Assembly: GCF_014230055.1 (NCBI RefSeq)
Contig: NZ_JACHVA010000143.1
Coordinates: 62,001 to 126,000 of the forward strand
Direction of reading: 5' to 3'
DNA: 64,000 bases
Source: Puniceicoccus vermicola
Lineage (GTDB): Bacteria; Verrucomicrobiota; Verrucomicrobiia; Opitutales; Puniceicoccaceae
Part shown: positions 1 to 64,000 of the stretch, piece after piece
Layout of the letters: each line of letters starts with the position of its first letter
Numbering within the stretch: position 1 is the first letter of the stretch
Translations under genes and position numbers: made by a program
The notes under the pieces: generated by a model
Told to the model about the DNA's origin: nothing
Databases searched by the model: none
Seen by the model: only the letters and a program-made list of their open reading frames with translations

Positions 1-1187
1 TCGATTTCACACCGCAAGCCCGGCTCGTGGCCTGGCAGTTTGCCAACACCGTCATCCGCAGCAACAAGCGCCTCACTTACCGTCAGGCCTATGCGATGAT
101 GACCGAGAGCGATCTGGAACAGATCCGCAACGCTCCGCTTCCGCCGAAGCATCAAACGGGCTCCATCGGGCGAGATCTCAAGAGCCTCAAGAACGCCGAG
201 CTACAGGATCTCCGCAAGACTGTCCGCAAGCTCTGGTCCTTCGCCGAGAAGATGCGTAAGGGGCGTATGAAGGACGGCAGCCTCGATCTCGACATGCCGG
301 AGGTCAAAATCTTCGTCGACGAGACTGGCGCCGCCGATCGAATCGAAAGCATCCACAACGACGAAAGCCACCAACTCATTGAGGAATTCATGCTGGCTGC
401 GAACGAAGCGGTTGCGAAGGAAATCAAACGCCTCAACATTCCCTGCATCTACCGCGTCCACGACGAACCCGACGCGGAGAAATTGGATGAATTCCGCGAA
501 TACCTGGCCACCGTTGGCATCACCGTTGGCGATCTTTCGCGTCGTCGCGAAATCACCAAGATGCTCAATGCCATCAACAATCACCCACAGGCCTACACCC
601 TGCGCATCCAATTCCTGCGTAGCCTCAAGCAGGCCTGCTACCGGGCCTCGCCGGATGGTCACTACGGACTCTCCAAGAACGACTATACTCACTTCACTTC
701 GCCGATCCGCCGCTATTCGGACCTCATCGTCCACCGGGTCTTTGAAAACCTTCTCCTGAAACGAGGTATCGACAGTGCCCCCGAGAACCTCGGGATCGTC
801 TATACCCAAGCCAAACTGGAGTCGATCGGCGAACATCTCTCGATCACCGAGCGCAACAGCACTGACGCCGAGCGTGAGTCGGTGAAGGTGAAGCTCCTCG
901 AATACTTCGAACGGGAGATGGCCAAATCGGGCAAGAAAACCGTCTTCGACGCCGTCATTACCGACGTCAAGAATCACGGGATGTTCATCGAGCTCTCCCA
1001 GTCCCTGGCCTTTGGGCTCGTCCACATTTCAACTTTGCGCGACGACCACTACAATCTCTCCCCCGACGGCACAAAGCTGGTCGGCAAGCGAAAGGGACGC
1101 GTCTATCGCCTCGGCCAGACGATTCCCGTCGTCACCGAACGGGTCGACCGCTTCAAGCGCCAGATCGACTTCGCCCTCGCAGAGTAA
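1..1187 (+). CDS. rnr: Ribonuclease R (RNB family), 3' part of gene
   Basis: 3'-5' exoribonuclease that degrades structured RNA in the cytoplasm. The reading frame is already open at the first complete codon (position 3), so the gene starts outside the window; a GTG at 27 is internal and not a start. The RNB signature [16 protein letters not shown] lies near nucleotides 690-740. The last ~85 residues form an S1 RNA-binding domain ([16 protein letters not shown]). The N-terminal cold-shock domains and the first part of the catalytic domain are missing because of the window edge. The order RNB then S1 fits RNase R/VacB better than RNase II. Two hairpins, but no T-tract, follow the stop. Confidence 0.93.
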
Positions 1188-1196
1188 AAGGATCGC

Positions 1197-1303
1197 CAAG
1201 GTAGCGCGCCATGGCCTCATGGCGCACCCAAGTTTCGATTCAATCTACCCACTCTGATTTCCATTCCGAAAAGACGCGGGTTGGGCCAACCCGCACTACC
1301 TTG
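1197..1303. repeat. REP-like palindromic element with two hairpins and outer inverted repeat
   Basis: An outer inverted repeat (CAAGGTAG at 1197-1204, CTACCTTG at 1296-1303) encloses two perfect hairpins. The first, 1206-1225, has arms GCGCCATG/CATGGCGC. The second, 1276-1294, has arms GCGGGTTGG/CCAACCCGC. Each hairpin is preceded on its outer side by GTAG (top strand for the first, bottom strand for the second). This matches the BIME layout of two convergent REP units. It lies between rnr and the SDR gene and might also act as an RNA-level boundary, but there is no U-tract. Confidence 0.65.
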
Positions 1304-1445
1304 CGAATCCTTGTGCCGCCCTGTGGCCACCTAATGCATCCTTTCCTATTCAGTTCCAGGTTCCTCGGTCTTTTCGAATCTGGCCTCGTCGTTCCGAAAT
1401 GATCGAACTATTGGACAAATCCAGATCCCGCGAATAAATTCCGGC

Positions 1446-2237
1446 ATGAACCTTAAGCTGAAGAACAAGTTAGCACTCGTCACTGGAAGCACCGCTGGTA
1501 TCGGATTCTCGATCGCACAGACTCTCGGCAAGGAAGGTGCCAATGTAATCGTCAACGGACGCAAGCCCGCCGATGTCGAGGCGGCAACCGATGAAATTTC
1601 TCAGTCCGCCAAAGGTGATGTCTTCGGTTTCGCCGGTGATCTTTCCCAACCGGAAGTCGCGGAATCTCTCCAATCTACTTATCCAGAAGTCGACATCTTG
1701 ATCAACAATCTTGGTATCTTCGAGCCCAAGCCATTTCTCGAAACGCCCGATGAGGATTGGAAACATTTCTTCGACGTCAATGTCCTCAGCGGCATCCGTC
1801 TCACCCGCCTCTACCTTCCGCGGATGCAATCCCAGAATTGGGGCCGCATCATCTTCATCTCCAGCGAGAGTGGGATGAACATTCCTCAGGAGATGATCCA
1901 CTACGGCGTCACCAAATCAGCCCAGATCGCCGCCGCGCGCGGATTAGCCGAGAGCCTCAAAGGCACGGGAATCACCGTGAATAGTGTGCTGCCCGGACCA
2001 ACAAAGTCCCGAGGAGTTAGCGAAATGCTCGAAAAGCAGGCGCAATCCTCCGGGAAATCGGTGGAAGAAGTGGAATCGGAATTCTTCGATAGCGCCCGCC
2101 CCTCTTCCCTTATCCAACGGTTTACTTCGCCCGAAGAAATCGCCAGCACTGTCGCCTATATGGCGAGTCCACTCTCCTCGGCGACGACCGGAGCTCCGAT
2201 TCGGGCCGAAGGCGGCATCGTAAACAGCGCTTTCTAG
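1446..2237 (+). CDS. SDR-family NAD(P)-dependent oxidoreductase
   Basis: A 263-residue classical short-chain dehydrogenase/reductase. The N-terminal dinucleotide-binding motif TGSTAGIG is at about residues 14-21, the structural NNLG motif near residue 87, and the catalytic Ser followed by YGVTKSA in the middle of the chain. Length matches the family (about 250). The substrate cannot be read from sequence; the insertion near residues 195-225 differs from FabG and suggests a specialised ketoreductase. It stands alone: rnr ends 258 bp upstream and the next gene is convergent. No strong ribosome binding site is visible before the ATG. Confidence 0.9.
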   Translation: MNLKLKNKLALVTGSTAGIGFSIAQTLGKEGANVIVNGRKPADVEAATDEISQSAKGDVFGFAGDLSQPEVAESLQSTYPEVDILINNLGIFEPKPFLETPDEDWKHFFDVNVLSGIRLTRLYLPRMQSQNWGRIIFISSESGMNIPQEMIHYGVTKSAQIAAARGLAESLKGTGITVNSVLPGPTKSRGVSEMLEKQAQSSGKSVEEVESEFFDSARPSSLIQRFTSPEEIASTVAYMASPLSSATTGAPIRAEGGIVNSAF

Positions 2238-2243
2238 TTGGCG

Positions 2244-2273
2244 GTTGGTCGGTGGTCGGTGGTCGGTGGTCGG
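2244..2273. repeat. Short 7-bp tandem repeat (GGTCGGT)n
   Basis: About four head-to-tail copies of a 7-bp unit, GGTCGGT, begin a few bases after the SDR stop codon. It is a simple-sequence tract with copy-number slippage potential. No function is evident. Confidence 0.7.
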
Positions 2274-2310
2274 ATTTATTTTGCTGGAGATGCGCGGGGA
2301 CACAGGCGAA

Positions 2311-2526
2311 TGGCACTAGTTTAAGAGGTTGTATGGAATGGGAACCTCCCCACCCCCGACATAGTCGGGGGTCCCCCCCTCCTACTCGTAGGAAGGAGTC
2401 AGAAAATTACAGAAAGACTCCTCCCCTGCTACAGGGGAGGGGGACCGTCGCCAGACGGTGGAGGGGTTCCTCTTCAAAAGTCGCCAATATCAAAATTTCC
2501 CCGCTAAAACCCTTAAACTAGTTCCA
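2311..2526 (+). mobile_element. MITE-like element, copy 1 (216 bp, imperfect 15-bp TIRs)
   Basis: The termini are TGGCACTAGTTTAAG and CTTAAACTAGTTCCA, inverted repeats with one mismatch. The interior holds four hairpins in series, built on CCCCCGAC-atag-TCGGGGG, CCTACTCGTAGG, CCCCTGCTACAGGGG and ACCGTCGCCAGACGGT. There is no open frame that looks like a transposase. A second copy lies in reverse orientation at 43871-44097, and the internal modules recur in the array at about 6030-7185. The whole 404-bp gap 2238-2641 holds this element, the 7-bp repeat and a palindrome at 2534-2552, and no gene. Confidence 0.75.
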
Positions 2527-2533
2527 TTCGAGA

Positions 2534-2552
2534 CACAGGCTGGCAGCCTGTG
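2534..2552. repeat. 19-bp palindrome shared with 55822-55840
   Basis: CACAGGCTG and CAGCCTGTG arms surround one central base. The same palindrome occurs at 55822-55840, and flanking bases (a TACTTT run on one side) are also conserved between the two loci, so it is an interspersed family rather than chance. Confidence 0.6.
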
Positions 2553-2641
2553 ATACTTTTGGTTTCTTCTGGTGGCGCTCCTGAGAAAAGAGGTCGTTGC
2601 CACTGGGCGCTGGCCATTCGATATTCTCTGTCCCTCTGCCT

Positions 2642-3751
2642 TTAGTGACGATTGGCGCGGTTCATGAGCCAGATGCCGATCCCGAAGTAGAGGAGATTGG
2701 GGATCCAGATGAGGAGCTCTGGGGCTAGGACCGGCATGTCCATAAACCAGGTGGCGATGGTCAATAGGAAATAATACAATAAAGCCAGTCCGAGAGCGAC
2801 TCCCAGGTTGGTCAGGGTTTCCTTGCGACCGACGCGGATTCCGAGAGGAACCGCGACGATGACGAGGGCAAAAATGGAAACCGACATCGCAAAATTCTGC
2901 TGAATCTGCACCCGGTATTTCAGCGAGTTCTCAGGGTCCTCTGCGACACGCTTCCGCAACTCGCGAAAGGTCAGGTAGGACGGTTTCTGGGTAAACTTGG
3001 AACCGCGATCGAGGATCCGGTCCAGCTCAAGGCGCACTCGAAACTCGGCAAAGGATCCGACTCCGCTAATCCCGGGAGTCGTATCATAAAGCGGATTCGG
3101 TTCACGCACCTCCGTGCTGCCATTGAGCATTGTGAGGAGAATCGTGGACTCCTCACGGAGAAATTCGATATGCGCATCATTGGCCTCGGCGTAGCGCTCG
3201 ACCCTCCCCTCGTCGTCGATCTGCCAGACCTTGAAGCCTCTCATCTCATCATTCACCCTCTCGCGGACATAGATGATAAAGCCGGGAAAATCGCTGATAA
3301 ACTCCCCCGCTTTGAAGAAGCGCAAAGGATCTTCCTCCAAGCTGTTGGCCAGCTTATCGCGGTAAGCACCCTTATTTTTGGGCCCCAACTCATTATTGAA
3401 CCAAGCCGAAAAAACGCATCCAATCAGGGCAACGAGGAAGACGGGGCGAGCAATCGACCAAACACTCATACCGCTGGCCTTCATCGCCAAAATCTCTCGG
3501 GTCGACGAAAAACGACCCAGTGCGAGCAGAATGCCTGCAAGGAATCCCAGAGGAAGCGCGTAGACCGCCACAAAGGGAATCATGAGCCAAATGATCTGAA
3601 AGAAAAGCCGGAGCGTGATCTGGCCCTCGACCAACATTCCGATGGCGCCGCGGACGGCATTACCGGTGAGGAAGACAAAAATAAAGACGCCGACGGCACC
3701 CAAGATGAAGAGAGCGACCTCCACCAAAAGATAGCGATGGAGCTTCCCCAT
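2642..3751 (-). CDS. LptF/LptG family permease (LPS export)
   Basis: A 369-residue member of the YjgP/YjgQ family. These are the inner-membrane permeases that, with the LptB ATPase, extract lipopolysaccharide for transport to the outer membrane. Three hydrophobic spans occupy about residues 10-110, including the family-typical stretch around LGRFSSTREILAMKASG. A long periplasmic region follows to about residue 285, then three more spans at the C-terminus. Length is typical (350-390). Which of LptF or LptG it is cannot be decided without an alignment. It is the last gene of the thrC-glycosyltransferase-permease run, starting 57 bp after the glycosyltransferase, which supports an envelope role. 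Confidence 0.9.
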   Translation of the reverse strand: MGKLHRYLLVEVALFILGAVGVFIFVFLTGNAVRGAIGMLVEGQITLRLFFQIIWLMIPFVAVYALPLGFLAGILLALGRFSSTREILAMKASGMSVWSIARPVFLVALIGCVFSAWFNNELGPKNKGAYRDKLANSLEEDPLRFFKAGEFISDFPGFIIYVRERVNDEMRGFKVWQIDDEGRVERYAEANDAHIEFLREESTILLTMLNGSTEVREPNPLYDTTPGISGVGSFAEFRVRLELDRILDRGSKFTQKPSYLTFRELRKRVAEDPENSLKYRVQIQQNFAMSVSIFALVIVAVPLGIRVGRKETLTNLGVALGLALLYYFLLTIATWFMDMPVLAPELLIWIPNLLYFGIGIWLMNRANRH

Positions 3752-3808
3752 CAGGCAACTCTCGCTCTAAAATCTACTTCTGTCGATGAACCAAGACTCA
3801 TTCCGTCT

Positions 3809-4570
3809 TCAGCCGCCGAACTTATCCCATGCCTTTCTCAGACGTCGATACTTATCAGACACCTCGGCGCTATTAGAAAGAGCTAAGCGGAAGCCGCCGA
3901 TGCCATCAAGGAATCCGAGCTTTAAAATAAAGCCTTTCAGGAAACACCCCCAAGCATGACCGACCTGATCGAAATAAGTCGCCCGCATCCCATCCCGGAA
4001 AGCCTGAGAAGCCCACAACTTCGAATAACGCTGTGAACGGGTCTTACGTTCTGCCCAATTCCTGTAGCTGTAATGCTCCAGTCGGGTGAGAAAATCACCC
4101 TCGATCCCGACGACCTTCACTGATTCGTGAACGTCTCTCTCCTCCATCGTCCACTCGGTCCGGCGAAAGAAACGCAAATTCCAATCGGGATACCAGTTCC
4201 CATGGCGAAACCGCTTCCGACCGATCCACGTGGTCCGATTGATGCGATAACCATTCGTTTTCGGATCGGCCTCCACACAATTGCGAATCTCTCCGATGAG
4301 ATCGTCTGGAGCGATCTCGTCCGCATCGAGCCAAAAGATCCATGGCTGGGTGGCAGCTTCAAAGAGCTTCTTGCGGGTGGTCCCGAATCCTTCCCAGTCA
4401 CCTTCGATAACCGTCGCGCCGTGTTTTCGGGCAATCTCCACCGTTTTATCCGTGCTCCCGGAGTCATAAACGATGACTTCTTCAAAATCGGCCAACGGGG
4501 CCAAGCATTTCGGCAAATTCTCTTCCTCGTTCTTGGTGAGGATACAAACCGATGCTTTAATAGTTTTCAC
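3809..4570 (-). CDS. Family 2 glycosyltransferase, WaaE/KdtX-like
   Basis: A 253-residue GT-A fold glycosyltransferase. The N-terminus SVCILTKNEEENLPKCL is the nucleotide-sugar-binding strand-loop, followed by VIVYDSGSTDKT. The metal-binding acidic motif is FWLDADE (about residues 97-103). The segment NWYPDWNLRFFRR is characteristic of LPS-core WaaE-like enzymes. Its ATG overlaps the thrC stop codon (ATGA-type overlap), so translation is probably coupled. The downstream LPS permease suggests lipopolysaccharide core or O-glycan assembly. The sugar donor is unknown. Confidence 0.88.
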   Translation of the reverse strand: MKTIKASVCILTKNEEENLPKCLAPLADFEEVIVYDSGSTDKTVEIARKHGATVIEGDWEGFGTTRKKLFEAATQPWIFWLDADEIAPDDLIGEIRNCVEADPKTNGYRINRTTWIGRKRFRHGNWYPDWNLRFFRRTEWTMEERDVHESVKVVGIEGDFLTRLEHYSYRNWAERKTRSQRYSKLWASQAFRDGMRATYFDQVGHAWGCFLKGFILKLGFLDGIGGFRLALSNSAEVSDKYRRLRKAWDKFGG

Positions 4571-5931
4571 GATGGTAGATGGGAGCGAATGAAATCCTGA
4601 ATATTAGTAGACGTTGCCTCAATCGGAAACTTTACAATTTTTTTAGCCTTTAATTCCTCCAATGAGGGATGGGTGACGACCAATCCGGTCGCCTTCTCGA
4701 TGGTCTCGGGGAATTTGGCGGGATGAGCCGTGGAGAGAATGATCGTCTCCTCGCCCTCACGCCGATCCCAGGAAAAGCCGCAAGCGGTGTGCGGATCGAC
4801 CACGTAGTCAAATTCCTGGTGGACTGAGCGGATAATCCCCTCGATCTCTCCGTCATCGGTCGCCGTGCTCGTGAACCCCCATCCTTCCGGTGCGGGCAGC
4901 TCGACCCGCCCCGAAGAAGCGAACTCCTTCATCCAGGAGGACACCTTGGACGAATCGCCATCAACCCGGTAGTAGAGAAAACGCTCAAAATTGGAGGCGA
5001 CCTGGATGTCCATCGACGGGGCCAGACTGGGCCGAACATCGCCAACCTCATACCGCCCGGTGGAAAAGAAGCGATGGAGAATGTCGTTCTGGTTCGTCGC
5101 CACGACAAATCCGGACGCCGGCATCCCCATGCGATAAGCCATCCAACCGGCGAGGACGTTGCCAAAGTTGCCGGTAGGCACGACGAAGCGGATTTTCTCC
5201 CGACGTTCAGCCGGAATCTTCAACGCCGCATAAATGTAGTAGGCGCACTGGGCAAGAATCCGCGCGAGATTGATCGAATTCACGGCAGACAACCCACACT
5301 CGGCCCGGAAATCCTGATCCCCAAAGACTTCCTTGAGGGACTTTTGCGCGTCATCAAAACTGCCCTGAATGGCGAGGGGGAAGACGTTTTCAGCCTCAGT
5401 GCAAGTCATCTGCCTCTCCTGAAGCGGAGAGACTCGACCGTCTGGATATAGGATGAAGATCGACACCCCCTCTTTTCCGAGAAGACCATGAATCGCAGCG
5501 GCTCCGGTATCGCCCGAGGTGGCCCCGAGAACCGCAATCGAACGACTGTCGCGGGCGATTTGCTTCTCGTAGAGTTCCCCAAGCCACTGCAGGGCAAAAT
5601 CCTTGAAAGCCAAGGTCGGCCCGTGGAACAACTCCAAAACCGACAGCCCCTCACCAAGCCGACGCAGGGGTGCCGTCTCCGGATCGTCGAAGGAGGCGTA
5701 GGCATTCTCCACCGTCTCCCGCAATTCCGCGGAATCGGTGTCCGTCGCAAAATGAGAAAAGAGACGGATGCAAAGTTCCGGATAGGACAACCCTTCCCAC
5801 GAAGAAATCTCCGTTGCGAGATCGGGCAGCTTTTCCGGAACGAAAAGTCCCCCGTCCGGGGCAAGACCGGTAGAAACCGCTTTCTGAAAACTGACCGGCT
5901 CAACGCCGCCGCGAGTGGAAACAAATTTCAT
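4567..5931 (-). CDS. thrC: Threonine synthase
   Basis: A 454-residue PLP enzyme that converts O-phospho-L-homoserine to L-threonine. The PLP lysine is K110 in LAFKDFALQW. Glycine-rich phosphate-binding segments (GATSGDTGAAA and VVPTGNFGNVLAG) are intact. Length fits the long ThrC form. It begins the minus-strand run that continues into the glycosyltransferase. Its pathway partners hom and lysC lie on the same strand upstream but are separated by a 1.3-kb gap filled with a tandem array, so thrC either has its own promoter in 5932-6030 or depends on read-through. Confidence 0.95.
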   Translation of the reverse strand: MKFVSTRGGVEPVSFQKAVSTGLAPDGGLFVPEKLPDLATEISSWEGLSYPELCIRLFSHFATDTDSAELRETVENAYASFDDPETAPLRRLGEGLSVLELFHGPTLAFKDFALQWLGELYEKQIARDSRSIAVLGATSGDTGAAAIHGLLGKEGVSIFILYPDGRVSPLQERQMTCTEAENVFPLAIQGSFDDAQKSLKEVFGDQDFRAECGLSAVNSINLARILAQCAYYIYAALKIPAERREKIRFVVPTGNFGNVLAGWMAYRMGMPASGFVVATNQNDILHRFFSTGRYEVGDVRPSLAPSMDIQVASNFERFLYYRVDGDSSKVSSWMKEFASSGRVELPAPEGWGFTSTATDDGEIEGIIRSVHQEFDYVVDPHTACGFSWDRREGEETIILSTAHPAKFPETIEKATGLVVTHPSLEELKAKKIVKFPIEATSTNIQDFIRSHLPS

Positions 5932-5965
5932 CGTAGATTCCTCGGATTTGGATGGCTTGTCTGAG

Positions 5966-6000
5966 GGATATCGAAATGGCTCTCGCCATTCCGCTCCAAA
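5966..6000. repeat. Solo hairpin related to the 48-kb repeat family
   Basis: Contains GAAATGGCTCTCGCC, a hairpin with AATGGC/GCCATT arms around TCTC. The same stretch occurs at about 27622-27650. The analogous AACGGC-TCTC-GCCGTT hairpin begins each unit of the array at 48136-48907. It lies directly upstream of thrC. Confidence 0.5.
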
Positions 6001-6029
6001 CCATTTCTCACAAGAGAGAAAGAAATATC

Positions 6030-7185
6030 TCGAAACTCCTTTCCTACTCGTAGGAGTGAGGGAGTCGCGTCAGCGGTTGGGGAGGTCTCTCCCGTTTCGA
6101 AAAGATTGGACGATCGATCTGGACCCGAAAATGCGCGTGCCTGCGGCGCCCCCCTCCACCGCCTGACGGCGGTCCCCCTCCCCTGCAAGCAAGGGAGGAA
6201 TTGGGGTGATGGTGATTCTGGAGTATCTGACTCCCCTCCTACTCGTAGGAGGGGGGGACCCGCGTCAGCGGGTGGGGAGGTCTTCCCCGTTTCGAATAGA
6301 TTGGACGATCGATCTGCACCCGAAAATACGCGTGCCTGCGGCACACCCCTCCACCGCCTGGCGGCGGTCCCCCTCCCCTGCAAGCAAGGGAGGAATTTGG
6401 GTGACGCTGATTCTGGAGTATCTGACTCCCCTCCTACTCGTAGGAGGGGGGGACCCGCTTCAGCGCGTGGGGAGGTCTCTCCCGTTTCGAATAGATTGGC
6501 CGATCGATCTGGACCCGAAAATGCGCGTGCCTGCGGCACACCCCTCCACCGCCTGGCGGCGGTCCCCCTCCTCTGCAAGCAAGGGAGGAATTTGGGTGAC
6601 GCTGATTCTGGAGTATCTGACTCCCCTCCTACTCGTAGGAGGGGGGGACCCGCGTCAGCGGGTGGGGAGGTCTCTCCCGTTTCGAATAGATTGGCCGATC
6701 GATCTGCACCCGAAAAGCTGCGTGCCTGCGGCACACCCCTCCACCACCTGGCGGCGGTCCCCCTCCCCTGCAAGCAAGGGAGAAGTCTTACTAGAGGAAG
6801 ATCTGGGCTATCCGACTCCCCTCCTTCTCGTAGGAGGGGGGGACCCGCGTCAGCGGGTGGGGAGGTCCCCCCGTTTCGAAAAGATTGGCCGATCGATACA
6901 AACCTGAAAATTCGCGTGCCTGCGGCACACCCCTCCACCGCCTGGCAGCGGTCCCCCTCCCCTGCAAGCAAGGGAGGAGTTTTACTAGAGGAAAATCTGG
7001 ACCATTCGACTCCCCTCCTACTCGTAGGAGGAGGGGGACCCGCTTCCGCGGGTGGGGAGGTCTCTCCCGTTTCGAATAGATTGGCCGATCGATCTGCACC
7101 CGAAAAGCTGCGTGCCTGCGGCACACCCCTCCACCGCTTGACGGCGGTCCCCCTCCCCTGCGAGCAAGGGAGGAATTGGTGAGGT
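6030..7185. repeat. Tandem array, six copies of a 195-bp palindromic unit
   Basis: The anchor CCTACTCGTAGG recurs at 6043, 6238, 6433, 6628, 6823 (one base changed) and 7017, a spacing of 195, 195, 195, 195 and 194 bp. A second anchor, TGCAAGC or TGCGAGC, recurs at 6184, 6379, 6574, 6769, 6963 and 7159. Each unit carries hairpins CCGCC-tg-GGCGG, CTCCTAC-tc-GTAGGAG and CCCGC-gtca-GCGGG, in the same order as the MITE copy at 43871-44097. A linker containing CGATCGATCTG separates the modules. It fills the gap between the lysC stop and the thrC start. Because the period is a multiple of three, long stop-free frames cross it on both strands; they are artefacts. Confidence 0.9.
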
Positions 7186-7227
7186 TGGATTTCCGGAGAG
7201 ACCATCATTTCCACGGGCGGAAGCGCC

Positions 7228-8457
7228 TCACTCTTTCGACGAGTCTTCCGCCAAACCAAAGGCCGCATGGAGAGTGCGCACGGCTTCCTCAGCATCTTCG
7301 ATGCCGATGACGACCGAGATCTTGATCTCCGAGGTGCTGATCATCTGCACGTTGATCTTCTTCTCGGCGAGAGCGCGGAAGAGCTTGCCAGCCACCCCGG
7401 TGTGCGAGCGCATGCCTACGCCGACCGCCGAGAGTTTGGCGATGCGATCATAGGTCGAGATTTGCGCCTCGGGAAAATCCTCCTTGAGGGCCTTCACGGC
7501 GTTCTCGGCCCGGAAGGCGTCATCTTCCGGGACGGTGAAGGTCAGGTTGGCCCGACCCTCGCGGCCGAGGTTCTGAACGATCATGTCGACCAGGACCCCT
7601 TCTTCCGACAGGGCCTGGAAGATGCGTGCGGCGGTCCCCGGACGATCGGGAATGTCGCTGATGACAATCTTAACTTGGTTGCGGTCGAGAGCGACGCCAC
7701 TGACGGCGACGTCTTCCATGGAAACAACTTCTTCTTTCACAATCGTTCCGGGTTTGTCGTTAAAGCTGGAGCGCACTTCAAAGCGGACTCCATATTTCTG
7801 GGCGAATTTGACGGCGCGGGTCTGCATGACCTTAGAACCACTGCTGGCAAGCTCAAGCATCTCCTCGTAGGCGATTTCATCGAGCTTGCGAGCATCGGGG
7901 ACGATACGGGGATCCGCGGTGAAGACGCCTTCGACGTCGGTATAAATCTGACAAAGATCAGCATTGAGGGCCGCTGCGATGGCGATCGCGCTGAGGTCCG
8001 ACCCACCCCGGCCGAGAGTGGTGGTCTGCCCATCGACGTTCGCACCTTGGAAGCCGGCAACGATGACAACGCTGCCATTCTTCAGCTGCTGATCGATATC
8101 TCCTCCGGAAATCTCCAAAATCCGGGCACGGGTATGAGCGGGATCGGTGAGAATACCAGCTTGGGCACCCGTGCGGGAGACCGCGGGAATCCCCAACGAA
8201 TGCAACGCCATGGTCGTGAGGGCGATCGTCTCTTGTTCCCCCACGGCGAGGAGAAGATCCATCTCCCGCTCGTTCGGGTTGGGGTTGAGAGCTTTGGCAC
8301 GGGAAATCAATTCGTTGGTAACACCGGAACGCGCCGATACAACGACCACGACCTCGTGCCCCTCATCCCGGGTGCGGCGGACCCGATCGGCGACTTTGCG
8401 GATGCGCTCCACATCGCCGACGGAGGTCCCTCCAAATTTCTGAACAATTCTAGCCAT
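7228..8457 (-). CDS. lysC: Aspartate kinase
   Basis: A 409-residue monofunctional aspartokinase catalysing the first step of the lysine/threonine/methionine pathway. The N-terminus is VQKFGGTSVGD (substrate-binding KFGGTS). The kinase domain contains TLGRGGSDLSA near residue 170. Two ACT domains make up the C-terminal third, so feedback control by lysine and/or threonine is expected. Length matches the class with two ACT domains. It starts 24 bp after the hom stop and is the last gene of the serA-plsY-hom-lysC run. A tandem repeat array follows immediately. Confidence 0.95.
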   Translation of the reverse strand: MARIVQKFGGTSVGDVERIRKVADRVRRTRDEGHEVVVVVSARSGVTNELISRAKALNPNPNEREMDLLLAVGEQETIALTTMALHSLGIPAVSRTGAQAGILTDPAHTRARILEISGGDIDQQLKNGSVVIVAGFQGANVDGQTTTLGRGGSDLSAIAIAAALNADLCQIYTDVEGVFTADPRIVPDARKLDEIAYEEMLELASSGSKVMQTRAVKFAQKYGVRFEVRSSFNDKPGTIVKEEVVSMEDVAVSGVALDRNQVKIVISDIPDRPGTAARIFQALSEEGVLVDMIVQNLGREGRANLTFTVPEDDAFRAENAVKALKEDFPEAQISTYDRIAKLSAVGVGMRSHTGVAGKLFRALAEKKINVQMISTSEIKISVVIGIEDAEEAVRTLHAAFGLAEDSSKE

Positions 8458-8481
8458 TTCCTGGAAATCAAAGATTAAGGC

Positions 8482-9795
8482 CTACTCCGGATCGAGAATC
8501 GGGCAGACAAGAAAATCACCCAGAACGGATTCTTCACCGCCAAGGATGTTGAGGGCCGCGCGCAACGACGCCTCCGAGCAAACGTGAGTGGCGAGGACGA
8601 GCGATGCGGTATCGTCTCCTTCATGATCGCGCTGGATCACGGTCGCGATGCTGATCCCACACTTCGAAAAAGCCCCGGCGACTTCCGCGAGGACTCCCGA
8701 ACGATCGGCCACGGTCAGGCGGATGTAATACTCCTGCGAGATGTCCTCCATCTCCGCCAGTTCCGAGGCGTCCCCAGCCCGTGGAGAACGCGAACGCGGA
8801 TGCGTGTCACTGAGATAGGCGCGTCCAGCATCCACCAAATCGGCAATCACGGCGCTCGCGGTCGGATCCTGACCCGCGCCCTTTCCAATCAACACCGTCG
8901 GTCCGGCCACGTCACCCTCGAGGCGAACGGCGTTGAAGGCTTCACTGACATCAGCCATCAAAGAGTCGAGCGGAACCAGCGTCGGACGGACAGCGAGGGC
9001 CAAACGTCCGTGGTCTCCCAATCGTTGAATCGAGGCGATCAGTTTGATCCGGTAACCCAACTCGCGGGCAAAATGCATATCACCCAGCGTCACCTTTCGA
9101 ATGCCCTCAATAAGCATTTTGTCGGTCGGCACCCACTTGCGGTGGGCGAGCCAAGCGAGGATGACGGTCTTGTGGGCGGCGTCTCCACCATCGAGATCGA
9201 GGGATTCATCGGCTTCGACGTATCCGAGAGCCCGAGCGGCGTCGAGGACGGGCTCAAACGAGAGCTGCTCGCGCTCCATCCGGGTGAGGATGTAGTTCGA
9301 GGTGCCGTTGAGGATCCCGTAAATCCGGTCAAAGCGATTGACCACCAACCCTTCGCGCAGGCCCTTGATGACAGGGATGCCACCGGCGACGCTGGCTTCG
9401 AAGAAGAGGCGGCCCCCGTGCTCGGCGGCCAACTCCATCAACTCCTCACCGTGATCGCAAATCAGCGCCTTGTTGGCGGTGACCACGGATTTTCCCGCGG
9501 TGAGTGCTTTGCGCGTCCACTTGAGGACATCGGTAGTGCCACCAGCGAGTTCGCAAATAATCGACACCGAGGGATCCTCTAGAAGCGCGGTGGGATCATC
9601 GGTCAGCAATTCCGCCGGGACGTCGACATCCCGCTTTCGGTCAAGGCTGCGCACGACGATGCCGGCAATCTCAAACTCGCTCCCGGTCTCCATCGCGAGT
9701 TCTTCTCCCCGCGATTGCAGATGCTTCCATACGCCCTGACCGACTGTGCCGAAGCCGAGCATGCCTATACGAATTTTTTCTTGTGATTCGCTCAT
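8482..9795 (-). CDS. hom: Homoserine dehydrogenase
   Basis: A 437-residue NAD(P)-dependent enzyme that reduces aspartate semialdehyde to homoserine. The nucleotide-binding motif is GMLGFGTVGQGVW at the N-terminus. The catalytic region includes NGTSNYILTRM and the acidic-lysine block around GYVEADESLDLDGGDAAHK. A C-terminal ACT domain starts near residue 355 (YYIRLTVADRSGVLAEV), which suggests threonine feedback. It lies 21 bp after plsY and 24 bp before lysC, supporting co-transcription. Confidence 0.95.
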   Translation of the reverse strand: MSESQEKIRIGMLGFGTVGQGVWKHLQSRGEELAMETGSEFEIAGIVVRSLDRKRDVDVPAELLTDDPTALLEDPSVSIICELAGGTTDVLKWTRKALTAGKSVVTANKALICDHGEELMELAAEHGGRLFFEASVAGGIPVIKGLREGLVVNRFDRIYGILNGTSNYILTRMEREQLSFEPVLDAARALGYVEADESLDLDGGDAAHKTVILAWLAHRKWVPTDKMLIEGIRKVTLGDMHFARELGYRIKLIASIQRLGDHGRLALAVRPTLVPLDSLMADVSEAFNAVRLEGDVAGPTVLIGKGAGQDPTASAVIADLVDAGRAYLSDTHPRSRSPRAGDASELAEMEDISQEYYIRLTVADRSGVLAEVAGAFSKCGISIATVIQRDHEGDDTASLVLATHVCSEASLRAALNILGGEESVLGDFLVCPILDPE

Positions 9796-9816
9796 CGGAT
9801 TTCCCGCGTTTTCTCC

Positions 9817-10428
9817 CTACTGAGAGGACTTACCTGTAAACTTATGCTCTTGGCCATTGATCAAACGGACTAGGTTGGAACGATGGCGAACGACAATCAA
9901 GACGGCAATCAGGGCGGCGAAGATGACTAAAGGTTGAGATACCAGCCCCCAGATCTGATTGAGGATCAAGGCCGTCACCGGTAAACTGATCGCGAAGAGG
10001 ATCGAAGCCAGCGAAACGTAGCGACTCACCTTGAAGGTGATGACCCAGATCACTAACCCAGTCAGGAGAGTGATCGGCATCAGAACCAAGAGCGCCCCCA
10101 TCGTAACAGCCACGCCCTTCCCCCCGCGAAAGCGGATAAAGATCGAAGCACTGTGCCCGAGGACGGCTCCCACCGCTCCAGCGATACCACCGGGATCGCC
10201 GACAATCCAGAGTCCAAGCCCGACCGCGACGCAGCCCTTCAGGAAATCCAGGAAGAAAACGGTATTGCCCGCCTTCTTTCCCAAGACCCGTTTGACGTTC
10301 GTCGCGCCGGGATTTCCGCTCCCCTCTTTGAGGATGTCAACGCCCCGCGATTTCGCGATCCACACCGCGAACGAGAGGGAACCGATCAGGTACCCCAGGA
10401 GAGCGCAGAGTGAAACGGAAAGGACCAT
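9817..10428 (-). CDS. plsY: Glycerol-3-phosphate acyltransferase PlsY
   Basis: A 203-residue integral membrane enzyme that transfers the acyl group from acyl-phosphate to glycerol 3-phosphate, the first step of phospholipid synthesis. The three conserved cytoplasmic motifs are visible: SGNPGATNVKR near residue 36, the FRGGKGVAVTMGAL glycine-rich loop near residue 100, and the C-terminal RHRSNLVRL. About five membrane spans are present and length is typical. It is embedded between serA (13 bp) and hom (21 bp), an unusual place for a lipid gene but consistent with one transcript. Confidence 0.94.
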   Translation of the reverse strand: MVLSVSLCALLGYLIGSLSFAVWIAKSRGVDILKEGSGNPGATNVKRVLGKKAGNTVFFLDFLKGCVAVGLGLWIVGDPGGIAGAVGAVLGHSASIFIRFRGGKGVAVTMGALLVLMPITLLTGLVIWVITFKVSRYVSLASILFAISLPVTALILNQIWGLVSQPLVIFAALIAVLIVVRHRSNLVRLINGQEHKFTGKSSQ

Positions 10429-10441
10429 CCGGAACCCTGCG

Positions 10442-12031
10442 TCAGAGCTGGATTATCTTAAACTTCTCGATTCCGCCGTGATCGGTAATCGCCTTCTGGG
10501 TCGCTTCCGAAGGAGCGGTGTCCAGCTCGTAGACACTGATCGCGTAGCCCATTCCCTGGTCGCGGCTCAGCGAGAGGTTGGCGATGTTCACGCCATCCTT
10601 GTCGAGAGAAGTGCCGATGAAGCCCACGATGCCGGGAACGTCTTTGTTCTTGAGAACCAGAAGCGTGCCCGAGGTGTTGATTTCGAGGCCGTGACCGTCG
10701 ATGGCGACGATGCGGGGCTCTTGGCCGAGGCCGAAGAGAGTGCCACAGGCAGAACGGGTCTTGCCGTTGTCTTCGATCGCTTCAACTTCGATCAACTCGG
10801 TGTATCCGCAGTCCTTGTTGCTCTTGATCACATCGACCTCAACTCCAAGGCTGGCGATCTTCTTTGGTGCGTTCACGTCGTTGATCGCCTCACCGCTGAT
10901 TTTCTGCAAATATCCGCGCTGGATGGCACGGGAAAGCGGAAGCGCGTCGAGATCTACGATCTTGCCGTAATAAGTGATCTTGAGCTTTTCGACCGTACCG
11001 CTGCTGAGCTGCTGAACGAAGGTGCCGAGCTTTTCCCCAAGGTCGAGGTAAGGTGCGAGCATCTTGAGATCGCGTGGATCGACGGTCGGCATGTTGATGG
11101 CGTTGAGAACCGTTCCGCCGGTGAGGGCCTTGAACATGTTCTCGGCAATTTCGATGCCCACATTCTCTTGGGCCTCCTTCGTCGATGCCCCGAGGTGAGG
11201 GGTCAGGACGAGGGAATCGATCTTGCGCAACTCACTATCCTTGTCGAGAGGCTCTCCTTCGTAGACGTCGAGACCCGCCGCAGCGACCTTGCCGCTCTTG
11301 AGTCCTTCGATCAGAGCTTGCTGCTCGATGATCCCGCCGCGTGCGCAGTTGAAGAGGCGGACGCCGTCCTTCATGCGGGCGATGGCATCCGCATCAATCA
11401 TGTGCTTCGTCTCTTCCGTCAAAGGCATGTGCACGGTGATGTAATCGGCCCGCTCGCAGAGATTTTCGAAAGAAACCATTTCTACGCCGAGCGCTTGAGC
11501 GCGGCTCTGGGTCAGGAATGGATCAAAAGCCAAGACCGTCATTCCAAAAGCGAGAGCACGCTTGGAAACTTCGGCTCCGATACGGCCCATTCCGCAGACG
11601 CCGAGGGTCTTGCCCATGAGTTCCGAACCGGTGAGGATCTTGCGGTCCCAGCGGCCTTCCTTCATCGAACGATCCGCCTGTGCGATTGGGCGGGTCCCGG
11701 CGAGGATGTGGGTAAAAGTAAGCTCTGCCGTCGCAATCGTGTTCCCGGCAGGGGTGTTCATGACGATAATTCCGCGGTCTGTGGCAGCTTCGATATCAAT
11801 GTTGTCCACACCGACACCCGCGCGCCCGACGACCTTCAGCTTTGGAGCTGCGGCGATGACCTCAGCCGTCACCTTTGTCTCCGAGCGAACCGCGATGCCG
11901 TCGACATCGGAAACGAGCTCGAGAATCTTTTCTGGAGAACTACCATACGCCTCAATGACTTCGCAGTCCGGCTGCTCACGCAGGAACTCGACACCAGTGG
12001 GAGAGATTTTGTCAGCTACGAGAATTTTCAT
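10442..12031 (-). CDS. serA: D-3-phosphoglycerate dehydrogenase
   Basis: A 529-residue enzyme catalysing the first step of serine biosynthesis. The start is set at the ATG giving MKILVADKISPTG, which matches the family N-terminus; an upstream in-frame codon at 12112 would add 27 non-homologous residues. The NAD-binding motif GVCGMGRIGAEV lies near residue 147. Catalytic Arg/Glu/His occur in FNCARGGI, the following EGEP block and LTPHLGAST. The long form is present: an intervening domain (about 320-450) and a C-terminal ACT domain (LLVLKNKDVPGIVGFIG), so serine feedback is plausible. It is the first gene of the serA-plsY-hom-lysC run. Confidence 0.95.
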   Translation of the reverse strand: MKILVADKISPTGVEFLREQPDCEVIEAYGSSPEKILELVSDVDGIAVRSETKVTAEVIAAAPKLKVVGRAGVGVDNIDIEAATDRGIIVMNTPAGNTIATAELTFTHILAGTRPIAQADRSMKEGRWDRKILTGSELMGKTLGVCGMGRIGAEVSKRALAFGMTVLAFDPFLTQSRAQALGVEMVSFENLCERADYITVHMPLTEETKHMIDADAIARMKDGVRLFNCARGGIIEQQALIEGLKSGKVAAAGLDVYEGEPLDKDSELRKIDSLVLTPHLGASTKEAQENVGIEIAENMFKALTGGTVLNAINMPTVDPRDLKMLAPYLDLGEKLGTFVQQLSSGTVEKLKITYYGKIVDLDALPLSRAIQRGYLQKISGEAINDVNAPKKIASLGVEVDVIKSNKDCGYTELIEVEAIEDNGKTRSACGTLFGLGQEPRIVAIDGHGLEINTSGTLLVLKNKDVPGIVGFIGTSLDKDGVNIANLSLSRDQGMGYAISVYELDTAPSEATQKAITDHGGIEKFKIIQL

Positions 12032-12243
12032 GAAGCTGATAAGCGGTAGACTCCCGCGGGCCGGATTGCAACCCCGCAAAGAAACCTTCGCTCCGACGCG
12101 GAATCCATCCACGCCACCTCAATCGATCAAAAACTCTTACAGACGCAGGCGAACGGGATGCGCCTCCACCTCTGCATTCGATCCCCAACCCACCGATTCG
12201 CAAAGGGAATCGAGCTTTACCGGCCCCAGCGGCGATCTCCTTT

Positions 12244-13749
12244 TTATTCTTTCGCCAACTCCCTGAATCCGGCAATCGCCAACACAGAGCGCAAATCCTC
12301 CATTCGAACCGGTTTCGAAACGAACCCCTGCATACCGATTTCCTTACACCGTAACCTCGCTTCTTCTTCGACGAGAGCCGTCAGTGCAAAAATGGGGGTC
12401 CCCGCGTTCTTCCCATCCTTGCCAAGAATGGCTTCACTCGCCTCAAAGCCGTTCATCCTCGGCAAGCAAATATCCATAAGAATCAAATCGAAAACACGAA
12501 GCTCGCATTTTTCCACAGCTTCCTCTCCGTCAGAGGCGACCTCGACCTCGAAACCAAAAAGTTCGAGTTCTTTACGGGCAAGGCGCGCGTTCAGAGGATC
12601 ATCCTCCACGACAAGGGCACAGGGCGAGCGAGAGTCAATCGCCTCCCCTTCGACCCGGTTCAGACGATCTTTTTCGGAATCCGTAAACGATGATTCTTCA
12701 ACCCGTTGCTTAACCGACTTCCGCTTCTCCTGAATCTCCACACGGGGGAGCAAAAACTGGAAAGAAAACTTCGCTCCCTCTCCCGGAAAACTCCGTCCCT
12801 CAAGTTCGGCCTCGAGGAAATCAGCGATTTTCCGACAAATCGAAAGACCAAGCCCCACCCCCTGATATCGCCGAGTTTGAGACGTATCCGCCTGAGAGAA
12901 AGGATCGTAAATTTTGTCGATGAATTCCTGAGGCATTCCAATACCGGAATCCTCCACTTCGAATCGAATCAGAGGGCAGCTGCCTTCTTTTTCCTTCGCT
13001 CCGAGCCGTAGATAAACGGGCTTCCCCTCCCCGAATTTTACACCGTTGGAGAGCAGTTCGTGCAGAACTCGCTCCAGAAGTTCGGGGTGATCCTCGAAGA
13101 CATCCTCGGCACCCACTTTTGCGAAATCCCCGAAACCGTTCTCGACAACAACCACTCCATTCGGAAACGTCCGGCGGGTTTCGGACACGGATTTTTCCAC
13201 CAAAGGAAGCAATTCGAAAACCTCCACCCCTTCGACCCTCTGGTGCTCATTGAAATAGCTGAAGAAGAGCAAATCATCGATCAAATGGAGCATGCGGCGC
13301 GAGGAATTCATGATATCCCTCAATGGATCCTGCAGTGACGGATCCTCCACCTCCTCCAAGAGAAGGGACGTGTAACCCATGATCGGGTTTAAGGGAGTGC
13401 GGAGTTCGTGGCTCATGACGGCAAGAAAATCACTTTTCACGCGATTCGCACTTTCCGCTTCCCGGCGAGCCTCATCGAGCTCCTTCATCGCCCTGGACCC
13501 TTCCAACGCGGCCTGGACCACTTGCTTCTCCCAATTGTGGCAGAGGAACCATAGAAGAAACCCGGAAGCCAAGACAAAGAAAAGGTCCTTCCCAATCTCG
13601 TAGAGTAACAAATCTTCAGTCGCGTCGCTGTAGCCGGACACCAAAAACGAAGTTACCAAGATCCAAAGAATCCCTACGGCCACATAAATCGCAGCGATCC
13701 GTCCTGGGGAAAGGGCAATTTTTGGTTCTCTAGATTTCATGAGCGCCAT
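12244..13749 (-). CDS. Hybrid sensor histidine kinase / response regulator
   Basis: A 501-residue membrane-bound hybrid kinase. Two hydrophobic spans (about residues 18-38 and 55-72) leave only a tiny periplasmic loop, so the stimulus is probably intramembrane or cytoplasmic. A short coiled coil leads to the DHp domain with phospho-acceptor H114 in SHELRTP. The ATPase domain has the N box (LHELLSNGVKF), G1 (EDSGIGM) and G2 (GVGLGLSICR). A C-terminal receiver has acidic pair E382/D383 and phospho-acceptor D426 in LILMDICLPRMNGF. No HPt or output partner is adjacent, although an HPt protein lies at 49121-49516. A perfect palindrome sits 70 bp upstream of the start. Confidence 0.93.
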   Translation of the reverse strand: MALMKSREPKIALSPGRIAAIYVAVGILWILVTSFLVSGYSDATEDLLLYEIGKDLFFVLASGFLLWFLCHNWEKQVVQAALEGSRAMKELDEARREAESANRVKSDFLAVMSHELRTPLNPIMGYTSLLLEEVEDPSLQDPLRDIMNSSRRMLHLIDDLLFFSYFNEHQRVEGVEVFELLPLVEKSVSETRRTFPNGVVVVENGFGDFAKVGAEDVFEDHPELLERVLHELLSNGVKFGEGKPVYLRLGAKEKEGSCPLIRFEVEDSGIGMPQEFIDKIYDPFSQADTSQTRRYQGVGLGLSICRKIADFLEAELEGRSFPGEGAKFSFQFLLPRVEIQEKRKSVKQRVEESSFTDSEKDRLNRVEGEAIDSRSPCALVVEDDPLNARLARKELELFGFEVEVASDGEEAVEKCELRVFDLILMDICLPRMNGFEASEAILGKDGKNAGTPIFALTALVEEEARLRCKEIGMQGFVSKPVRMEDLRSVLAIAGFRELAKE

Positions 13750-14115
13750 GTAGAGAGAGTTCTCTCCAGATTGTTTGGATACGAAATCGCTGGACGATAT
13801 CCAAAAAGAAAGAGTGAGATGTAAAAATTTTTACATTCCTGCTCCGAAAGTCAAGCGCCAACAGACACGAGCATCGCCTCAGGTCGACTGTTCATGAGGA
13901 GGACTGGCGCTACGAGACTACCGCTGGAGAGCAGACTCCGAGTCTAAAGTCCAATACTTCAAAGCCCTGCCGATCCAAAATGGCGGAGGAGCCGGAGAGG
14001 TTTCCTGGGAGCCCAAAGACCTCTCAACTGATACCATTCGCGCCCTACTCACCCTACCGATCGCGTTGGCTAATGCAGTAGCCTTCCGGATGTTTTTCCT
14101 CTTAGACTTCCAATC
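13750..14115. other. Intergenic region between divergent kinase and M28 genes
   Basis: 366 bp without a convincing gene. It contains the 18-bp palindrome at 13819-13836. From about 13900 to 14090 one plus-strand frame reads fairly protein-like (it includes GEVSWEPKDLSTDT) but lacks a start and any recognisable family, so it may be a decayed coding fragment. Nothing else was seen. Confidence 0.4.
13819..13836. promoter_or_regulatory. Perfect 18-bp palindrome, candidate operator
   Basis: ATGTAAAAATTTTTACAT is a perfect dyad. It lies 70 bp upstream of the hybrid kinase start and about 280 bp upstream of the M28 peptidase on the other strand. AT-rich dyads of this size are typical of dimeric regulator sites. 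Which protein binds is unknown. It could also be a simple DNA cruciform without function. Confidence 0.45.
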
Positions 14116-15123
14116 ATGTCCCCCCTGAAAAGGATCCCCCTCCTTGTTTTCGTCCTCCTCGTTCTGCCTCTCGCCGGTCTTTGGGTCGCGATCGCGCAAC
14201 CCACTTTAAGCCACAGCGAACCGACGAGCGTCGAGATATCTCCCCTGACACTGGAAAAACACGTCAGGACCCTTTCCGAGACCTTCTATCCCCGGAACTT
14301 TCAGGAAATCGAAAATCTCGACCGGGCGGCCAACTACATCGCCGATCATTTTCGGGAAGCCGGGGCGGCGGTGCATTTCCAGGATTTCGAGGTCGGAGGC
14401 CGGGTGTACCGCAATGTCATTGGAAAATTTGGGCCGGACACCGGAGAAAGGATGGTGATCGGAGCCCACTATGATTCCAACCATCGCACCCCAGGAGCAG
14501 ACGACAACGCCAGCGGCGTCGCCGGTTTGATCGAGCTCGCCTATCTGATCGGCGATTCTCCTCTTCAAAATCGGAACCTCGAACTGGTTGCCTACACCCT
14601 GGAAGAGCCTCCCTTCTTCGGCACCGAAGACATGGGAAGCTATCATCACGCGGAAGCCCTTTTCGAAGCTGGAGTGGAGGTGCGCGGAATGATCGCACTG
14701 GAAATGATCGGCTACTTTTCGGATGAGCCGGGGTCTCAAGCCTACCCGACCGCCGCCCTCAAGCTGATGTATCCCGACACGGGCAATTTTATCGGCGTCA
14801 TCGGAAAACTCTCCCAAAGAGAATTCACCCGGCAGATCAAAAACGGAATGAAAGGAACTACCGACCTGCCCGTCTACTCACTGAATGCCCCCGAGGCCCT
14901 GCCCGGCATAGACTATTCCGATCACCGGAATTACTGGCGCTTCGGGTATGACGCCATCATGATCTCGGACACCGCCTTCTACCGAAACCCCAATTACCAC
15001 GAGGAAAGCGACACCCCCGAAACCCTTGACTACACCCGAATGGCGAAAGTTGTCGTTGGCCTCTTCGAAAGCCTGCAAACCCTCGAATGGGCCGAGCAGT
15101 CGATTCCCGCTGAAGGGGAATAA
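14116..15123 (+). CDS. M28-family zinc metallopeptidase, membrane-anchored or secreted
   Basis: A 335-residue aminopeptidase-like protein. Residues 5-27 form an N-terminal signal or anchor segment, so it acts outside the cytoplasm. Zinc ligands are visible in the order expected for M28: H in GAHYDSN, D in GADDNASGVAG, E-E in YTLEEPPF, and a later H in DYSDHRNY. The YDSN/ADDNASG blocks are diagnostic. The substrate (peptide or glutaminyl-type) is unknown. It is monocistronic, followed by a tandem repeat tract that begins right after the stop codon. Confidence 0.9.
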   Translation: MSPLKRIPLLVFVLLVLPLAGLWVAIAQPTLSHSEPTSVEISPLTLEKHVRTLSETFYPRNFQEIENLDRAANYIADHFREAGAAVHFQDFEVGGRVYRNVIGKFGPDTGERMVIGAHYDSNHRTPGADDNASGVAGLIELAYLIGDSPLQNRNLELVAYTLEEPPFFGTEDMGSYHHAEALFEAGVEVRGMIALEMIGYFSDEPGSQAYPTAALKLMYPDTGNFIGVIGKLSQREFTRQIKNGMKGTTDLPVYSLNAPEALPGIDYSDHRNYWRFGYDAIMISDTAFYRNPNYHEESDTPETLDYTRMAKVVVGLFESLQTLEWAEQSIPAEGE

Positions 15124-15125
15124 TC

Positions 15126-15690
15126 GAATCGGCGGCTGAAGCCGCCGGTCCTTGGGCTTGAGCCGTGAACCCTACCTCTACGGAGGCAATGCATCGGAGC
15201 AGAAAGTAGCCGCTCAGCTTCAGCTGCGTGGCATCAGAATCGCCGCCCCCTCACATCGCAACAAGAACTCCCGTAACCGCCAAAATGAGTCGCCTCGCCT
15301 ACGAATCGGCGGCTAAAGCCGCCGCCCCTTGGACCTCGGGCCGTGAACCCTACCTCTACGGAGGCAATGCATCGGAGCAGAAAGTAGCTGCTCAGCTTCA
15401 GCTGCGCGGCATCAGAATGCCCGCCCCCCTCACATCGCGACAAAACTCCCGTAACCTTCAAAATGAGTCGCCCTCTCCTACAAATCGGCGGCTGAAGCCG
15501 CCGGTCCTTGAGCCTCGGCCGTGAACCCTACTTCTACGGAGACATGCGTAGGAGCAGAAAGCAACCGCTCAGCTTCAGCTGCGCGGTCCTGCGCACGCGA
15601 AAACTCTTCCCACGAGGGGCGGCAGAAAAGAACGCGATGGGGGCAGCTGAAGCTCCTCCCCTACAAAAAAGCCGCCTCCGGAATAGACCG
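15126..15690. repeat. Tandem palindromic repeat, three units of ~178 bp
   Basis: The hairpin GGCGGCT-(g/a)a-AGCCGCC starts at 15131, 15308 and 15487 (periods 177 and 179). Each unit also contains a GTAG or related foot followed by the imperfect hairpin CGCTCAGCTTCAGCTGCG, and the string CCCTACNTCTACGGAG. The third unit departs after the CAGCT hairpin: it continues into sequence resembling the unit at 32264-32577 (a GGGGGCAGCTGAAGCTCC block), so it is a chimera of two families. The 600-bp gap 15124-15725 holds no gene. Confidence 0.85.
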
Positions 15691-15725
15691 GAAGCAGCTT
15701 CATCACGAAAATGCCGTGCTTTAAC

Positions 15726-16061
15726 CTAAATCCCGTGCTCGATCACCCAAGAACGGGGACCGTTGTACGACTCCTGTCGACGGCGCTGGTTCAGAAAGGC
15801 AAGGTGCTTGTGATGGCTCGGAGGAAGGTGATGGTGTTCACAGCAACCGGTGCTGCAGGCGTGCGGTTCATGCTGGCTCTGCAAATTACGCTCGATCGCC
15901 TTCTTCTTCGTCGGATCCATGTGTTTCACGGTGGGCATGGAAAAAGCTCTCGGCGAAAGCTTTCCGCATTCTGGACAGGGCCCAGGGTGCTTCCGCAAGC
16001 CCAAGGGCCGCATCAACTCAAACAATCCATGTTCCTTGCAATTGTATTCAAATAGCTGCAT
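15726..16061 (-). CDS. fmdB: FmdB-family zinc-ribbon protein
   Basis: A 111-residue protein of the family named after FmdB, described as a putative regulator of formamidase expression. The start is set at MQLFEYNC, which matches the family N-terminus; the longer frame to 16136 adds 25 unrelated residues. The zinc ribbon has C8 and H12 (CKEH) as the first knuckle and CPEC as the second; the first knuckle is C-x3-H rather than the usual C-x2-C. A His/Cys-rich tail (ACSTGCCEHHHLPPSHHKH) may bind additional metal. It lies 97 bp after fmdA, the expected genetic association. Confidence 0.8.
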   Translation of the reverse strand: MQLFEYNCKEHGLFELMRPLGLRKHPGPCPECGKLSPRAFSMPTVKHMDPTKKKAIERNLQSQHEPHACSTGCCEHHHLPPSHHKHLAFLNQRRRQESYNGPRSWVIEHGI

Positions 16062-16101
16062 CAGTTCGTCTCCTAAACTCTCCGGTTGTGAGTGGGAGGG
16101 A

Positions 16102-16129
16102 GGCGGCCTCCCCAATTGGAGAAGCCGCC
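16102..16129. repeat. Hairpin in the fmdA-fmdB gap
   Basis: GGCGGC and GCCGCC arms enclose an inner CTCC-ccaatt-GGAG stem. It lies between the fmdA stop and fmdB start. It could attenuate fmdB relative to fmdA, or protect the fmdA 3' end; there is no U-tract. Confidence 0.4.
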
Positions 16130-16158
16130 CTGCCACTCGTTAATTTTCAGAACAACGA

Positions 16159-17385
16159 CTATTTGGCTTTGGCCAAGTCGGTCTCCGTCGTGACGGAATT
16201 CTTCGGACCGTCGGCATTCGGCTTGATGTCGAAGTCGAAGATCTCGGTCGGCAGGAAGAGAGTCGCACACGCGTTCGGAATATCGACGATCCCGCTAATG
16301 TGCCCCTCGACTGGAGCCGTTCCGAGGATCGCGTAGGCCTGTTCTCCGGTATACCCAAACTTCTTCATGTATTCGATCGCATTCAGGCAGGCGCGGCGGT
16401 AGGCCGTGTGCACGTCCAGATAACCCTGCTTACCGGTGGTCTCATCGACCGAGATCCCTTCGAAAATCAGGTAGTCGCTGTAGCGTGGTTCCGTTGGGCT
16501 GGGCTCAAAGATCGGGTTGATCACACCATACTTCTTCACGCCCTGCTTGATCAGGCTGACGCGAATATCGAGATATCCCGCCATTTCGATGGCACCGCAG
16601 AAAGTAATTTCTCCGTCACCTTGCGAGAAGTGGATGTCCCCCATGGAGAGGCCTCCGTCCTTCACGTAGACGGGGAAGTAGACCTTCGAACCCTTGGTCA
16701 GGTTCTTGATGTCACAGTTCCCGCCGTGTTCCCGGGGAGGAACGGTTCGCGCAGCCTCTTTGGCAGCCATCGCCGCTTCGTCACCTGACATCCGACCCAT
16801 GTGAGCGGTATCGGCGTAAGGCAGCGTGCAGAGTGCAGGCACCCGGTCCGGGTCCGTGTCAAAAAGTTCCTTTTCACGCTTATTCCACTCGTCCAGAAGC
16901 TCGCGAGAAGGCAGGCACCCAATCAAACCAGGGTGCATGATCCCGGCGAACTCGACATTCGGGATATGGCGGGATGACGTTTTAATTCCGTGAAAATCCC
17001 AGCAAGCCTTGCGCGCATCGGGATAGTGATCGGTTAGGAATCCGCCTCCATTCTCCTTGGCAAACAGTCCGGTAAATCCCCAATCGGATTCGTCGCGAAC
17101 GCCAACATCGAGGATATCGACGACCAGCAAGTCGCCGGGTTCCGCGCCTTTGACCCCAATCGGACCACTGAGATAGTGCACCTTGGTCAGGTCAACGTCC
17201 TTAATATCGGTAGCGTCATCATCGTTTTGAATCTGTCCACCCGTCCAGTCCATACATTCGACCCGAAATTCATCTCCCGGATTCACCATGGCCACCATAG
17301 GAATGTCAGGGTGCCAGCGATTGTGAAGAACATCCTGTTCCTCCGGAGGTGTATTGAGGTCTACTTTGATCAGTGTATTTTTCAT
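16159..17385 (-). CDS. fmdA: Formamidase / acetamidase (FmdA/AmdA family)
   Basis: A 408-residue cytoplasmic amidohydrolase that hydrolyses formamide or short aliphatic amides to ammonia and the acid. Family landmarks are an N-terminal KVDLNTPPEEQ, the HYLSGPIGVKGAEPGD block, FAGIMHPGLIG near residue 145, and the metal-site region PVYVKDGGLSMGDIHFSQGDGE. Length is typical (400-415). It lies directly after urtE (52 bp) and before fmdB. This links it to the ABC importer upstream, which may therefore carry amides as well as, or instead of, urea. There is no urease in the window. Confidence 0.93.
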   Translation of the reverse strand: MKNTLIKVDLNTPPEEQDVLHNRWHPDIPMVAMVNPGDEFRVECMDWTGGQIQNDDDATDIKDVDLTKVHYLSGPIGVKGAEPGDLLVVDILDVGVRDESDWGFTGLFAKENGGGFLTDHYPDARKACWDFHGIKTSSRHIPNVEFAGIMHPGLIGCLPSRELLDEWNKREKELFDTDPDRVPALCTLPYADTAHMGRMSGDEAAMAAKEAARTVPPREHGGNCDIKNLTKGSKVYFPVYVKDGGLSMGDIHFSQGDGEITFCGAIEMAGYLDIRVSLIKQGVKKYGVINPIFEPSPTEPRYSDYLIFEGISVDETTGKQGYLDVHTAYRRACLNAIEYMKKFGYTGEQAYAILGTAPVEGHISGIVDIPNACATLFLPTEIFDFDIKPNADGPKNSVTTETDLAKAK

Positions 17386-17437
17386 GTTTTCCCTTATCTT
17401 TTTTTGGTTAGAACTTGTATTTCCCTACAAATGACAT

Positions 17438-18127
17438 CTACACGGAGAGGAACTTCTTGATCCCCTCCTCATCCACGCTTTCGCGAGGCGTGGAATGAAC
17501 GATAGCGCCGCCCTCCATCACCAGAAACCGGTCACAGGCGTCCAAGGTAAAGGAGAGCACCTGTTCAGCTACGAGGATGGAGATTCCCTGCTCATCGCGA
17601 ACCCGCTTCAGGGTTCGCGCCATCTCTTTGATGATCGATGGCTGAATTCCCTCTGTCGGCTCGTCCAGAAGCAACACCTTGGGCTGAGTGACCAGGGCCC
17701 GGGCAATCGCCAACTGTTGTTGTTGCCCACCTGAGAGATTCCCTCCCATTCGCTTGCCCATATCTTTGAGCACCGGAAAGAGTTCGTAGATGTAAGGAGG
17801 AATCTTTTTCAGCTTGGAGACATCCATGCCGGCTCGGATGTTGTCCGTGACCGTCATCTTCGGGTATATCATCCGCCCCTGGGGGACGTAGGCCAACCCG
17901 TTGCGAACCCGCTTATAACTCGGCATCCCGATCAATTCGGTGCCTTCCAGCTCGATGCTGCCAGACGTCTGCGACAACAATCCGATAATGGATTTGAAGA
18001 GCGTGGTCTTCCCCATTCCGTTGCGACCCATGACCGCAAGAATCTCGCCCTCTCCGAGTTCGAGATCCAGGCCTCCGATTACCTGACTTTCCCCGTAGCT
18101 AACTTTTAAGTCTTTTACGTAAAACAT
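17438..18127 (-). CDS. urtE: Urea/short-chain amide ABC transporter ATPase UrtE
   Basis: A 229-residue ATPase of the branched-chain amino acid/urea (HAAT) class, LivF-like. Walker A is GRNGMGKTTLF near residue 35, the signature motif is LSGGQQQQLAIARAL, and Walker B with catalytic Glu is VLLLDEPTEGIQPS. EGIQPS is typical of UrtE. It pairs with UrtD to power the UrtBC permease at the inner membrane. The gap to urtD is 27 bp. Confidence 0.92.
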   Translation of the reverse strand: MFYVKDLKVSYGESQVIGGLDLELGEGEILAVMGRNGMGKTTLFKSIIGLLSQTSGSIELEGTELIGMPSYKRVRNGLAYVPQGRMIYPKMTVTDNIRAGMDVSKLKKIPPYIYELFPVLKDMGKRMGGNLSGGQQQQLAIARALVTQPKVLLLDEPTEGIQPSIIKEMARTLKRVRDEQGISILVAEQVLSFTLDACDRFLVMEGGAIVHSTPRESVDEEGIKKFLSV

Positions 18128-18154
18128 AGTTTCTCCGTTGAATAATTGGTATAA

Positions 18155-18901
18155 TCAGTGCCCGAGATAAACCTCTTGCACCCGCGGGTCGTTCCGCACT
18201 TCGGTCATGGTGCCCTCTTTAATGATCTTCCCCAGATGCAGCACCGTGACCCGCGAAGCGATCTTCTCGACGAAGTCCATGTCGTGCTCAATGATGATCA
18301 CTGACTGTTTCTTCGAGATCTTCTTGAGCAAAGCCGCGGTGGCATCCCGCTCTTTCGGAGTCATCCCGGCCACTGGCTCGTCGAGCATGATCAATTCCGT
18401 ATTTTGGATGAGAAGCATGCCGATCTCGAGCCATTGCTTTTGCCCGTGGCTCAGCATCTCTCCCGGAATGTCGAGCATGTCCCCGAGAAACACCTCACCG
18501 GCGACCTCCTTAATTCGCTCAACCACTTCCTCCGTTCGATTGAAACTGAGAGATCCCCAGACGGTGCGTCCCCAAGGATAGGAGATCTCCAGATTTTCGA
18601 AGACCGTCAGATTGTCGTAGATCGACGGAGTCTGAAACTTGCGAATGACTCCAGCGCGCACGATCTGGTGCTCTCTCATTCGGGTTAGCTCGATGTTGTT
18701 GTATTTAATGCTCCCGGCACTCGCCTTCGTCTTGCCGCTGATCAAATCGAGAACCGTTGTTTTCCCGGCCCCATTCGGCCCGATAATGACCCGCAGTTCG
18801 CCCTTATCGACATAGAGGGTTAGATCGTCCACCGCCTTGAACCCGTCGAAACTGACGGTCAGGTTTTCGATCGCTAAGAGAAAATCTGTATTACTCGACA
18901 T
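18155..18901 (-). CDS. urtD: Urea/short-chain amide ABC transporter ATPase UrtD
   Basis: A 248-residue LivG-like ATPase. Walker A is GPNGAGKTTVLD near residue 41, the signature region is MLSHGQKQWLEIGM (LSHGQKQWLEI is characteristic of UrtD), and Walker B is LIMLDEPVAGMTPKE. The H-loop is in IIEHDMDFVE. Its start codon lies 11 bp inside the end of urtC, so translation is likely coupled. Confidence 0.93.
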   Translation of the reverse strand: MSSNTDFLLAIENLTVSFDGFKAVDDLTLYVDKGELRVIIGPNGAGKTTVLDLISGKTKASAGSIKYNNIELTRMREHQIVRAGVIRKFQTPSIYDNLTVFENLEISYPWGRTVWGSLSFNRTEEVVERIKEVAGEVFLGDMLDIPGEMLSHGQKQWLEIGMLLIQNTELIMLDEPVAGMTPKERDATAALLKKISKKQSVIIIEHDMDFVEKIASRVTVLHLGKIIKEGTMTEVRNDPRVQEVYLGH

Positions 18902-20078
18902 TTTGGCCTCCTTTTTCGGTCTCCGATATACTTTCTAGTTTTTTCCGGGTATCCGATTTCTTCCCAATACACTTCAAGAAGAGTGGCTTCAGGACATCCC
19001 CATAGAGTCCTGCCAAACCCTTCGGAAGGAAAAGGACAATTGCGATGAAGATACCTCCGTAGAAGAACAACCAAATGGTCGGATAGGCCTCGGAAAATAC
19101 GGTCTGCACCCCATTGACCAAGAGGGTTCCGTAGACGGCTCCAAATAGGCTCAATCTTCCTCCAACCGCAGTGAAAATCACCATATCAATGGAAGGAACT
19201 ACCCCGATCAAATTGGGTGACATGAATCCGACCTGCAGGGTAAAAAGTGCTCCCCCGATGGAGGTAATCACACTGGCGAAGCAGAAGATGAAGACCCGAA
19301 AGGCAGTAATATTATACCCCGAGAACCGGACCCGCGCCTCCTTGTCCCGCTGGGCCACCAAAACTCTTCCGAGTCGTGTCGAGAGAACGTATCGCGATCC
19401 GAGGATGCAAAGAAGAAGGAGAATCGCACAAACGAAGTACAGTGTCGTCTGGGCCTCCGGCGTTCGGATATCCCATCCAGCGAGAGTCTTCAGATCGGTA
19501 ATCCCATTGATTCCCCCAAAATATCCCTGATTGCCGACGATAAAATACCACATACAGGCGACCATCGACTGGGTAAGAATGGCGAAGACCACTCCGCTCA
19601 CCCGTCCCTTGAAGTAGAAGACACTCATGATGAACGAGAGAAGAACCGGCAGGATCAAAATCAGAGCCAGTGTTAGTGGAAAACTCTTAAAAGGATACCA
19701 GAACCAAGGGAGTTCCGTGACCTGATTCCAGTCCATGAAATCGGGAATGCCCGGTGTGGTCTGGATTGAGGTGAACTCCGGACTCGAGGCTTCGAGCTTG
19801 AGAAACATCGCCATGCAATATCCCCCCACACCGAAGAACATCCCCTGCCCGAGGCTAAGAATCCCGGCCTGCCCCCAACAGAGAACGAGGCCAACCGCGG
19901 CGAATGCGTAAGAGAGATACTTGCCCGTCATATTCAACCGGAAGGCTCCCATCACCATCGGAAGCACCACCAGAAGAACAGCGGCTAGAATGATAAATCC
20001 GATGAGACCTTCGCGGTTGGTGAACAATCGAGAATAAAAGGCCTTGAACCCTTTTTTAGCAGTGTAATTCGTTTCCAT
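18891..20078 (-). CDS. urtC: Urea/short-chain amide ABC transporter permease UrtC
   Basis: A 395-residue LivM-like inner-membrane permease with about eight to ten hydrophobic spans. The UrtC-type loop CWGQAGILSLGQGMFFGVGGYCMAM is visible near residue 90 (quoted here only as a landmark around GILSLGQGMFFG). The cytoplasmic EAA-like loop around RDKEARVRFSGYN contacts the ATPases. Length fits UrtC (about 360-400). It overlaps urtD by 11 bp and lies 27 bp after urtB. Confidence 0.92.
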   Translation of the reverse strand: METNYTAKKGFKAFYSRLFTNREGLIGFIILAAVLLVVLPMVMGAFRLNMTGKYLSYAFAAVGLVLCWGQAGILSLGQGMFFGVGGYCMAMFLKLEASSPEFTSIQTTPGIPDFMDWNQVTELPWFWYPFKSFPLTLALILILPVLLSFIMSVFYFKGRVSGVVFAILTQSMVACMWYFIVGNQGYFGGINGITDLKTLAGWDIRTPEAQTTLYFVCAILLLLCILGSRYVLSTRLGRVLVAQRDKEARVRFSGYNITAFRVFIFCFASVITSIGGALFTLQVGFMSPNLIGVVPSIDMVIFTAVGGRLSLFGAVYGTLLVNGVQTVFSEAYPTIWLFFYGGIFIAIVLFLPKGLAGLYGDVLKPLFLKCIGKKSDTRKKLESISETEKGGQNVE

Positions 20079-20105
20079 ATTCGAACTGTGCGTTGAATGG
20101 TTGGC

Positions 20106-21029
20106 CTAGTGGCGTGTCTTGTCGGAGAAAAGGCCTTTGGTGAACTTCATCAAAATCGCGAAAATGATGATGTAGACCCACACTTTGGCGATCGAACCCG
20201 ACATGAAAAATTCTAGAATGGACGAGAGAAGAGCGATGAATCCCGCCGAGATGAACAACCCGAAGAGACTGCCCAGCCCCCCGACAACCAGCACCAGGAA
20301 CGAATCGACAATGTAGTCGGTTCCCGCCGACGGCGAGGTGGAGGCGATCGTCGTAAAGAAGGCTCCGGCGATTCCCGAGATCCCGCAGGCGATGCCGAAG
20401 GTGACGCGGTCGGTCATTTTGGAATTGATCCCCAGTGCTCCGGTCATTTCCCGGTTCTGGGTCGTCGCCCTCATTCGCAGTCCCATTCGGGTCTTCTTTG
20501 TGTAAATGACAAGCCCTACGGTTAGGCAGATGGTCAGGACCAGTAGAACGATTCCACTGATCGGAATAAAGATCGTGTCGGTAGGCATCCAAGCTCCGAG
20601 GAGCCACTCCGGCAAAGTTGCACTCATTTCGCGGGCCCCGAAAAAGGTCCGGTAGCTCTGCTGCATGACGAGGCTGAGCCCCCATGTCGCGAGAAGAGTG
20701 TCCAGCGGTCTCGTATAAAGACGGCTGATGAGAAGCCACTCCACAATATAGCCGACGATAAATGCGACCGCAAAGGCGAGTGGAATGACGAGAAAGACGT
20801 AGTAATCGGTGAGCGCCGGCACACTCGAAGTAATGAACTTCGAAAAGAGGCACATCGTGTAGGAGCCCAACACGAGAAACTCGGCATGCGCCATGTTGAT
20901 GACTCCCATTTGCCCGAAGATGATGTAGAGGCCCATGCCCATCAGGGCGAAGATGCAGAGCAAACTCACTCCGCTGAACGACTGCATGACCACAATCGAC
21001 CAAATTTCCTGTGCTGTATAATCTCCCAT
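20106..21029 (-). CDS. urtB: Urea/short-chain amide ABC transporter permease UrtB
   Basis: A 307-residue LivH-like permease with about eight spans. The block MGLYIIFGQMGVINMAHAEF near residue 35 is the UrtB/LivH signature. I place the start at the ATG giving MGDYTAQEIWS. The frame stays open to a TTG at 21083, but that codon lies inside the loop of a strong hairpin (21058-21095) that looks like a partial terminator, so the longer form is unlikely. The start has no clear Shine-Dalgarno sequence. The gap to urtA is 103 bp, the largest in the operon. Confidence 0.9.
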   Translation of the reverse strand: MGDYTAQEIWSIVVMQSFSGVSLLCIFALMGMGLYIIFGQMGVINMAHAEFLVLGSYTMCLFSKFITSSVPALTDYYVFLVIPLAFAVAFIVGYIVEWLLISRLYTRPLDTLLATWGLSLVMQQSYRTFFGAREMSATLPEWLLGAWMPTDTIFIPISGIVLLVLTICLTVGLVIYTKKTRMGLRMRATTQNREMTGALGINSKMTDRVTFGIACGISGIAGAFFTTIASTSPSAGTDYIVDSFLVLVVGGLGSLFGLFISAGFIALLSSILEFFMSGSIAKVWVYIIIFAILMKFTKGLFSDKTRH

Positions 21030-21050
21030 AATTATGGTGTTGGATTCGTG

Positions 21051-21095
21051 AAAAAGAGGTTGTGCGCCGCGCCGAATGAGCAACGGCGCACAACC
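21051..21095 (-). terminator. Intra-operon terminator-like hairpin between urtA and urtB
   Basis: A perfect 12-bp stem (GGTTGTGCGCCG at 21058-21069, CGGCGCACAACC at 21084-21095) has a 14-nt loop. Read on the minus strand, it is followed by CTCTTTTT. This is an intrinsic-terminator shape placed after the binding-protein gene and before the permease genes. Partial read-through would give more UrtA than UrtBCDE, a common arrangement for periplasmic-binding-protein transporters. Confidence 0.75.
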
Positions 21096-21132
21096 ATGTT
21101 TATAATTTCAAACAGGACCGATTAGCCCAGGA

Positions 21133-22395
21133 TCACTGGTAACCTTCTGGGAATGGATTTGGTTCGATCAGCTCTTCGGAGACCGCAACGACTTCGATCT
21201 GACCGTTTTTCAAGATCTTGCCCATTTTGGCACGACTCCAGAGGTGCTGGTTCTCGTCGTGAATACGGACGTAGCCTTCTGGAGCGTCTGGGAATTCGAT
21301 TCCACCGTGAGCCTCGTGAATCTTGTCGATGTCGAAGCTACCGGCTTTTTCGACCGCAGCTTTCCAGAGCCATGGCCCAAGATAAGCGGCCTGCGTAACG
21401 TCTCCAATCACCGAGTCTTCGCCCCACTCATCCTTAAAGGATTCGACGAACTCGATGTTGTTCTCATTACCCAGCGACTGGAAATACTTCATGCAGGTAT
21501 AGAACCCTTCCGCATTCTCGCCACCGATTCCGAGCAATTCGTCTTCGGTCGTTGAGATGGTCAGGAGGTTATACTTGTCCGAGGTGATTCCTGCGGCCTT
21601 CAGTTGCTTATACCAAGCAACGTTACTGCCCCCGACAACGATGCTGTAGATCAAGTCGGGCTTTTTGAGCCGGATTTTATTGATGAGCGAGCGGAAGTTG
21701 GTGTGCCCGAGAGGATAATAGTCTTCCCCGACAACCTTACAGGATGGATCCTTCTTTTTCAGGTAACGCTCGATGTGGTTCCGGGCGATCTTGTTGGAAG
21801 TTCTCGGCCAGATGTAGTCCGATCCTACCAGGTAGAAGGTGCGTGCACCGAGATTATCGTAAGCCCAATCGAGGCCCCAGATGATCTGTTGAGTCGCTTC
21901 CTGTCCCGTATAAACAACGTTCTTCGAGGCTTCGAGGCCTTCGTAGAAAGTCGGATAATAGAGCATATTGTTTTCACTCTCGAAAATCGGCAAAACCGCC
22001 TTCCGCGAAGCAGAAGTCCAGCAGCCGAAAACACAGGCAACTTTATCGTCGACAATCAGCTTTTTCGCCTTCTCCGCGAAGGTCGGCCAATCACTCGCAC
22101 CGTCTTCCTGAACCACAACAATCTGTCGTCCCAGAACGCCCCCCAGCTCGTTGATCTGCTTGATCGCTAGACGTTCGGCTTCGACGGACCCGGTTTCACT
22201 GATGGCCATCGTCCCGGAGATGGAGTGTAACTGTCCTACGGTAACCGTATCGTCGGTCACTGCCAATCCGGTGGTGTTGACCTCATCGGTTGGGTATTCT
22301 TCATTGGCATACATGCTGCCGACTCCTACCGCGCAGATTCCGCACAGGTAGAAGAGCTTTCGCTTTAGGTTATCTCTTACTTTTGTTTTTTTCAT
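21133..22395 (-). CDS. urtA: Urea/short-chain amide ABC transporter substrate-binding protein
   Basis: A 420-residue periplasmic binding protein of the UrtA/AmiC/FmdD class. The N-terminus is a signal peptide (basic start, hydrophobic LFYLCGICAVGVGS, cleavage near YANEE). The ligand-fold begins at VTVGQLHSISGTMAISET, with the UrtA-typical FGCWTSASRKAVLPIFE and NMLYYPTFYEG blocks. UrtA and the amide-binding FmdD are close relatives, and the adjacent formamidase leaves urea versus formamide/acetamide open. It starts 18 bp after the NasS-like gene. A terminator-like hairpin follows. Confidence 0.92.
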   Translation of the reverse strand: MKKTKVRDNLKRKLFYLCGICAVGVGSMYANEEYPTDEVNTTGLAVTDDTVTVGQLHSISGTMAISETGSVEAERLAIKQINELGGVLGRQIVVVQEDGASDWPTFAEKAKKLIVDDKVACVFGCWTSASRKAVLPIFESENNMLYYPTFYEGLEASKNVVYTGQEATQQIIWGLDWAYDNLGARTFYLVGSDYIWPRTSNKIARNHIERYLKKKDPSCKVVGEDYYPLGHTNFRSLINKIRLKKPDLIYSIVVGGSNVAWYKQLKAAGITSDKYNLLTISTTEDELLGIGGENAEGFYTCMKYFQSLGNENNIEFVESFKDEWGEDSVIGDVTQAAYLGPWLWKAAVEKAGSFDIDKIHEAHGGIEFPDAPEGYVRIHDENQHLWSRAKMGKILKNGQIEVVAVSEELIEPNPFPEGYQ

Positions 22396-22413
22396 GTTCT
22401 ACTTTTGTCTTGG

Positions 22414-23496
22414 TTATGCGGCGGCTAAAATTCGTTCCGCCTCCTCGTAAAAATCCATTCGAAAGAAGCTCCTAATCTCGTCCTGGGTCAGATCAAGCGG
22501 CGTTTCGGTGAGACCATTGCGATTGATCTCACTCAAAACCCAGCGAGCCTTCGCCTCGGTGGGCTGGCTCGCATTATTTCTCCGGAACACAATTGCGTCC
22601 AAAGCGCTCGACTGCTCCCCCATTCCTCGCTGAAAGGGACCTTGCAGCGCGTTCAGAAGCGCGTCCTTGCTCACGTCGAAGTAATTCGGAGCTGCCAGCA
22701 TCGAAGCGAGGTCCGCCCGATTGATGGGCTTGTCACAATACTCCGCAGCCTCGATGAGGGCAGAAATCAAAGCGATGTGCTCATCATGACGGTCTCTCGC
22801 CAATTCCTGATGCACGAGCAAAACCTTTTCAGGATGCATCCGTTCCACTTCGTCGGTGAGTGCGGCACACCAGCAGGAACCTTCGATCAAGCCAATCGAG
22901 CTCCAGGGCTCGCCTGCACAATAGCCGTCGATATGACCCTTCATCATACAGGGAAAGACTTGAGGTGGAGGGACGACGACCAACTGAACATCCTTATCCG
23001 GATCGACGCCGCCGTCTCGAAGCCAAGAACGGAGGAGGTAATTCTGTGTCGAGAATTTAAGGACAACTCCGAAACGAAACTTTCTGCGCCCCCGAAACTC
23101 CTCCACGACCCGCTTCAAGCTCCGTGCATCGCGCACGCCCAATTCCCACAGTTCATGGGAAAAGGAAATGGCACTGCCATTATGAGAGAGCACCAATCCC
23201 GTCAGACAGGGGACACTGTCGAGTCCCAACCCACAACCCAACTCGAAAATCATACTCGCGTGAGCATGTGATGCATCCAATTCCCTGTGACGCATACGCT
23301 CTCGCACCGTAGCCCAGCCAGCTTCCCGAGAGAGATTCACTTCCAACCCCGTCCGCTCAAAAAGACCCAGTTCTTTGGCGGCTATTAGCGGAGCACAATC
23401 CGTCATCGGAACAAAACCAATATTCAGCCCTCGATTTGAGGAGCCGATGGAAAAGGTGCGAATCTTTTCCACACGGTTTTGAGACCTGGTTGCCAT
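22414..23496 (-). CDS. NasS/NrtA-like cytoplasmic substrate-binding sensor
   Basis: A 360-residue CmpA/NrtA-family protein. The fold signature is NIGFVPMTDCAPLIAAKELGLFERTGL near residue 25 (landmark: GFVPMTDCAPL), with FCAGEPW-type motif DGYCAGEPWSSIG near residue 210. There is no signal peptide or lipobox, which separates it from the transporter subunits NrtA/CmpA and places it with NasS-type nitrate sensors. NasS normally works with the ANTAR protein NasT, which is absent here. Being first gene of the urt-fmd operon, 18 bp before urtA, it may sense the amide or a nitrogen signal. The start is supported by an AAAGG box about 8 nt upstream. Confidence 0.82.
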   Translation of the reverse strand: MATRSQNRVEKIRTFSIGSSNRGLNIGFVPMTDCAPLIAAKELGLFERTGLEVNLSREAGWATVRERMRHRELDASHAHASMIFELGCGLGLDSVPCLTGLVLSHNGSAISFSHELWELGVRDARSLKRVVEEFRGRRKFRFGVVLKFSTQNYLLRSWLRDGGVDPDKDVQLVVVPPPQVFPCMMKGHIDGYCAGEPWSSIGLIEGSCWCAALTDEVERMHPEKVLLVHQELARDRHDEHIALISALIEAAEYCDKPINRADLASMLAAPNYFDVSKDALLNALQGPFQRGMGEQSSALDAIVFRRNNASQPTEAKARWVLSEINRNGLTETPLDLTQDEIRSFFRMDFYEEAERILAAA

Positions 23497-23705
23497 GCCA
23501 AAACCTTTAGCATGCCAATCTCCAAAATGATGATTTTGGCCGAGATTAAGGCATCAAATTATTCAACAATTCATCTCATCAGATTTGATAATCCAAATCA
23601 TCACCCTCAGCAATATAGCTAGATACGGGCGATTATGCCCTCCAAAGAATCCGGCGAAACTTCCGAAAAATCACCCTTGGGCAAGGTAATTGCTCAAGGC
23701 CCTTT
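23494..23705. promoter_or_regulatory. Divergent control region, NasS-like/urt/fmd operon and LysR
   Basis: About 210 bp between divergent starts. Candidate sites are the perfect dyad CCAAAAT-gatg-ATTTTGG (23522-23539); the dyad GATTTG-ataatc-CAAATC (23582-23599), of a size compatible with a LysR T-N11-A box; ATCAAAT/ATTTGAT arms at 23553 and 23583; and a direct repeat CATGCCAA at 23494 and 23511 that overlaps the sensor start codon. LysR-type regulators usually bind such sites between themselves and their target operon. Confidence 0.55.
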
Positions 23706-24626
23706 ATGCATGATCCATTGGATGCGCGCCAATTATTGAACTTCTTGGAAATCGCGAACGTAAGAAGTATCCGAAAGGCTGCGAAAAACCTGAACCTGAC
23801 GACGTCGGCGGTCAGCCATTCCTTAAAACGGTTGGAAGAAGACCTAGGCTGTAGGCTCTTTGACCGAGACACGCGCAAAATCTCGTTAACCTACGCGGGG
23901 CAACGTCTGATGGCCCATGCCGACGACTTGCTCGGAAACCTGACCAGTGTGCGTTCGCTCGTGAGCGAATGGTCCGAATTCGGTCAAAAGATTCTCCGTA
24001 TCGGAGCAACGTCGGCCGCTTGCCAATACATCATTCCCGTCGCCCTTCGCGAATTGAAGGAAAGTTTTCCCAACGTAAACATTCAGATCACGCAGGGGAC
24101 GAGCTACCAGATGGTCAATGCGGTTGAAGAGAACAAAGTCGACATCGCCATTTACCCCTCCAGAAGCCTTGCTCTCGGAAACAACTCCGTTCCGATTGGG
24201 ACCGACACTCTCCAGTTTATTGTGAATCCCCTTCACCCCTGGGCTCAGGCAGGGAAATCAGACCTTTCCAAGATCAATGTGGAGCGGGTCATTGTCCCCG
24301 ACAGCCAAGGGTATACCTACGACCTCGTCGACGAATACTTTCGCAACTACAACACCACCCTCACCCCTTTCATCGAGATTTCAAACGAGGAAGTCATCAA
24401 GAAACTCGTCGAACTCAACATCGGCATCGGCATCCTGCCGAAGTGGGTCGTAAAGAAGGAAGAGAAAGCCGGAACCCTTCGGACCTTTCCTCTAGGAAGG
24501 CGCCAACTCAAACGTCACTGGATCGTAGCCCACCCCAAGAACAAGGAACTCAACTTCGTGGAGAGCATCTTCACCGGCCTCGCCAAGAGCGTAGCCCAGA
24601 GTCTCTTCATCGATATGCTCCACTAA
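23706..24626 (+). CDS. LysR-family transcriptional regulator
   Basis: A 306-residue LysR regulator. The winged helix-turn-helix occupies the first ~65 residues (LNFLEIANVRSIRKAAKNL, then TTSAVSHSLKRLEEDLGCRLF). The effector-binding domain follows from about residue 95 (LRIGATSAACQYIIPVALRE). It is transcribed away from the NasS-like/urt/fmd operon and is the natural candidate for its activator, responding to a nitrogen compound or coinducer. An AAGG box lies 8 nt before the ATG. The effector cannot be inferred. Confidence 0.92.
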   Translation: MHDPLDARQLLNFLEIANVRSIRKAAKNLNLTTSAVSHSLKRLEEDLGCRLFDRDTRKISLTYAGQRLMAHADDLLGNLTSVRSLVSEWSEFGQKILRIGATSAACQYIIPVALRELKESFPNVNIQITQGTSYQMVNAVEENKVDIAIYPSRSLALGNNSVPIGTDTLQFIVNPLHPWAQAGKSDLSKINVERVIVPDSQGYTYDLVDEYFRNYNTTLTPFIEISNEEVIKKLVELNIGIGILPKWVVKKEEKAGTLRTFPLGRRQLKRHWIVAHPKNKELNFVESIFTGLAKSVAQSLFIDMLH

Positions 24627-24751
24627 GGGACCTAATCTCGAAAGATTTTCCTCTGAAGAGCGTCCAAAAGAATTTCTGAGAGCTCAATTCTTGGAAGGCC
24701 GCAGCATTTTCGATTCGCCGAATTGCTCCGCTGCTCACTAATCTTTGACTC

Positions 24752-25933
24752 ATGCTCGAGTGCCCTGACTGCCACATCTCCCTCAATCGGATAAAAACCG
24801 AAGATGGGCTCATTTGGCGTTGCCGGCAATGCGCGGGAACCACGGCGCTTATGCCAGTATTGAGAAAGTCAATTCCGCGCGAGGATCTCAATCGGCTTTG
24901 GCAGCGAACCCGCCAAAACGACCTCCCCCGAGTCCGCCAGTGCCCCGGATGCGACAATCACATGGAAGAGGTTCTCTTCGAAACCCCGAAGGGAGATCGC
25001 ATTCTCGACGTTTGCGAAAACTGTCAGTTCATCTGGATCGACCAAGAGGAATGGGGAGACCTCCCCCGAAAGGCCAAAGCCGCACCCGAGAAAACGCTCA
25101 AAGACTTCAACATTTCCGATGCGCTCCGGGAGAAGGTGCCCGTCCAGCGCATCGAAGAACTCCGAGAGATTCATAATCTCGAGCCTTCCGAGCAAGAATC
25201 TCCAGAAAAAGTATGGCAGTGGATCCCCGCCCTAGCCGGACTCCCGATCGAAGAGGATCAGCCGACCCACTCCCGGTTCGCCTTCGCGACCTGGAGTACC
25301 TTCTTCCTCATCTTGATTGCCAGCCTCTATGCGTTCGCCCATCCCAACTCATTCCAAGAGTCGGGTCTGATCCCTGCCGAATGGTCACGAGGAGGAGGAA
25401 TTACCCTAATTAGTTCCTTTTTCCTCCACGCGGGAATCTTTCACCTCATCATCAACCTCTATTTCCTCACTACCTTTGGCGACAACGTCGAGCACCTCCT
25501 CGGCCCTGCCCGCTTCGTGATCCTGCTACTCCTCGCGACACTCTTCGGTGACATTACCCACATCCTCATCAATCCGGAATCCACTGTGCCCTGCATCGGG
25601 GCCAGTGGAGGAATCTCCGGCATCATCGCCTTCTACGGACTCAGCTTTCCCCATGCCCGAATTTCTCTCCTCGTTCGCCGAAGCCGTTGGTTCGGCATTT
25701 TCCAGGAAAATTCATTCTTAAAGGTCCGAGCCATCTGGCTCTTCGGGATCTGGATCCTTATGCAATTTTTCTATGCCTACCTACAGTTTCACGGGAACAC
25801 GAATATATCGGGAGCCGGCCACCTCGGCGGAGCGATAGCTGGAGTTATCCTCTGGTGGGTCTTCCCCAAAGAGATGACCCCAAGAAATGCGCAATCCCCC
25901 CTGGAGTCCCTCCGTCGCAAGAAGCACCAATAG
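24752..25933 (+). CDS. Rhomboid-family membrane protein with two N-terminal zinc ribbons
   Basis: A 393-residue fusion. Residues 1-95 hold two zinc ribbons, C4/C7 with C24/C27 and C64/C67 with C88/C91, resembling the small TFIIB-type zinc-ribbon (zf-TFIIB) modules. A linker to about 175 leads to a six-span rhomboid domain. The catalytic serine is S285 in GASGG and the partner histidine is H357 in GAGHLGG. HLIINLYFL carries the H231/N235 pair. The dyad is intact, so intramembrane protease activity is likely. The ribbons would sit in the cytoplasm and may select substrates. It stands alone, between lysR and eno. Confidence 0.88.
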   Translation: MLECPDCHISLNRIKTEDGLIWRCRQCAGTTALMPVLRKSIPREDLNRLWQRTRQNDLPRVRQCPGCDNHMEEVLFETPKGDRILDVCENCQFIWIDQEEWGDLPRKAKAAPEKTLKDFNISDALREKVPVQRIEELREIHNLEPSEQESPEKVWQWIPALAGLPIEEDQPTHSRFAFATWSTFFLILIASLYAFAHPNSFQESGLIPAEWSRGGGITLISSFFLHAGIFHLIINLYFLTTFGDNVEHLLGPARFVILLLLATLFGDITHILINPESTVPCIGASGGISGIIAFYGLSFPHARISLLVRRSRWFGIFQENSFLKVRAIWLFGIWILMQFFYAYLQFHGNTNISGAGHLGGAIAGVILWWVFPKEMTPRNAQSPLESLRRKKHQ

Positions 25934-26042
25934 AGACGCACTCTCGCACAGGTTACGCCCCGTTCAGTCTTGACCCATTCCCGCCTTCCTGAGACGTTTC
26001 AATCGAAACGCTACTGTTTCGAGAATCACCATATTACAATAG

Positions 26043-27356
<1,314 letters not shown>

Positions 27357-27382
27357 TCGCCACGATCGATTCTTACACTTTC

Positions 27383-27415
27383 AGGCGGCTCTCTTCGGAG
27401 AGCCGCCTTTTTTTT
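27383..27415 (+). terminator. Intrinsic terminator of eno
   Basis: A perfect GC-rich stem GGCGGCTCTC/GAGAGCCGCC with a TTCG tetraloop is followed by eight T residues. It is a textbook Rho-independent terminator directly after eno. Confidence 0.95.
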
Positions 27416-27419
27416 GGTT

Positions 27420-27991
27420 ACATACCGGGAGCAAGTCGCCCTCCGTTCGGCGCAGGACTTTCCCGGCATGAGCCTGTCGAATGCAGTCGCGCGATTTCTC
27501 CGGCCAGAGGCGCATTGGCACTCCCACCTCAACGAACTTTTGCCCTTCCTCAATCGTAGAGGCACGGTGATAACCGTTTCTAAGGGTTCGCAGATGACTC
27601 CCAGAGACTTCACACCCCCCAACGAAATGGCTCTCGCCATTCCGCTCCCACTTCAAAGAGAGGTGCCAATGCCCCACCTCTTTCGGCCCGAGGCCGAGGT
27701 GCAGCTGAAGCTGCGGACTGACTAAGCGTTCCACAGGATTCCAACCAGTGCCACGAATCTAGAGCTGGACGTGTCCTGCGAAGCATGGAAGCTCTCGCTA
27801 CTTTGGGCGGCCACCATTCGCGCACGACTTTCCCGGCATGAGCCTGTCGAATGCTGTCGTGCGATTTCTCCGGCCAGAAAAGAGACAAATATCCGTAATC
27901 TACACCGCGCCGCGCGAAACTCTCGGAACACAATTCAATCCAATCCCGCTCACCCGAATGACTGAAGTCAATCGGGAACACTGGGGCGCAG
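27420..27991. repeat. Mixed REP-like intergenic tract with a 58-bp direct duplication
   Basis: After the eno terminator, about 570 bp hold no gene. A 58-bp segment at 27451-27508 recurs at 27821-27878. In the second copy the ends form perfect arms CGCACGAC/GTCGTGCG around CATGAGCCTGTCG; the first copy has diverged in both arms. Between them lie AATGGC-tctc-GCCATT (also at 5972-5998), a GTGCAGCTGAAGCTGCGG hairpin and a GGAAGCTCTCGCTACTTT fragment identical to part of the 48-kb array unit. It looks like a mosaic of several families. Confidence 0.65.
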
Positions 27992-28378
27992 CTACTGCTT
28001 CCGATACCACTTCCCTTTTGCATCCTGAAGCCACACCCCAGGAGCGGAGGTCTTGGCCAATTGCGCAGCCCTCTGCTTTTGCACCTTATCCACGGGCTGG
28101 CCCGTCTGCTTGGCGATCTCTTGGTAAACGGTCATCCGGTCCTTATTCTCGGCCTTGACCATCTTATCCTCCTCAGTCGAGATCGACCCACGAACTGAAA
28201 GAAGTCCATCATTGGTCACCCCAAGAAGGCCTTGCTCCTTCAGGCTGTCAATTGTCGGGAGGCGCTCCTCCATTCGCTCCCGAATTTGGTCGAGATCGGC
28301 CGCCTGTAGCGAGGGAACAGCTACCAAGAGCGCGAAAAGAAATAGAGAGATACTAGGAATGAGGGTCTTCGATTTCAT
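27992..28378 (-). CDS. ydbL: YdbL/DUF1318 family periplasmic protein
   Basis: A 128-residue secreted protein. A signal peptide (hydrophobic LIPSISLFLFALLVAVPS, cleavage after LQA) precedes the DUF1318 domain. Its typical features are the helix SLKEQGLLGVTNDGLLSVRG, the YQEIAKQTGQPVDKVQ segment and the W-containing C-terminus. In E. coli YdbL accompanies YnbE and YdbH, an envelope-spanning phospholipid-transport bridge related to TamB/YhdP, and is thought to assist their assembly. The same three-gene order is present here, 13 bp after ynbE. Confidence 0.85.
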   Translation of the reverse strand: MKSKTLIPSISLFLFALLVAVPSLQAADLDQIRERMEERLPTIDSLKEQGLLGVTNDGLLSVRGSISTEEDKMVKAENKDRMTVYQEIAKQTGQPVDKVQKQRAAQLAKTSAPGVWLQDAKGKWYRKQ

Positions 28379-28391
28379 AAATGGATACGAT

Positions 28392-28598
28392 TTAGGAAGA
28401 AGAATCTTCGGTGATCACAGTTTTCGATTGAGAGTCGAGGTCGTCAAAGAAGCTGTTCAGCTGTTCCTCCACTTGGACATTCACATCGACGATGATGTGA
28501 ACCGGCTCGACTCGGTGCGTTATCTCATGGTGAGTCGTGCATGAGGCCAGCAAAAGAGGCAAAAAAGGGAGAGACCAGAGAAAGAGCACTTTGGGCAT
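28392..28598 (-). CDS. ynbE: YnbE-family outer-membrane lipoprotein
   Basis: A 68-residue lipoprotein. The lipobox LLASC puts the lipidated cysteine near residue 19. After it come a beta-strand-prone EITHRVEPVHIIVDVNVQVE and a short helical tail, matching YnbE. In E. coli YnbE extends the beta-groove of YdbH at the outer membrane by strand addition. The location between ydbH and ydbL is the diagnostic synteny. The assignment rests on size, lipobox and neighbours as much as on sequence. Confidence 0.8.
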   Translation of the reverse strand: MPKVLFLWSLPFLPLLLASCTTHHEITHRVEPVHIIVDVNVQVEEQLNSFFDDLDSQSKTVITEDSSS

Positions 28599-28687
28599 GG
28601 AATCAGGCTAGGCGAGAAATTGGATTGATTCAAGTGGATAGCCATTTTCGAGATGCTCCGATTCGCCAGACTATCCGCAGCTCCCAA

Positions 28688-30529
28688 TCACCCCCCTGCG
28701 GAAAGAGAAATCTGCTTTCCCAAAAGAACTAAACGGAAGACTTTTTCGAAAGGAATCTGGAAATTGAAATCGAGGTTGATCGATGGAGCCTGAATATCCG
28801 GAGCCCGCGAGCTTCCTGATATTTCAATAAAAGTATTTTTCGCCCCTTTTCTCAAAAAGAACACTTCGACGTGAAGGGACTTCAACCGAAGATCGCTTAC
28901 CGCCCGGGTGAGGACATCTGAGTTTCCCGCTCCTCCTCCCAAGGCCTCGGCCACCCACTCCGGGTCTTTAAATCGGATTGTAGCCTCTTGACTGCTATCG
29001 AGATCAAGACCGGCCTCGAGCGCAATCAGTTTGCCTTCTTTCGCAGCAACCCTCACTCGTCCACTCATTCGTCCAGTTGCTTCCACCTCGTCGAGGCGGG
29101 CGACCCGAACGACCTCATCCAGATCGATTCCCCGCAGATGAAGCGAGGCATCAAAATCCCGGCCTGGATCGGTCAGGTTGAGGCTAGACGGTTCATCCAA
29201 AGAGAGTTCACCTCCCAGTAACTTCCATTCGAAACGGTCAACTTGGAGAACCTTTTCCGGCGAAAGACTCCAGTCAATTCGCCCGGGCCCCGATCGAAAG
29301 CGGTCATACTCCACTCGATCCCACTCCAAGGTCTGCATTCCCAAAGTGGCCAAATCCGGAAGCAACTCGAGACCGAGCCATCCCCGAAAACCATCCAAAA
29401 TCACTGGAGTGTCCTGAATCCCCAATTGTCCCCCAGCAACTCGAACGAAACCTCGGACAACTGGGGCATCCACCGGACCGGTTCCATGAAAGAGTGCCCC
29501 GAGCTCTCCCCCGATTCGCAAAACCGAGAGGTCCCCCCCGAGACTGAAAGGAAGTGAAACCGACTCCCCGCGAATTGGCCCGATGCCCAGCCATCCGTCA
29601 CCGGATAGGATCGGATCGAAGCGCAATGACTGGATTCCGTGCACCGCGAGTCCCGCAGGCAGTCCAGAGACTCCATAAAAGAGATCGACCCGGTCAGCAC
29701 CCGGAATGGCTTCTGCCTCGAGGATGATCTCCGGCGCCTCAACCTCCCTGTCGCCAGCTCCAGCCTTCAGGTTCTTCAGCTTCGCCTCCACGTTGAGCAC
29801 CGGAAAATCGAATCGAGACGGGTCCTTTGTCCACTGAGCTGCAGCCCGCAGCCCGAAACTTTCCAGATGTAGAACGTCGGAAACGGCAGATCCAGCAAAG
29901 GCCCAGCGGATCCAAGCCATCGGATCTTCCACCGACAAATAGCCCGACGCCGCACGCATCCGATTTCCCCCCACTTTTCCGACCAAACCGAGCATCGTAT
30001 CCCGATTCGGCACTGCAGCATAAGCTTCCAGACGATGCTCCTCGAAAAGTGCCCCCAGATTCGCAAGGACTGGCTCCCGCTCCTCCCACTTGAAACGGAA
30101 CGATTCGAGCCAAAACCTCGAAAGGGGTATACTCGGAATCGAAGGCATCGCAAATTTGCGAAAAGCTCCTTCCTCCTCGACCGATTCCTCCTCTTTGGTT
30201 TCCTCTTCCTCCCGATCTTTCGACGGAGCGTATTCGATGGATACCCCTGACAACCGAACCGAATCTGCGGAACCCCGGATCAATCGAGGAATGCGGTATC
30301 GGACCTCCGCCTCTTCTATGCCGACCGAACCATCCGGCCAATCCGCTGTCACCCCTTCCACAGAGCTGGAGGTCAGAGTGACTCCAATCCCACGAATCTC
30401 GGGATCAGAAAAACCCGCTTTCTGGAATCCAAACCTCACCGCCATCTCAATCACCGAGGGAAGGCTGAACCACGCCGCGAGAACAATCACGACGAGGGAA
30501 GCGAAGGCGATGAGAAAAAACCGTTTCAT
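28688..30529 (-). CDS. ydbH: YdbH-like AsmA-superfamily intermembrane lipid-transport protein
   Basis: A 613-residue protein anchored in the inner membrane by one span (residues 4-24, starting MKRFFLIAF), with the rest in the periplasm as repeated beta-strands. The upstream in-frame codon at 30697 would put 56 hydrophilic residues before the membrane anchor and is rejected. Low-complexity acidic linker EEEETKEEESVEEEG lies near residue 115. The C-terminus resembles the YdbH conserved end (GRMSGRVRV, FLRKGAKNTFIEISGSS, INLDFNFQIPF). It is shorter than the E. coli protein (about 880). The ynbE and ydbL genes follow directly, supporting a lipid bridge between membranes. Confidence 0.8.
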   Translation of the reverse strand: MKRFFLIAFASLVVIVLAAWFSLPSVIEMAVRFGFQKAGFSDPEIRGIGVTLTSSSVEGVTADWPDGSVGIEEAEVRYRIPRLIRGSADSVRLSGVSIEYAPSKDREEEETKEEESVEEEGAFRKFAMPSIPSIPLSRFWLESFRFKWEEREPVLANLGALFEEHRLEAYAAVPNRDTMLGLVGKVGGNRMRAASGYLSVEDPMAWIRWAFAGSAVSDVLHLESFGLRAAAQWTKDPSRFDFPVLNVEAKLKNLKAGAGDREVEAPEIILEAEAIPGADRVDLFYGVSGLPAGLAVHGIQSLRFDPILSGDGWLGIGPIRGESVSLPFSLGGDLSVLRIGGELGALFHGTGPVDAPVVRGFVRVAGGQLGIQDTPVILDGFRGWLGLELLPDLATLGMQTLEWDRVEYDRFRSGPGRIDWSLSPEKVLQVDRFEWKLLGGELSLDEPSSLNLTDPGRDFDASLHLRGIDLDEVVRVARLDEVEATGRMSGRVRVAAKEGKLIALEAGLDLDSSQEATIRFKDPEWVAEALGGGAGNSDVLTRAVSDLRLKSLHVEVFFLRKGAKNTFIEISGSSRAPDIQAPSINLDFNFQIPFEKVFRLVLLGKQISLSAGG

Positions 30530-30638
30530 CCAAGATGACTCATCCAATCGCCCCATGCTCACCGGGGCAAGGCTGGGGCCACCGAAATCCTGCGAACAAA
30601 CGCTCGTCAAAATCGCCAGCCGAGGCCACCCTTGCTCC

Positions 30639-31490
30639 ATGAGTTCCCCGACGATGACGATTCGCCCGATGTCTTCATCCGAAGTCCCCCTCGCCATTGA
30701 GTGGGCTGACCGCGAAGGATGGAATCCAGGCCTCGACGATGCCCAGACATTCCACGCCGCGGATCCCGAAGGATTTTGGATTGGTGAAGTCGATCACGAA
30801 CCCGTCGCCGTTATCTCCGCGGTCCGGTCCGGTAAAAATTTCGGATTTCTCGGATTCTACATCGTCCATCCCGACTTCCGCGCACAGGGTTATGGCTTGG
30901 CCATCTGGAATAGAGCGATGGACCACTTGGCCGGAAGAACCATCGGCCTCGACGGTGTCGTCGATCAACAGGACAACTACCGCAAGTCCGGATTTCAGAT
31001 CGCCTATCGCAATATCCGGCAACAAGGGACCTCACAAAACTTCGCCCCCGCAGACTCCCGCATCGTTCCCATTTCGCAGATTCCCTTCGAAACCCTGTGC
31101 ACCTATGATCGCCGCTATTTTCCCGCCGATCGTTCGGAATTCCTCCAGAGCTGGATCGGTGAGGAACACGGATTAAGCCGAGCCTTTCTGGATGGGCAGA
31201 CCCTCCGCGGATACAGCACACTCAGACAGTGCGCGGAGGGCTGGAAATTTGGCCCCCTTTTCGCCGACACCCCAGCTATCGCCGAAACGCTCTTCCAAGC
31301 GCTGCAAAACGAAATCCCGACCGGAGAAACGATTTTTCTCGATACTCCCGAGCCCAATACCGAAGCCACCGACCTGGCCCAGCGCTACAAGATGCGACCG
31401 GTCTTCGAAACGGCTCGCATGTACCGAGGCCAAGAGCCTTCCGTTTCCTTGGAAGGAATCTATGGAGTCACCAGCTTTGAACTGGGATAA
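30639..31490 (+). CDS. GNAT-family N-acetyltransferase
   Basis: A 283-residue acetyltransferase with a GNAT N-terminal half (GFLGFYIVHPDFRAQGYGLAIW contains the acetyl-CoA loop R-A-Q-G-Y-G) and a second, C-terminal domain of about 130 residues typical of the two-domain YitI-like group. The substrate is unknown. The frame is open much further upstream, but that part is antisense to ydbH. The start MSSPTMTIRP at 30639, or the nearby ATG at 30654, gives the normal family length. It is divergent from ydbH, with 109 bp between starts. Confidence 0.85.
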   Translation: MSSPTMTIRPMSSSEVPLAIEWADREGWNPGLDDAQTFHAADPEGFWIGEVDHEPVAVISAVRSGKNFGFLGFYIVHPDFRAQGYGLAIWNRAMDHLAGRTIGLDGVVDQQDNYRKSGFQIAYRNIRQQGTSQNFAPADSRIVPISQIPFETLCTYDRRYFPADRSEFLQSWIGEEHGLSRAFLDGQTLRGYSTLRQCAEGWKFGPLFADTPAIAETLFQALQNEIPTGETIFLDTPEPNTEATDLAQRYKMRPVFETARMYRGQEPSVSLEGIYGVTSFELG

Positions 31491-31541
31491 CTGGACGGTC
31501 GAAAAAGAACGCTTCGACCCTTGGCAAAAACTGCCAAAGAG

Positions 31542-31970
31542 TTACTTCTGAAACCAGTCGCCTTCTTCGTCCTGAACCCAGACTTGAGGTCCGGCATCCT
31601 TGATCATTTGCGCAGCCGAACTTTTCTGAACCTTTTCAACGTCTTCACCCTTTTCCTTGGCGACGATATCATAGTAGGCCTTCAGATCATCGTTTTGCTC
31701 CTGAACGTGCTTCGACTGCATGGGAGAGATATCCCCTCGGATCGAGTAGAGGCCTTCATTGGTAATCCCGACCAATCCTTGGTCCATAAGCTCATTAATC
31801 TGGTCCTCACGTTCCATCAGCTGATTCTTCAGCGTGCTCAGGTCAGGAGCTCCCGATCCCTGCATTACGGTATCGTCCAAATCAGTCGTTTCGTTGTCCG
31901 CCAAAGCGGCACTTCCACTCAAAATTGCGGGGATCAAAAGGATAAGAAGCAGAGGTCGGTGTTTAATCAT
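31542..31970 (-). CDS. Second YdbL/DUF1318-like periplasmic protein
   Basis: A 142-residue paralogue of the protein at 27992-28378. It has a signal peptide (LLLILLIPAILSGSAALA) followed by a 25-residue acidic insert and the DUF1318 core: INELMDQGLVGITNEGLYSIRG aligns with the first copy, as do YYDIVAKEKGEDVEKVQ and the C-terminal WVQDEEGDWF. It lies 53 bp after a small lipoprotein gene, copying the ynbE-ydbL order, but no second ydbH is present. It may be an alternative chaperone for the same bridge or for another AsmA-like protein elsewhere. Confidence 0.78.
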   Translation of the reverse strand: MIKHRPLLLILLIPAILSGSAALADNETTDLDDTVMQGSGAPDLSTLKNQLMEREDQINELMDQGLVGITNEGLYSIRGDISPMQSKHVQEQNDDLKAYYDIVAKEKGEDVEKVQKSSAAQMIKDAGPQVWVQDEEGDWFQK

Positions 31971-32023
31971 GATCTTAAATTATTGCCCTTACTTCCAAAG
32001 AATCAATCTCCCTTTTGGGAGCT

Positions 32024-32203
32024 TCAGTCGCCGGAACCGTCGGACATTTTGCCCATTTCCGAATAAAAACTATCGACGTTCCGATCCACCGAGTTGTTTT
32101 TCCCCATCGTTCCGGGGGCAGCCGGATAATTCGGGCCCGAAGAACTGCAGCCGGAAAGAAAAAGCGAGAAACATGCAATCGAGCCGATGAGAACTATTTT
32201 CAT
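32024..32203 (-). CDS. Small lipoprotein, possible YnbE analogue
   Basis: A 59-residue lipoprotein: signal IVLIGSIACFSLFLSGC with the lipidated Cys at about residue 18, then a Ser/Pro/Gly-rich linker and the short helix VDRNVDSFYSEMGKM. That helix resembles the C-terminal VEEQLNSFFDDLD of the YnbE-like protein at 28392-28598, but the beta-strand region of YnbE is missing. The start ATG at 32203 is preferred; the longer frame to 32260 adds 19 residues without a lipoprotein signal at the N-terminus. It sits directly upstream of the second ydbL-like gene. Confidence 0.62.
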   Translation of the reverse strand: MKIVLIGSIACFSLFLSGCSSSGPNYPAAPGTMGKNNSVDRNVDSFYSEMGKMSDGSGD

Positions 32204-32263
32204 GGTAGAACCAAAAAAGGTGATCCCCCCATACACAGCAAGATCGAAGCTCGCTCTCAAAAA

Positions 32264-32577
32264 GTAGCCGCTCAGCTTTAGCTGCGCGGTCCCGCGGTTA
32301 CGAAAGGCCCTCCAGGGGTCCGACCGAGCAGACGTGATGGGGGCAGCTAAAGCTACTCCCCTACGAAAAGTAGCCGCTCAGCTTTAGCTGCGCGGTCCTG
32401 CGATTGCGGAAGGCCTACAGGGTTCCGACCGAGCAGACGTGATGGGGGCAGCTAAAGCTACTCCCCTACGAAAGGTAGCCGCTCAGCTTTAGCTGCGCGG
32501 TCCTGCGATTAGGAAAGGCCCTCCAGGGGTCCCGACCGTGCAGACGCAATAGGGGCAGCTAAAGCTGCACCCCTACG
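32264..32577. repeat. Tandem palindromic repeat, three units of ~105 bp
   Basis: GTAGCCGCTCAGCTTTAGC starts units at 32264, 32370 and 32475 (periods 106 and 105). Each unit opens with a GTAG-footed CAGCT-tt-AGCTG hairpin and closes with GGGGGCAGCTAAAGCTAC, whose complement is again GTAG-footed. Two inverted REP-like hairpins therefore make up one unit. The 557-bp gap 32204-32760 holds this array, a GTGCG-t-CACGCAC-like dyad near 32587 and the IclR operator candidate, and no further gene. Confidence 0.85.
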
Positions 32578-32744
32578 GAAAGCTTCCTGAGTGCGTCACG
32601 CACAATCGCATTCCCCCAACAAGAGCCGAAGCTCCGCGGCTGCGCAACGTCCATCGCAGCTCCCATTTTCCAGTTTCCCTCCTCTCCTCAGAAAGGAGTT
32701 TATTCCCATTCCAGAAATTCCTTGCGCCGTTACTTTTCATATTT

Positions 32745-32770
32745 AAAACTAGTTTTATATATGAAACTAG
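32745..32770. promoter_or_regulatory. Overlapping CTAGTTT dyads at the IclR start, candidate autoregulatory operator
   Basis: AAAACTAGTTTT (32745-32756) is a perfect dyad, and CTAGTTT at 32749 pairs again with AAACTAG at 32764-32770. The second arm overlaps the start codon of the IclR gene. Binding there would block its own translation start or promoter. The assignment to IclR is inferred from position only. Confidence 0.5.
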
Positions 32771-33516
32771 GTGATTCTCTTTCTTTTGCAGAGTGCGAGA
32801 CCCCGGCCCCAGCCCTGAGCCGGGGCCTGGCGGTGCTGCGTATGCTGGGCGAAGACTCCCCCGCCTCTCTCGAGAACCTTTCATCCCGATTAAACCTTCC
32901 CAAAGCCTCCGTCTTCCGTCTCCTCGACACTCTGGAAAAAACCGGGACCGTCCGCCGCAACGCCGACAAGCTGTACGAGCCTCTTTGGACCCTCCAACCA
33001 CTCGCCAACGACTCCGAAGCTCTTCGTCGTCAGATCCATCGAAAGATGCCGGAATTGAGTGCCGAAACTCAATGCTCGGCCGAATGGTACGAGCCGACCG
33101 AAGCGGGCATGAAACTGATCTATCAGGAACTCCCTCACTCTGAGCTCTGCGTGAAAGCAGGACCCGGATTCCTCCGGGACTGGGAATCGGAATTCGAGGC
33201 CGTCGCCCGCCTGGGCCATGCCTTCGCCAAGGAGGCCAAACCAGTCCGTCAGAGTTCTCTCTATGTCCGCAATGGAGAAAGAGAAACAATTTCCGCTCAA
33301 CAGATCCGAGCCCTTACCGAGAAAGCGCGAACTGAAAGCGTCGCCTATGATGAGGCCTTCAACACCAATGGAGTCCGCCGATTCGCAGCTGCTGCGATCG
33401 ACGAACAAACCCACACCTTCATCGGAGTCCTTGCCCTCGCCCAAGCCTATCGGTTCAGCGATCTGCCCGACCCCTCTCTCCTTCTTCAACAACTGACAAA
33501 AACCCTCAACGGATAA
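32761..33516 (+). CDS. IclR-family transcriptional regulator
   Basis: A 251-residue regulator with an N-terminal winged helix (LSRGLAVLRMLGEDSPASLENLSSRLN; recognition helix KASVFRLLDTLEKTG) and a C-terminal IclR effector domain (AEWYEPTEAGMKLIYQE, then a GHAFAKEA region). The start is placed at MKLGDSLSF; the frame extends 13 residues upstream without a ribosome binding site. Only 6 bp separate it from the sulfatase gene, so the two are co-transcribed. Control of sulfated-polysaccharide use is the likely role. The effector is unknown. Confidence 0.88.
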   Translation: MKLGDSLSFAECETPAPALSRGLAVLRMLGEDSPASLENLSSRLNLPKASVFRLLDTLEKTGTVRRNADKLYEPLWTLQPLANDSEALRRQIHRKMPELSAETQCSAEWYEPTEAGMKLIYQELPHSELCVKAGPGFLRDWESEFEAVARLGHAFAKEAKPVRQSSLYVRNGERETISAQQIRALTEKARTESVAYDEAFNTNGVRRFAAAAIDEQTHTFIGVLALAQAYRFSDLPDPSLLLQQLTKTLNG

Positions 33517-33522
33517 GCACCC

Positions 33523-35043
33523 ATGAGAATCCTCTACATCGACATCGACAGCCAACGCCCCGACCACCTCGGCTGCTACGGCTACCATCGCAACACCAGC
33601 CCCAACATCGACCAGATTGCCAACGAAGGCGTCGTCTTCGACCGCTGCTACACCCCGGATGCGCCGTGCCTGCCATCCCGCACCGCTTTTTATTCCGGTC
33701 GCTTTGGGATCCAGACCGGTGTCGTCGGCCACGGAGGATCAGCCGCTCAACCGAAAACCGAAGGGCCCACCCGTGGATTCCGCGACCACTTCGACTTTCA
33801 GGGGCTCGGTGGACAGCTGCAAAAGTGCGGCTATCACACCGCGATGATCAGCCCCTTTGGGCAACGCCACGCTGCTTGGCATTTCTACGCTGGCTTCAAC
33901 GAAATCCACAATACCGGCATGGGAGGAATGGAGTCCGCCGAGGTCGTCCAACCGGTCGTCGACAAATGGATGAGTGACAACTCCAGCAAGGACAACTGGT
34001 ATCTACACATCAACTACTGGGACCCACACACGCCCTACCGCACCCCCTCAGATTACGAGAATCCCTTCAAAGACGACCCTCTCCCCGACTGGTTGACCGA
34101 CGAAGTCATTGAAAAGAACAACCAAAGAGTCGGCCCTCACGGTTCCCACGAGGTAGGGATGTATCATGGGAATGAAGATCCAAAGTTTCCCAAACACCCC
34201 GGCAAAGTCACCGATCGAGCTTCGGTTCGCCGCATGATTGATGGCTACGACATGGGCGTGCGCTACGTCGATGACCAGATTGGAAAAATCGTTTCCGACC
34301 TCAAATCAGCGGGCGTCTACGACGAAACCATGATCGTCATCTCTGCCGACCATGGGGAAAACCTCGGCGAATGGGGACTCTACGGCGAACACGGCACTGC
34401 CGATGACATCACCTGCCGCGTTCCCCTCATCATCAAGTATCCCGGTGGAGCCCAAGGGATTCGCAACAGCAAGTTCCACTACAACCTCGACCTCGCTCCG
34501 ACCCTGATGGATCTCCTCGGGGGAAAGAAACAGGAAATTTGGGATGGTGAATCCTATGCTCCGGCGATTACCGAAGGTTCCGATGTCGGCCGCGAAGAGG
34601 TGACCATCAGCCAATGCTGCCACGTCTGTCAGCGCTCGGTTCGCTGGGGTCAATGGCTCTACACTCGCACCTATCATGACGGCTTCCACCTCTTTCCGCA
34701 GGAGATGCTGCACGACCTCGAGGCCGATCCACACGAGCAAAATAACCTCGCCGAAGATCACCCCGAGCTCTGCCGTGAAGGACAATGGCGCCTCTCCCGC
34801 TGGCACGATGCCCAGATGCAACAAATGGCCCTCAACTCCAGCGATGTCGTCGATCCCCTCTGGACCGTCGTTCGCGAAGGCGGCCCCTTCCACGCCTCCC
34901 TCACCTACGGCCAGCCCAAATGCGAGGGATTCGAGGTCTACATGAACTACCTCGAAGAAACAGGTCGCAAAGAAGGCGCGGATCAACTCCGGGAGAAATA
35001 CGCCGATCAGCTGGAACACTTTTCCAACAAAAAAGTCTTCTAA
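33523..35043 (+). CDS. Sulfatase (formylglycine-dependent), N-sulfoglucosamine/heparan-like
   Basis: A 506-residue type I sulfatase. The modification motif is C49-L-P51-S-R53, with C49 as the residue converted to formylglycine. The N-terminal metal site is YIDIDSQRPDHLGCYGY, and later metal/active-site residues lie in INYWDPHTPY and SADHGENLGEWG. No signal peptide is apparent, unlike most secreted polysaccharide sulfatases, so it may act on imported oligosaccharides in the cytoplasm. It is paired with the IclR gene. A maturase (anSME or FGE) is not in the window. Confidence 0.92.
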   Translation: MRILYIDIDSQRPDHLGCYGYHRNTSPNIDQIANEGVVFDRCYTPDAPCLPSRTAFYSGRFGIQTGVVGHGGSAAQPKTEGPTRGFRDHFDFQGLGGQLQKCGYHTAMISPFGQRHAAWHFYAGFNEIHNTGMGGMESAEVVQPVVDKWMSDNSSKDNWYLHINYWDPHTPYRTPSDYENPFKDDPLPDWLTDEVIEKNNQRVGPHGSHEVGMYHGNEDPKFPKHPGKVTDRASVRRMIDGYDMGVRYVDDQIGKIVSDLKSAGVYDETMIVISADHGENLGEWGLYGEHGTADDITCRVPLIIKYPGGAQGIRNSKFHYNLDLAPTLMDLLGGKKQEIWDGESYAPAITEGSDVGREEVTISQCCHVCQRSVRWGQWLYTRTYHDGFHLFPQEMLHDLEADPHEQNNLAEDHPELCREGQWRLSRWHDAQMQQMALNSSDVVDPLWTVVREGGPFHASLTYGQPKCEGFEVYMNYLEETGRKEGADQLREKYADQLEHFSNKKVF

Positions 35044-35351
35044 TTACTGACTGCTAAGGTATCAGGGGAATTTGCAGCCCCAACTTAATTTCGAGAGGGA
35101 GGACTGAAATGGTCCTCCCTCTTTTTTTCACCGGGGTCCAGCCTCCCGAACCGCCGATTCGAATCCCCGGTCAATTCTTCGAAGCCGACTGAGAGGCAGC
35201 GCAGCATGTAAGGTAGTCTATCCTGAGTGGCTCTACCCAACACTGGGACCGGCTTCATTCAGTTCTTTGAAGTGGAGAGGAGAAGATGCTTTCCAAGGCT
35301 ACTCTGCCCAATAGGCAGATGAAAAATGTCGTAGCAGATCAAGCAAACGCA
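35044..35351. other. Intergenic region after the sulfatase
   Basis: 308 bp with no gene. It holds the terminator at 35095-35128 and an ACCGGGG/CCCCGGT inverted repeat around 35131-35170 whose inner TTCGAAT superficially resembles a tRNA T-loop but has no matching stems. Confidence 0.5.
35095..35128 (+). terminator. Intrinsic terminator of the IclR-sulfatase operon
   Basis: The stem GAGGGAGGAC/GTCCTCCCTC with a TGAAATG loop is followed by seven T residues, about 50 bp after the sulfatase stop codon. Confidence 0.9.
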
Positions 35352-36161
35352 CTACTCGGTTTCGATGATATCCTTGTAGGTCGCGAAATAACGGCCACCG
35401 AACTCCTTCTGGGAGTCTGCGTCGAAATGCAGTTGATCTCCCCTGTCCGATAGCCCCTCCGAACTCACAACACCTGCCTCCTCAATCCGTTCGGGGATGG
35501 ATCTGATTCCTTCATTGATAAGACTGGCATTGGCTGAACGCACTGGGTCATCCGGGTAAATGAAGGGGCCCAGTTCTCCAGCGATGAAAGGAACATCGGG
35601 AGCATCCAATGCCTCTCGAAAGGCATTTGCGACCACAGCAAGGTTTTGGCCATAAGCCTTTGCTGCAGAAGCACTCCCGCACTCGCTTTCTCCCTGATGC
35701 CACAAGATGGCTTTCAGTTCACCCCGCTCCATGGCAATTTTCGTTCGTCGAACCGCTTCCTCGAACAGATCCTGTCCCGGCATCCAACGGCGGATCGGCG
35801 TACCGCCCACCGCGCACGGAATCAAGCCCACCGACGTTTTCGGATTCTCCTCCGCCACCTGCTTCGCAAAAGTGAATCCGAGACCAACTCCCGCGAAGCT
35901 CTTATCGAAATGAATTGGCTCTCCCTCGTTCACCCAATCGTCATTCTTATCGAGAACGAAAATCTGGGGATCAGGAATACGGTCCTCAGGAGTTACCTTC
36001 CCCCGCCCAGCCATATTGGACTGGCCGACCAAGAGAAATAGCTGCATCTCCGATGGAATATCCGGCGCTTCCCCCGAGCCCGCGTCTGCGAAACTCGCCC
36101 CTTGGGCGAAGATCGCCAGTAGCAGGCACCGACTCAACCAACTACTCACTCCTCTTTTCAT
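35352..36161 (-). CDS. Secreted carbohydrate esterase, CE6/SASA type
   Basis: A 269-residue esterase of the sialate-O-acetylesterase/CE6 fold (SGNH-like). A signal peptide spans about residues 8-25. The nucleophile serine is in VGQSNMAGRG, GWHQ-type block is LWHQGESE, and the Asp/His pair is in DQLHFDADS. It probably removes acetyl groups from plant or algal polysaccharide. Its ATG at 36161 overlaps the TGA of the upstream beta-helix gene (ATGA), indicating translational coupling; a second ATG at 36170 adds three residues. Confidence 0.87.
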   Translation of the reverse strand: MKRGVSSWLSRCLLLAIFAQGASFADAGSGEAPDIPSEMQLFLLVGQSNMAGRGKVTPEDRIPDPQIFVLDKNDDWVNEGEPIHFDKSFAGVGLGFTFAKQVAEENPKTSVGLIPCAVGGTPIRRWMPGQDLFEEAVRRTKIAMERGELKAILWHQGESECGSASAAKAYGQNLAVVANAFREALDAPDVPFIAGELGPFIYPDDPVRSANASLINEGIRSIPERIEEAGVVSSEGLSDRGDQLHFDADSQKEFGGRYFATYKDIIETE

Positions 36162-37213
36162 AAGTCCCATGTGTCTCCTTCGAACAAGTTTCCGTTCAGG
36201 GTAATTGAAGATGTCGATGACGAATCGACGATAACAGGGTCGAGCGACGGAGCCATATCAGAAGGAAAAAACTCATTATTCTCGATCAAAACATCACTCG
36301 CGTTTCTGACAATGATCGCTGTCGACAACAGAGCTTCCAGATATTTCGGACCATCTGCGAAAGGCCCACCATAATCTTGGAAACGGTTTCCAGTAATCCG
36401 GATATTGTGATTATCCACAACACTCAACGGCCCGATCGCGACAGAGAAATCGCCTATGTAGATATTGGTCGATCTGACCCGTGAAAAGGTATTCCCCTCA
36501 ATCAAAATATCGACCGCCGAAGGACCTTCAAACCAGCTCAGCGACTGCCCGAGCGTAATTCCTGGCTTCGCCAAATTTTCGAAATGGTTGTTCAGGATCT
36601 TCGCTCCTTTCGTGTACAGCCTGAATCCCCGCACCCGAGAATCAATGATATGGCAATCCTCGATCACCAGACCTTCACAGATCGTATCAAGATCCAAGGC
36701 CAGATCCGGCACGGATGATTCGGTAACAGCACCCTTCGATTTGACCGGCGGTCCGTAATCAGAGGACGCACTCAAACTATCGACGGTGTGCGAAATCTCC
36801 AACGGATCATCCATCGTCACCTCCAGAGCATACCGATCTCTCCATTTGACGATCCTGGCGGAACTGACCCGCGTGGTTTGCGTCACCACCCCGGTTGCAC
36901 CATCGGTGATTTGAAATCGGTCGCCGACTTCAACCAGATGATTGTTTTTCAAATCCATCAGGATGGTATTGTGAGAAGGATGACTAAGCACCCTCAGGTT
37001 GGTGCTCCCGATATTGCCTCCATCATCATCCATCTTTTCGAAACGGCAGCCTCGCACCTCGGGCCCTTGTCGCATCCTTTTGCTAAAGAATGCATCCGCA
37101 TTCACGCTCATCATCCGATTTCCCTTAGGCAAAACACGACAGTCAACATATTGATTCCCGCCGGGGCCTGTCATCTCATTGAACGCCTGAGCCGGCGCAC
37201 TGTATACCGTCAC
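36158..37213 (-). CDS. Right-handed parallel beta-helix protein, 5'-truncated (probable pseudogene)
   Basis: 351 residues from a GTG at 37213. Repeated coils of the form ILIEGNTFSRVR, IRITGNRFQDYG and VLIENNEFFPSD are typical of pectate-lyase-like parallel beta-helices acting on polysaccharides. The protein-like frame continues upstream of the GTG (a coil reading GGFVFENV) to about 37270 and then runs into a tandem repeat array, where it meets a stop at 37304-37306. There is no signal peptide, which a secreted beta-helix should have. The simplest reading is a gene whose 5' part was replaced by the array, leaving an out-of-context C-terminal fragment still coupled to the CE6 gene. Confidence 0.72.
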   Translation of the reverse strand: MTVYSAPAQAFNEMTGPGGNQYVDCRVLPKGNRMMSVNADAFFSKRMRQGPEVRGCRFEKMDDDGGNIGSTNLRVLSHPSHNTILMDLKNNHLVEVGDRFQITDGATGVVTQTTRVSSARIVKWRDRYALEVTMDDPLEISHTVDSLSASSDYGPPVKSKGAVTESSVPDLALDLDTICEGLVIEDCHIIDSRVRGFRLYTKGAKILNNHFENLAKPGITLGQSLSWFEGPSAVDILIEGNTFSRVRSTNIYIGDFSVAIGPLSVVDNHNIRITGNRFQDYGGPFADGPKYLEALLSTAIIVRNASDVLIENNEFFPSDMAPSLDPVIVDSSSTSSITLNGNLFEGDTWDL

Positions 37214-37261
37214 ATTCTCAAAAACGAAACCTCCGGTATCAATAAGTCTAAAGGTATGCTT

Positions 37262-37722
37262 CGAACGCCTCGCGAGAGCAAAAACTACGCAGCAATCGCA
37301 CGACTAAAGTCATGCGAGAACGGAAGAGAAACCTCAATCCCACCGTTCCCGATCGACTTTAGTCGTTCGGCTCGCATCGGCTACCAACCTCATCCGAGCT
37401 GAACAATCTCACCGCGCCGCCTCAATCATCCCAGCCACGCGAGAGCAAAAAGTACGCAGCAATCGCACGACTAAAGTCATGCGAGAACGGAAGAGAAACC
37501 TCAATCCCACCGTTCCCGATCGACTTTAGTCGTTCGGCTCGCATCGGCTACCAACCTCATCCGAGCTGAACAATCTCACCGCGCCGCCTCAATCATCCCT
37601 GCCTCGCGAGAGAGAGCATAAAGCGCGCAGCAATCGCACGACTAAAGTCATGCGAGAACGAGAGAGGAACCTCACTCCCACTGTTCCCGATCGACTTCAG
37701 TCGTTCGGCTCGCATCGGCAAC
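37262..37722. repeat. Tandem palindromic repeat, three units of ~169 bp
   Basis: CGACTAAAGTCATGCGAG starts at 37301, 37468 and 37639 (periods 167 and 171). Within each unit it pairs with a downstream GACTTTAGTCG...CTCGCAT block, so a unit is one large imperfect palindrome. The first unit abuts the broken 5' end of the beta-helix gene. From 37723 to 37953 nothing but the lipocalin promoter region is expected; no gene was seen. Confidence 0.85.
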
Positions 37723-37953
37723 GGACCCTCAGATACCCCCCCCAAAAATCCAAACGACTCTCCGACCTTCCCTTTTGTGCATTCTGCACCTCCTCGCGGC
37801 GATCCTCTCCCCCCTCGTCTTATCCCGTAATCTACCCCCCGCGGCCAGAGTCAGGAGTTTTGGGCCAATTCGGAAGCAGAAGGTTCGAGCGCTCTAAAGC
37901 GATTACACGTAATTTGCTTTCTGCATAGGCGATCCACTAGAGTCACGATTATC

Positions 37954-38511
37954 ATGAATCACTTCCTCCGCAACTCACCCTTCCTCCTCCTCGGTCTGGT
38001 TCTCTTGTCATCTTGCCAATCCCTTCCGAATAATCCGCCACCGACGGTCAAAGCTGTAGAATTGGATCGCTACACTGGACTTTGGCATGAGGTCGCCCGC
38101 CTACCCGTATTCTTTCAAGACGAAGACGAGCGCGCCACTGCAGAGTACTCGTTAAACGACAACGGGACAATCGCACTCGTCAATACCGCAATCGCCCCGG
38201 ACGGATCGACCCGTAGCGTCACCGGACACGCGGTGCCCGTCCCCGGTTCCGAAAACACTAGACTGGAGGTCACGATCGATAACTTCTTCGCCAAGATTTT
38301 TGGCTCTTCGCCAGATTTCGGGAACTACTGGATTTTTAAACTCGAATCGGACTACTCCGTGGCTCTGGTGGGATCGCCGAATCGGAAAACGCTCTGGCTC
38401 CTCGCACGCGAACCGCAAATCCCCGACGAGCAGTTGAGGCAATACATCGATTACGCCTCTCAACTAGGGTTCGATACCGACAAATTAATCCTCAACAACC
38501 GCCCACTCTAG
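37954..38511 (+). CDS. blc: Lipocalin-family outer-membrane lipoprotein (Blc-like)
   Basis: A 185-residue lipoprotein. Signal LLLGLVLLSSC provides the lipobox with Cys at about residue 21. The lipocalin motif 1 (G-x-W) is in YTGLWHEVARLP, and the strand pattern continues to ALVGSPNRKTLWLLARE, the second and third lipocalin motifs. Blc-type lipocalins bind lysophospholipids or fatty acids at the outer membrane. It is monocistronic and convergent with the GH38 gene. Confidence 0.88.
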   Translation: MNHFLRNSPFLLLGLVLLSSCQSLPNNPPPTVKAVELDRYTGLWHEVARLPVFFQDEDERATAEYSLNDNGTIALVNTAIAPDGSTRSVTGHAVPVPGSENTRLEVTIDNFFAKIFGSSPDFGNYWIFKLESDYSVALVGSPNRKTLWLLAREPQIPDEQLRQYIDYASQLGFDTDKLILNNRPL

Positions 38512-38532
38512 GACCATCCCATCGGAAGCCCT

Positions 38533-41500
38533 TTAGCTCTTACGGAAACGCAGACTGACCACCTCATAGGGTGAGAACTTGACGAAACTCTCGACGCTTT
38601 CCACCGACTTTTCCCCGATCTCGGTTTGTTCGACGGTCCAACCCTCTGCGACTTGAACCTCAACCGAACCCCGACGGCCGGCTACTTCGTGTAGGCGTAA
38701 AATCCAAGATCCTTCCCCGGCGGGCTTGACCCAGCAAGGAACCAGCGAGTCTCCACCCTCCAAGGACATCAGAGGCGATTCGACCGACTCACCCCGGTAG
38801 ATCAACGGCTCGGTAAAATGGGTATCCGCCACGGAGGCCGGCTGACGCTCACGCGGCAACCCGGCATCATAGCGCCCGATTGCCAGAGCAATCCGGTGAG
38901 ATCCTTGATCGCTGAAAGGCGATTCGATCTCCAGTCGGGTCAGATGAGGGGGCCACGCATGAGCGTGTCCATCAAAGCCGGTCACTTTCGGACTCCGCAC
39001 GAGGCTCACCCCAACGCATCCGTTCCGGACCGAAGCCCCGTACTTCGCCTCGGATACGAGGAACATCCCCTCACTCTCCCCCTCATCGAATATCGAAAGG
39101 TGACGATTGAAAGGAACCTCCCACATGGCCTCGGCAACCATCCCGTTGGCCAACTGAGGACGGAGAACGCTCCCGTAAGGAATGCCAAATCGAGCATTCA
39201 TCGCCGCGTATTGCGTCGGGAAAAGAATCTTTAGCAGAGACTCCGACTCGTGCCAGTCCAGATCGATCGAGACATTGACTAGCGGACTCCCCGCTTCGAG
39301 GAGGAAGGTAACCGTCGCTTCACTCGATTCGCCGATCTTACGTTTCACGGCGAACCCGCCGCGGTGCGATCCTTCCTGAACCGGAGTCACCGTCGCATCG
39401 GCCGCGCAGACCTCCCCCAAGGACAAGACGTGGCGATCAATATCCCAGGCGTCGAAGTTCGCCGCATGGTCCGGATAGAGGACCAATTGTCCGATGGGTT
39501 CGGACAGTGGCACTTCCACCCCTTCCCAAACGAGCGAATCAATCCATCCGGACTGGTTCAACTGGAAGGATACCAAACCATTTGAGACCAATGAACCTTC
39601 GACACGCACCTCTTCCGGCTGTTCAACGGCCACCCCGGCCAGCGCAGATCCGCTCAGAGCTGGCAGTTCAACATAAGTGGCCTCCTTCGCACCTTCCGGC
39701 GTGATCCACTTGCGCACGGGAACTGCATGCGGGTTGAAGATGGCCAAGTCGCCTTCACCTTCCAACGCTTGAGCAGCTTCTGCCCTCTGCGTGGCCGCGT
39801 TCTCATCGAGCTCCGGCAACCCTTCCAGATACACATCCCAGACCGAACTCCCGGGAATGTAGTCGTGAAACTGAGAGAAGACCAAACGCTTCCAAGCGTG
39901 CTCCATCTCCCAATGCTTTCCAGTCAGGGAGGAAACCGATTCGGCAACCTGCAAGGCCCGCTCGAGATTCCGGAAGCTCTCTTTCAAATTCCCGTGCGTG
40001 GTGTAGGTTCCGCGGTGATACTCGAGATAGCATTCGCCCTGGTGAACTGGCAGCTCATCCTTCACCGCATTCAAGCGATCGAAAAAGGCCTCCGGCTGAT
40101 CCCATTCGATCGACGGCATTCCCGGCAGCGAACCGAGTCGACGCGCCCGCTCGAGCATCTCGTCCGTAGGTCCACCGCCTCCGTCGCCATACCCGGTCGG
40201 GAGCAGGTATTCGTCGTGGATATCGGCCTGCTGATTCGCATTCATCGGAGCCTTCACGTTGTCGATCGTCATGTGCGTGACGTAGCCGGACTCCTGAGTC
40301 ACGTGGGCGAGCACCTCCGAACCATCGTGCCCCTTCCAGACAAAACTGCTATAGGGAAAACGGTTGATCGCATTCCAAGTCATCTTCGTCGTGAAGAAGT
40401 AATTCACCCCGGTCTGCTTCATGATCAAGGGCAGGCAGGCCGCATAGCCGAAGACATCCGGGAGCCAGGTCAGCTTCGAGAGCTGTCCATTGATGGCCTC
40501 GAACCCCTTCTGTCCGAGAACAAAGCTGCGGGCCAACGCTTCTCCGCAGGCCATGGTTGTGTCGGACTCCACGTACATCGCCCCGGTCGCTTCCCATTGT
40601 TTGGAACCGATTCGCTGCAACACGCGGTCGTACAGGCCGGGCTCCCGCTTCGCCACCGCCTCGTAGCTGGCAGGCTGGCTGTAGGCGAATCGGTATTCCG
40701 GATACTCTTCCATCAAGCGGTCGACGGTCGAAAAGATGTTCACCGCTTTCAATTCTCCCATGCGCTCAGGCCAGATCCAGACGAGATCCAGGTGGGCGTG
40801 TCCGGTCAGAACACAACGGGCAAAAGTCTTGTCGACCCGGAGGCTTTGATAGAGCCCCGCCAGTGATTCCCGCAAGGCGGCAACCCCTTCCCGATCGAGA
40901 GCGTTCACGGCATCCTCCATACCTCGGAGCATTTTCCGCAGCGAAGGAGTAAATTTATCCATCGGCGGCTGCAATCCGGCCCCGATCAATTCGGTCGAGA
41001 CCTGAGGATTCTCCCGGTGCCGCTGATCAATGAACAAGTCGAAGATGCACTTGAGGTCGTGGTAGGCATTCCACACTTCGTCGTTCCGACGCCGGACGGT
41101 AGCGCTCTCAAAGTAGCTCCCCTTCTCTTCCATCCCGTTCGCCTCCGGATGCCAGATCGCACTCTGGATGCAGCTCGATTGGACCCAGACCTCACTCGTC
41201 CCCTCAGGCAAACGGCAATGGCGGTGGGCAACGTTGAAGCCAAAATACGGTTGATCCTCAACGTAAAGCGTCGCCTCTGCCTGATCTTTCCAGTGGAGCC
41301 AAGTATTGTCGTCTGCCGCCTCCGGGAGGAAGACCCGGCTCCATCGCTGGTCAAATAATTTGCCCCAGAAAGAGCAATGACTCACTGGCTGGCGATCCAA
41401 GGTCTTGCCTTTGGCCAGTGGCACCTGACTCGGGCTCGGCTCGGAAGCCTCAACCGAGACCGGACGCGAATCCGTCCAGATGCTCGATTGTAGGCGATTG

Positions 41501-41556
41501 AGAGCCGCGTTGATTCGGTTGGGGGTCAGTTGCGGAAGATGATGATTGGGAAGCAT
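38533..41556 (-). CDS. Alpha-mannosidase, glycoside hydrolase family 38
   Basis: A 1007-residue retaining alpha-mannosidase. The zinc-binding N-terminal motif is TGHAHLDLVWIWP and the catalytic nucleophile aspartate lies in YVESDTTMACGEAL. Further family blocks are WLPDVFGY and FFTTKMTWNAINRFP. A long C-terminal beta region completes the usual bacterial length (about 1000). No signal peptide is present, so it probably acts in the cytoplasm on imported mannosides. The start is set at MLPNHHLPQL; the longer frame overlaps the divergent AraC gene's upstream region. The adjacent AraC gene is the likely regulator. Confidence 0.92.
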   Translation of the reverse strand: MLPNHHLPQLTPNRINAALNRLQSSIWTDSRPVSVEASEPSPSQVPLAKGKTLDRQPVSHCSFWGKLFDQRWSRVFLPEAADDNTWLHWKDQAEATLYVEDQPYFGFNVAHRHCRLPEGTSEVWVQSSCIQSAIWHPEANGMEEKGSYFESATVRRRNDEVWNAYHDLKCIFDLFIDQRHRENPQVSTELIGAGLQPPMDKFTPSLRKMLRGMEDAVNALDREGVAALRESLAGLYQSLRVDKTFARCVLTGHAHLDLVWIWPERMGELKAVNIFSTVDRLMEEYPEYRFAYSQPASYEAVAKREPGLYDRVLQRIGSKQWEATGAMYVESDTTMACGEALARSFVLGQKGFEAINGQLSKLTWLPDVFGYAACLPLIMKQTGVNYFFTTKMTWNAINRFPYSSFVWKGHDGSEVLAHVTQESGYVTHMTIDNVKAPMNANQQADIHDEYLLPTGYGDGGGGPTDEMLERARRLGSLPGMPSIEWDQPEAFFDRLNAVKDELPVHQGECYLEYHRGTYTTHGNLKESFRNLERALQVAESVSSLTGKHWEMEHAWKRLVFSQFHDYIPGSSVWDVYLEGLPELDENAATQRAEAAQALEGEGDLAIFNPHAVPVRKWITPEGAKEATYVELPALSGSALAGVAVEQPEEVRVEGSLVSNGLVSFQLNQSGWIDSLVWEGVEVPLSEPIGQLVLYPDHAANFDAWDIDRHVLSLGEVCAADATVTPVQEGSHRGGFAVKRKIGESSEATVTFLLEAGSPLVNVSIDLDWHESESLLKILFPTQYAAMNARFGIPYGSVLRPQLANGMVAEAMWEVPFNRHLSIFDEGESEGMFLVSEAKYGASVRNGCVGVSLVRSPKVTGFDGHAHAWPPHLTRLEIESPFSDQGSHRIALAIGRYDAGLPRERQPASVADTHFTEPLIYRGESVESPLMSLEGGDSLVPCWVKPAGEGSWILRLHEVAGRRGSVEVQVAEGWTVEQTEIGEKSVESVESFVKFSPYEVVSLRFRKS

Positions 41557-41631
41557 AATAGTAGAAAGGAGTATAGCAGAAGCATCGCTCTCGGTTCTTG
41601 CGGTAACCCGACAATTTCTTACGCTGACTTG

Positions 41632-42474
41632 ATGCACACGCTCTCGACCTTCGACTGGCCCCAACCCTACGCCTGCACCTACGAAGCCTACAACTATAGC
41701 TACATTCCCTCCCCCAAAGTGCATGCTCAGGATTATCACGAATTCTTCTGGATTGAGAGCGGGCGCGGCTGCCACCTTTTAAACGGAGAGCCCAGGCTCA
41801 TGGAAACCGGCTACTTTGCCCTCATTCGCGCGGATGACCAACACGGCTTCTCCGCCTGGGAACAGGACGACCGCATCCGGCTGATCAACTTCGCCTTCCC
41901 CTCGCCTCTCTGGGAAAAAATCCGCACGAACTTCTTCCCCGATCGGATATGCTTCTTTGATCATACACCGATCGCCAAGCGCGAATATTACTTGAGCGTC
42001 GATGACCGCGAACGCCTCCGTCAGATGGGTAACGACTTGGCTGCCGGCCACTGGAACGAAACCAATGCGGCCGCCTATCTGCACGGAGTCCTCGCCCTCC
42101 TCGACAATCGCGACCGGGAAACCACTCATCCCGCCGCCACTCCCGAATGGCTGACCCAAGCCGTCCGGAAGATTGAGATCTGGCCGAACTTTGTCGGAGG
42201 AGTCCCGGAGTTCGTCCGTATGGCCGGACGCAGCCACGAACACGTCAGCCGGGCTTGTCGTAAATGTCTAAACATCAGCCCGCGGGAGATCGTCAACCGG
42301 GCTCGGATCAAATGGGCCTCCATGCAACTGGAGACCTCCCAAAAAGAGATCGTCGATATCGCCGAAGAGTGTGGCTTCGAAAATCTCGGTCATTTCTACA
42401 AGGTCTTCAAAACCACCCACCAGACCACCCCGCGAAAGTACCGTCTCAAATTTGGGATTCCCCAGATTTCGTAG
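41632..42474 (+). CDS. AraC-family transcriptional regulator
   Basis: A 280-residue regulator with an N-terminal cupin-like sensor domain (HEFFWIESGRGCHLL, near residues 33-47) and two C-terminal helix-turn-helix motifs (VPEFVRMAGRSHEHVSRACRK and IVDIAEECGFENLGHFYKVFKTTH) ending in the TPRKYR consensus. The start MHTLSTFDWP leaves 75 bp to the divergent GH38 gene; a longer frame from 41530 would run into that gene. Sugar-responsive control of the alpha-mannosidase is the obvious hypothesis. Confidence 0.9.
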   Translation: MHTLSTFDWPQPYACTYEAYNYSYIPSPKVHAQDYHEFFWIESGRGCHLLNGEPRLMETGYFALIRADDQHGFSAWEQDDRIRLINFAFPSPLWEKIRTNFFPDRICFFDHTPIAKREYYLSVDDRERLRQMGNDLAAGHWNETNAAAYLHGVLALLDNRDRETTHPAATPEWLTQAVRKIEIWPNFVGGVPEFVRMAGRSHEHVSRACRKCLNISPREIVNRARIKWASMQLETSQKEIVDIAEECGFENLGHFYKVFKTTHQTTPRKYRLKFGIPQIS

Positions 42475-42769
42475 GGCCAGTAAGTCGAGCGCGACGCTCC
42501 CCGCCGCATCGAATCAACCCCCGAAGATTCCACTCGTTGGCGATGGAGAAACTTGCAGGGCCGTGGACTTGCCGGAGGATCAAGCTTGCTTTCGGAGCAG
42601 GTCCGTGTTCTCAAAAATAGACCCCAAAATACTTTATCCGATTCCCCTCCAGACATTTACAAAACAAAAAGAGCCCAAAAAACCGTAAAAACGAATATCT
42701 TCAGATCTGAAATCGGAACTGATTTAACTCAATCTCAGTTCGAGAGATAAACACTGATATGGAAAGAAA

Positions 42770-43702
42770 ATGAAGCACATCACAATACTCCTTTTGCTAG
42801 CTGTTTACTGCCAAGCCCACGCGCACAATCGCGCTGTAGAATCTCCAATCACCATGGAGCAATTGATGCATGAACTTGAAATACAAGGCGGAAATTGGAA
42901 TTTCACGTTTGAGAAGCCTGTGTTAGCTTATGTTGTTTTCGAGATTTCGACTTTTCCAAACGGAGAAAAAAAAGAAGTCACTACATTCATCTCAGATAAA
43001 CCATCAAAGAAAATCGCGATGTTCTTCTCGAATTCGCCATTTAGAGTCGGCAACCATCCAGATCCGAACCGGCTGAACGAAAAAAAAATGAAAATCTGGA
43101 TTTCGAACTGCAAGGCGACAGAAGGAACACGAATCCTTTGGTATACTGATAAGTTCTCTACTTTGCCTTGGGTCGAGGAGGATGGATTGATCACAGACTC
43201 TCGACCATGCATACCAGAATATCCGGCATTAAACTACGAGTATGTTCTGGCTTCCTATTTTCGGGAAGGTGACCCCTATGTAGTTGAAGCAACGATCAGT
43301 TTCATTGAGAAAAAGTCGGACACTGAGAAGATTCGCCTTTATGATCGGAATACCAATGATCCCCATTATTGGTCCGGTTCTTTAGCCGATTCAGCTAAAA
43401 CGGACGAGATAAAACAATCAGCCGAAAACATCGGACCAAATTCAAGCGGATCCGCCGATGTTCCACTTTCCCGAGAGATTATTCTCCGGGCAACCGATGG
43501 ATCAACCTATATCCGGGTGAAGGATTCGGCCAATGATGAAACTCTTGGGCAATTTGCTCTCAGACCGGGGGATAGTCGAACCATCGCCGCAGACGGTGAG
43601 GTTGTAATTCTATACACTGAAGGCAAATTCCTTGAAATTGAACGCGGTGACGAAACTTATACTCCCAGTCGCTCAGGAATCGGGAAGATTCGGATACAAT
43701 AG
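42770..43702 (+). CDS. Secreted protein of unknown function
   Basis: A 310-residue protein I do not recognise. Residues 1-18 are a signal peptide (HITILLLLAVYCQAHA). The middle region is rich in aromatic and charged residues with two Cys (SNCKATEG and SRPCIPEYP) that may form a disulfide. A Ser/Asn-rich linker near residue 225 leads to a C-terminal beta domain (EIILRATDGSTYIRVKD, FALRPGDSRTI) weakly reminiscent of the RodZ-type DUF4115 fold. The gene is visibly AT-richer than its neighbours, with A-runs, and lies between a regulator and a MITE-like element, so recent acquisition is plausible. Confidence 0.72.
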   Translation: MKHITILLLLAVYCQAHAHNRAVESPITMEQLMHELEIQGGNWNFTFEKPVLAYVVFEISTFPNGEKKEVTTFISDKPSKKIAMFFSNSPFRVGNHPDPNRLNEKKMKIWISNCKATEGTRILWYTDKFSTLPWVEEDGLITDSRPCIPEYPALNYEYVLASYFREGDPYVVEATISFIEKKSDTEKIRLYDRNTNDPHYWSGSLADSAKTDEIKQSAENIGPNSSGSADVPLSREIILRATDGSTYIRVKDSANDETLGQFALRPGDSRTIAADGEVVILYTEGKFLEIERGDETYTPSRSGIGKIRIQ

Positions 43703-43870
43703 AGAAAGAAAACAGTTTTCCCTTTCGGGCTGGTCGAAAACCGACAAAAGCCATATTCAGACGGCCCAGGCAACCCGACAACCATCCCGAAAAGACCAAC
43801 AGGACCATGAACCGCCAGCCTTGTGATTGATCCCCATCACTCCGGCACCACCCTCGAAGTCTGCCGGGAA

Positions 43871-44097
43871 TGGCACTAGTTTAAGGGTTTTAGAAGGGAG
43901 ATTTTGATATTAGGAACTATTGAAGAGAACCCCCTCCATCCCGCGTCCGTGGGATCCCCCTCCCCTGCCACAGGGGAAGAGTCTTTCTGTAATTTTCTGA
44001 CTCCCCTCCTACGAGTAAAAGGGGGGACCCCCGACTACCCCGACTATGTCGGGGGTGGGGTGATTCCCATTCCATACAATCTCTTAAACCAGTGCCA
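43871..44097 (-). mobile_element. MITE-like element, copy 2 (227 bp, inverted relative to copy 1)
   Basis: The termini are TGGCACTAGTTTAAG and CTTAAACCAGTGCCA, inverted repeats with one mismatch. Read on the minus strand it follows copy 1 (2311-2526) from end to end, with conserved blocks such as TTGTATGGAATGGGAA, CCCCCGACATAGTCGGGG, TCAGAAAATTACAGAAAGA and the CCCCTG-AGGGG hairpin. It has a short duplication in the GTCGGGG hairpin and a different outer hairpin. No coding capacity is seen. It ends 58 bp before the antitoxin start. The rest of the gap 43703-44155 holds nothing recognisable. Confidence 0.78.
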
Positions 44098-44155
44098 CTC
44101 AAGTCTGCCGACGGGACAGTTGACAATGTGCTTCATTTTGCTACATTCTCTACCC

Positions 44156-44374
44156 ATGAGCACAGTCGTTCGAATTTCAGACCATCTTGCCGACGAAGCC
44201 AAAACCCGGTCGAAAGTCGAGCATCGGTCAATGACCTCCCAAGTCGAATATTGGGCCACCATTGGCAAAGCGGCAGAGGAGAATCCTGACCTTCCGTTCA
44301 GTTTTATAAAAGAAACTCTCTTGGCGATGGAAGAAATGAAAAAAGGCCAAAAGGAGGAGTATACCTTTGGTTAA
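44156..44374 (+). CDS. ParD-like type II antitoxin
   Basis: A 72-residue protein starting MSTVVRISDHLADEAK, the DNA-binding ribbon-helix-helix-like N-terminus of ParD-like antitoxins, followed by SMTSQVEYWATIGKAAEENPD, typical of that family. The C-terminal tail (METLLAMEEMKKG-like region) would wrap the toxin. A longer open frame upstream reads through the MITE and is not real. It overlaps the toxin gene by 8 bp, the usual antitoxin-first arrangement. Autoregulation through its own promoter is expected. Confidence 0.82.
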   Translation: MSTVVRISDHLADEAKTRSKVEHRSMTSQVEYWATIGKAAEENPDLPFSFIKETLLAMEEMKKGQKEEYTFG

Positions 44375-44654
44375 TCGAATCGTTTACGCTTCTGCGGCAT
44401 TCGGTCGAAAGGCAAAAAAATTAAAGAGACAGGAAAAGAAAGAGCTTGATAACGCAGTTCTAGACATCCTGAAGAATCCAGATATCGGAGAAGAAAAGGC
44501 CGGAGACCTGGCAGGTGTTTTCGTCCACAAGTTCAAGGTCAGGAAGCAGTTGATTCTTCTTTCCTACACCTACGACGAAGAAGAGATCAATCTACTGACA
44601 TTGGGCAGCCATGAAAACTTTTATCGTGACCTGAAAAACTACCGGAAGGCCTAA
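44367..44654 (+). CDS. RelE/ParE-family toxin
   Basis: A 95-residue basic protein with the RelE/ParE fold pattern: two N-terminal helices rich in Lys (FGRKAKKLKRQEKKELDNAV), then strands HKFKVRKQLILLSYTYD and the closing LLTLGSHENFYRDLKNY. Translation begins at a TTG preceded by AAGGAGGAG about 9 nt upstream, a strong ribosome binding site inside the antitoxin gene. Whether it cleaves mRNA (RelE) or poisons gyrase (ParE) cannot be told; the GSHENFYRDL ending favours the RelE side. Confidence 0.82.
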   Translation: MVNRIVYASAAFGRKAKKLKRQEKKELDNAVLDILKNPDIGEEKAGDLAGVFVHKFKVRKQLILLSYTYDEEEINLLTLGSHENFYRDLKNYRKA

Positions 44655-44840
44655 TCCTACGAGTATGCCGGCCGAAATTGCTTGTCATAGTTGTACTTGA
44701 TCCCCGGCTTGGCCACTTACCCTCCACGATTCTCCCTGCCCGAATCACACATCTGGCACTCGACTATTCCGGGCCCACCTTGCCCTTCCTCCCCCCTTGA
44801 AGCTTGCCATGCCCCGCCGCCCCGGCCTAAACCTAATTAG

Positions 44841-45569
44841 ATGACCGACCTGCCCAGGCCCGATGGCCGACAGAATGACGAACTTCGCCCCGTAACTTTT
44901 GAACCGGGAATCGCTCCCAATGCTACGGGATCCGTTCTGGTATCTTTTGGAAATACCCGCGTGATCTGTGCGGCAACCATTGAGAAAAAAGTTCCTCGCT
45001 GGATGAACGCCCAAGGAGTCAAGGGAGGCTGGGTATCCGCCGAGTACTCGATGCTCCCCTACTCGACTCACGATCGCAAGCAGCGCGATGTGAACCGTGG
45101 CAAACAGGACGGACGCGGGATTGAGATCCAGCGCCTCATCGGACGCTCCTTGCGTGCCGTGATCGACCTCCAGAAGCTTCCCGGCCATACCCTCTGGGTC
45201 GACTGCGACGTGCTTCAGGCCGACGGTGGCACACGCACCGCCTCGATCACCGGGGCTTATGTCGCCGCCGAGATGGCCGTGCGCCGCCTGATGAAGGACG
45301 GCGTCCTCACCGAGAACCCCTTTAAGGATTCGATCGCCGCTGTAAGCGTCGGCGTCTTCTACGACACCTCGGTCCTCGACCTCAACTATCCGGAAGACTT
45401 GGCCGCCTCAGTCGATTTCAACGTCGTGATGACCGGATCCGGACAATTCGTCGAGCTCCAGGGAACCGGAGAGGAAGCGACCTTCTCCGATGACCAGCTC
45501 ACCCAACTGCTCGGCCTCGCCAAAAAGGGAATCGGCGAGCTCACCGAACTTCAAAAAGCGGCCCTTTAA
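44841..45569 (+). CDS. rph: Ribonuclease PH
   Basis: A 242-residue phosphorolytic 3'-5' exoribonuclease that trims tRNA 3' ends. The N-terminus RPDGRQNDELRPVTFEPG is diagnostic. The RNA-binding ...NRGKQDGRGIEIQRLIGRSLRAV block and the phosphate-site DCDVLQADGGTRTASITGAY are intact (each quoted as a landmark: GKQDGRGIEIQRLIGRSL and CDVLQADGGTRTASI). Length is typical (240-255). sucC starts 17 bp downstream, so the three genes rph-sucC-sucD are probably one transcript. Confidence 0.96.
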   Translation: MTDLPRPDGRQNDELRPVTFEPGIAPNATGSVLVSFGNTRVICAATIEKKVPRWMNAQGVKGGWVSAEYSMLPYSTHDRKQRDVNRGKQDGRGIEIQRLIGRSLRAVIDLQKLPGHTLWVDCDVLQADGGTRTASITGAYVAAEMAVRRLMKDGVLTENPFKDSIAAVSVGVFYDTSVLDLNYPEDLAASVDFNVVMTGSGQFVELQGTGEEATFSDDQLTQLLGLAKKGIGELTELQKAAL

Positions 45570-45586
45570 TTCCTACTCACTGACCC

Positions 45587-46783
45587 ATGAACATCCACGA
45601 ATACCAGGCCAAGCGCCTCTTCGCCGAATACAAGATCCCAGCACCGCGCGGCTACGCCGCCCAAAACACGAGGGAGTGTGAGACCGCGATCAACCACTTC
45701 GACAGTGGTGAGAAAATCGTCGTCAAAGCCCAGATTCATGCGGGGGGTCGCGGAAAAGGTCACTTCACCGACGGCTACCAAGGGGGAGTGAAGATCGCGA
45801 AAGACCAGAAGGAAGCGCGCGAGTTCGCCGGCCACATGCTCGGCAACACCCTCATCACCAAGCAGACCGGGGAAGCTGGCCGCAAGGTGCAGACCGTGTA
45901 CTTCTCCGAGGCCTCCGAGATCAAAAAGGAATACTACCTCGCGATCCTCCTCGATCGTAAAACGGCCCAAACCGTGATCATGGCCTCGACCGAAGGGGGC
46001 ATGGATATTGAGGAAGTCGCCGAGAAGACTCCCGAGAAGATCGTTCGCATTTTTGTTCCGCCGACACTCGGCCTTCGTCACCACCAAGCCCGCCGCGTGG
46101 CGTTTGCCCTCGGGTTCACGGGTGGACTCGTCAAGGAAATGGCTCGACTCCTCGCCCAGCTCTACAAGCTCTACTGGGAAAAGAACGCGATGATGGTGGA
46201 AATCAATCCCCTTATCGTCACCGAGGACAATCACCTCCAGGCCCTCGACGCCAAAGTCTCCTTCGATGAGAACGCCGTTTTCCAACACCCGGAAATTCAG
46301 CAGCTCCGCGACCTCAACGAAGAGGATCCGAAGGAAACCGAAGCCTCCCAGTTCAATTTGAACTACATCGCCCTCGACGGAAACATCGCCTGCATGGTGA
46401 ATGGTGCCGGACTCGCGATGGCGACCATGGACATCATCAAATACTTCGGCGGCTCTCCGGCCAACTTCCTCGACGTCGGTGGGGGTGCATCCGAGGAGCA
46501 GGTGACCAATGCCTTCCGCATCATCACCAGCGACCCGAACGTCAAGGGCATCCTCGTCAACATCTTCGGCGGAATCATGCAATGTGACGTGATCGCCCGG
46601 GGGATCATTGGCGCGGCCAAGAACATCGAACTCAAGGTGCCGCTCGTCGTCCGCCTCGAAGGAACCAACGTCGAAGAGGGCAAGAAGCTGCTCGCCGAGA
46701 GCAACCTCCCCCTCGAAACCGCCGACTCCCTCTCCGAAGCGGCCGAAAAGATCGTCGGCCTCGTGGAAAAGAGCGAAGCCTGA
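45587..46783 (+). CDS. sucC: Succinyl-CoA synthetase (ADP-forming) beta subunit
   Basis: A 398-residue subunit of the TCA-cycle ligase that makes succinate and ATP from succinyl-CoA. It begins MNIHEYQAKRLFAEYKIP, the family-standard N-terminus. The ATP-grasp domain has VKAQIHAGGRGKGHF near residue 45. The C-terminal part has NFLDVGGGAS and NIFGGIMQCDVIA. It lies 42 bp before sucD. Confidence 0.97.
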   Translation: MNIHEYQAKRLFAEYKIPAPRGYAAQNTRECETAINHFDSGEKIVVKAQIHAGGRGKGHFTDGYQGGVKIAKDQKEAREFAGHMLGNTLITKQTGEAGRKVQTVYFSEASEIKKEYYLAILLDRKTAQTVIMASTEGGMDIEEVAEKTPEKIVRIFVPPTLGLRHHQARRVAFALGFTGGLVKEMARLLAQLYKLYWEKNAMMVEINPLIVTEDNHLQALDAKVSFDENAVFQHPEIQQLRDLNEEDPKETEASQFNLNYIALDGNIACMVNGAGLAMATMDIIKYFGGSPANFLDVGGGASEEQVTNAFRIITSDPNVKGILVNIFGGIMQCDVIARGIIGAAKNIELKVPLVVRLEGTNVEEGKKLLAESNLPLETADSLSEAAEKIVGLVEKSEA

Positions 46784-46825
46784 GAACCACCACCACTGCT
46801 AACTAAATTTTAGAAAGAACCCGTC

Positions 46826-47710
46826 ATGAGTATCCTCGTAAACAAAGACACCCGTGTGGTGGTCCAGGGAATCACCGGTAAAGCCGGCGGCTTTCACGCC
46901 CAACAATGCCTAGCCTACGGCACCAACATCGTCGCCGGAGTCACTCCCGGTAAGGGCGGCCAAAAGTTTGAAGACCAAGTGCCGATTTTCGACACTTTGG
47001 CAGACGCCGTCGACAAGACCGGCGCGAACTGCTCCGTCATCTTCGTGCCACCTCCCTTCGCAGCCGACTCGATCCTCGAAGCCATCGACGCTGAGATCGA
47101 TCTCGTCATCTGCATCACCGAAGGAATTCCGGTCCGCGACATGGCTGAAGTGCGCCGCCGCCTCTACTTCCACAACACCAAGACCCGCCTCATCGGCCCG
47201 AACTGCCCGGGAATCATCACTCCCGGAGAGTGCAAGATCGGCATCATGCCCGGCTACATCCACAAACCGGGCAAGGTCGGCGTCGTCTCCCGCTCCGGGA
47301 CTCTGACTTACGAAGCGGTCTGGCAATTGACTCAGCGCGGCGTAGGACAATCCACCTGCATCGGCATCGGGGGTGACCCGATCAACGGCACCAGCCACAC
47401 CGACGCACTCAAGCTCTTCAACGAAGATCCGGACACCGAAGCCGTCATCATGATCGGCGAGATCGGGGGAACCGCCGAAGAAGAAGCCGCCGCTTACGTG
47501 AAGGAACACATGAATAAGCCGGTCGCCGCCTTCATCGCAGGCACCACCGCTCCTCCGGGGCGTCGCATGGGCCATGCCGGAGCGATTGTCTCCGGAGGCG
47601 AAGGTACCGCAGAGAGCAAGATTGCCGCCCTCAAGGATGCCGGAATCGAAGTCGCTCCGACTCCGTCCGACATGGCTGACGCTCTCCTCAAGGTCTACAC
47701 ACCTTCCTGA
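46826..47710 (+). CDS. sucD: Succinyl-CoA synthetase alpha subunit
   Basis: A 294-residue CoA-binding subunit. It has [17 protein letters not shown] at the N-terminus (CoA site), [20 protein letters not shown], the [10 protein letters not shown] loop, and the phosphohistidine in [19 protein letters not shown] near residue 250. It forms the alpha/beta complex with SucC. It is followed 24 bp later by a small membrane protein gene. Confidence 0.97.
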
Positions 47711-47734
47711 TTCGGACCGCGCCCGCTTTTTCCG

Positions 47735-48139
47735 ATGGAATCGGATCTCTACGCGGGCTGGCTACCGGACCCTTTTTACTACATCTTCCACCTGATCGCC
47801 TGGATGGCCCCCGTAGTGGGCCTCCAATTGGCGATCGGATGGAAGATTTTTTTGCCCAATTTACGGGCGATCCTCTGGCCCCCCTTTTGGGTCGGCACCT
47901 ACCTGATCTTCACCGACGTCATCGCCGTCCACTTCGGAATCTGGCATTTCGATCCCACCCTCATTTTGAGTGGAACCGTGGACGCCAGTTCCTCCCCGAT
48001 CGCCCACTTTCTTCTCCAGCCACTCGGCGTGCCTCTCGAGGAATGGATCTTCTTCTACCTGACCGCCCTTCTCTGCTCGCAGAGTTTCGTCCTCTTCCTG
48101 CCGGAGAGGTACCGTCATAGCGGATCCAAAGCGGGGTAG
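47735..48139 (+). CDS. Single lycopene-cyclase-domain membrane protein
   Basis: A 134-residue protein with about four hydrophobic spans. The signature VPLEEWIFFYLTALL matches the PxEE-x2-FF motif of heterodimeric CrtYc/CrtYd-type lycopene cyclases, and GIWHFDPTLILSG is the companion motif. Functional cyclases of this class carry two such domains, in one chain or two subunits; only one is present here and no other carotenoid gene is nearby. Its TAG stop is formed by the GTAG at the start of the downstream repeat array, so the last residues may have been altered by the insertion. It lies 24 bp after sucD. Confidence 0.75.
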   Translation: MESDLYAGWLPDPFYYIFHLIAWMAPVVGLQLAIGWKIFLPNLRAILWPPFWVGTYLIFTDVIAVHFGIWHFDPTLILSGTVDASSSPIAHFLLQPLGVPLEEWIFFYLTALLCSQSFVLFLPERYRHSGSKAG

Positions 48140-48907
48140 AAACGGCTCTCGCCGTTCTTCTCCAATCCTCCGTTTCGTGGAGCGGAAGCGCGATCGCGAT
48201 TTCGTTGGCCTACGGCCTTGCGGGGAACCTGTCCGGCGATCGAGAGCTGGAAGCTCTCGCTACTTTGAGGGCGAGATTGCCGCGTAGAAACGGCTCGCCG
48301 TTCCTCTCCAATCCTCCGTTCTGTGGAGCGGAAGCGCGATAGCGATTTCGTCGGCTACGGCCTTGCTGGGAACCAGCCCGACGATCGAGAGCTGGAAGCT
48401 CTCGCTACTTTGGGGGTGCGAGCTTGCCGGGTAGAAACGGCTTTCGCCGTTCCTCTCCAATCCTCCGTTCTGTGGAGCGGAAGCGCGATAGCGATTTCGT
48501 CGGCTACGGCCTTGCTGGGAACCAGCCCGACGATCGAGAGCTGGAAGCTCTCGCTACTTTGGGGAGCGGGCGTGCCGAGTAGAAACGGCTTTCGCCGTTC
48601 CTCTCCGAATCCTCCGTTTCCTGTAGCGGAAGCGCGATAGCGATTTCGTTGCCCTACGGCCTTGCTGGGAACCAGTCCGGCGATCGAGAGCTGGAAGCTC
48701 TCGCTACTTTGGGTGCGGGCGTGCCGCGTAGAAACGGCTCTCGCCGTTCCTCTCCGAATACCTCCGTTTCCTGTAGCGGAAGCGCGGTAGCGGTTTCGTT
48801 GGCCTACGGACTCGCGGAGAACCAGTCCGGCGATCGAGAGCTGGAAAGCTCTCGCTACTTTGAGGGCGAGCTTGCCGCGTAGGAACGGCTTTCGCCGTTC
48901 CTCTCAG
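48136..48907. repeat. Tandem palindromic repeat, five units of ~148 bp
   Basis: CGAGAGCTGGAAGCTCTCG recurs at 48241, 48386, 48535, 48685 and 48835 (periods 145, 149, 150, 150). Each unit has three hairpins: GTAG+AACGGC-tctc-GCCGTT, GTAG+CGGAAGCGCGATAGCGATTTCG-like imperfect stem (core CGGAAG...TTTCG), and the CGAGAGCT-gga-AGCTCTCG stem whose complement is GTAG-footed. A partial sixth start is seen at about 48878. The first GTAG contains the stop codon of the upstream gene. It fills the 783-bp gap and holds no gene. Confidence 0.9.
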
Positions 48908-48922
48908 AATTCTCCGACAGCT

Positions 48923-49066
48923 CTAACGGCTGCGGCGGGCGGCGCGCATTTCGCGAACCTTCTTGATGTAGAGATTCTCGCCAATCAGGATTGTCGCCCC
49001 GATGAACAAAGGACCTGCGGCCATGATTGGACCAAACCAGTTATTAAGATGAAAAAGTACGTCCAT
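48923..49066 (-). CDS. Small single-span membrane protein
   Basis: A 47-residue protein: short N-terminus, one hydrophobic span (FGPIMAAGPLFIGATILIG) and a basic tail (KKVREMRAARRSR) that would place the C-terminus in the cytoplasm. The start ATG at 49066 is preceded by GGGA; a longer frame to 49153 overlaps the HPt gene start. No family is recognised. It is supported by composition and a sensible start only. Confidence 0.42.
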   Translation of the reverse strand: MDVLFHLNNWFGPIMAAGPLFIGATILIGENLYIKKVREMRAARRSR

Positions 49067-49120
49067 AAAATTAAATTCCCGCTTGAGCGAATGGGTCGCA
49101 ATACCTAAATTGTCAAAATA

Positions 49121-49516
49121 ATGGAAAATTCCAGCCATCCCATTTTCTCTCAAAGCGACTTACGCACCTTCGCTTTAGAGATTTGCTCTGGCGATGAAGA
49201 AATCTTCGTCGAGCTTTTAGGCGATTGCCAGACTGACCTAAGGGACCAATTTACCAACCTCGAAGTGGCAAGGGAGGCCCAAAATTGGCGCGACTTCAAT
49301 CGCGCCGCCCACTCCATGAAGTCCGCCGCCCGCACTTTTGGGAGCCCTTTAGTGAAGGAACTCTCTTTTCAGTTAGAGCAACAATCCGAGGGCGGAGTCG
49401 CAGAAGAGAAGCTCCCCGAGCTCGACGAAAAGACACGCGAACTGCAGGAAGCCTCCAAGCGATTCGAGAAGATGCTTGCCGAGATTGCCCTGAATCCGTC
49501 TCCCTTCCTTACCTGA
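49121..49516 (+). CDS. HPt-domain phosphotransfer protein
   Basis: A 131-residue all-helical protein. The phospho-acceptor is H64 in RAAHSMKSAARTFGS, matching the HxLKGxSxxxG pattern of HPt domains. The preceding FVELLGDCQTDLRDQF and the following acidic helices complete a four-helix bundle. It could relay phosphate from a hybrid kinase such as the one at 12244-13749. The convergent neighbour 25 bp away is a degenerate sensor kinase, so the real donor is uncertain. Confidence 0.82.
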   Translation: MENSSHPIFSQSDLRTFALEICSGDEEIFVELLGDCQTDLRDQFTNLEVAREAQNWRDFNRAAHSMKSAARTFGSPLVKELSFQLEQQSEGGVAEEKLPELDEKTRELQEASKRFEKMLAEIALNPSPFLT

Positions 49517-49540
49517 GGTTCGCCGAGACTTGGGCGGTTC

Positions 49541-51007
49541 CTAGGCCCCCGCGTTTTCAAATTGTAGACGCAAAACAAACTCACTGCGACCACTGGCATC
49601 GGATTGGAAGGCCAAATCGCCGTCCAGCTTGCCCACCAGTTCCCGCGCCAGTGTTAGCCCGAAGAGATCGGAATCTCTCCCCTTTTTCACAAAATCGAGC
49701 CGTTTGGTCATCCGAGGATCAAGGATCTGAGCCCCGAGCGTTTCCACCACCGCTGGCAGATCAGAGCCACTGGAGGGCTCCTCCGGACGCTGAAACTCGA
49801 TGCGAATCGTGACCGCAGTCGCTTGGCTCCCCGATTCGCCCTCGCCGGCGAATAGATACCAATCGTCCGATTGCGTTGGATTCTCCAAGGCCTCGGAGCG
49901 GAAGGAAGCAATGATCTCTCCCGAACCCGTCGCGCGAAAAGCAGAGGTGAGGAGCTGCGTCAGCACTTTCTCGAAAATCCGACGGTCTCCGGAGAGGATG
50001 GGCTCCACGGCGGGGGCCTCTTCCGGGTCGAGCTTCAAACGGGGACCGTCTCCAGTCGTCAGGCGGTTGGCGGCCTCCGCCATCTCCGCGAGGACGGCAT
50101 AGGCTTGAAAATTCTCCGGACGCTGATGCAGGTGTCCGTCAGTCACTTGGAGCATCCAATCGATCTCTTCGATGTGCCGGATCAATCGACGCAACTTATT
50201 CCGGGCAGGTTGCAGTGACCGCTTGCTGCCTTCCGAATCTCCGGCCAGCTGACTGTCGTTGACCTTCTTCAGCAGGCCATCGATTTCCCTCAGTGGCGCG
50301 AGCATCTGGTCAGCGGAAAGTTCGACCGAAGCCGGATCCACCTCACGGAAATCGAGATGCGCTCCGCGGGTCAGCGAAGTCGATTCGGTTCCTTTCGCGC
50401 TGCGACTGAGCCAAGACGGTTTTTCCTCCTCCAATCCAGTCACGCGAAGTGCGTAGACGCGGGGCATCCGGTTCATCACCGCCAAGCGGACTTGGGCCGA
50501 ACCGTTTTTCCCGTTTGGGAGCAGACAGGAAATCGTCCCCATGGTGGGAGAATCCTGATCGCCAAACTGCTTCCAAACGGCCTTTTCGTTTGCGCCGAGA
50601 ACCGAGGCAAAGGGCTCCTCCCCCGAATCCCGATGATCTCCAAATACCTTCCGAGCGGCCCGGTTCCGGTAAAATATGTTCAAACCGGCATCCGCCACGA
50701 ATATTGGCTCTTTCTCCGAGGAGAACAATTTCTCCGCTTCCCGGACCAACTCATCCAGACCAGAATCCCGGGAACGCGACGACTGATCTCCCTCCTCGAA
50801 GTCCGACTCGAGGATGACCGATTCCGAGGATTCCGTCACCGAAGACCGGGAGGCTCGATGCGGTCCCTTCTTCGCCGCATTCGCAGTTGAGGAGCCCTCC
50901 TCACTCTTATCGGACGACCCTCGAAAATAGATCGCCAAGAGGGAAACCATCAAGAGAGCGTATAAAACGAAAGCGATGAGAAGCAGGGGACTTCGGAACC
51001 ATTCCAT
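49541..51007 (-). CDS. Membrane-bound PAS/kinase-like protein, degenerate sensor kinase
   Basis: 488 residues starting MEWFRSPLLLIAFVLY, with one N-terminal membrane span. A Ser/Glu-rich linker (about 30-85) leads to a PAS domain (IFVADAGLNIFYRNRAARKVFG). The helical region LSADQMLAPLREIDGLL sits where a DHp domain should be but has no His-Glu/Asp acceptor. The C-terminal domain resembles a GHKL ATPase end (FGLTLARELVGKLDGDLAF), yet the G1 DxGxG and G2 GxGxG motifs are missing. It is probably a pseudokinase that senses or scaffolds, possibly with the adjacent HPt protein. An alternative is a decaying kinase. Confidence 0.72.
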   Translation of the reverse strand: MEWFRSPLLLIAFVLYALLMVSLLAIYFRGSSDKSEEGSSTANAAKKGPHRASRSSVTESSESVILESDFEEGDQSSRSRDSGLDELVREAEKLFSSEKEPIFVADAGLNIFYRNRAARKVFGDHRDSGEEPFASVLGANEKAVWKQFGDQDSPTMGTISCLLPNGKNGSAQVRLAVMNRMPRVYALRVTGLEEEKPSWLSRSAKGTESTSLTRGAHLDFREVDPASVELSADQMLAPLREIDGLLKKVNDSQLAGDSEGSKRSLQPARNKLRRLIRHIEEIDWMLQVTDGHLHQRPENFQAYAVLAEMAEAANRLTTGDGPRLKLDPEEAPAVEPILSGDRRIFEKVLTQLLTSAFRATGSGEIIASFRSEALENPTQSDDWYLFAGEGESGSQATAVTIRIEFQRPEEPSSGSDLPAVVETLGAQILDPRMTKRLDFVKKGRDSDLFGLTLARELVGKLDGDLAFQSDASGRSEFVLRLQFENAGA

Positions 51008-51089
51008 TCGAGGTGTACTACGGGAGGGGAAGGTGCGAAGACGAGAGGAAACGTCATCGAACTCAGCAGTCGATGAAAAGTGGGTAAAT

Positions 51090-51836
51090 CTATTCCTTCG
51101 CCTCTGGCTTCTGGGCAACCCAGAAACGGCACTCGTCCGAAAACTCCTTCACCCCCGGCGGCTCATCCGCCAACTTCGAGCGGAGCACATCGATCTCGAT
51201 CCGAAATCCGACCTCCTTTAAATCGGCCCGAATCATATTGGCCTCGGGCACGTGGATATAAAGGTCTCCCCAAGGAGTCGCTCCGATACGGTCACCGAAA
51301 TCGATCAAATCGGGATCCTGAGTCCCGGCCCGCCAACGTTTGGTTTCCGCCTTCCAGAAACTGGGATGCTCTGACGCATTGCGGTCATGGCTGGTGAAGA
51401 CAAACCAAGAGCCCGGACGGAGAACCCGGAAGATCTCTGACATCGCCTTCTTTCGACCGTCCCGGCCCGGAATCTGCATCAGCCCATTAAAGCCGAAAAT
51501 TGCTCCGTCGAACATCTCGTCGGCAAAATCCAAATCTGTCGCATCCTGAACCCCGAAAGGGATCGGATACTCCAGAATCTCGGCGGCACTCCTCGCCCGC
51601 CCCACCATCTTTCGCGCGTAATCGGTGGCAAAAATCTTCGTATATCCCAACTCGTAAAGCCCGATCGCGATCCTCCCGGCACCACAGCCGAGCTCGAGAA
51701 TGCTGTCTTCGGTCGAGAAAACCCGTTGAAAGATCTTCTCTTCCGAAATCCACAACCCCACATCCGATGCGGCTTGCGCATAGTGATCGATCACATCCTC
51801 CTGATTGTAAAACTTGCGAACATCGCCCTTATTCAT
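51090..51836 (-). CDS. Class I SAM-dependent methyltransferase
   Basis: A 248-residue methyltransferase. The SAM-binding motif I is ILELGCGAGRIAIGL near residue 46, with the acidic residue of motif II in IFATDYARKMV, and motif IV-like region DGAIFGFNGLMQIPG. The substrate is unknown. The start is set at MNKGDVRKFYNQ; 28 further residues upstream are not family-like. It is 83 bp upstream of the pseudokinase gene on the same strand. Confidence 0.88.
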   Translation of the reverse strand: MNKGDVRKFYNQEDVIDHYAQAASDVGLWISEEKIFQRVFSTEDSILELGCGAGRIAIGLYELGYTKIFATDYARKMVGRARSAAEILEYPIPFGVQDATDLDFADEMFDGAIFGFNGLMQIPGRDGRKKAMSEIFRVLRPGSWFVFTSHDRNASEHPSFWKAETKRWRAGTQDPDLIDFGDRIGATPWGDLYIHVPEANMIRADLKEVGFRIEIDVLRSKLADEPPGVKEFSDECRFWVAQKPEAKE

Positions 51837-51976
51837 TGAAGGATAAGGAATCGTCCCCACCGAGAAGATCAAGACGGAAGCTACAGAGGGAACGGGATCC
51901 ATCCCTCGCAACCTCTGCAAGGTCCCTCACTGACTCAGGAAAGAAGACCCACGAAAAAACTCACCGATCCATTTTC

Positions 51977-52040
51977 CTCTCACAAAGAGCACAAAGCTCA
52001 CAGAGAATCACCTTCGTGTTCTCAGTGCTCTCCGTGAGAG
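51977..52040. repeat. Inverted repeat, interspersed CTCACAAAGAGCACAAAG type
   Basis: Left arm CTCTCACAAAGAGCAC (51977-51992) pairs with right arm GTGCTCTCCGTGAGAG (52025-52040) with two mismatches. The wording (runs of AGAGCACAAAGCTCACAGAG) resembles a palindromic interspersed repeat I associate with many environmental bacterial genomes. It lies between the methyltransferase and SWIM genes. It has no coding content. Confidence 0.5.
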
Positions 52041-52065
52041 AACCCGCACCAGAGCGGACCAGTCC

Positions 52066-53079
52066 TCATTCGCCGCTTTTCTCTTTCTGGATCTCCTTCA
52101 GAAACTCTTTCTGCTCTTCATTCAGAGGAAGCACCCCTTCTGCCGCTTCCCATTCAGCCAACTGCTTTGCCGAGATTCCCAACTGAGCGGCAAAGGACTT
52201 CTCGTTGAGCCCAATCCATACCCGCAACGAACGAATGGCCTCGCCATCGAAGGAATCCGGATCTTCCGGTTCCTTCTCGATTTCGACCTCGGTCTCCGCC
52301 GACCCATCGTCCAATTTCCCGGGATTCCCCTCAGCCAGCAGCTCTTGCAGCGATTCAAAACCTTCCGGTTCGATCCCAAAAACATCCCGTATTTTCGCAA
52401 CGTCCAGCGTCCTCCGCGAACGATTCCCCAAACCGGCAAGGAGATTTTCCGTCGCGCATCCACTTTCCAGAAGCTCCTGATGATTGACCCCGCGGAGACG
52501 AAACAGGAGTTCGGGCTCCTCGTCCAAACGCGCTCCAATCCCATAGAGAACTGCCGCCACATGCTTGCACATATCCGCCCAGTCGAGGCAGTTGCAATTG
52601 AAGTGCATCTCCCCGGGCTGGGGGAATAGCCCCTTTCCCGGGTCGGTCACCCGCTCCATCACTTTGTCCGAAAGCTTCCCCTGTAACAACTCGACCATCG
52701 ACCCAATTTGCCCACGACAGCTCTCCAAAATCGATTGCCAAACCTGCGAACTCAAAGGGTCGAAACGGATCGACAATTCGTACAGTTCCGATCCCATCAC
52801 CAGAGCATTCACCTCGCCTGGATCGATATCGAGATGCACAACCGCCCCATTCCTCACATAACTCCGTCCTCGCGGCAAACGGTTTTCGTAGTCGCAATGC
52901 AACTCCAAATGGCGGCACCAACTGTGTCCCCAAAAGCTGTTAGCAATCTTCCCCCGGGCACTCACCCCGGTCACCGGTTGAGGATCGAGACCCTCCTCTT
53001 TCAGCTCACGCACTTTTTCCGCAGCGCGATCCCGCAGGGTTCCCATCGACATCCTTGGTCTGTAGTCGTCCCAGTCCAT
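52066..53079 (-). CDS. SWIM zinc-finger protein with C-terminal helix-turn-helix
   Basis: A 337-residue protein. The SWIM zinc finger has C162, C164, C171 and H173 (CNCLDWADMCKH). The N-terminal half (GHSWCRHLELHCDYENRLPRG region, landmark FWGHSWCRHLE) is the conserved upstream domain of bacterial SWIM partners. An acidic linker precedes a C-terminal XRE-like helix-turn-helix (LNEKSFAAQLGISAKQLAEWE). It starts 1 bp after the helicase stop codon. SWIM proteins coupled to SNF2 ATPases are a known pair of unknown role, likely DNA or RNA related. Confidence 0.87.
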   Translation of the reverse strand: MDWDDYRPRMSMGTLRDRAAEKVRELKEEGLDPQPVTGVSARGKIANSFWGHSWCRHLELHCDYENRLPRGRSYVRNGAVVHLDIDPGEVNALVMGSELYELSIRFDPLSSQVWQSILESCRGQIGSMVELLQGKLSDKVMERVTDPGKGLFPQPGEMHFNCNCLDWADMCKHVAAVLYGIGARLDEEPELLFRLRGVNHQELLESGCATENLLAGLGNRSRRTLDVAKIRDVFGIEPEGFESLQELLAEGNPGKLDDGSAETEVEIEKEPEDPDSFDGEAIRSLRVWIGLNEKSFAAQLGISAKQLAEWEAAEGVLPLNEEQKEFLKEIQKEKSGE

Positions 53080-53080
53080 C

Positions 53081-55738
53081 TCAATCGGTCGCTCCCGGAA
53101 TCGACAAGCTCACGAAATCCAAAAGCTCGGAGTCGCTCATCTCGGTCAATGCCGTTTCCGCCCCCCCGGTGAGGATCTGGTCGGCCGTCTGCTGCTTCGC
53201 CTCGATCATCCGGTCGATTTTTTCCTCAAGGGTTCCCCGCGTGATAAACTTATGGACCAGCACGTTGCGCTTTTGGCCAATTCGGAAAGCCCGGTCGGTG
53301 GCCTGATTTTCAATCGCAGGATTCCACCAGCGGTCAAAATGGATGACGTGATTGGCGGCCGTCAGGTTGAGCCCGGTTCCCCCAGCCTTGAGGGAAAGAA
53401 CGAAGAACGGCGGGCCCTCCGCCCGCTGAAAATCATCAACCCGCTTCGAGCGTTCCTTCACCGGCGTCCCGCCGTGGAGGATCAAACCGGGCCGACCAAA
53501 CACCGTTCCCAAAAGCTCCTCCAGAGGCCCGGTCAATTCCCGGAACTGGGTAAAGACCAGCACCTTTTCCCCCCGCGAAGCGATCTCTTCACAAAGCTCT
53601 GCCAGTCGCTGGAACTTGGCACTCTTGGCGGCAGCGTAATGCCCGGATTTGGCCACCTGGTCCGGATGATTGCAGATCTGCTTAAAGCGCATCAAATAGG
53701 TAAGCACTACCCCCTTGCGACGCATTCCCTCACTGGCGATCAACTCCTGCTGTAAGGACTTCGCACTCTCCCGGTAAAGTTTTGCCTGGGCTGGAGAGAG
53801 TCCGCAGAAGACCTTCATCTCCGTCTTCTCGGGCAGGTCGTCCAGAATCGATTTATCCGTTTTGAGACGTCGTAAGATGTAGGGGGAAACCAGACGTCGC
53901 AGCGGGGCAAAACGCTCTTGATCGCCCGTCCTCAGATTTTTGACAAATCTCTGGAAAGTCGAAGCCGTTCCCAGAAGACCTGGATTGAGGAAGTCAAAAA
54001 TCGACCAGAGGTCTCCGAGATGATTCTCGACTGGAGTTCCGGTCAGGGCGAAGCGGGCCTCGGACTGAAGCTTCCGCACCGCCCGGCTCTGCCGCGTCCC
54101 ATGGTTCTTGATGGCCTGGGCTTCATCCAGAATGATCCATCCCCACATCCGCTCCGTCGGCCACCTGAGTCGGGGCAACGTCCCGTACGTGGTGATGACC
54201 AGATCGGCCGCTTCCACCTCGGCAAAATCCGGGGCATTCGGATCCTCGACAGCCGAATCCGAGCGGTGGGCGACGAAGAGCTTTAGGCTCGGCGCAAACG
54301 TTCCCGCTTCCCGCATCCAGTTCCCAATCAGTGAAGCGGGAACGACGAGGAGCGAGGTTTTCGCCGCTGGGGACTCCTCCTTTCTCCGCAGCAAGGCTGC
54401 GAGCACCTGAATCGTTTTCCCCAGCCCCATGTCATCGGCCAGACATCCCCCCAGCCCCGTCTGTCCACAAAACCATAACCAGTTCAGCCCCTTCTCCTGA
54501 TACGGACGCAAAGTCGCCTCTAACGACGAGGGGGCGGCCGCACGATCCGGCGACCGAAGTTGTCCCAGCATTTCGGACATCCACTCGCCGGGCTGCGCGA
54601 AAGCCCACTCCCGACGTGCCTCCAGCTCTTCCTCCGACTGGAGATTGCCCGGAGCCCCGGCCAGCAAACGCATTCCCTCGACCATGGAGAGCCCACCCGC
54701 TTCTTCGACCGCTCGCCAGTGATCCAGAGCTTCCTGCAACTGCTCCCGGTTCACCTCGACCCAATCGCCCCCGAGACGCACGAGCCCGTCTTCCCCGTCC
54801 AGCAACGCTTCCACTTCCTGTCGCGTCAACGTCCTCCCATCGACGACCACCTCCAAAGAGAAGTCGAGCATCCCCTCAAGCCCGACCCCTGAGGTCCGCT
54901 TCTTGCCGATCGTCGCCGCAACCTGGGGACGAGGTCCCTTCCTCTTTTTCCACCAATTTGGCAGTCGCACCAACAAACCCGCTTCTTCAAAGAGCGGAAC
55001 ACTCTGCAGAAATTGATAGGCCTCCGCCGGACTCCACAGGATCGGTTGAAAAATGTTCCCGGTCTCGATCAGATCGGCGATGAGCGGTGAATTCTCGGAG
55101 GCACGATGCAGCGGAGAAAGCAACCGAAGAAGCACCTCCCGATTTCTTTCCTCGGAAAACTCCTTGAGCGCCTTGGCCAAAGGGAGCAACCGCAACTCCC
55201 CGGAAGGCGTCAATCCAGTGGCGTAGGTGGCCAAAAAGGCAAAGGGATTTTCCGGATCAGTCGGATTCTCGGCCAGATGCAGGGTGACCCGGCCTACCCG
55301 TGACCAATTCGGGGCATAAGCTTCGAGAAAGACACTGATTCCCCCCACATCGTTGATGCGGCTCTGTGTCCATTGACGCAACCGCTCCCACACCGCGGAC
55401 AAAACCTCCACCGAAAGATACTCTCCGCCCCGCAGAGGCGGCGCATTGAGAACCCATTCCTGCCACTCAGTGGCCTCCGGTTCCCGCACGACCAGAGCGC
55501 CTTTTCCCATCCCCTCCGGCAAGTGACAAACCTCCTCCAAAAACCGGACACCCACCTTCCGCCAAAAATGGACACTCCCATCATCAGCTTCGTCCCGCTT
55601 CCGCCCCGCCAAAAAGATCAGGCCGGGCACCTCACCGCCAGCAAATCCAGAACGCAGCCCCCCCTTCTCCTGGCGGCACACAACCACCCCACCCGGAGTG
55701 AGCTCCAGCAGACTGGTTTCTTCGAGGACGTTTACCAT
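53081..55738 (-). CDS. SNF2/RapA-family DEAD-like ATPase
   Basis: An 885-residue Swi2/Snf2 helicase-like ATPase. The N-terminal ~400 residues form the bacterial SNF2-associated domain. Walker A is LADDMGLGKTIQVLAALL near residue 435, the DEAQ box is in ILDEAQAIKNHGTRQS near 538, and the C-terminal helicase half carries VLVFTQF and DRWWNPAIENQATDRAFRIGQ (landmark WNPAIENQATDRAFRIGQ). The start MVNVLEETSLLEL is chosen over one 26 residues upstream. It is co-transcribed with the SWIM gene. It should remodel DNA-protein or RNAP complexes. Confidence 0.93.
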   Translation of the reverse strand: MVNVLEETSLLELTPGGVVVCRQEKGGLRSGFAGGEVPGLIFLAGRKRDEADDGSVHFWRKVGVRFLEEVCHLPEGMGKGALVVREPEATEWQEWVLNAPPLRGGEYLSVEVLSAVWERLRQWTQSRINDVGGISVFLEAYAPNWSRVGRVTLHLAENPTDPENPFAFLATYATGLTPSGELRLLPLAKALKEFSEERNREVLLRLLSPLHRASENSPLIADLIETGNIFQPILWSPAEAYQFLQSVPLFEEAGLLVRLPNWWKKRKGPRPQVAATIGKKRTSGVGLEGMLDFSLEVVVDGRTLTRQEVEALLDGEDGLVRLGGDWVEVNREQLQEALDHWRAVEEAGGLSMVEGMRLLAGAPGNLQSEEELEARREWAFAQPGEWMSEMLGQLRSPDRAAAPSSLEATLRPYQEKGLNWLWFCGQTGLGGCLADDMGLGKTIQVLAALLRRKEESPAAKTSLLVVPASLIGNWMREAGTFAPSLKLFVAHRSDSAVEDPNAPDFAEVEAADLVITTYGTLPRLRWPTERMWGWIILDEAQAIKNHGTRQSRAVRKLQSEARFALTGTPVENHLGDLWSIFDFLNPGLLGTASTFQRFVKNLRTGDQERFAPLRRLVSPYILRRLKTDKSILDDLPEKTEMKVFCGLSPAQAKLYRESAKSLQQELIASEGMRRKGVVLTYLMRFKQICNHPDQVAKSGHYAAAKSAKFQRLAELCEEIASRGEKVLVFTQFRELTGPLEELLGTVFGRPGLILHGGTPVKERSKRVDDFQRAEGPPFFVLSLKAGGTGLNLTAANHVIHFDRWWNPAIENQATDRAFRIGQKRNVLVHKFITRGTLEEKIDRMIEAKQQTADQILTGGAETALTEMSDSELLDFVSLSIPGATD

Positions 55739-56354
55739 ACAACTCCAAGGAAAACATACGGGAAGACTTGGCGACAGCCATTTCTCCCGAGAAAAGAAAG
55801 TGAGCCCTCCAGCCAAAGTACCACAGGCTGCCAGCCTGTGCCGCGGCCCCCTCTATCCAGCGAATGGACCTAGCCGAATAGGATATGAGAACCAAAGAGA
55901 TGAGCCGTCTGGCAAACCGGAGGAGAGCGTATCGACGACGTAATGGCGCTTCTGAATTTTGAATCTCCACAGCACGCACAAGGCTCCGAATCCGACTAGA
56001 GGTCGTGGGTTCACAATTCATTTTGCAGTAGAATCTACTGCCTCTCACTCCAAACCAACCCTGCCAGATAATTCACGAGCCCCGTCATCAGGCCCCCTGG
56101 ACGCAACGATCAATCTGCTTCAACTCCGGGTGTAGGCTGCAGTCCCGGAAAGACTCGACGTAACTTTTCTAAACCGGACAGATGGCCGATTCCGGTTGTT
56201 TCAGCTATTTCTTGAATCCAGCCAGGATCTTTTTGCACATTTCCTCCTTGGAGCAGACTGTCAGAACCCGGTGAAAACGGTTTATTGCTATAAGCCGCGC
56301 TCGCTTTTTCAGTTAAATCTACTACTAGTTTCCCTCGAGAGACTTGATTGTACC
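55739..56354. other. Intergenic region between SNF2 and DUF1800 genes
   Basis: 616 bp between divergent genes with no convincing open frame. It contains the 19-bp palindrome at 55822-55840 and an AGTAG-aa-tCTACT-like small dyad near 56029. The promoters of the helicase and the DUF1800 gene must lie here, but no clear -35/-10 pair could be picked. Confidence 0.45.
55822..55840. repeat. 19-bp palindrome, second copy
   Basis: CACAGGCTG-c-CAGCCTGTG, the same element as at 2534-2552, in inverse orientation as judged by the flanking GTAC/TACTTT bases. Confidence 0.6.
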
Positions 56355-58901
56355 GTGCCCGCCCCCAATACCCTCTTTTTTCTTCTCGGCCTGCTCTTGG
56401 CACCCATCGCTGCTTTGGCAGCCTTGGATCTGAACAACAATCGTCAAAGCGATGTCTGGGAGAATACGTTCCGGGCCACGGGATTGCTGCCCGAAGGGGA
56501 TGAGGACCGAGACGGAGCCTCCAATGCTGACGAGGCGGTGGCGGGCACCGATCCATGGAATCCCGCTTCGAAGCTGCTCCCACAAATGGAGACCGGTAGG
56601 CTTCCTCCGGGGCAAATGGGGATCCAGTGGATGGCGCGAGGCCACAAGGAGTACATCCTCTGGACCAGCCCGGATCTTTCTCCGGATTCCTGGAGCCTTC
56701 ACGGCAGATGGATCGGGATAGATGACACCATGGACACGTTCTTGTCCCTCCCCGCATCCTCCGCCCTTTTCATGCGACTCGAGGTCAACGACCTCGATAG
56801 CGACGGCGACGGTCTCAACGATTGGGAAGAAGCCCTTCTCGGCTATGATCCCGAGACGCCGAACTCCATGCGCCTGCCGACAGCGGACTACACCCGCGCC
56901 GCTGGCGCCGTGGTCTCGGGAAATACGGTCTCCATTAGCGCCGTCGACGCCACCACTCACGAAGGATGGCCCGATCCGGCCGTCTTTGCGATCCGCCGCT
57001 CCGGTGGGGTTGATGCCCTCACGATTCACCTCGGCCAAACGGGCTCCGCAACCTCCGACTCCGACTACAATGCAATTTCCTCAACCGTTGAAATGCCCTT
57101 CGGCCGCAACACGGCGTGGGTTCAAGTGGTTCCGATCACCGATTCACTGATCGAAGGAGACGAAACAGTCACCCTCACCCTCCTGGAGGGGAGCGATTAC
57201 ACTCTCGATCCGCAGGACTCAGCGACCATTACCATTGAGGACGGATCAGGACCAGTCTCCGCCAAGGAGGCCGCCCGCTTTCTCACCCAAGCGACCTTCG
57301 GCCCCACACCCGAACTCATTCAAGAAGTTCAGACCCTCGGAATTGAAGACTGGATCGAGAACCAATTCAGCCAGCCGATCGGACTTCACCAGCCCGTCCT
57401 CGAGGCCATCGACTGGATCGACGAAGGAGGCGGCCCCTACTCGTTTCATAAAATGAGGGCATGGTGGGAGCAGGCGATGAATGCTCCCGATCCCCTCCGC
57501 CAACGGATCGCCTTCGCCCTCAGCGAGATTCTCGTCATTTCCGACCACGGGGCACCGGATCGCACTCCCCGCGGAATGCTCAACTACTATGACATGCTCC
57601 TCGCCAATTCCTTTGGCAACTACCGCGAGTTGATCGAGGACGTCACCTTTCACCCCTGCATGGGAATCTATCTCAGCCACCAAGGCAACCAACCTCCCGA
57701 TCCGGAATTGGGCCGATTCCCCGACGAGAATTACGCCCGGGAGATCATGCAGTTGTTCACCATTGGGCTCTGGATGCTCGGCCCGGATGGCTCCGTCCTC
57801 CTCGACCCGCAGAATCAGGCTATCCCGACCTACGACAATAGCGATATCACCAACTTGGCCCGCGTTTTCACCGGGATGAGTTGGGGTGCGGGCGACACCA
57901 CCGTGCGTTGGGAGTTCTTTTGGCCCGAGGTTCCTGAAGATTTCAACTACGACGACTTTTACGTCGAGCCCATGAAGATGTGGAACGGCCCCTATACCGA
58001 ATGGTTCGAAGTAGCCCCGGATCAATGGCAGTCCAGAGAGGTTTTCCACCACGACCAAGGGAGTAAAAACGTGCTCGGAACGATCCTCCCGGCCAACGAT
58101 CCGAACCAGCCGGAAACCGACTACGCCTACGCCGATGTCGATCGCGCCCTGAACGTTCTCTTCAATCATCAAAATATCGGTCCCTTCGTATCCAGGCTTT
58201 TGATTCAGAGGCTTGTCACCTCCAATCCATCCCCGGGCTATGTGGGCCGGGTGGCTGCCGCCTTCGCAGACAATGGGGAAGGCGTCCGAGGCGACATGCA
58301 GGCCATTGTAAAAGCCATCCTCCTCGACCCCGAAGCCCGCGATTACTCCGTTTCGGAGGACCCACACTACGGAATGCAGCGGGAACCCTATCTCCGTTTC
58401 GTGTCTCTGGCACGCGCCTTTGATGCCGCCAGCGAATCCGGCATCTATGAGATCTACTGGATTGAGGATGAATACGGGATGACTCCTCTCTCCTCCCCCA
58501 GCGTCTTCAATTTCTTCAGCCCCACCTATCAACCCTCTGGGCCGATCAAAGATGCCGGACTGGTCGCCCCTGAATTCCAAATCACCAACGAGGTCACCGG
58601 CATCCGCGTCCCCAATCACCTCTTCAGCTCGATTTGGTATCAAGTGACTTGGAACGGTGATCGACCGACCCGCGAGGTGCATTTCGACTTTTCGGACGAG
58701 CTCGCCCTGGTCGGCGATACGGACGCACTCTTGGAGCATCTGGACGTCACCTTGATGCACGGGCAGATGAGCAATGAAATGCGTGAGCTCCTCCACTTCA
58801 CCCTGACTCGCCCCGACGTCCTCAATCAGTCCGAGAGCGAACAGGTTCGCCTTGCCATCTATCTCATCGCCAGCTCCCCGGAATTTGCCGTCCTCTACTG
58901 A
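56355..58901 (+). CDS. DUF1800-domain secreted protein with Calx-beta and Ca-binding repeats
   Basis: About 848 residues from a GTG start that gives a good signal peptide (TLFFLLGLLLAPIAALAA). Next come two TSP3/EF-hand-like calcium loops (DRDGASNADEAVAGTD and DLDSDGDGLNDWEE), then a Calx-beta domain (about 195-290, ending DSATITIEDG). DUF1800 follows to the end: RFLTQATFGPTPELIQ, FALSEILVISDHG, NYAREIMQLFTIG and the ...SPSVFNFFSP block. DUF1800 and DUF1501 genes are usually adjacent in Planctomycetes and Verrucomicrobiota and are thought to act in the envelope. The frame is open to 56196, but upstream residues do not resemble a signal. Confidence 0.86.
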   Translation: MPAPNTLFFLLGLLLAPIAALAALDLNNNRQSDVWENTFRATGLLPEGDEDRDGASNADEAVAGTDPWNPASKLLPQMETGRLPPGQMGIQWMARGHKEYILWTSPDLSPDSWSLHGRWIGIDDTMDTFLSLPASSALFMRLEVNDLDSDGDGLNDWEEALLGYDPETPNSMRLPTADYTRAAGAVVSGNTVSISAVDATTHEGWPDPAVFAIRRSGGVDALTIHLGQTGSATSDSDYNAISSTVEMPFGRNTAWVQVVPITDSLIEGDETVTLTLLEGSDYTLDPQDSATITIEDGSGPVSAKEAARFLTQATFGPTPELIQEVQTLGIEDWIENQFSQPIGLHQPVLEAIDWIDEGGGPYSFHKMRAWWEQAMNAPDPLRQRIAFALSEILVISDHGAPDRTPRGMLNYYDMLLANSFGNYRELIEDVTFHPCMGIYLSHQGNQPPDPELGRFPDENYAREIMQLFTIGLWMLGPDGSVLLDPQNQAIPTYDNSDITNLARVFTGMSWGAGDTTVRWEFFWPEVPEDFNYDDFYVEPMKMWNGPYTEWFEVAPDQWQSREVFHHDQGSKNVLGTILPANDPNQPETDYAYADVDRALNVLFNHQNIGPFVSRLLIQRLVTSNPSPGYVGRVAAAFADNGEGVRGDMQAIVKAILLDPEARDYSVSEDPHYGMQREPYLRFVSLARAFDAASESGIYEIYWIEDEYGMTPLSSPSVFNFFSPTYQPSGPIKDAGLVAPEFQITNEVTGIRVPNHLFSSIWYQVTWNGDRPTREVHFDFSDELALVGDTDALLEHLDVTLMHGQMSNEMRELLHFTLTRPDVLNQSESEQVRLAIYLIASSPEFAVLY

Positions 58902-58941
58902 TCCACCGAAACGCCCAGTTTTTAACCCCGCTCCCTTTGTC

Positions 58942-60348
58942 ATGAGTAAACGAATCAGCCGCCGCAAGTTCATCGGACAAGCCTGTTGCTCAGCGGTCGG
59001 TTCGACCGCCCTCTTTTCCACGCTGTTGAACCTGCGGATGGCCAACACGGCCGCCGCCCAGAGCGTCCCCACTGGCGGCGACTACAAAGCGCTGGTCTGC
59101 CTCTTTTTCGCCGGCGGATGCGATTCCTTCAACATGCTTCTCCCATATGGAGATACCGAGTATTCGGAGTATGCCGCCATCCGCGGAGACCTGGCCCTAA
59201 GCAAATCCGCCGGAGAGATCCTGCCCCTCACCTTGAACCAGCCCATTGGTAAAGATCTCGGCATTCACAGTGGGATGCCGGAGATTCAGGCCCTCTGCAA
59301 CGCGGGGAACGCAGCCTGGCTCGCCAACGTCGGCACCTTGGTGCAACCCACCACCAAAGAACAGTATCAGGCCGAATCGGTCATTCTGCCCCTCGGGCTC
59401 TATTCCCACGCAGACCAGATCCGGCAGTGGCAAACCTCTGTCCCGCAGGATACGTCGTCCATCGGCTGGGGAGGACGCACTGCCGACCTCCTCCATTCGC
59501 TCAACAACAACGAGAACATCTCCATGAACATTTCCATTGCCGGGAACAACACTTGGCAATCGGGCAATGAAGTGTTCGAGTACGTCGTCTCCCCGAACGG
59601 TTCTACTGGGCGCAGCCGCTACGATCTCACATGGGGCGTCAATCCCGCCATGAGCGCGGCGATCGACAGCCAGCTGACCCACGACTACCAAAACCTCTTC
59701 GTCGATACGTTTGCGAAAAAGGGAAAGGGCGCCATGGATGCCCACGCGGAATTCTCGGCGGCGATTGATCAGGCCACTCCGCTCCAAACCGTTTTCCCCG
59801 AGGAAAACTACCTCGCCAGTCAGCTCCGCATGGTCGCTCGCAGTATCAGTGCCCACAGCGCCCTGAATATGAACCGCCAAACCTTCTTCGTCCAAGTGGG
59901 TGGCTGGGATCATCACGACGAGGTGCTCGGCACCATGGCGACCATGCTCCCACAGGTCAGCGAAGCCGTCGACGCCTTCTACAACGCCCTCACCGAACTC
60001 AACGAGCAAAACAACGTAACTCTCTTCACCGCCTCCGACTTCGGACGCACCCTGACCTCTAACGGCGCCGGATCCGACCATGCTTGGGGAGGCAATCACC
60101 TCATCGTTGGAGGCGCGGTCAACGGAGGACAAGTCTACGGCACCTATCCGGACCTATTCGAAGGAAACCTGCAAGACACCGGGCGGGGACGCCTCATCCC
60201 CACCACTTCCGTCGATGCCTATTTCGGGGAACTCGCACTCTGGTTCGGAGTCAGCCCCCAGGACCTGCCCACCGTTCTTCCCAATGTTACGAACTTCTAC
60301 ACGCCCTCGGCCGCGAGCGGCCCGCTTGGCTTCATGAATATGTCTTAG
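58942..60348 (+). CDS. DUF1501 Tat-exported protein
   Basis: 468 residues starting MSKRISRRKFIGQACC, a twin-arginine signal (SRRKFIG). DUF1501 is a sulfatase/alkaline-phosphatase-superfamily-like domain: LVCLFFAGGCDSFNML, FFVQVGGWDHHDEV and LFTASDFGRTLTSNGAGSDHAWGG (landmark TASDFGRTLTSNG) are its characteristic blocks. The enzyme activity is not established. It lies 40 bp after the DUF1800 gene, which makes a two-gene unit with it. Confidence 0.9.
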   Translation: MSKRISRRKFIGQACCSAVGSTALFSTLLNLRMANTAAAQSVPTGGDYKALVCLFFAGGCDSFNMLLPYGDTEYSEYAAIRGDLALSKSAGEILPLTLNQPIGKDLGIHSGMPEIQALCNAGNAAWLANVGTLVQPTTKEQYQAESVILPLGLYSHADQIRQWQTSVPQDTSSIGWGGRTADLLHSLNNNENISMNISIAGNNTWQSGNEVFEYVVSPNGSTGRSRYDLTWGVNPAMSAAIDSQLTHDYQNLFVDTFAKKGKGAMDAHAEFSAAIDQATPLQTVFPEENYLASQLRMVARSISAHSALNMNRQTFFVQVGGWDHHDEVLGTMATMLPQVSEAVDAFYNALTELNEQNNVTLFTASDFGRTLTSNGAGSDHAWGGNHLIVGGAVNGGQVYGTYPDLFEGNLQDTGRGRLIPTTSVDAYFGELALWFGVSPQDLPTVLPNVTNFYTPSAASGPLGFMNMS

Positions 60349-60388
60349 CACTCCGAGGACGAACCCTTCTCCCTAGGATACAAATGCC

Positions 60389-60901
60389 ATGAAGCTCAGA
60401 GCCTGGATCCTGATCCCTCTCGCACTCTGCCTTTTCGTGTTCTGGATCTCCACCCGGCAACCGGAGAGTCGCCCCGCGCCGGCCCCGGCGACTGTCCGGG
60501 AAAAGACCTCCCCAAGGGAACCAATCCTCCCAACCACAGCCCCTCACAATCCAACCTCCCCCCTTGCTCAGAAAATCAATCAGCCGGACCAGAGCCCGCA
60601 GAGAGATTTGGAAATCGTCTACACCCTTCTCAACCAGACCCGTCTCTTCGTAAAAGACCTCGCCACTCGCCCCCTCGGAACCAACGCCGAATTCACCGCC
60701 GTCCTCACCGGCAATAACAGCCTTCGGCTCGCGGCCATCCCCGCGAATCATCCCGCTATCAACCCCTCTGGCGAACTCACCGACCGTTGGGGAACTCCCC
60801 TCTTTTTCCATCCCCTGAGCAGCGAGAACACGACCCTACGCTCCGCAGGCCCCGACCGCCAATTGTTCACGGAGGACGATTACGTCTATCCGAATCAATA
60901 G
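60389..60901 (+). CDS. Secreted protein with GspG-like C-terminus
   Basis: A 170-residue protein with an N-terminal membrane span (AWILIPLALCLFVFWIS) and a Pro/Thr-rich linker (about 22-60). The C-terminus LTDRWGTPLFFHPLSSENTTLRSAGPDRQLFTEDD mirrors the D-x-WG-x-P ... S-x-G-D-x ... TDDD calcium loop of type II secretion pseudopilin GspG (landmarks DRWGTPLFF and SAGPDRQLFTEDD). The prepilin cleavage site is absent, so it is not a normal pseudopilin. It sits 40 bp after DUF1501 and may be the third member of that unit. Confidence 0.7.
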   Translation: MKLRAWILIPLALCLFVFWISTRQPESRPAPAPATVREKTSPREPILPTTAPHNPTSPLAQKINQPDQSPQRDLEIVYTLLNQTRLFVKDLATRPLGTNAEFTAVLTGNNSLRLAAIPANHPAINPSGELTDRWGTPLFFHPLSSENTTLRSAGPDRQLFTEDDYVYPNQ

Positions 60902-60924
60902 AACCCGTGCGGCGCCAGCGGACC

Positions 60925-61025
60925 GCGGACTTCAGTCCGCCCCGTAGGAAGGACCACGGCGGAAGGGCGCTTTCGGAGCCGATCCCCGAACATACCGATC
61001 GAAAGTGCTCTCGCACTTCCGCTAC
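60925..61025. repeat. REP-like element with two hairpins
   Basis: GCGGACT-tc-AGTCCGC (60925-60940) is followed by a GTAG at 60944-60947. CGAAAGTGC-tctc-GCACTTCCG (61000-61021) is followed by CTAC, so on the minus strand it reads GTAG then CGGAAGTGC...CACTTTCG. The GTAG-CGGAAG...TTTCG frame is the same as the middle hairpin of the 48-kb array, with a different inner stem. It lies between the GspG-like gene and the nucleotidyltransferase. Confidence 0.6.
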
Positions 61026-61136
61026 AAAGGAAAAATACCGCTCCAAGGGGGAGGGATTAAAATCTGTGCTCCGCCCCCCCCCGGCCCTCCCTTTTCCCAC
61101 TGGAAACCCAGACGGACCTCCGTTAGAAAGAGAAAG

Positions 61137-62519
61137 ATGTCCAATTTCCTCGAAACCGTTCCGGCGGAGCAAGCTACTCTCATCCGCAATCTCGCCCAGC
61201 AAGCGAAGGCCGCGGGAGGTCGTCTGCTCCTGGTTGGGGGGGCCGTGCGGGATCTTCTTTCCGGGAAGGTTCCCGTTGAGTTCGACCTCGAGGTGTTCGG
61301 CCTCTCACTCGATGCCATTGAGCGCGAGCTCGGACGGGAGATTCCCCTCATTCAAGTCGGCCGTTCATTCCCCGTCGTCAAAGTCCGCGACCAGCCGATC
61401 GACATCGCCATTCCCCGTACCGAGTGGAAAACCGGCAACCGCCACACCGATTTCGGTTTTGAAGCCAATCCTGATCTGGATTTTGCCACCGCCGCCCGAC
61501 GTCGGGATTTTACGATCAACGCCATTGGCTGGGATCCGCTCACCCAAGAATTGATGGATCCCTACGGAGGCGAGAAAGACCTGCGCGCCGGCATCCTCCG
61601 CCACGTCTCCGACCAATTTGGCGAAGATGCCCTTCGGGTTCTCCGGGCCATGCAATTCATCGCCCGCTTCGACCTCACGCCCGCCCCGGAAACGATCGCC
61701 GTCTGCCGCACCCTGGAGCAGACCCACCTCGCCGCCGAGCGCATCTTTGAAGAATGGAAGAAACTCATTCTCAAAGGGAAGATCCCTTCCAAAGGAATGT
61801 TCTTCCTGGAAGAAGTCGGCTGGCTCCGCTTCTACCCGGAACTGGAGGTTCTCGTCGACTGCCCGCAAGATCCCCGTTGGCACCCGGAAGGGACGGTCTG
61901 GCGGCACACCTGCTTCTGCCTCGACGCCTTCGCCCGCGAGCGCATCGGAGAAGAGAAGGAGGATCTCATCGTCGGCCTCGCCGTCCTCTGTCACGATCTC
62001 GGCAAAGCCACGACTACCACAACCGACGAAGAGGGCGGCATCCACTCTTACGGCCACGAAAAGGCGGGAATCCATCCGACGCGAGCTCTCCTCTCGCGGA
62101 TGACTCGGGAGAAATCCCTGATCGAAGAAATCGAGCCCCTGGTCGTCACCCACATGCGCCCCCGCCAACTCTTCGAGCACAAATCCGGCCCGGCCGCCGT
62201 CCGGCGCCTCGCGGACAAAGTCGGCCGCCTGGACCGCCTCCTCCGTGTTTGCCGAGCCGATACAGCCGGACGCCCCCCATTGCCTCCCGGAGATTTCCCC
62301 GAGGGACAGTGGCTCCTCAACCGCGCCGAGGAACTCAACGTCTCCAACAACCGCCCCTACCCCATTCTCCAAGGCCGCGACCTCCTCAAGCTCGGCGTAG
62401 ATCCCGGCCCCAGAATGGGCAAGCTTCTCAAGCGACTTTTCGAAGACCAACTCGACGGAAAATTTGAAACCAAAGATGAAGGCCTCGAACGGGCGAAGGA
62501 ACTGGCAGATCTCGATTAA
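61137..62519 (+). CDS. cca: CCA-adding-type nucleotidyltransferase with HD domain
   Basis: A 460-residue class II nucleotidyltransferase of the tRNA CCA-adding/poly(A) polymerase superfamily. The head is RLLLVGGAVRDLLSGK with the metal-binding acidic pair in EFDLEVFG. The template-arginine region is RRRDFTINAIGWDP, followed by DLRAGILRHVSDQFGEDALRVLRAMQF (landmark FGEDALRVLRAMQF). An HD phosphohydrolase domain follows (LVGLAVLCHDLGKATTT). The start is set at MSNFLETVPAEQ; the frame to 61005 has no homology. CCA versus A-adding specificity is not certain. Confidence 0.88.
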   Translation: MSNFLETVPAEQATLIRNLAQQAKAAGGRLLLVGGAVRDLLSGKVPVEFDLEVFGLSLDAIERELGREIPLIQVGRSFPVVKVRDQPIDIAIPRTEWKTGNRHTDFGFEANPDLDFATAARRRDFTINAIGWDPLTQELMDPYGGEKDLRAGILRHVSDQFGEDALRVLRAMQFIARFDLTPAPETIAVCRTLEQTHLAAERIFEEWKKLILKGKIPSKGMFFLEEVGWLRFYPELEVLVDCPQDPRWHPEGTVWRHTCFCLDAFARERIGEEKEDLIVGLAVLCHDLGKATTTTTDEEGGIHSYGHEKAGIHPTRALLSRMTREKSLIEEIEPLVVTHMRPRQLFEHKSGPAAVRRLADKVGRLDRLLRVCRADTAGRPPLPPGDFPEGQWLLNRAEELNVSNNRPYPILQGRDLLKLGVDPGPRMGKLLKRLFEDQLDGKFETKDEGLERAKELADLD

Positions 62520-62721
62520 GAAAACGAGCTCCACCTGCGTAGATCCTGCTGATGACCTGGGATCGGGTGGCTTCAGCACCCGACTCTCTCGCTTTCGCAA
62601 AACGAGAGCACGAAGTGATTTTGCAAAGGGCCGAGAAAGCTTTTGGGCCCTTCATCGCCGGTAATGATGAACGGAATCTGTTAGAACGAAATTTTCAGAA
62701 CCCAGATTATCGAAACAGTCT
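62520..62721. other. Short intergenic region with two hairpins
   Basis: The CTCTCG/CGAGAG pair around 62585-62610 and AAGGGCC/GGCCCTT near 62630-62654 are inverted repeats between the convergent nucleotidyltransferase and DUF1961 genes. Neither has a T-run, so they are at most weak bidirectional terminators. Confidence 0.35.
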
Positions 62722-63561
62722 TTATTGATCCGACAATTCAGCCTGAGAGATCGAAATGTTTCTGTAAATCGCCGCCCTTTGATTCATATGCCGCAGACCA
62801 ATTCGACCTTCATTCAAGTTGGGAGTTTGGGATAGATCCCAACGAAAAAACCGGGATTCAGTGGGGTTTTGAACCTGCATCAGCAACTCCTCTCCCCGCT
62901 TGATCACGGTGATATGATGAGTGATTCCAGGTTCAAAAAGACCGACAGCCGAATAATCAGGCTCGATTTCCATTTTACTAAAGTCACCTCCAGCGAGCGA
63001 GCGAGGGTAGCGGCGAGCACGAATGTAAGCGGACTCCTTCGTCGCTTCGGGATCATTGTCAAAAGCCGCAAAGCTGATGTGCAACAAGTTCATATGGTCG
63101 AAATACATTTTCATGTATGGAATCTGTCGCAGATCATTCCATTGGGAGATGTCCTCGACATAAGGGGCTTCACCCGTCCCCGTTGCAAAGAGGTAGATGA
63201 GGTTCACATAATGGTCGACCGTATCCATCCGAGTATAATCGAATTCCAGCTTAAGGTCGCCTTGAAAACTCTGCTGAGTCCACAAGACCGCATGAGACGC
63301 ATTATCCCTCGCGATCGGTCCAGCCGAATAAAAAAGGCCATTGGGTAAGTTCTTGAGCGTCGCTTTGTGCCCATCGAGAAACCAGTGATCCTGCCAAGGC
63401 TCCCGTCCTGAAAAGCGCATGACTTCTGTCCAATTCTCACCGCGCGCTTGATCGAAAGTATTGCGCAGGTCGCTATCGTCCTGAGATTCCGGAGTCGCCA
63501 TAGAAATCGTATTGAAACAGCTCATCATCGAAACGGCGAGCGCCAAGGCTCGAAAATTCAT
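62722..63561 (-). CDS. DUF1961 secreted protein, concanavalin-like
   Basis: A 279-residue protein from MNFRALALAVSMM, whose first ~22 residues make a signal peptide (cleavage near ISMATPE). The DUF1961 fold (polysaccharide-binding or lyase-related jelly roll) is indicated by HWFLDGHKATLKNLPNGLFYSAGP, LKLEFDYTRMDTVDHYVNLIYLF (landmark FDYTRMDTVDHYVNLIY) and the C-terminal GRIGLRHMNQRAAIYRNISI. A longer frame to 63663 would add 34 residues without a signal. It lies 147 bp after a LamG/PEP-CTERM gene on the same strand. Confidence 0.82.
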   Translation of the reverse strand: MNFRALALAVSMMSCFNTISMATPESQDDSDLRNTFDQARGENWTEVMRFSGREPWQDHWFLDGHKATLKNLPNGLFYSAGPIARDNASHAVLWTQQSFQGDLKLEFDYTRMDTVDHYVNLIYLFATGTGEAPYVEDISQWNDLRQIPYMKMYFDHMNLLHISFAAFDNDPEATKESAYIRARRYPRSLAGGDFSKMEIEPDYSAVGLFEPGITHHITVIKRGEELLMQVQNPTESRFFRWDLSQTPNLNEGRIGLRHMNQRAAIYRNISISQAELSDQ

Positions 63562-63708
63562 TCGAATTCGAACCGCTTTTGAGAGTCCAGTAACGAAAAT
63601 CCTGACATTAAAGGGGTTCTCCATCAGATTCATTTGATCCTTTCGAGCCGAGGCTCCGGACATCGTGTAAAAAGACTGCCCGGAACACTTACGACCAAAA
63701 TTTTCGAT

Positions 63709-64000
63709 TCAGCGATCCCCAAACCTGCTGCGCCGAAGAAAAACCAGTAGGATTGCGAAAAACCCGACAAACATCGAGGACGTGCTCAACTCTGGAATCG
63801 CATTCGCCCGTATGCCCTCCAAATCACCGAGACTCAGTGCGCCCGAAGCATCAGCTGCTCCTCCGTCTGTATAGACTCGCAGATCATCAAGGAGACCATC
63901 GTAGGGACGGTTGTAGCCACTGGAGTTACCGATAAGCAGCGTCTCAGAAGTTGTATGGACGGTGTCCGGATCAAAGGTAGCCGTGCCAAGAAGTGAGACC
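63709..64000 (-). CDS. LamG/PEP-CTERM protein, C-terminal part
   Basis: At least 97 residues, open to the window edge, so the N-terminus is outside. The beta-strand motif YDGLLDDLRVYTDGG is the classic end of a LamG/concanavalin domain. The C-terminus is IPELSTSS, a 12-residue hydrophobic span (MFVGFFAILLVF) and LRRSRFGDR, the PEP-CTERM sorting signal with a PEL variant. Such proteins are processed by the exosortase/EpsH system and anchored at the envelope. No exosortase lies in the window. It is too short at the edge to name a function. Confidence 0.82.
   Translation of the reverse strand, partial: VSLLGTATFDPDTVHTTSETLLIGNSSGYNRPYDGLLDDLRVYTDGGAADASGALSLGDLEGIRANAIPELSTSSMFVGFFAILLVFLRRSRFGDR

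Follow-up and report, generated by a model that had tools for sequence, protein, structure and literature searches.

The YdbH-YnbE bridge is believed to deliver lipids to the outer membrane of bacteria. In E. coli, Kumar, Davis and Ruiz reportedly described in 2024 how this bridge forms, with YnbE contributing strands at the end of YdbH, and they are said to have proposed that YdbL prevents runaway multimerisation of YnbE. The E. coli bridge model, with YdbH, YnbE and YdbL, is cited in PMC12045153 and PMC12977461.

The 64-kb window analysed here is part of contig C143 of the 5.2-Mb genome of Puniceicoccus vermicola (G000) and contains a complete operon of this type on the minus strand. The operon encodes a YdbH-like AsmA-superfamily protein (28688..30529; PF11739 E=1e-15), a YnbE-type lipoprotein with the strand segment PVHIIVDVNVQ and the helix VEEQLNSFFDDLD (28392..28598), and a YdbL/DUF1318 protein (27992..28378; PF07027 E=1.2e-23; 28oj E=2.1e-9). 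We refer to its ynbE-ydbL part as pair a. A 59-nt direct repeat, 95% identical, is found between enolase and ydbL (27450-27508 and 27820-27878). About 1 kb upstream of the complete operon lies a further minus-strand unit, pair b (31542-32203). It consists of a 59-aa lipoprotein (lipoprotein b, P0002; 32024..32203), whose signal peptide and lipobox LSGC were read from the sequence, and a 142-aa YdbL paralogue (DUF1318b; 31542..31970; PF07027 E=2.3e-15). Pair b has the lipoprotein-then-DUF1318 order and the YdbL fold (28oj) of the E. coli ydbH-ynbE-ydbL operon, and as in E. coli YnbE-YdbL the DUF1318 protein has a signal peptide and its partner a lipobox. Unlike the E. coli operon, however, the unit has no ydbH. 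A preliminary description had placed both reading frames here, in the same order as the pair at 28598-27992 but without a ydbH partner, and we found this to be correct, YdbH preceding only the latter pair.

On the minus strand the genes run lipoprotein b, DUF1318b, ydbH, ynbE and ydbL, with a GNAT acetyltransferase gene (30654..31490; PF18014 E=1.7e-28) on the plus strand between pair b and the ydbH operon. A transcript shared by pair b and ydbH would have to cross this opposite-strand gene. Scans for promoters and terminators gave no signal above shuffles. The position directly upstream of lipoprotein b is occupied not by ydbH, which lies downstream, past the GNAT gene, but by an array of ~105-nt repeats (GTAGCCGCTCAGCTTTAGCTGCGCGG ... 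GGGGCAGCTAAAGCTACTCCCC) at 32260-32582, which is also present at 15206-15583. The 26-nt core of the repeat occurs 109 times in the genome (<=2 mismatches) versus 0 for the reversed control; the repeats are a dispersed, genome-wide family.

Judged by sequence and predicted structure, DUF1318b is a true YdbL paralogue with the YdbL fold. It passes the curated cut-off of PF07027 (57.3 bits versus 27), aligns with YdbL-a over 102 aa without gaps (P0001/P0003 comparison; 44% identity, E=4e-31), is 30% identical to E. coli YdbL and retains the conserved residues of the YdbL family. An AlphaFold model built from a ten-sequence alignment has pLDDT values of 93-98 over blocks from residue 51 on. Comparison of the model with solved structures gave the crystal structure of E. 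coli YdbL as the sole clear match (28oj; Foldseek E=8e-6), with a Z of 13.4 and an rmsd of 1.5 Å over 86/87 residues; the next-best structure reached 5.3. The protein is composed of a signal peptide, a disordered acidic N-terminal extension of ~20 residues and the YdbL-fold domain (residues 44-142). In the acidic stretch, which is disordered in the model, 6 of 19 residues are D/E and none is K/R. Since it follows the signal peptide and precedes the domain, and since the orthologue in UBA4506 (G002), a same-genus genome of the class Opitutia, Verrucomicrobiota, has an acidic stretch at the same place, we regard it as an N-terminal extension and not as an insert in the domain. The ‘25-residue acidic insert’ noted earlier is thus acidic, but it is shorter (about 20 residues) and is located at the junction of signal peptide and domain, outside the domain itself. 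Compared with E. coli YdbL, DUF1318b has this extension and an extra N-terminal helix. The signal peptide of the G002 protein (L013:6861-7295) contains LASC, where the G000 copy has no cysteine, and DUF1318b might therefore itself be a lipoprotein in that species.

Pair b had been described as a second ynbE/ydbL-like pair. It is real, but it is not the sole extra pair, as a third is located on another contig. This third DUF1318 gene of G000 (C9:6378-6641) directly follows a gene for a small lipoprotein (L012:6021-6248) that has the helix but no strands. The resulting pair c (L012:6021-6644 in G000, where it is flanked by a carboxylase gene and ATP synthase genes; L016:276-891 and L015:7963-8585 in the others) resembles pair b in combining a lipoprotein with DUF1318 in the absence of ydbH, and in having kept the helix and not the strand segment. 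It differs from pair b in branching separately in the tree (100/100) and in being present in all three congeneric genomes. G002 contains pairs a, b and c, and the gene order b-GNAT-ydbH-ynbE-ydbL-enolase is retained there, with the lipoprotein orthologue at L013:6627-6794 and the GNAT gene at L013:7308-8171 arranged as in G000. In G003 the full operon and pair c are present and pair b is absent; consequently pair b is not needed for the bridge in that genome.

Within the order, DUF1318 is present in 106 of 273 genomes, and more than one copy was found only in the genus of Puniceicoccus vermicola and in G191. The second copy of G191 was considered as a further orphan and rejected, as ynbE and ydbH genes of its own accompany it. 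In a sample of the phylum, DUF1318 was found in 135 of 383 genomes, and the additional multi-copy genomes all belong to family f30. A scan of the collection with alignment A4 gave UBA4506 as the sole holder of pair b. The check for co-occurrence across Opitutae proposed earlier showed none, pair b being restricted to the genus among the sampled genomes.

The lipoprotein of pair b is composed of a lipobox signal peptide (MKIVLIGSIACFSLFLSGC), a short Gly/Pro/Ser linker and a C-terminal YnbE-like helix (VDRNVDSFYSEMG). Pfam and NCBIfam scans assigned it to no family, and a lipoprotein profile had no match among solved structures. PF13617 (YnbE) did not match it, nor did it match the YnbE-type lipoproteins of the phylum that were scanned, apart from one at E=0.18. 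BLASTP against YnbE-a gave no alignment, a result that is uninformative at such a length. For this reason we built a position-specific score for the helix from 33 non-redundant segments of lipoproteins upstream of DUF1318 in the phylum (consensus about VDRALDDFFGDLD). Lipoprotein b scored 10.4 bits, whereas its shuffled versions averaged -13.6 (p=5e-5, 20,000 shuffles), which supports the YnbE-like helix of the preliminary description. The G002 orthologue scored 10.8 bits at VEKSVDRVYSDMD (p<5e-5), and the three c lipoproteins gave p values from 5e-4 to 2e-3. The highest score among 56 unrelated lipobox ORFs (57 when lipoprotein b is counted) was 0.1. When true YnbE proteins were left out one at a time their lowest score was 20.7, and since lipoprotein b falls below this value we consider it a diverged relative of YnbE.

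A second profile, for the PIHITVDVNVK-like strand segment that immediately precedes the helix, was made from 41 upstream lipoproteins. No such segment was found in the b and c lipoproteins, the best scores being -0.7 to -7.3 bits versus 7.4 for the lowest YnbE. The -0.7 bits belong to lipoprotein b (shuffle p 0.03), and the segment chosen there overlaps the helix. The beta region is thus missing, as had been proposed, whereas YnbE proteins score at least 7.4 bits and E. coli YnbE has the strand segment PITINMNVKIE (p=0.0015), which in that species is proposed to lengthen the groove of YdbH. A structural model of lipoprotein b, of low confidence (mean pLDDT 60), has a signal helix and a C-terminal helix at 37-54 and no strand. 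With no strands to add, lipoprotein b should not be a piece of the bridge. Automatic recovery of upstream lipoproteins succeeded at most but not all parsed loci; those recovered, other than b and c, contain the helix, and nearly all have the strand segment.

The lack of a segment for strand addition also speaks against pair b having specialised as the adaptor of some other AsmA-like protein, such as TamB or AsmA-family proteins elsewhere in the genome. Possible partners do exist in G000, as TamB and two further AsmA-family matches are encoded on other contigs, but none of these genes adjoins pair b. In G000 and G002 the neighbours of pair b include no AsmA-like gene besides the operon's own ydbH. 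A search of the genome for a second ydbH gave only one PF11739 match, although Pfam misses divergent YdbH proteins such as that of G003. The protein in the YdbH position of G003 (L014:3235-4902, 555 aa) has no Pfam match. G003 also encodes a DUF748/AsmA protein of 475 aa ~3.3 kb from pair c, which would suit an adaptor; its gene, however, is encoded on the other strand and separated from the pair by further genes, and at the equivalent place in G000 it is missing. No TamB match was obtained in G003. We consider such an adaptor role quite unlikely.

The origin of DUF1318b was examined by building a tree from 64 DUF1318 domains, which is based on only 102 columns. The two b proteins group together (100/94), nested in a larger clade that also includes the G000 and G002 a proteins (100/99), which indicates that b arose by duplication within the genus. 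A separate clade on a long stem unites the three c proteins, and the G003 a protein is placed elsewhere with weak support. DUF1318b branching with the genus's own YdbL, and the pair being kept at the same place in G002, agree with the earlier suggestion of a diverged duplicate. Between G000 and G002 the proteins of pair b are 40% and 35% identical; the corresponding values are 69% for YdbL-a and 65% for YnbE-a. No ratio is given for pair b because its synonymous changes are saturated.

Rapid divergence of this kind would be expected of a decaying duplicate without function, as would the absence of pair b from G003. However, the frames are intact, and the lipobox and helix have been kept in two species despite saturated synonymous sites, so that decay appears very improbable. 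Intact frames, signals and helix at such divergence argue for a functional pair. The same fast divergence could instead reflect a job outside lipid transport, in which a small outer-membrane lipoprotein anchors a YdbL-fold domain for another periplasmic task, e.g. general chaperoning or a role in the cell wall or under stress. The acidic extension of DUF1318b fits this explanation, as does pair c, which adjoins ATP synthase genes at a great distance from any ydbH and has a long stem in the tree. Pair b, on the other hand, adjoins the ydbH operon in two species and has conserved YdbL-family residues, and we therefore regard such a function as unlikely.

We favour, with a probability of roughly one half, the reading that pair b is a genus-level ynbE-ydbL duplicate that has been re-specialised, its outer-membrane lipoprotein holding a DUF1318 chaperone outside the bridge. 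The ynbE-ydbL part of the neighbouring operon would have been duplicated within the genus and then re-specialised. YnbE-type lipoproteins would hold the DUF1318 chaperone by their C-terminal helix, and the strand segment would be the part that plugs into YdbH. Lipoprotein b would then sit in the outer membrane and keep a YdbL-like chaperone in place while taking no part in the bridge itself. The likeliest role would be that of an accessory of the adjacent YdbH-YnbE bridge, either limiting or capping YnbE assembly or serving as a chaperone store at the outer membrane; another client would be less likely.

We infer binding of DUF1318 by the helix because lipoprotein b shares the helix with YnbE and because DUF1318 is the only gene that accompanies the helix in all three pair types. 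The helix is also the only mature segment common to the lipoproteins of all three. The motif is present in YnbE of Verrucomicrobiota, Acidobacteria and Aminicenantes, and the loci of the latter two have the canonical ydbH-ynbE-ydbL order. Lipoprotein b has a helix motif that was not detected in E. coli YnbE (p=0.46). Since E. coli YnbE works with YdbL and yet fails the helix score, the helix does not act as the YdbL-binding element in every lineage, and our proposal is limited to this lineage and its relatives. The helix may be connected with a further N-terminal helix in the DUF1318 proteins of these bacteria, one that E. coli YdbL lacks.

Physical partnership of lipoprotein and DUF1318 is supported by the f30 proteins, in which a lipoprotein segment and DUF1318 are fused in one polypeptide (L072-L080), unlike the separate proteins of pair b. 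As in pair b, a lipobox precedes DUF1318, and each genome has two copies, one of them without a ydbH-like neighbour. The other fused copy overlaps or abuts an ORF of 592-608 aa in the ydbH position, which had no Pfam match in the one case scanned. L072, the only f30 protein scored, has kept a strand-like segment (p=0.011) and has no YnbE helix.

The protein family was already known; the genome has two separate strand-less pairs, one more than had been described. It is tempting, though we hold this only tentatively, to see in pairs b and c a natural split of the two jobs of YnbE, the strand joining YdbH and the helix anchoring DUF1318. On the question of how YdbL acts on YnbE, the two strand-less pair lineages point to this 13-residue helix as the likely DUF1318-binding element in the phylum. 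They also show that YdbL-type chaperones can persist without a YdbH of their own. If the proposed split is correct, pairs b and c would represent a class of DUF1318 modules that are anchored in the outer membrane and operate with no dedicated bridge protein.
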